Assembly: GCA_023301405.1 (NCBI GenBank)
Contig: JALZUX010000702.1
Coordinates: 1 to 12,653, forward strand
From: Granulosicoccaceae bacterium
GTDB lineage: Bacteria > Pseudomonadota > Gammaproteobacteria > Granulosicoccales > Granulosicoccaceae
Direction: 5' to 3'
Length of the DNA: 12,653 nt
A program made the translations under genes and the position numbers. Positions 1 to 12,653 of this stretch are shown here, piece by piece. Below the pieces are notes generated by a model. That model saw only the letters and a program-made list of their open reading frames with translations, ran no database searches and had not been told where the DNA came from. Numbering within the stretch: position 1 is the first letter of the stretch; each line of letters begins with the position of its first letter.

Positions 1-1079
1 ACCAACTTATCTTCTGTGAAAGCGAGCTTTTGCAAAGTGACCTCACCCAGCAGCCAGCTTTGCGGACCAGCAATAGTGTCGCTTGAAAAAATGTGAGTAT
101 CAACAAAATCATTGGCAAAGCCAACAATGCCGCCCGTCGCTGATCTAGTCAACTGATAGCTGGAACGTTGACCGAACAGTGCAACATGGTAGGTGCCACC
201 ACTAGAGGCCTCAACTACAATATTACTGAGTTCGCGCGCCACACTTGGTTCGGACAATGGCTTAAGAGCATTGTCAAGAATGACGTAACGCGTTGACGGA
301 TTCAGATTGGTCTCAGAATCTGTATAGTTGAACACTAATGTTGCCGCTTCTTGATCGGCCAGTTCAATGGAATACAGATCCATGTTATCAAGGCACAACG
401 ACGCATTAATCTGCCCGCCCACTGGTATTACTTGCGCGCTACCAATTTCATCATTATCTTCAAAGCCGTCTTCGACACAAACCAACGCATTAGCAACGTC
501 TATCTCAAAAGTACTGCTGACGTTATTACTGAAGTCGCCTTCATCAACAAACCGAAAGGGCTCAGAATGCATGTGATCAGTAGGCGCGATATCGAATGCG
601 TACTGCCAACTGGGGTTCACCACGAGGCGTGCCGTGTATGCACCGCCAGGCAAATCGACAGGAGCACTGCGCGCTGTGAACACGTTGCTATTGCTATCAC
701 TCGTACGTAAATCAAACAACGAGATTCGGTAGGCATCAGTAAAACTTCCACTACCAGCAATTTCAAGCGCGACTGACAGTTGATCAACAGCTAAGCCTGC
801 CCCACCATTATCAGCGACGGAAAACTGGTAACTTACAGTACTGTCTGCACTGAAGTTTCCAGTCACCTGCACATCACTGATGGTAAGATCGTTGGCTACA
901 GAACTAGCATCACTAGACAATGACGGTGACGCTGCACGGTCAGTGGCGGTGGCATTTGAATCATTAACGACATTTGCTTGTGATAAATCAGGCAACGGGT
1001 CTAGTGATGAACTGTCACTACACGCCACCAACGAAGACATCGCGATGATGGATACCAGAGTTTTTGATTTAATATTCAT
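1..1079 (-). CDS. Secreted lipoprotein with CARDB-like and PPC-like domains (3' end outside window)
   Basis: The minus-strand frame is open from ATG at 1079 to the window edge (359 codons), so the C-terminus is missing. Residues 1-20 are a lipoprotein signal peptide ending in the lipobox LVAC, with Cys20 as the likely lipidated residue, followed by a low-complexity Ser/Asp/Ala linker to about residue 60. Residues ~62-198 read like a beta-sandwich of the CARDB type (DLTISDVQVTG at the start, DFSNN near the end). Residues ~203-313 resemble the bacterial pre-peptidase C-terminal (PPC) domain, with GFEDNDEIGSAQ followed by CLDNMDLYSIEL. A GAGAGG ribosome-binding site lies 10 bases before the ATG. 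The start is only 20 bases after the stop of the upstream lipoprotein gene, so the two are probably one operon. PPC domains usually accompany secreted enzymes or adhesins; no catalytic domain is visible in this part. Domain names are inferred from motif pattern only. Confidence 0.72.
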   Translation of the reverse strand, partial: MNIKSKTLVSIIAMSSLVACSDSSSLDPLPDLSQANVVNDSNATATDRAASPSLSSDASSVANDLTISDVQVTGNFSADSTVSYQFSVADNGGAGLAVDQLSVALEIAGSGSFTDAYRISLFDLRTSDSNSNVFTARSAPVDLPGGAYTARLVVNPSWQYAFDIAPTDHMHSEPFRFVDEGDFSNNVSSTFEIDVANALVCVEDGFEDNDEIGSAQVIPVGGQINASLCLDNMDLYSIELADQEAATLVFNYTDSETNLNPSTRYVILDNALKPLSEPSVARELSNIVVEASSGGTYHVALFGQRSSYQLTRSATGGIVGFANDFVDTHIFSSDTIAGPQSWLLGEVTLQKLAFTEDKL

Positions 1080-1099
1080 TTTTATAATACCTCTCATCA

Positions 1100-2719
1100 C
1101 TAATAATTAACGAAACGGCCGAAGGTTCCCTTGCCTTCAACTTCTACACCCAGTGCTTCGAACTCGATTGAAGCAGGCACTGCATCGGGGTTGTACCAAA
1201 GCTCAGCGCCTAAATGAAGACCACCAATAACGTGATTTTCATCCGGGAAACGAGGGCCTTGCTTAGCAGGGTCAGGGTGAAAATCATTATCCGTCCCATC
1301 GATCAATTTCCACGCTGCAAACGCTCTGGCTGCCGGGGTATCACTTTCAAATGCACCAGTTAGAAAAAGATCGCGAAAATCAGTAGATCGCATCCAATCA
1401 GAAATCTCGGTGTAATTAACTGTCATGCCATTTCGGGCAGCATTGTCATCTGTACTGACCAAGCCGATATACAAAAAACAGTTTTCCACAGTACCAAGCC
1501 GGCACAATGGCAGGTGCTTGTCTCTGGAGCCTTCAATCTTGAAGTAAACATCAAAATCTCCCCCTTCCTGTAAGGCTACCGATCCAATCTTGTATCCACC
1601 TGTCCACGATGATGCCTGTCCGGATGAGCGAGGATAATCAAACCAGATATTCAGATTCCAAACTTCAGTGAAATCAGAACTTATGCCGTTAATCGTATTC
1701 AGCAACTGTGGCTCACTACCGGGTATCAGCGCCACGTCAGACACATTGTGCCAGTAAGAATCCATAAAAATATTGGCGAGGCCGGAAGCCGCGTCACCGG
1801 CGATCAGATCAGCCTTGACAGACACTTTTATGTCGAAGTCAAGATCACCTGCCAAGACGGGTAATCCTGTAGCATCGGCGACATTTTCCATCTGGAAAAC
1901 CGGCGATCCACCATGCCTTTGTACTGAAGGTAGAATGGTTTCAGCTTGACCGCACTCCACGCCCCAGGATTCATACCTGCCTCCCATCGAACCTACCACC
2001 ATCGCAGGGAAAGCCCGGACAAAGGTATTGCGCTCGGTCGGTGAGTCTTTTCTCGATGTTAAACGGTAATTCAGACTTACCGGGCTTGCAGATTGCGAAC
2101 GCGCACAAGGGTCAGCGTTGTCACCAACCGATCCAGGAACTTCCCATTCGACAAAATCTTGTACCCCGTTGTAGAAGATAAGTTTCCAGCTATTCTCTGC
2201 ATCAAGTTGCCGACCATCGTAAACGTTGTTTGTGTAAACTGCGTCTTCAAGCTGAAACTTGCTGAACGGATCAACTCCACTGGGCGTCGCGACCAGTTCA
2301 AAGTCCTCGGCAAGACCAATGGCAGGCTCTTCCTTTGCAGCAACCTCTTCTTTGGCAGAAGCCACAACCTCAGTGGAAGCCCCTCCTGCATTGCTTTCTT
2401 CGACTGGCCCTACTTCCGAACGAGAACCATCAGTCGTTCCAGAATCGGGAGTGACATCAACTGAATCAAATTCACTTGTAGACTCAGCTGTCGCATCGGT
2501 CAAGTCTGCTTCAGAAACCGGACTGGCCTCATTATCAGACTCACTGTCCGGTAGCCCGTCAGTCGCAGCCCCGAAGGACAAATTATCTTCGATGTTGACC
2601 GACTCGCCGGTTGCTGACAAGTCGTCGCTATCGGCACCACCGCCGCCGCACGCTGTCATCGCCAAACTGGCAGTTAACACTGTCATTGAAATCAGGTTAT
2701 TTGAAATATTTTTCAACAC
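1100..2719 (-). CDS. Secreted lipoprotein with a GH12-like beta-sandwich domain
   Basis: The start is uncertain. GTG at 2719 gives a compact 23-residue lipoprotein signal peptide (Lys3, hydrophobic MTVLTASLAMTA, then Cys24 followed by GGGG). Other in-frame starts are ATG 2770 and GTG 2833, and none has a convincing Shine-Dalgarno. From GTG 2719 the protein is 539 aa. Residues ~25-140 are an acidic Ser/Glu/Thr linker typical of surface lipoproteins. The ~390-residue remainder has landmarks in the order of glycoside hydrolase family 12: YTNNVY near the start, FVRAFPAMVVG (~233-243), VWNLNIWFDY (353-362), TEISDWM, then IGGLHLGAELWYNP (~498-511). The nucleophile Glu expected in the (E)xMIW strand is Asn355, while the Glu of the GTE-like motif is present (Glu506). 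It could be a carbohydrate-binding or altered-activity relative, or a different jelly-roll family. The family call is an inference. Confidence 0.6.
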   Translation of the reverse strand: MLKNISNNLISMTVLTASLAMTACGGGGADSDDLSATGESVNIEDNLSFGAATDGLPDSESDNEASPVSEADLTDATAESTSEFDSVDVTPDSGTTDGSRSEVGPVEESNAGGASTEVVASAKEEVAAKEEPAIGLAEDFELVATPSGVDPFSKFQLEDAVYTNNVYDGRQLDAENSWKLIFYNGVQDFVEWEVPGSVGDNADPCARSQSASPVSLNYRLTSRKDSPTERNTFVRAFPAMVVGSMGGRYESWGVECGQAETILPSVQRHGGSPVFQMENVADATGLPVLAGDLDFDIKVSVKADLIAGDAASGLANIFMDSYWHNVSDVALIPGSEPQLLNTINGISSDFTEVWNLNIWFDYPRSSGQASSWTGGYKIGSVALQEGGDFDVYFKIEGSRDKHLPLCRLGTVENCFLYIGLVSTDDNAARNGMTVNYTEISDWMRSTDFRDLFLTGAFESDTPAARAFAAWKLIDGTDNDFHPDPAKQGPRFPDENHVIGGLHLGAELWYNPDAVPASIEFEALGVEVEGKGTFGRFVNY

Positions 2720-3294
2720 ACTTCTGGACCCGTTAATCGTAAATTTCTGGTTAATAACTACGCACACCATCGCTCGCACAATCCGGATGACGGTAAGTAG
2801 ACAACTACTCACCCCACCGGGCGCTAACATCACTAACGGCTGATAATTAAAAACGTCTAGCGAAAAAAGATATACAAATTGTGTCTATTGCAAGAAGCGA
2901 GTGCCTGATAAGCGCTTAATTGACCCTCTTTAATAAAGAGAAGCAATTTTTTCAGGCAACTGACCAGATATTGCTACCTTGTGAATCAAGTCAAGTTTTG
3001 CAACCGACCTTCGCGGTTCTCTTGCCCGCCGAAACCAACAATCAAACATAATTTATAGGCAACAGTGCATCCAGCACCGTACTGCACAGACGGTCTTAGT
3101 ATTACAGCAGCGTCGGATGGCAGCCGTATATAAGCTAGGGTGCTCGACTTATAAGTCTGCGCTACTACTTTGTGTATTCCACTGGCAATTCTTCCGAATC
3201 GACGACCTAAGCTGTATGATGTGACGCGTTGCCTACCTTGTAATGGGGTTGAACAGCACCAAACTACTAGGTCTCCCCACAACAGGCTCTACTC
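2720..3294. other. Intergenic region between divergent genes
   Basis: This separates the minus-strand lipoprotein operon from the plus-strand SOUL gene and must hold promoters for both. Two short palindromes sit close together at 2909-2918 (TAAGCGCTTA) and 2926-2940 (CTCTTTA-A-TAAAGAG), possibly operator sites. A weak sigma-70 candidate for the SOUL gene is TTCCGA (3192-3197), 17 bases, TATGAT (3215-3220). Open frames here give atypical protein composition and I see no convincing gene. If the lipoprotein starts upstream of 2719, this region begins later. Confidence 0.5.
2909..2940. promoter_or_regulatory. Paired palindromes, possible operator
   Basis: TAAGCGCTTA at 2909-2918 is a perfect 10-base palindrome. 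Eight bases on, 2926-2940 is a 15-base inverted repeat (CTCTTTA, one central base, TAAAGAG). Both lie upstream of the lipoprotein operon. No regulator can be assigned, and the second could equally be a short RNA hairpin. Confidence 0.25.
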
Positions 3295-3912
3295 TTGATT
3301 AAGCAATTATTTTTCGGCCTCCTATTATTAATAACCTCAGGAACAGCGTTGGCTATCGAAGAACCCTCTTACAAAGTGTTAGAAAAATCAGGAGACTTAG
3401 AACTGCGAGCCTATGAATCGAAAATTGTTGCAGAAGTGTTTGTATCAGGAGAAATGAACAAAGCATCAAGTGCGGGTTTCAGGCTCATAGCAGACTACAT
3501 TTTCGGCAACAATACCTCTACCACAGGGATCAGCGAAAAAATCAGCATGACCGCCCCTGTAACGATGGAACCACAATCAGAAAAAATAAGCATGACCGCA
3601 CCGGTCACTCTTGAGAAAACAGCAGGACGCTGGCGGGTGCACTTCGTGATGCCATCGAGCTACACAATGGCCTCCTTACCCAAACCAAATAATACTGACG
3701 TCACACTACGTGAAGTTGCACCGGCAAATTATGCGGTCATTACCTTCAGCGGATTGGCCAGTCAAAAAAAGGTCACCGCGCAGACAGATATCCTAATGGA
3801 TTGGCTAGACAGCAAAGGCATCAAGACCCTGAATACTCCGGAACTTGCTCGATACAATCCGCCTTGGACCCTGCCGTTCTTACGTCGCAATGAGATTATG
3901 GTTGTCTATTAA
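3295..3912 (+). CDS. SOUL-family haem-binding protein, exported
   Basis: This 205-aa protein starts at TTG 3295, with AGG about ten bases upstream. An export signal (MIKQLFFGLLLLITSGTALA) is followed by a cleavage-type ALA|IEEP junction, so the mature protein is probably periplasmic. The rest matches the SOUL/HBP family across its length: PSYKVLEKSGDLELRAYES at the N-terminus, the doubled EKISMTAPVT motif (residues 81-90 and 96-105), the VHFVMPSSYTMASLPKP segment, and a C-terminal ARYNPPWTLPFLRRNEI. Doubling of the KIxMTAPV motif is common in bacterial members. SOUL proteins bind haem or tetrapyrrole in animals; the role of bacterial members is poorly defined. It stands alone and converges on the DCC-family gene, leaving 16 bases between the stops. 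Confidence 0.9.
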   Translation: MIKQLFFGLLLLITSGTALAIEEPSYKVLEKSGDLELRAYESKIVAEVFVSGEMNKASSAGFRLIADYIFGNNTSTTGISEKISMTAPVTMEPQSEKISMTAPVTLEKTAGRWRVHFVMPSSYTMASLPKPNNTDVTLREVAPANYAVITFSGLASQKKVTAQTDILMDWLDSKGIKTLNTPELARYNPPWTLPFLRRNEIMVVY

Positions 3913-3921
3913 CTGACAACC
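3900..3921. terminator. Stem-loop between convergent genes, possible bidirectional terminator
   Basis: GGTTGTC (3900-3906) pairs perfectly with GACAACC (3915-3921) around an 8-base loop. It overlaps the SOUL stop codon and ends 8 bases before the DCC gene stop. Its position between convergent genes suits a terminator, but neither side carries a proper U-tract, so it may instead protect 3' ends. Confidence 0.4.
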
Positions 3922-3928
3922 AATCTTG

Positions 3929-4300
3929 CTAGCCTTTCGTTTGACCGCTTGCACAGCTCATTCGCTTAGCAAACCGTTTCTCTGCGAACCAGTGATACAG
4001 CTTATCCAGCACAATAATCACGCCTGGTAGCGACACTACACGAGCCAAATGTCGATAGTACGGTAATTGAGCCCACACAACGGCAAAGGCCGGTGCGCCG
4101 GTAACAATAGATCCGTCTGTGTCTACAACGTGCAGGTGCTTCATTGCGGCTTCATACTCAATTCCGTACTGCTTCAACAGGCTTGGATCCGCGTGGATAT
4201 CTGCCCAATTTACCGAACCGGCCTTGTCAACACGGCGGTAGTGGGCTACCTCTTTGGAACACAACGGGCAGCCGCCGTCGAACAACATCGCCACTTTCAT
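3929..4300 (-). CDS. DCC family (DUF393) thiol-disulfide oxidoreductase-like protein
   Basis: The N-terminal FDGGCPLCSKEV motif (residues 7-18) is the signature of the DCC/DUF393 family, which is classed as thioredoxin-like with a CxxC pair (Cys11, Cys14). There is no signal peptide, so it is probably cytoplasmic. Length is 123 aa from ATG 4300, typical for the family. In-frame TTG codons at 4306 and 4336 would add 2 or 12 residues. An AAGGGG sequence upstream lies 6 bases before TTG 4306 and 12 before the ATG, so the exact start is open. The downstream segment (TGAPAFAVVWAQLPYYRHLAR) also matches family members. Function is unproven across the family. It converges with the SOUL gene and has no obvious partner. 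Confidence 0.87.
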   Translation of the reverse strand: MKVAMLFDGGCPLCSKEVAHYRRVDKAGSVNWADIHADPSLLKQYGIEYEAAMKHLHVVDTDGSIVTGAPAFAVVWAQLPYYRHLARVVSLPGVIIVLDKLYHWFAEKRFAKRMSCASGQTKG

Positions 4301-4359
4301 ACCCAATCTCAGCCCCTTCTCTTTCTGATAGGTCAAGTGTGTACGACAGAGCTGGCTGA

Positions 4360-4885
4360 TTAGATCATGAAGCTTAATTCGAACCGTTGGTTTGGAGAAT
4401 GAAAACCAAATTCGTCGCCATCACCATTATCACCAATATCACCGACACCATTTAACAGCTTTGCATAGTACGCTTCTGATCTTCCTTAAGGTAGCCATCG
4501 CCTGCCCCGACCTGAATTAACCAGCCCACCGGGTATTGCAACGACAGCAGAACACGACACACTATCACTCAGCGCTGCACCGAATTCCCAATTGTAATTC
4601 AATTTATCAGCGCCCATACAATCACACGACGCCCGATAGGTATTATTGATATCTACACCTTACCTTCAAAGAGCTGCACGCCAGTTTTATTTCATCTTTA
4701 ATCATAAGGCAGGGTAATCTCAATTCATAAATTATTACGACTAGCATAAAAGGCATCCGTGTTTTTACTGTATTAGCCAGTTAACTCATAAGTTACACTG
4801 TTACTGAGGTCAGCTAACACAACAAAAACTCAATTGAAAAAGCCACTGATTTAAACCTTAAAATACACCGTATTTTTACGGGCAT
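4360..4885 (-). pseudogene. Decayed gene for a small secreted protein (several frameshifts)
   Basis: No single frame is open, yet the minus strand shows coding-like peptides that follow one another while changing frame. ATG at 4885 gives a basic/hydrophobic start resembling a signal peptide (MPVKIRCILRFKSVAFSIEF). It is followed by ADLSNSVTYELTG, then after a stop YSKNTDAFYASRNN, then TGVQLFEGKV. The longest piece starts VDINNTYRASCDCMGADK and continues through NYNWEFGAALSDSVSC to GGLVNSGRG. Then come AGDGYLKEDQ and finally SEAYYAKLLNGVGDIGDNG with GDGDEFGFHSPNQRF, ending at TAA 4360-4362. Placed end to end these would make a ~175-aa exported protein with an Asp/Gly-rich, possibly calcium-binding, tail. 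I do not recognise the family. At least four frameshifts plus a stop are needed, so this is old decay if real. The frame-by-frame reading is mine and could over-interpret. Confidence 0.45.
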
Positions 4886-5280
4886 GGTGACTAAATGACG
4901 CTGATTCTAAACAACCATAACTACTCAACAATAGATTAAATTCCCATTGAATCTTTAGGTACATTACCCATAAAAAACAGCATTTCCATTCCACACCTGA
5001 TGATGAATAACTACCGTCAGTCGCGTTACTAATAAGTTAACAGTAATATTCTGAAGCATCATTAAAACAACCAATAAGCACAACAAATAAGGAACGAAAC
5101 TAGCTACACATTAAGCTCAAATTTTTTTAGCTTTGCTAACCGTGCACAATAGCTACCCATGAATTAAAACACCAAAACTTTCATCTTTTTTTTAAAAATA
5201 AAGTAGCAGAATCACACCACCCTTGAGCATCTTTAAAGTCCCTTACGGAATACCTGACCCAATTAAGGCAAACCAAAGCG
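4886..5280. other. AT-rich leader upstream of the signalling operon
   Basis: About 395 bases without a gene lie ahead of the GGDEF/EAL operon. The region is strikingly AT-rich, with a 7-base T-run near 5122-5128 and an 8-base T-run followed by A-tracts near 5185-5200. An inverted repeat TTACT (5026-5030) / AGTAA (5042-5046) is visible. I find no convincing -35/-10 pair and no riboswitch-like fold by eye. The operon promoter presumably lies here. Confidence 0.5.
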
Positions 5281-7326
5281 TTGAAAGTAATCAGTTATAA
5301 AAATTTTACTGGATCGATTAATCAAGATCTTAAAAGATTATCGACTATTTCATCCGTGGCCTATTTTGTGGCAACGCTGGTGTTGTGTGGCACCATCATG
5401 TTCAGTTATTACACGCTACGCAATATCCTGATTGAACAATCCTACCTGAACGACTTTGGAACATCGACCAGCGAGTTACGCCTCACCATAAGGGAGTCAT
5501 CACTGTATTTGTCAGACTTAAAACAAGCGAAAAAACAACCCAAATCTGAGTCAAGGTTAGAGCAAAAAATAACACAACAAATAAACACAGCGCTGCTGAA
5601 AATTGAAAACTTGAAGGAAAAAACATCGTTTCACTTAAGTCAGCTTCAACGGTTTGACTATTTCGATCGGTTCAACACGATGTTTAATAATCGTCCAGAC
5701 AACATCTGGATGAAGTTGGATCAATACGTAGCCCGCCTGAAAGAAGTTTCAGCAGAGAAAAACTACGGCATGCCGGGGGCAGAATTACTGTGGCTGCCTG
5801 TGGAAGCGACCGCTGCAAAAAACGGCGCTCTCGGACTTAGCTACGAAACCGCATTAAATGAGCTACAAGTCATCACTAAAGACCGGGCAAATCATCTGGA
5901 AACAACGCTAAAACATCTTTCAATGTTTTCAATTCTAATTGTACTTCTTGAAATACTACTTATTTTCTATCCACTCAAGCAGCATCTAGGAAGAGTAAAT
6001 ACGAACCTTAAGACAGCTCACGAAAAACTCTACTTACAAGCAAATTATGACCAGCAAACTAATTTACCAAACACCTCAGGAATATCAAAGCAATTAAGCT
6101 CTCCCTCGATGGAAGCACAGTATGACTCTTTAATGATCGTATCAATCCTGAACATAGAGACTATAAGTAGAATTGTTGGACCTACACATTTTGATGAATT
6201 TTTTAAGCAATTTTCAAAAAAATTAGCCTATGCATTACCAGCGGACTCAATGATTTTCAGGGCCGGAGACAATGAATTTGGCGTTGTGCAGAAGTCGGTA
6301 ACATACACTAATAAGCCACTTGATGTATTTTCACTGCAGCGCACACTGGCAGGAAAAATTCAAGTACACAATACAATCGTCTACCCCGAGTACAAGCTTG
6401 GCAGCGCAGACGGTGCGATCAAGACAGACAATCTACTGATAAAAATTATAGATGCCCGCCTATCTGCTCAACACTACAATCAAGCCGAGCCAATCCTACC
6501 GAAATACCAATCATCAATGCGTCTCAGTATTGACGATGAAAACCTACAAATTGAAAAAATACGCATAGCAATACAGAACAAAGAATTCGTACCGTATTAT
6601 CAAATAAAAGTAGATGCAAAAACCGGAAAGGCCTGCGGAATGGAAGCATTATGTCGATGGATAGATTCAGCAGGCCACATGACTCATCCCGGGGGGTTTA
6701 TTCCACTTGCGGAGAAAAGCGGGCTGATCTCTGAGATCACATGGCAACTACTCGACACCATAGCGGCGGATTACAAGCAATGGCGTGAACACGGACTAAA
6801 CCCTGGGCGCATAGCTTTTAATGCCGCTGAAATGATGCTACGCGAAGCTGACTTTGTAGACCGCATTAAAGCAGTAATTATAAAAACAGGCACCAGTCAA
6901 TGCCCTCTGGATCTTGAGATCACAGAAAACGTGGCGTTAGAATTCGACAGCGAAAGTATTGCTACCGCCCTTGCGGCGGTCCGCGAGCTAGGTATGAAGC
7001 TTGCGCTCGATGATTTTGGAACCGGATATGCCTCCTTAAGTTCTATCGTAAACCTTGATATCGACACAATAAAAGTAGATAGAAGTTTTGTGCAATTGAT
7101 ATCCACTAGCGGGGATGCAAGGAATATCGTCGCGTCAATTATCAAATTATGCCAACAGCTTGAAAAAAAATCCGTAGTCGAAGGCGTAGAGACCGAAGAA
7201 GAATGGGCATTTTGTCGTGATCATGGTTGCGACGAAATACAAGGATTTTTATTTCATAAGCCCGCTCCTTATGAACACGTGCTTTGCGTGCTATCCGATG
7301 AGCAACAGCTCAGCAAGGCCAGCTAG
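5281..7326 (+). CDS. Membrane GGDEF/EAL protein, probable c-di-GMP phosphodiesterase with periplasmic sensor region
   Basis: At 681 aa it likely degrades cyclic di-GMP at the inner membrane. One transmembrane helix (~24-46) and a second (~212-232) enclose a ~165-residue, mostly helical periplasmic region. A ~20-residue linker then leads directly into the signalling domains with no HAMP. The GGDEF domain (~250-405) keeps DQQTNLPN but its active loop reads AGDNEF (328-333), so cyclase activity is unlikely. The EAL domain (~420-668) keeps the residues expected for catalysis: EAL (455-457, in MEALCRW), Asn514, Glu546 in LEITE, DDFGTGYASL (577-586), Lys598 in IKVDRSF, EGVET (634-638) and QGF (654-656). 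TTG 5281 is the first usable start in the frame; TAAGG lies upstream with a long spacer. The stop overlaps the next start by one base (TAGTG), indicating coupling to a sugar-binding protein gene. Confidence 0.92.
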   Translation: MKVISYKNFTGSINQDLKRLSTISSVAYFVATLVLCGTIMFSYYTLRNILIEQSYLNDFGTSTSELRLTIRESSLYLSDLKQAKKQPKSESRLEQKITQQINTALLKIENLKEKTSFHLSQLQRFDYFDRFNTMFNNRPDNIWMKLDQYVARLKEVSAEKNYGMPGAELLWLPVEATAAKNGALGLSYETALNELQVITKDRANHLETTLKHLSMFSILIVLLEILLIFYPLKQHLGRVNTNLKTAHEKLYLQANYDQQTNLPNTSGISKQLSSPSMEAQYDSLMIVSILNIETISRIVGPTHFDEFFKQFSKKLAYALPADSMIFRAGDNEFGVVQKSVTYTNKPLDVFSLQRTLAGKIQVHNTIVYPEYKLGSADGAIKTDNLLIKIIDARLSAQHYNQAEPILPKYQSSMRLSIDDENLQIEKIRIAIQNKEFVPYYQIKVDAKTGKACGMEALCRWIDSAGHMTHPGGFIPLAEKSGLISEITWQLLDTIAADYKQWREHGLNPGRIAFNAAEMMLREADFVDRIKAVIIKTGTSQCPLDLEITENVALEFDSESIATALAAVRELGMKLALDDFGTGYASLSSIVNLDIDTIKVDRSFVQLISTSGDARNIVASIIKLCQQLEKKSVVEGVETEEEWAFCRDHGCDEIQGFLFHKPAPYEHVLCVLSDEQQLSKAS

Positions 7327-8633
7327 TGAAAATTTCAACAGTAGAAAACACTGTATTTCTTATGCAAGCTATTACCCGAACAGCGTTATTCGTAATTTTG
7401 CTATTTTCGCCAATCGTGAGCAACGCAGAACCTGAAGTCGAGGTTATGCACTGGTGGAACCGGGGCGGTGATTTACGAGCAATGCAAGTAATACGTGACG
7501 AATTCGAACATCGTGGCGGCATCTGGTTTGACGTCGCGGGTGATGACTCGATAGACGTCCTCAATACTGCTGTATCAAGAATGATTAAAGGCTATGCACC
7601 AACTCTTGTGCAGTGGAACTCCGCATGGGAGGTAACAGAAATCCGAAACCTGGGGTTACTAAATACGCTCAACATGGAAACATCAAACTATTTGCATAAC
7701 GCCTTCATAGACAACGTACTGGATATGATTATGGTCAACGGAGAAATTGTTGCTATTCCGGTTAACGTTCATAGCGAAAACTGGCTGTGGTACAAGCCCG
7801 ACAACCTACCCGACAATGGACCCCGGGTAATGGCTGACTGGAAGGCTTTCTTAGAATTCGCAGAATCTCTTGCTGAAACAGGAAAAATTGCTCTAGCCGT
7901 CGGGGACACACCGCGACAGCAAAGAGCGTTGTTTAACAATGTGCTTTTAGGAGTGGCAGGGCAAGACCTTTTTCAACGAATTTACTACGACCTAGACGTC
8001 GGGGCATTAAGCACCAAAGGGTTTTCACAAGCGTTGGCCACCTATGCGAAGCTACGTGAATACTCGCATTCATTTGGTGAAGGCCGGTGGGACCAGCAAC
8101 TGGCTGCAGTGGCAGCCAACAAAGCCTTCACCGTCAACATGGGTGACTGGGCAAAAGGCGAATTTCGCAACCTTGGTTTAAAGCTAGGTAGGGACTACGA
8201 CTGCGCCCCTGCGCCTGGCACCGGGGATCACATTGTTTTGGTTATCGATGCATTTGTATTGGGGCAAGTTTCAGAAAAAAACGAAAAGCAAGGACAGCAG
8301 TTATTCATGGATGTAGTCACAAATCCAGTGGTCAGCGAGACCTTCAACTACCTGAAGGGCTCATTGTCTCCACTGCGAGAAATTGATACCGAAGGACTTG
8401 ATAAATGCAGCCAGGTGGCACACACCATCTTGAAGACGCGAGGCAAAGCCATTAAGCCCCATGCGAGCATTGGCGACAGAGGCTTTTTGGCGGACATCGA
8501 TCATCTGATATCAGAGCTCTGGACAGGCTGCATGGTGTCTACAGAGTGGACAACTGACTTCTCAACACTATTAAAACGGGAAAAAATGAAACGTATAAGT
8601 AAATCAAACTTCTCACAACACGTAGTTGAGTAA
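7326..8633 (+). CDS. Periplasmic sugar-type solute-binding protein (family 1, glucose/mannose-like)
   Basis: This 435-aa protein starts at GTG 7326, overlapping the upstream stop by one base, with AAGG seven bases before it. A second possible start, ATG 7362, would leave a tidier 22-residue signal peptide. Both end in VSNA|EPEVEV. The mature N-terminus (VEVMHWWNRGGDLRAMQVI), then GIWFDVAG and the P-T-L-V-Q-W-N segment, follow the pattern of family 1 binding proteins of the glucose/mannose group (COG1653 type). There is no lipobox. No permease or ATPase gene adjoins it; its partners are the EAL protein and another binding protein. This suggests a ligand-sensing role. The alternative is service to a transporter encoded elsewhere. 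The specific sugar cannot be read from the sequence. Confidence 0.85.
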   Translation: MKISTVENTVFLMQAITRTALFVILLFSPIVSNAEPEVEVMHWWNRGGDLRAMQVIRDEFEHRGGIWFDVAGDDSIDVLNTAVSRMIKGYAPTLVQWNSAWEVTEIRNLGLLNTLNMETSNYLHNAFIDNVLDMIMVNGEIVAIPVNVHSENWLWYKPDNLPDNGPRVMADWKAFLEFAESLAETGKIALAVGDTPRQQRALFNNVLLGVAGQDLFQRIYYDLDVGALSTKGFSQALATYAKLREYSHSFGEGRWDQQLAAVAANKAFTVNMGDWAKGEFRNLGLKLGRDYDCAPAPGTGDHIVLVIDAFVLGQVSEKNEKQGQQLFMDVVTNPVVSETFNYLKGSLSPLREIDTEGLDKCSQVAHTILKTRGKAIKPHASIGDRGFLADIDHLISELWTGCMVSTEWTTDFSTLLKREKMKRISKSNFSQHVVE

Positions 8634-8661
8634 GCCAATGATATGCTATTTAGTATTCATA

Positions 8662-8669
8662 GAGGGGAG
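8662..8669 (+). promoter_or_regulatory. Strong ribosome-binding site for the second binding protein
   Basis: GAGGGGAG ends five bases before GTG 8675. It is the best Shine-Dalgarno in the operon and fixes a GTG start that would otherwise be doubtful. Confidence 0.8.
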
Positions 8670-8674
8670 TCGTT

Positions 8675-10273
8675 GTGAAAATACGCACTAACCAATATGC
8701 CAGCTTGCTCGTTGCGCTCTCTCTGGCGTGTTGGGGTTCCAATATTATCGCCAGCGAGCCCGGAGAATCGCCGGTCATTTCGACCAAAATATCAAAGCAG
8801 CCATTAACTCTTGATATTCACTTCCACTATCATTATAGCCAAAATACAGTTTATGATAGCGAATGGCCTGTAGAGAAAAAGGCCACTGAGCTCACTGGAA
8901 TTTCTCTTAACAATGTGACCGCCAAAGATAATGCAAGCGGCAATGAGGCATTCAATCTTTTACTGGCAACCGACACACTGCCCGATATAGTCGGCGGCAC
9001 AAGATTAAGAGAAAAGTTTAATCAGTACGGGCCTTTAGGACATTTTTTGCCACTCAACGATTTAATTCAACAGCACGCCCCGAACTTAGATTTGTTTTTT
9101 AAGAAAAACCCCAGTTTATTGAAAGCGATTTCTGCGGCAGATGGGCAGTTGTATCATATTCCGTATTTACCAGACGGAAAGTTCGGTAGAGCTTACTTTA
9201 TACGCACTGACTGGCTTGAAAAACTCGGACTAGACACCCCTAACAACGTGGCCGAACTGCACAATATATTGGTTCGTTTTAAAACAGAGGATCCCAATGG
9301 CAATGGTCAGCCCGATGAAGTTCCATTTTTTGCTCGAGATCCAGAAGAACTAATTCGACTGGTGACACTTTGGGACGCCAGAACAACGGGTACCGACACA
9401 TGGCATGACTTCTATATAGCGGATGGCAAGGTTCGGCATGGGTACGTAGAAACAAATTATAGAAACGGCATGAGGCATTTAGCACAGTGGTATTCTGAAG
9501 GGCTTATCGATAACAACATGTTCACACAAACCGGTAACATCAGAGACCAGCTATTGGCAAGCAATAAAGGCGGCATGACGCATGACTGGTTCGCATCTAC
9601 CGCCAGCTACAACCAACGGCTCAAAGATCAAATTCCGCGGTTCAACTTTAAACCATTCGCACCTCCCGAAAGCGTATCAGGCAAAAGAATAGAAGAACAT
9701 CGACGAACAGCCATTAAGCCGGATGGTTGGGCCATCACCAAGACCAATGAACACGTTATCGAGACAATCAAGTATTTTGATTTTTGGTTTACACCACAAG
9801 GAAGACGTCTTGCTAACTTCGGAGTTGAAGGTCAAGAATACACCTTAGTTAACGGTGCTCCAATTTTTTCAGACGACGTATTACACGGCGACCTGCCAGT
9901 TAATGAAAGGCTATGGTCGGTAGGCGCTCAAATCCCCAGAGGGTTTCAACAAGACTACGCGTACGAAAAGCAATGGACCAATCAAATAGCTCTTGAGGGG
10001 ATTGCACTATATGAAAAAGGAAATTACCTGGTTGAACCATTTCACGGAGTAACTCTTAACACCGAAGAGAAAAAAGCATTCGACTTCTATTGGAAAGATA
10101 TTCTGACTTTTATGCTAGAGCGTCAAGAAGAGTGGATACTGGGTTCTCGCGATGTCAACGATGATTGGGACGCCTACCTCGCAAGAATAGACAAACTTGG
10201 GTTAAAAAAAGTAATCAGTGTTATGCAGTCAGCCTACAATCGTCAGTATGTTACCTCGGCGCCCACCGACTAG
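8675..10273 (+). CDS. Periplasmic oligosaccharide-type solute-binding protein (LplA/AlgQ-like)
   Basis: This 532-aa protein starts at GTG 8675. An N-terminal export signal ends near IIAS|EPG; Cys19 lies in the hydrophobic core but lacks a canonical lipobox. It has the long architecture of the LplA/LipO/AlgQ binding proteins: FNLLLATDTLPDIVGG, then FIRTDWLEKLGLDTPNNVAE, and the acidic loop DPNGNGQPDEVPF (206-218), which in AlgQ1/AlgQ2 of Sphingomonas forms an EF-hand-like calcium site. The C-terminal half keeps GWAITKTNEHV and YFDFWFTPQGRRLANFGVEG. Family ligands include alginate and other oligosaccharides; the ligand here is unknown. It lies 41 bases after the first binding protein and is the last gene before a terminator. 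It clearly differs from its neighbour, so it is not a recent duplicate. Confidence 0.87.
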   Translation: MKIRTNQYASLLVALSLACWGSNIIASEPGESPVISTKISKQPLTLDIHFHYHYSQNTVYDSEWPVEKKATELTGISLNNVTAKDNASGNEAFNLLLATDTLPDIVGGTRLREKFNQYGPLGHFLPLNDLIQQHAPNLDLFFKKNPSLLKAISAADGQLYHIPYLPDGKFGRAYFIRTDWLEKLGLDTPNNVAELHNILVRFKTEDPNGNGQPDEVPFFARDPEELIRLVTLWDARTTGTDTWHDFYIADGKVRHGYVETNYRNGMRHLAQWYSEGLIDNNMFTQTGNIRDQLLASNKGGMTHDWFASTASYNQRLKDQIPRFNFKPFAPPESVSGKRIEEHRRTAIKPDGWAITKTNEHVIETIKYFDFWFTPQGRRLANFGVEGQEYTLVNGAPIFSDDVLHGDLPVNERLWSVGAQIPRGFQQDYAYEKQWTNQIALEGIALYEKGNYLVEPFHGVTLNTEEKKAFDFYWKDILTFMLERQEEWILGSRDVNDDWDAYLARIDKLGLKKVISVMQSAYNRQYVTSAPTD

Positions 10274-10305
10274 TAGCAAATGCCGCTCACTAAACTAGTA
10301 GTGTT

Positions 10306-10335
10306 AAAAATCACCAGGGAATTACCCGGTGTTTT
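10306..10335. terminator. Bidirectional rho-independent terminator
   Basis: The stem is CACC (10312-10315) with GGTG (10328-10331) and GGG (10317-10319) with CCC (10325-10327), with one bulged A and a 5-base loop. TTTT follows on the plus strand and AAAAA precedes it, giving a U-tract in both directions. It lies 38 bases past the second binding-protein gene and 17 bases past the MarR gene on the other strand, so it can serve both. Confidence 0.75.
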
Positions 10336-10348
10336 ACCTGACTAACCC

Positions 10349-10771
10349 TTAGAGTAATTTACTCAACAATTTCAGTAACTGTTTTGTCTCTGCTTTCGTC
10401 AATGCATCAACAGTCTGTTTTGTTACTTCCAGTGCGTCAGGGATTGCCGCCTGTATTACATCCTCCCCCTTACCCGTCAGCTTAATAAGCTGCCGTCGCG
10501 CGTCTTTTGGATCTTTTTTACTCTCAACTAGTTTACGCACCCGCAATCGGTCGACGACACCTTTAATGGTGGCGATGTCCATTGCAGTTAATCGACCTAG
10601 TTCGTTTTGCGAGAGCGGCCCCTGCTCCAGTAATTTAGCCATAGCGGCAAACCGGGTCGGGGTAAGATCAAGAGGCATTTCACTGGTGAATATACTAGTA
10701 TGGCGCTGGCTGACTTTTCTAAGAATATGGCCAATTTGATCGTCCAGAATATAGGTTTTTGTTGGTTTCAT
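10349..10771 (-). CDS. MarR-family transcriptional regulator (NicR/BpsR-like)
   Basis: From ATG 10771 this is 140 aa, typical for MarR; the frame is open 29 codons further upstream to 10858 but that extension has no family character. Helical dimerisation segments flank a winged helix: LTPTRFAAMAKLLEQGPLSQ, then LGRLTAMDIATIKGVVDRLR as the recognition region, and a wing with the conserved DxRR signature (DARRQLIKLT, residues 90-99). The sequence around QRHTSIF and AMDIATIKGVVDRL resembles regulators of nicotinate catabolism such as NicR and BpsR; that subfamily is recalled, not aligned. No Shine-Dalgarno is evident. It is divergent from the enamidase-like gene 184 bases away, so it likely represses that gene, and possibly itself, until a heterocyclic ligand binds. 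Confidence 0.88.
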   Translation of the reverse strand: MKPTKTYILDDQIGHILRKVSQRHTSIFTSEMPLDLTPTRFAAMAKLLEQGPLSQNELGRLTAMDIATIKGVVDRLRVRKLVESKKDPKDARRQLIKLTGKGEDVIQAAIPDALEVTKQTVDALTKAETKQLLKLLSKLL

Positions 10772-10882
10772 AGGAAAACTGAGAATTAACTGGTTAACAC
10801 TGTGCACGCGATGTAGGTAAGCTTGAGTCGAGGCATAAACTAAAGACAAGCCCACCACACTATATTGTACTGAACGTAGTGC

Positions 10883-10910
10883 TTGACGGCTCGGTATATA
10901 TGATTAGTAT
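10883..10910 (+). promoter_or_regulatory. Candidate sigma-70 promoter of the enamidase gene
   Basis: TTGACG (10883-10888), a 16-base spacer and TAGTAT (10905-10910) resemble -35 and -10 boxes and sit about 45 bases before the ATG. TATACA at 10908 is an alternative -10 with an over-long spacer. Confidence 0.45.
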
Positions 10911-10912
10911 AC
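10894..10912. promoter_or_regulatory. Candidate MarR operator
   Basis: GTATA (10894-10898) and TATAC (10908-10912) form a 19-base interrupted palindrome. It covers the presumed spacer and -10 box in the divergent region beside the MarR gene, where a repressor would block transcription. MarR sites are commonly palindromes of about this size. Assignment rests on position and symmetry only. Confidence 0.4.
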
Positions 10913-10942
10913 AAACGACTAGATCATCCATTACACTTATTT

Positions 10943-10948
10943 AAGGGA
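10943..10948 (+). promoter_or_regulatory. Ribosome-binding site of the enamidase gene
   Basis: AAGGGA lies seven bases before ATG 10956 and supports that start. Confidence 0.75.
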
Positions 10949-10955
10949 CAAACAG

Positions 10956-12137
10956 ATGCCCACTACAAGCAAACATAAGCTAGTAATTACAAACATAGCA
11001 CAAATACTTTCAGGCAAGCTGGAAGAACCATTGATTGACGGCAATTGCGTGATCTGCGAAGACGGGCTCATCACCGCTATTGGCTATGAAAAAGATCTCG
11101 ATACGTCTCAGGCAACAACCACCGTTAACGCCAAAGACAGCTGGTTATGTCCAGGCCTTATCGATAGCCACGTGCATCCGGTAATCGGTGACTACACTCC
11201 CCGCCAGCAACAACTGGGATGGATAGACTCCTGCTTACACGGCGGCGTCACAACCATGATATCTGCCGGAGAAGTACACGCACCCGGTCGACCCAAGGAT
11301 ATTGTTGGCCTTAAAGCCATGGCTATCGCATCACAGCGCTGGTACGAAAACTTTCGACCCTCCGGCGTAAAAATGCTTGCTGGCGCGCCAGTGCTTGAAG
11401 AAGGCATGGAAGAACACGATTTCAAAGAATTAGCAGACGCTGGCGTTAAGCTTTTAGGTGAAGTTGGACTTGGCTCAGTCAAGGCCGGAGAGACAGCAGC
11501 ACAAATGGTTAAGTGGGCACGTAAATACGGCATTCAATCAACAATCCATACTGGCGGGCCATCCATCCCCGGCTCAGGACTCATCGACAAAGACGTAGTT
11601 CTTGAGGCAGATGCAGACATCATCGGTCACATTAACGGTGGGCACACAGCACTGCCTGACGATCAAATTACCTGCCTGTGTGAAAGCTGCAACCGCGGCA
11701 TCGAGATTGTCCACAATGGCAACGAACGCGCCGGCCTTCTGGCCATGCGCACAGCCTTCGAAATCAAGCAAGCCGAAAGAGTCATACTGGGAACAGACTC
11801 CCCCGCCGGTTCCGGTGTTCAGCCACTAGGCATTTTACGAATGATTGCCATGCTATCAAGCCTTGGAAACATCCCACCCGAAATAGCCTTCTGCTTTGCC
11901 ACAGGCAATACCGCCCGCATGCGAGAGCTAAACAGCGGCATCATAGAAGTAGGCAAAGCAGCCGACCTTATCGTACTTGATCAAGCACAGCATTCACCAG
12001 GCAAAGACATGCTGGAAAGCATTCATCAAGGCAACTTACCCGGCATAGGCATGACCATCATCGATGGCATTGTTCGCACCCACAGAAGCCGCAATACACC
12101 GCCAGCCACACACCTGCCAGAAATTGCCGACGCCTAG
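10956..12137 (+). CDS. Enamidase-type metal-dependent amidohydrolase
   Basis: This 393-aa cytoplasmic amidohydrolase-superfamily enzyme resembles the enamidase of Eubacterium (Clostridium) barkeri nicotinate fermentation, which opens the ring of 6-oxo-1,4,5,6-tetrahydronicotinate. Shared landmarks recalled for that enzyme are GDYxPRQ (78-84), HGGVTTMISAG (95-105), PGRPKD (110-115), GEVGLG, HTGG, HINGG and a C-terminal SRNTPPA. Likely metal ligands are all present: His72 and His74 in SHVHP, Glu169, His198, His225 and Asp281. Length matches the family. A good ribosome-binding site precedes the ATG. It is transcribed away from a MarR regulator, and no other nicotinate genes lie in the window. 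It may therefore act on another cyclic amide, or with an unlinked pathway. The superfamily is certain; the exact substrate is inferred. Confidence 0.88.
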   Translation: MPTTSKHKLVITNIAQILSGKLEEPLIDGNCVICEDGLITAIGYEKDLDTSQATTTVNAKDSWLCPGLIDSHVHPVIGDYTPRQQQLGWIDSCLHGGVTTMISAGEVHAPGRPKDIVGLKAMAIASQRWYENFRPSGVKMLAGAPVLEEGMEEHDFKELADAGVKLLGEVGLGSVKAGETAAQMVKWARKYGIQSTIHTGGPSIPGSGLIDKDVVLEADADIIGHINGGHTALPDDQITCLCESCNRGIEIVHNGNERAGLLAMRTAFEIKQAERVILGTDSPAGSGVQPLGILRMIAMLSSLGNIPPEIAFCFATGNTARMRELNSGIIEVGKAADLIVLDQAQHSPGKDMLESIHQGNLPGIGMTIIDGIVRTHRSRNTPPATHLPEIADA

Positions 12138-12153
12138 CTCAGCTCAACAACTT

Positions 12154-12196
12154 ATACCGGCATCACTACCTAAGTCCCAGTAGCAGATGCCGGTAT
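12154..12196. terminator. Long perfect hairpin downstream of the enamidase gene
   Basis: ATACCGGCATC (12154-12164) pairs perfectly with GATGCCGGTAT (12186-12196), an 11-base stem. Inside the 21-base loop, CTAC and GTAG can add a second short stem. It starts 17 bases after the stop codon, so it may end or stabilise the transcript. No U-run follows, so intrinsic termination is doubtful. Confidence 0.45.
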
Positions 12197-12346
12197 GCTA
12201 TCTATACGGCAAGCTACAAAGCTCCAGTGAGTCACCTTTAAGATTGCGTATTTTATGAACTGGTGGCACATGCCCATAGCCACTATCTTAAGTCACTTTT
12301 AATCAACCTTGAAATAAATCGCAGAAGCATAAACTGCAGTCGATCA

Positions 12347-12478
12347 GCAAGAAAAACCCCACCATCTTTCAATAACACTTATGCAATGGCCAAAGGCCGA
12401 GCCTGTCGATCTACCCCGCGTTTAATCGGTTTGGAGATTGTTCGTGGAAGGAGGTCGATAGTGCCATTGCTGGCACTA
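12347..12478. repeat. Tandem repeat, copy 1 (~132 bp)
   Basis: From GCAAGAAAAACCCC to the end of a hairpin, this sequence recurs at 12520 with roughly ten differences in 132 bases. It contains a small GGCC-AAA-GGCC hairpin (12388-12398) and ends in a stem of TAGTGCCA (12459-12466) with TGGCACTA (12471-12478) and loop TTGC. The 173-base period is not a multiple of three, so it is not a protein repeat. It may be a REP-like dispersed element or a small-RNA unit. Confidence 0.85.
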
Positions 12479-12519
12479 AGAGCGCTGTCGAAGCTCCACG
12501 CAGCAAGAACCGTAGAGCG

Positions 12520-12650
12520 GCAAGAAAACCCCCACCATCTTTCAGCAACACTTTTGCAATGGCCAAAGGCCGAGCCTGTCGATCTGCCCCGCGTTTAATC
12601 GGTTTTGAGATTGTTCGTGGAAGGGGGTCATAGTGCCATGGATGGCACTA
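12520..12650. repeat. Tandem repeat, copy 2 (~131 bp, at the window edge)
   Basis: Second copy, offset by 173 bases and separated from copy 1 by 41 diverged bases. The terminal stem is extended (CATAGTGCCAT with ATGGCACTATG, 12629-12652), while its centre differs from copy 1. One base is missing relative to copy 1 just before this stem. Further copies may follow beyond the window. Confidence 0.85.
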
Positions 12651-12653
12651 TGA

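Follow-up and report, generated by a model that had tools for sequence, protein, structure and literature searches.

A candidate relay from periplasmic sugars to c-di-GMP in Granulosicoccaceae, with one GGDEF-EAL receptor and two binding proteins without nearby permease genes

A trio of adjacent genes in a Granulosicoccaceae genome (G000) encodes a membrane GGDEF-EAL protein, a sugar-type periplasmic binding protein (SBP1) and an AlgQ-type binding protein. We consider it moderately likely that the trio forms a relay from periplasmic sugars to c-di-GMP, with AlgQ most likely a second input to the EAL receptor. Gene context gives good support for signalling from SBP1 to the EAL protein. A like role for AlgQ is plausible but unproven, as its sequence shows no sign of a lost transport surface. 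The ligands of the relay would be sugar and probably alginate.

ORF calling confirmed the trio in the window, that is, the whole 12.65-kb contig. The EAL gene has a TTG start and its TAG stop overlaps the GTG start of the SBP1 gene by one base. The AlgQ-type gene, also with a GTG start, follows 41 bases later and has a gaggggag box in front. The initial annotation of a membrane GGDEF/EAL gene overlapping a sugar-type binding protein by one base is thus borne out by ORFs and Pfam. It had also placed an LplA/AlgQ-type gene 41 bases on; the position stands, and the class proved too broad, as phmmer identifies a close AlgQ relative. The features are the following:

5281..7326, + strand: membrane GGDEF(degenerate)-EAL protein, putative c-di-GMP phosphodiesterase, 681 aa (Pfam EAL, catalytic positions)
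5416..5910, + strand: periplasmic domain (residues about 46-210) flanked by two membrane helices, predicted to be a four-helix bundle
5779..5838, + strand: tip with PVEAxxAxxG motif, residues 167-186, candidate SBP1 docking site (conservation, helix order of the model)
6265..6279, + strand: degenerate GGDEF motif (GDNEF), non-canonical in 10/10 aligned family proteins
6553..7263, + strand: EAL domain (Pfam)
7326..8633, + strand: SBP1, GtsA/glucose-type periplasmic binding protein, 435 aa, without nearby permease gene (PDB matches, own clade)
8675..10273, + strand: AlgQ-type alginate-oligosaccharide binding protein, 532 aa, without nearby permease gene (AlgQ1 match)
9290..9319, + strand: calcium-loop sequence DPNGNGxxDE of AlgQ, whose D, N, N, D and E are present in 4/4 trio proteins
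10312..10331, no strand assigned: weak hairpin, possible terminator, where the AlgQ and MarR genes converge

In terms of transport genes, tblastn with eight sugar-permease/ATPase queries returned no match in the window, in agreement with the earlier claim that no permease or ATPase gene is present. With this search empty, we rejected the idea that the proteins serve an ABC importer encoded at this locus. An Rfam scan of the window gave nothing at gathering thresholds. As for the terminator proposed after the third gene, a hairpin is present and is weak, with 7 pairs, a fold z of -1.46 and a call on the minus strand only in the terminator scan.

The EAL protein matches Pfam EAL (1.5e-61) and a degenerate GGDEF (5e-8). 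Ten catalytic EAL positions, for which we assume the numbering of RocR, are invariant in all ten aligned proteins. The periplasmic part is flanked by two hydrophobic segments, around residues 20-46 and 208-237. Taken together, the protein has the periplasmic domain, the GGDEF-EAL output and the EAL catalytic residues of a binding-protein-controlled c-di-GMP receptor.

The periplasmic domain is predicted to be a chemoreceptor-type four-helix bundle. Its model matches chemoreceptor domains and LytS (5xsj, solved with XylFII), the closest being direct-binding chemoreceptor domains, and the sequence has no match at E <= 1 among Pfam four-helix-bundle sensor models. Within residues 46-210, the best conserved 20-residue stretch is 170-189 (10 proteins; G067, with a truncated EAL gene, was left out of alignments A1 and A3). 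Judging from how the helices are ordered in the model, the PVEAxxAxxG tip would be membrane-distal, and we infer that it is the docking site for SBP1. The bundle could instead bind a small molecule itself, as in Tar and PcaY, with the binding proteins buffering or presenting the ligand without docking, a reading that the nearest folds favor. We regard it as quite unlikely, since the gene is strictly linked to binding-protein genes and conservation peaks at the tip instead of spreading over the bundle.

SBP1 matches Pfam SBP_bac_8 (5e-10) and, in the PDB, 8hqq (1.5e-50) and 5dvf (5.6e-46); its structure model has a pLDDT of 69.5. Like the GtsA-type glucose-binding proteins (5dvf, 5xpj, 8hqq), it retains sugar-binding residues, with 43 core positions common to SBP1 and importer-type relatives, including HWW, NxH, GDWA and KGS. 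Unlike them, it belongs to a clade of its own, in which 10 rows are set apart from 22 importer-type rows (100/100; G019, with SBP1 split over contigs, was left out of alignment A2), and lies behind an EAL gene with no permease in view. Importer-type loci had a permease piece in 20/20 cases examined, and none was seen beside SBP1 in the visible stretches of the window and ten other pair or trio loci. A 51-residue piece of SBP1 (42%) is carried by contig G024:C97.

Among 48 genomes of the window's family, SBP1 lies directly downstream of the EAL gene at 11/11 loci with a visible next gene, in 10 genomes. These loci thus show an adjacent binding-protein gene without a visible permease, as in systems of the NspS-MbaA kind. 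This favors the initial annotation over an arrangement with binding proteins beside permeases and away from the EAL gene. Chance neighbourhood was rejected, as the linkage also recurs in a distant second lineage, where GGDEF-EAL and a binding protein occur together in 7/7 loci. The same linkage, along with the separation of the SBP1 clade from importers, speaks against both binding proteins feeding ABC importers elsewhere with the EAL gene as an unrelated operon neighbour. Both proteins do belong to importer families, and orphan binding proteins that work with distant permeases are known; we nevertheless hold this explanation to be very improbable.

The third protein matches AlgQ1 (3vlu, 1.7e-171) and AlgQ2 (1j1n, 1.1e-166) in phmmer, with no Pfam match at E <= 1. 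Like the binding proteins of the AlgQ1/AlgQ2-AlgM1M2SS importer, it keeps the calcium residues and the ligand residues, presumably numbered Y129, W270, Y395, E396 and W399, which are present in the alignment. Unlike them, trio AlgQs have no adjoining AlgM1, AlgM2 or AlgS in the visible stretches (0/4 loci). Alginate permease genes are present at 74 of the 80 best AlgQ loci, and three of the six exceptions are trio loci.

AlgQ is the third gene in 4/11 loci, in G000, G006, G033 and G019, which represent three genera. The two G019 contigs of the trio overlap by exactly 96 bases. In a tree of 82 rows (from 100 matches, after dropping those with fewer than about 440 residues covered, frames outside 470-720 residues and duplicates), trio AlgQs form a single clade (SH-aLRT 100) on a long stem under a midpoint root. 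Conservation of the trio without ABC permeases in view, which the initial annotation had suggested as a check, is found at these four loci, with AlgQ in its own clade.

A less favored explanation, which we judge possible though rather unlikely, is that SBP1 alone signals and AlgQ is merely co-expressed, as second binding protein of an alginate importer encoded elsewhere. Sphingomonas A1 has both AlgQ1 and AlgQ2. The other 7/11 loci have no AlgQ behind, and a canonical alginate importer is found elsewhere in the genomes of G006, G033 and G019, both in line with this explanation. Furthermore, 176 of 219 importer-conserved positions are kept in all four trio AlgQs, no worse than in similarly divergent importer groups. 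In all four, 9/219 are lost, compared to 6 to 32 in multi-row importer groups and 0 in the L060/L073/L097 group; since this erosion lies within the range of importer groups, it carries no signal on the role of AlgQ.

Against the same explanation, G000 has no AlgM1 orthologue, its best match being 1.3e-14 versus <1e-90 in 33/48 family genomes. A probe for an empty importer site in G000, made with one flanking gene of G006, carries no weight either way, since the protein it encodes matches a great number of sequences in the two genomes and lacks a clear orthologue in G000. G000 has one Alginate_lyase2 protein. Also against it are the separate long-stem clade (midpoint root), which in three genera stays linked to the EAL gene, and the second lineage, where a single GGDEF-EAL gene likewise has two binding proteins in two genomes. 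The earlier proposal that two receptors report to one phosphodiesterase is partly supported: for SBP1, by context and the second lineage, but not as yet for docking of AlgQ, whose importer positions are no more eroded than in importer-type relatives.

As for known systems, Tar reads the maltose-binding protein and Trg the ribose- and galactose-binding proteins, so two binding proteins on one receptor are known from chemotaxis. The trio resembles them in a (predicted) four-helix-bundle receptor that would be read by binding proteins, two different ones in Trg. It differs from them in that their output is chemotaxis and their binding proteins also serve importers. In XylFII-LytS (5xsj), XylFII is the binding protein and the receptor fold is like the predicted periplasmic domain of the trio; the output of LytS is a histidine kinase and that of the trio a c-di-GMP enzyme.

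The analogy drawn earlier with NspS-MbaA is sound as mechanism, with differences in ligand class and gene order. According to PMC8079147 on this Vibrio cholerae system, the periplasmic binding protein NspS, which binds polyamines, controls the GGDEF-EAL protein MbaA through its periplasmic domain for detection and not import; nspS is upstream of and adjacent to mbaA, and MbaA carries a non-canonical SGDEF motif. Compared to that account, the trio also has a binding-protein gene adjoining a membrane GGDEF-EAL gene with a non-canonical GGDEF, but its binding proteins are two, lie downstream and belong to sugar and alginate families. Matches listed in four Vibrio genomes cover GGDEF-EAL and the preceding edge only, and do not establish the presence of MbaA there.

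In the relay that we propose, SBP1 would bind a small sugar in the periplasm, with a glucose-like one as best guess, and dock on the membrane-distal tip of the four-helix bundle. Docking would raise or lower the cytoplasmic phosphodiesterase activity, and with it c-di-GMP, attachment and dispersal. In one family branch, the alginate-oligosaccharide-binding AlgQ-type protein may have joined the operon, where it would most likely serve this receptor as another input. The cell would then sense the products of alginate breakdown along with free sugar, and in this marine bacterium seaweed sugars probably signal whether the cell stays or leaves.

To our knowledge, it is not known what signals most membrane c-di-GMP enzymes sense. 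Here a dedicated binding-protein pair points to likely ligands, and so offers a phosphodiesterase input that can be tested directly (a sugar together with oligosaccharides of alginate). If true, the relay would tie the breakdown of seaweed polysaccharides to the decision to remain attached or disperse. A further question that it poses is how a single receptor domain can read binding proteins from two different families.

Finally, the search was widened with the N-terminal profile. In the class sample, blastp showed no neighbour resembling SBP1 or AlgQ for the three matches outside the family (3/3; G072, G303 and G074, two of them on contigs of only 3-4 kb). In the phylum sample, 11 genomes besides G000 matched. 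Six were inspected (leaving G731, G460, G464, G574 and G676), of which G784 and G454 have a binding protein, whereas in G527, G480, G540 and G769 blastp again showed no such neighbour, a check that other binding-protein families would escape.

In the second lineage, G784 and G927 have two tandem binding proteins behind one GGDEF-EAL gene. This raises a broader reading, which we put forward tentatively and at somewhat less than even chances: that Pseudomonadota have four-helix-bundle c-di-GMP enzymes, each reading two dedicated permease-less binding proteins and integrating two carbohydrate signals, reached twice, by recruitment of AlgQ in Granulosicoccaceae and by a tandem GtsA-type pair in another family. 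If the two-receptor reading is true, these would be periplasmic polysaccharide-to-biofilm relays. Lastly, Y90, W97 and E151 are common to SBP1 and the binding proteins of the second lineage, and absent from importers.

The three-gene arrangement described in the initial annotation was confirmed on contig C702 of the G000 assembly (704 contigs, 4.03 Mb, 86% complete), with the following genes:

5281-7326, plus strand: EAL gene (membrane degenerate-GGDEF/EAL protein, putative c-di-GMP phosphodiesterase)
7326-8633, plus strand: SBP1 gene (periplasmic sugar-binding protein), one-base overlap with the EAL stop
8675-10273, plus strand: AlgQ-type gene, 41 bases after SBP1

SOUL and DCC1-type genes precede this trio; on its downstream side are a MarR gene, in convergent orientation, and a gene for an amidohydrolase. 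As had been stated, no ABC permease or ATPase was found in the window, while the terminator proposed after the third gene is present as a candidate, but a weak one. The SOUL heme-binding gene lies 5' of the EAL gene in the same orientation both here (3295-3912) and in G035 (L152:10434-11237), with no blastp match in the stretches examined at other EAL-SBP1 loci. The minus strand at 1100-2833 encodes a protein of 577 aa whose N-terminal portion is acidic and rich in Ser, Thr and Glu; it matched nothing in Pfam at E <= 1. Near the contig end, a 118-base direct repeat (12339-12629) is 92% identical, with a start-to-start spacing of 173 bases.

The closest solved structures to SBP1 are GtsA-type sugar-binding proteins (8hqq, 1.5e-50; 5dvf and 5xpj, about 5e-46). 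Some relative is present in 37 of the 48 family genomes, with only 11 loci, in 10 genomes, reaching at least 37% identity over at least 100 residues (100, 70, 62, 57, 44, 43, 42, 39, 38, 38 and 37%; the G019 gene, split across two contigs, is counted once). An EAL relative is directly upstream at all 11; the two genes overlap at the closest and lie about 55 bases apart at the most. The reverse search, with a profile of the N-terminal (sensor) part of the EAL family, gave 13 matches in 11 of the 48 genomes, most likely 12 genes, as two contig ends each carry part of the G067 gene. SBP1 comes next after 11 of these, and the twelfth (G008) reaches the contig end.

The initial annotation had named binding proteins beside permease genes and apart from the EAL gene as evidence against its relay. 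We found the opposite, with every SBP1 locus EAL-linked and no permease in the stretches examined at eleven pair or trio loci, that of the window included. L152 has ATPase-like matches that belong to another gene cluster, several kilobases off. A permease piece was found in 20/20 importer-type loci examined, in flanks of about 1.5 kb on either side, the weakest match being that at L129 (E 8e-8). The SBP1 clade (10 proteins) separates with 100/100 support from 22 importer-type rows, of which two are identical. Both groups have 43 core positions in common, including HWW, NxH, GDWA and KGS, and 31 signature positions are peculiar to the SBP1 clade.

Among 398 phylum genomes the N-terminal profile matched 12, G000 included. 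Six of the other 11 were inspected: G784 (another family of the class) and G454 (outside the class) have a GGDEF-EAL gene followed by binding-protein gene(s), and the remaining four have no SBP1- or AlgQ-like neighbour by blastp. In 369 class genomes, apart from G000, the profile matched three times, each time weakly, and no SBP1-like gene adjoined any of these matches. The domain occurs in 6 of 275 genomes of G784's family, which with G454 give a second lineage of seven loci, all with a canonical GGDEF motif and a GtsA-type binding-protein gene directly downstream. Eight sugar-permease/ATPase queries gave no tblastn match in the 15-19.5 kb stretches of these loci. More than 6 kb upstream of the G454 GGDEF-EAL gene, an ORF (L259:1-821) resembles a branched-chain-type permease by eye. 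In G908 (L255:5239-8677) the EAL frame is broken near 6660-6710, and the following binding-protein gene is a single tblastn stretch (7313-8677).

In a realignment covering 32 signature positions, with the G908 protein left out, Y90, W97 and E151 are present in 8/8 second-lineage binding proteins and L283 in 7/8; these residues occur in at most 10% of importer-type rows. A 39-row tree places the 18 signalling proteins on one side of a branch (96/91), subject to a long-branch warning.

Because the gene linkage is found in two lineages, the reading of EAL-SBP1 as a binding-protein-to-c-di-GMP relay is well supported. This covers one part of the proposed two-receptor relay; AlgQ may belong to it, as a putative second input. 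On this reading, the trio encodes a binding-protein-controlled c-di-GMP enzyme, with receptors of the sugar and alginate families, and two of them, as variant features. Its closest tested precedent is NspS-MbaA, in which the polyamine-binding NspS interacts with the MbaA periplasmic domain, MbaA without NspS is a constitutive phosphodiesterase, and norspermidine-NspS raises c-di-GMP, with norspermidine detection independent of import (PMC8079147). By analogy, SBP1 would set the phosphodiesterase activity via the tip of the predicted four-helix bundle, and AlgQ would be a second, alginate-specific input to the same protein. The chemoreceptor Trg is a precedent for two binding proteins reading one four-helix-bundle receptor.

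The arrangement with two binding proteins occurs in two forms, one with a recruited AlgQ (the trio) and one with a tandem GtsA-type pair (the second lineage). G784 (L241/L258) and G927 (L253) have the tandem genes after GGDEF-EAL, with no permease match; the a and b copies share 71-75% identity, including comparisons across both genomes.

The third protein is a close relative of AlgQ1 (1.7e-171) and AlgQ2 (1.1e-166), and its nearest named relatives are from Granulosicoccaceae MAGs. All four trio proteins (G000, G006, G033 and G019, the last spread over two contigs that share exactly 96 bases at their ends) keep the calcium loop DPNGNGxxDE and, in the alignment, five AlgQ2 ligand residues (Y129, W270, Y395, E396 and W399). 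They form one clade in an 82-row tree (SH-aLRT 100, midpoint root), with 61-72% identity among themselves and 52-55% to importer-type proteins.

A canonical alginate importer is present elsewhere in G006, G033 and G019. G000 has a single AlgQ and no AlgM1 orthologue was found there (best match 1.3e-14, versus below 1e-90 in 33 of the 48 family genomes), so its AlgQ appears to be without an importer in its own genome, subject to the 86% completeness. G000 (PF08787, 8.3e-44) and G033 each have one Alginate_lyase2 protein, with no match in G006 or G019; the search covered 11 genomes, of which 6 have such a protein. AlgQ occupies the third position at only 4 of the 11 EAL-SBP1 loci, which counts against it as a signalling part. 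Of the importer-conserved positions, 9/219 are lost in all four trio AlgQs, compared to 32/231 in a Devosia/Rhizobium group, 23/223 in a Granulosicoccus pair, 8/224 in the G013/G007 pair and 6/228 in a Vibrio/Alginatibacterium group. The loss is no faster than in importer-type groups of like divergence, and therefore the sequence by itself is compatible with either case, neither showing nor excluding loss of the transport surface.

Finally, a scan of one genome per species (84,980 species) gave 197 AlgQ-encoding stretches. AlgM1/AlgM2 were in view at 74 of the best 80, the other six being three trio loci and L060, L073 and L097. These last three, from Rhodobacterales, carry AlgQ-type genes outside the trio clade, with no AlgM1, AlgM2 or AlgS in view. 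A tandem pair of AlgQ-type genes was also observed in Oceaniovalibus sp. ACAM 378 (L103:8001-11122).
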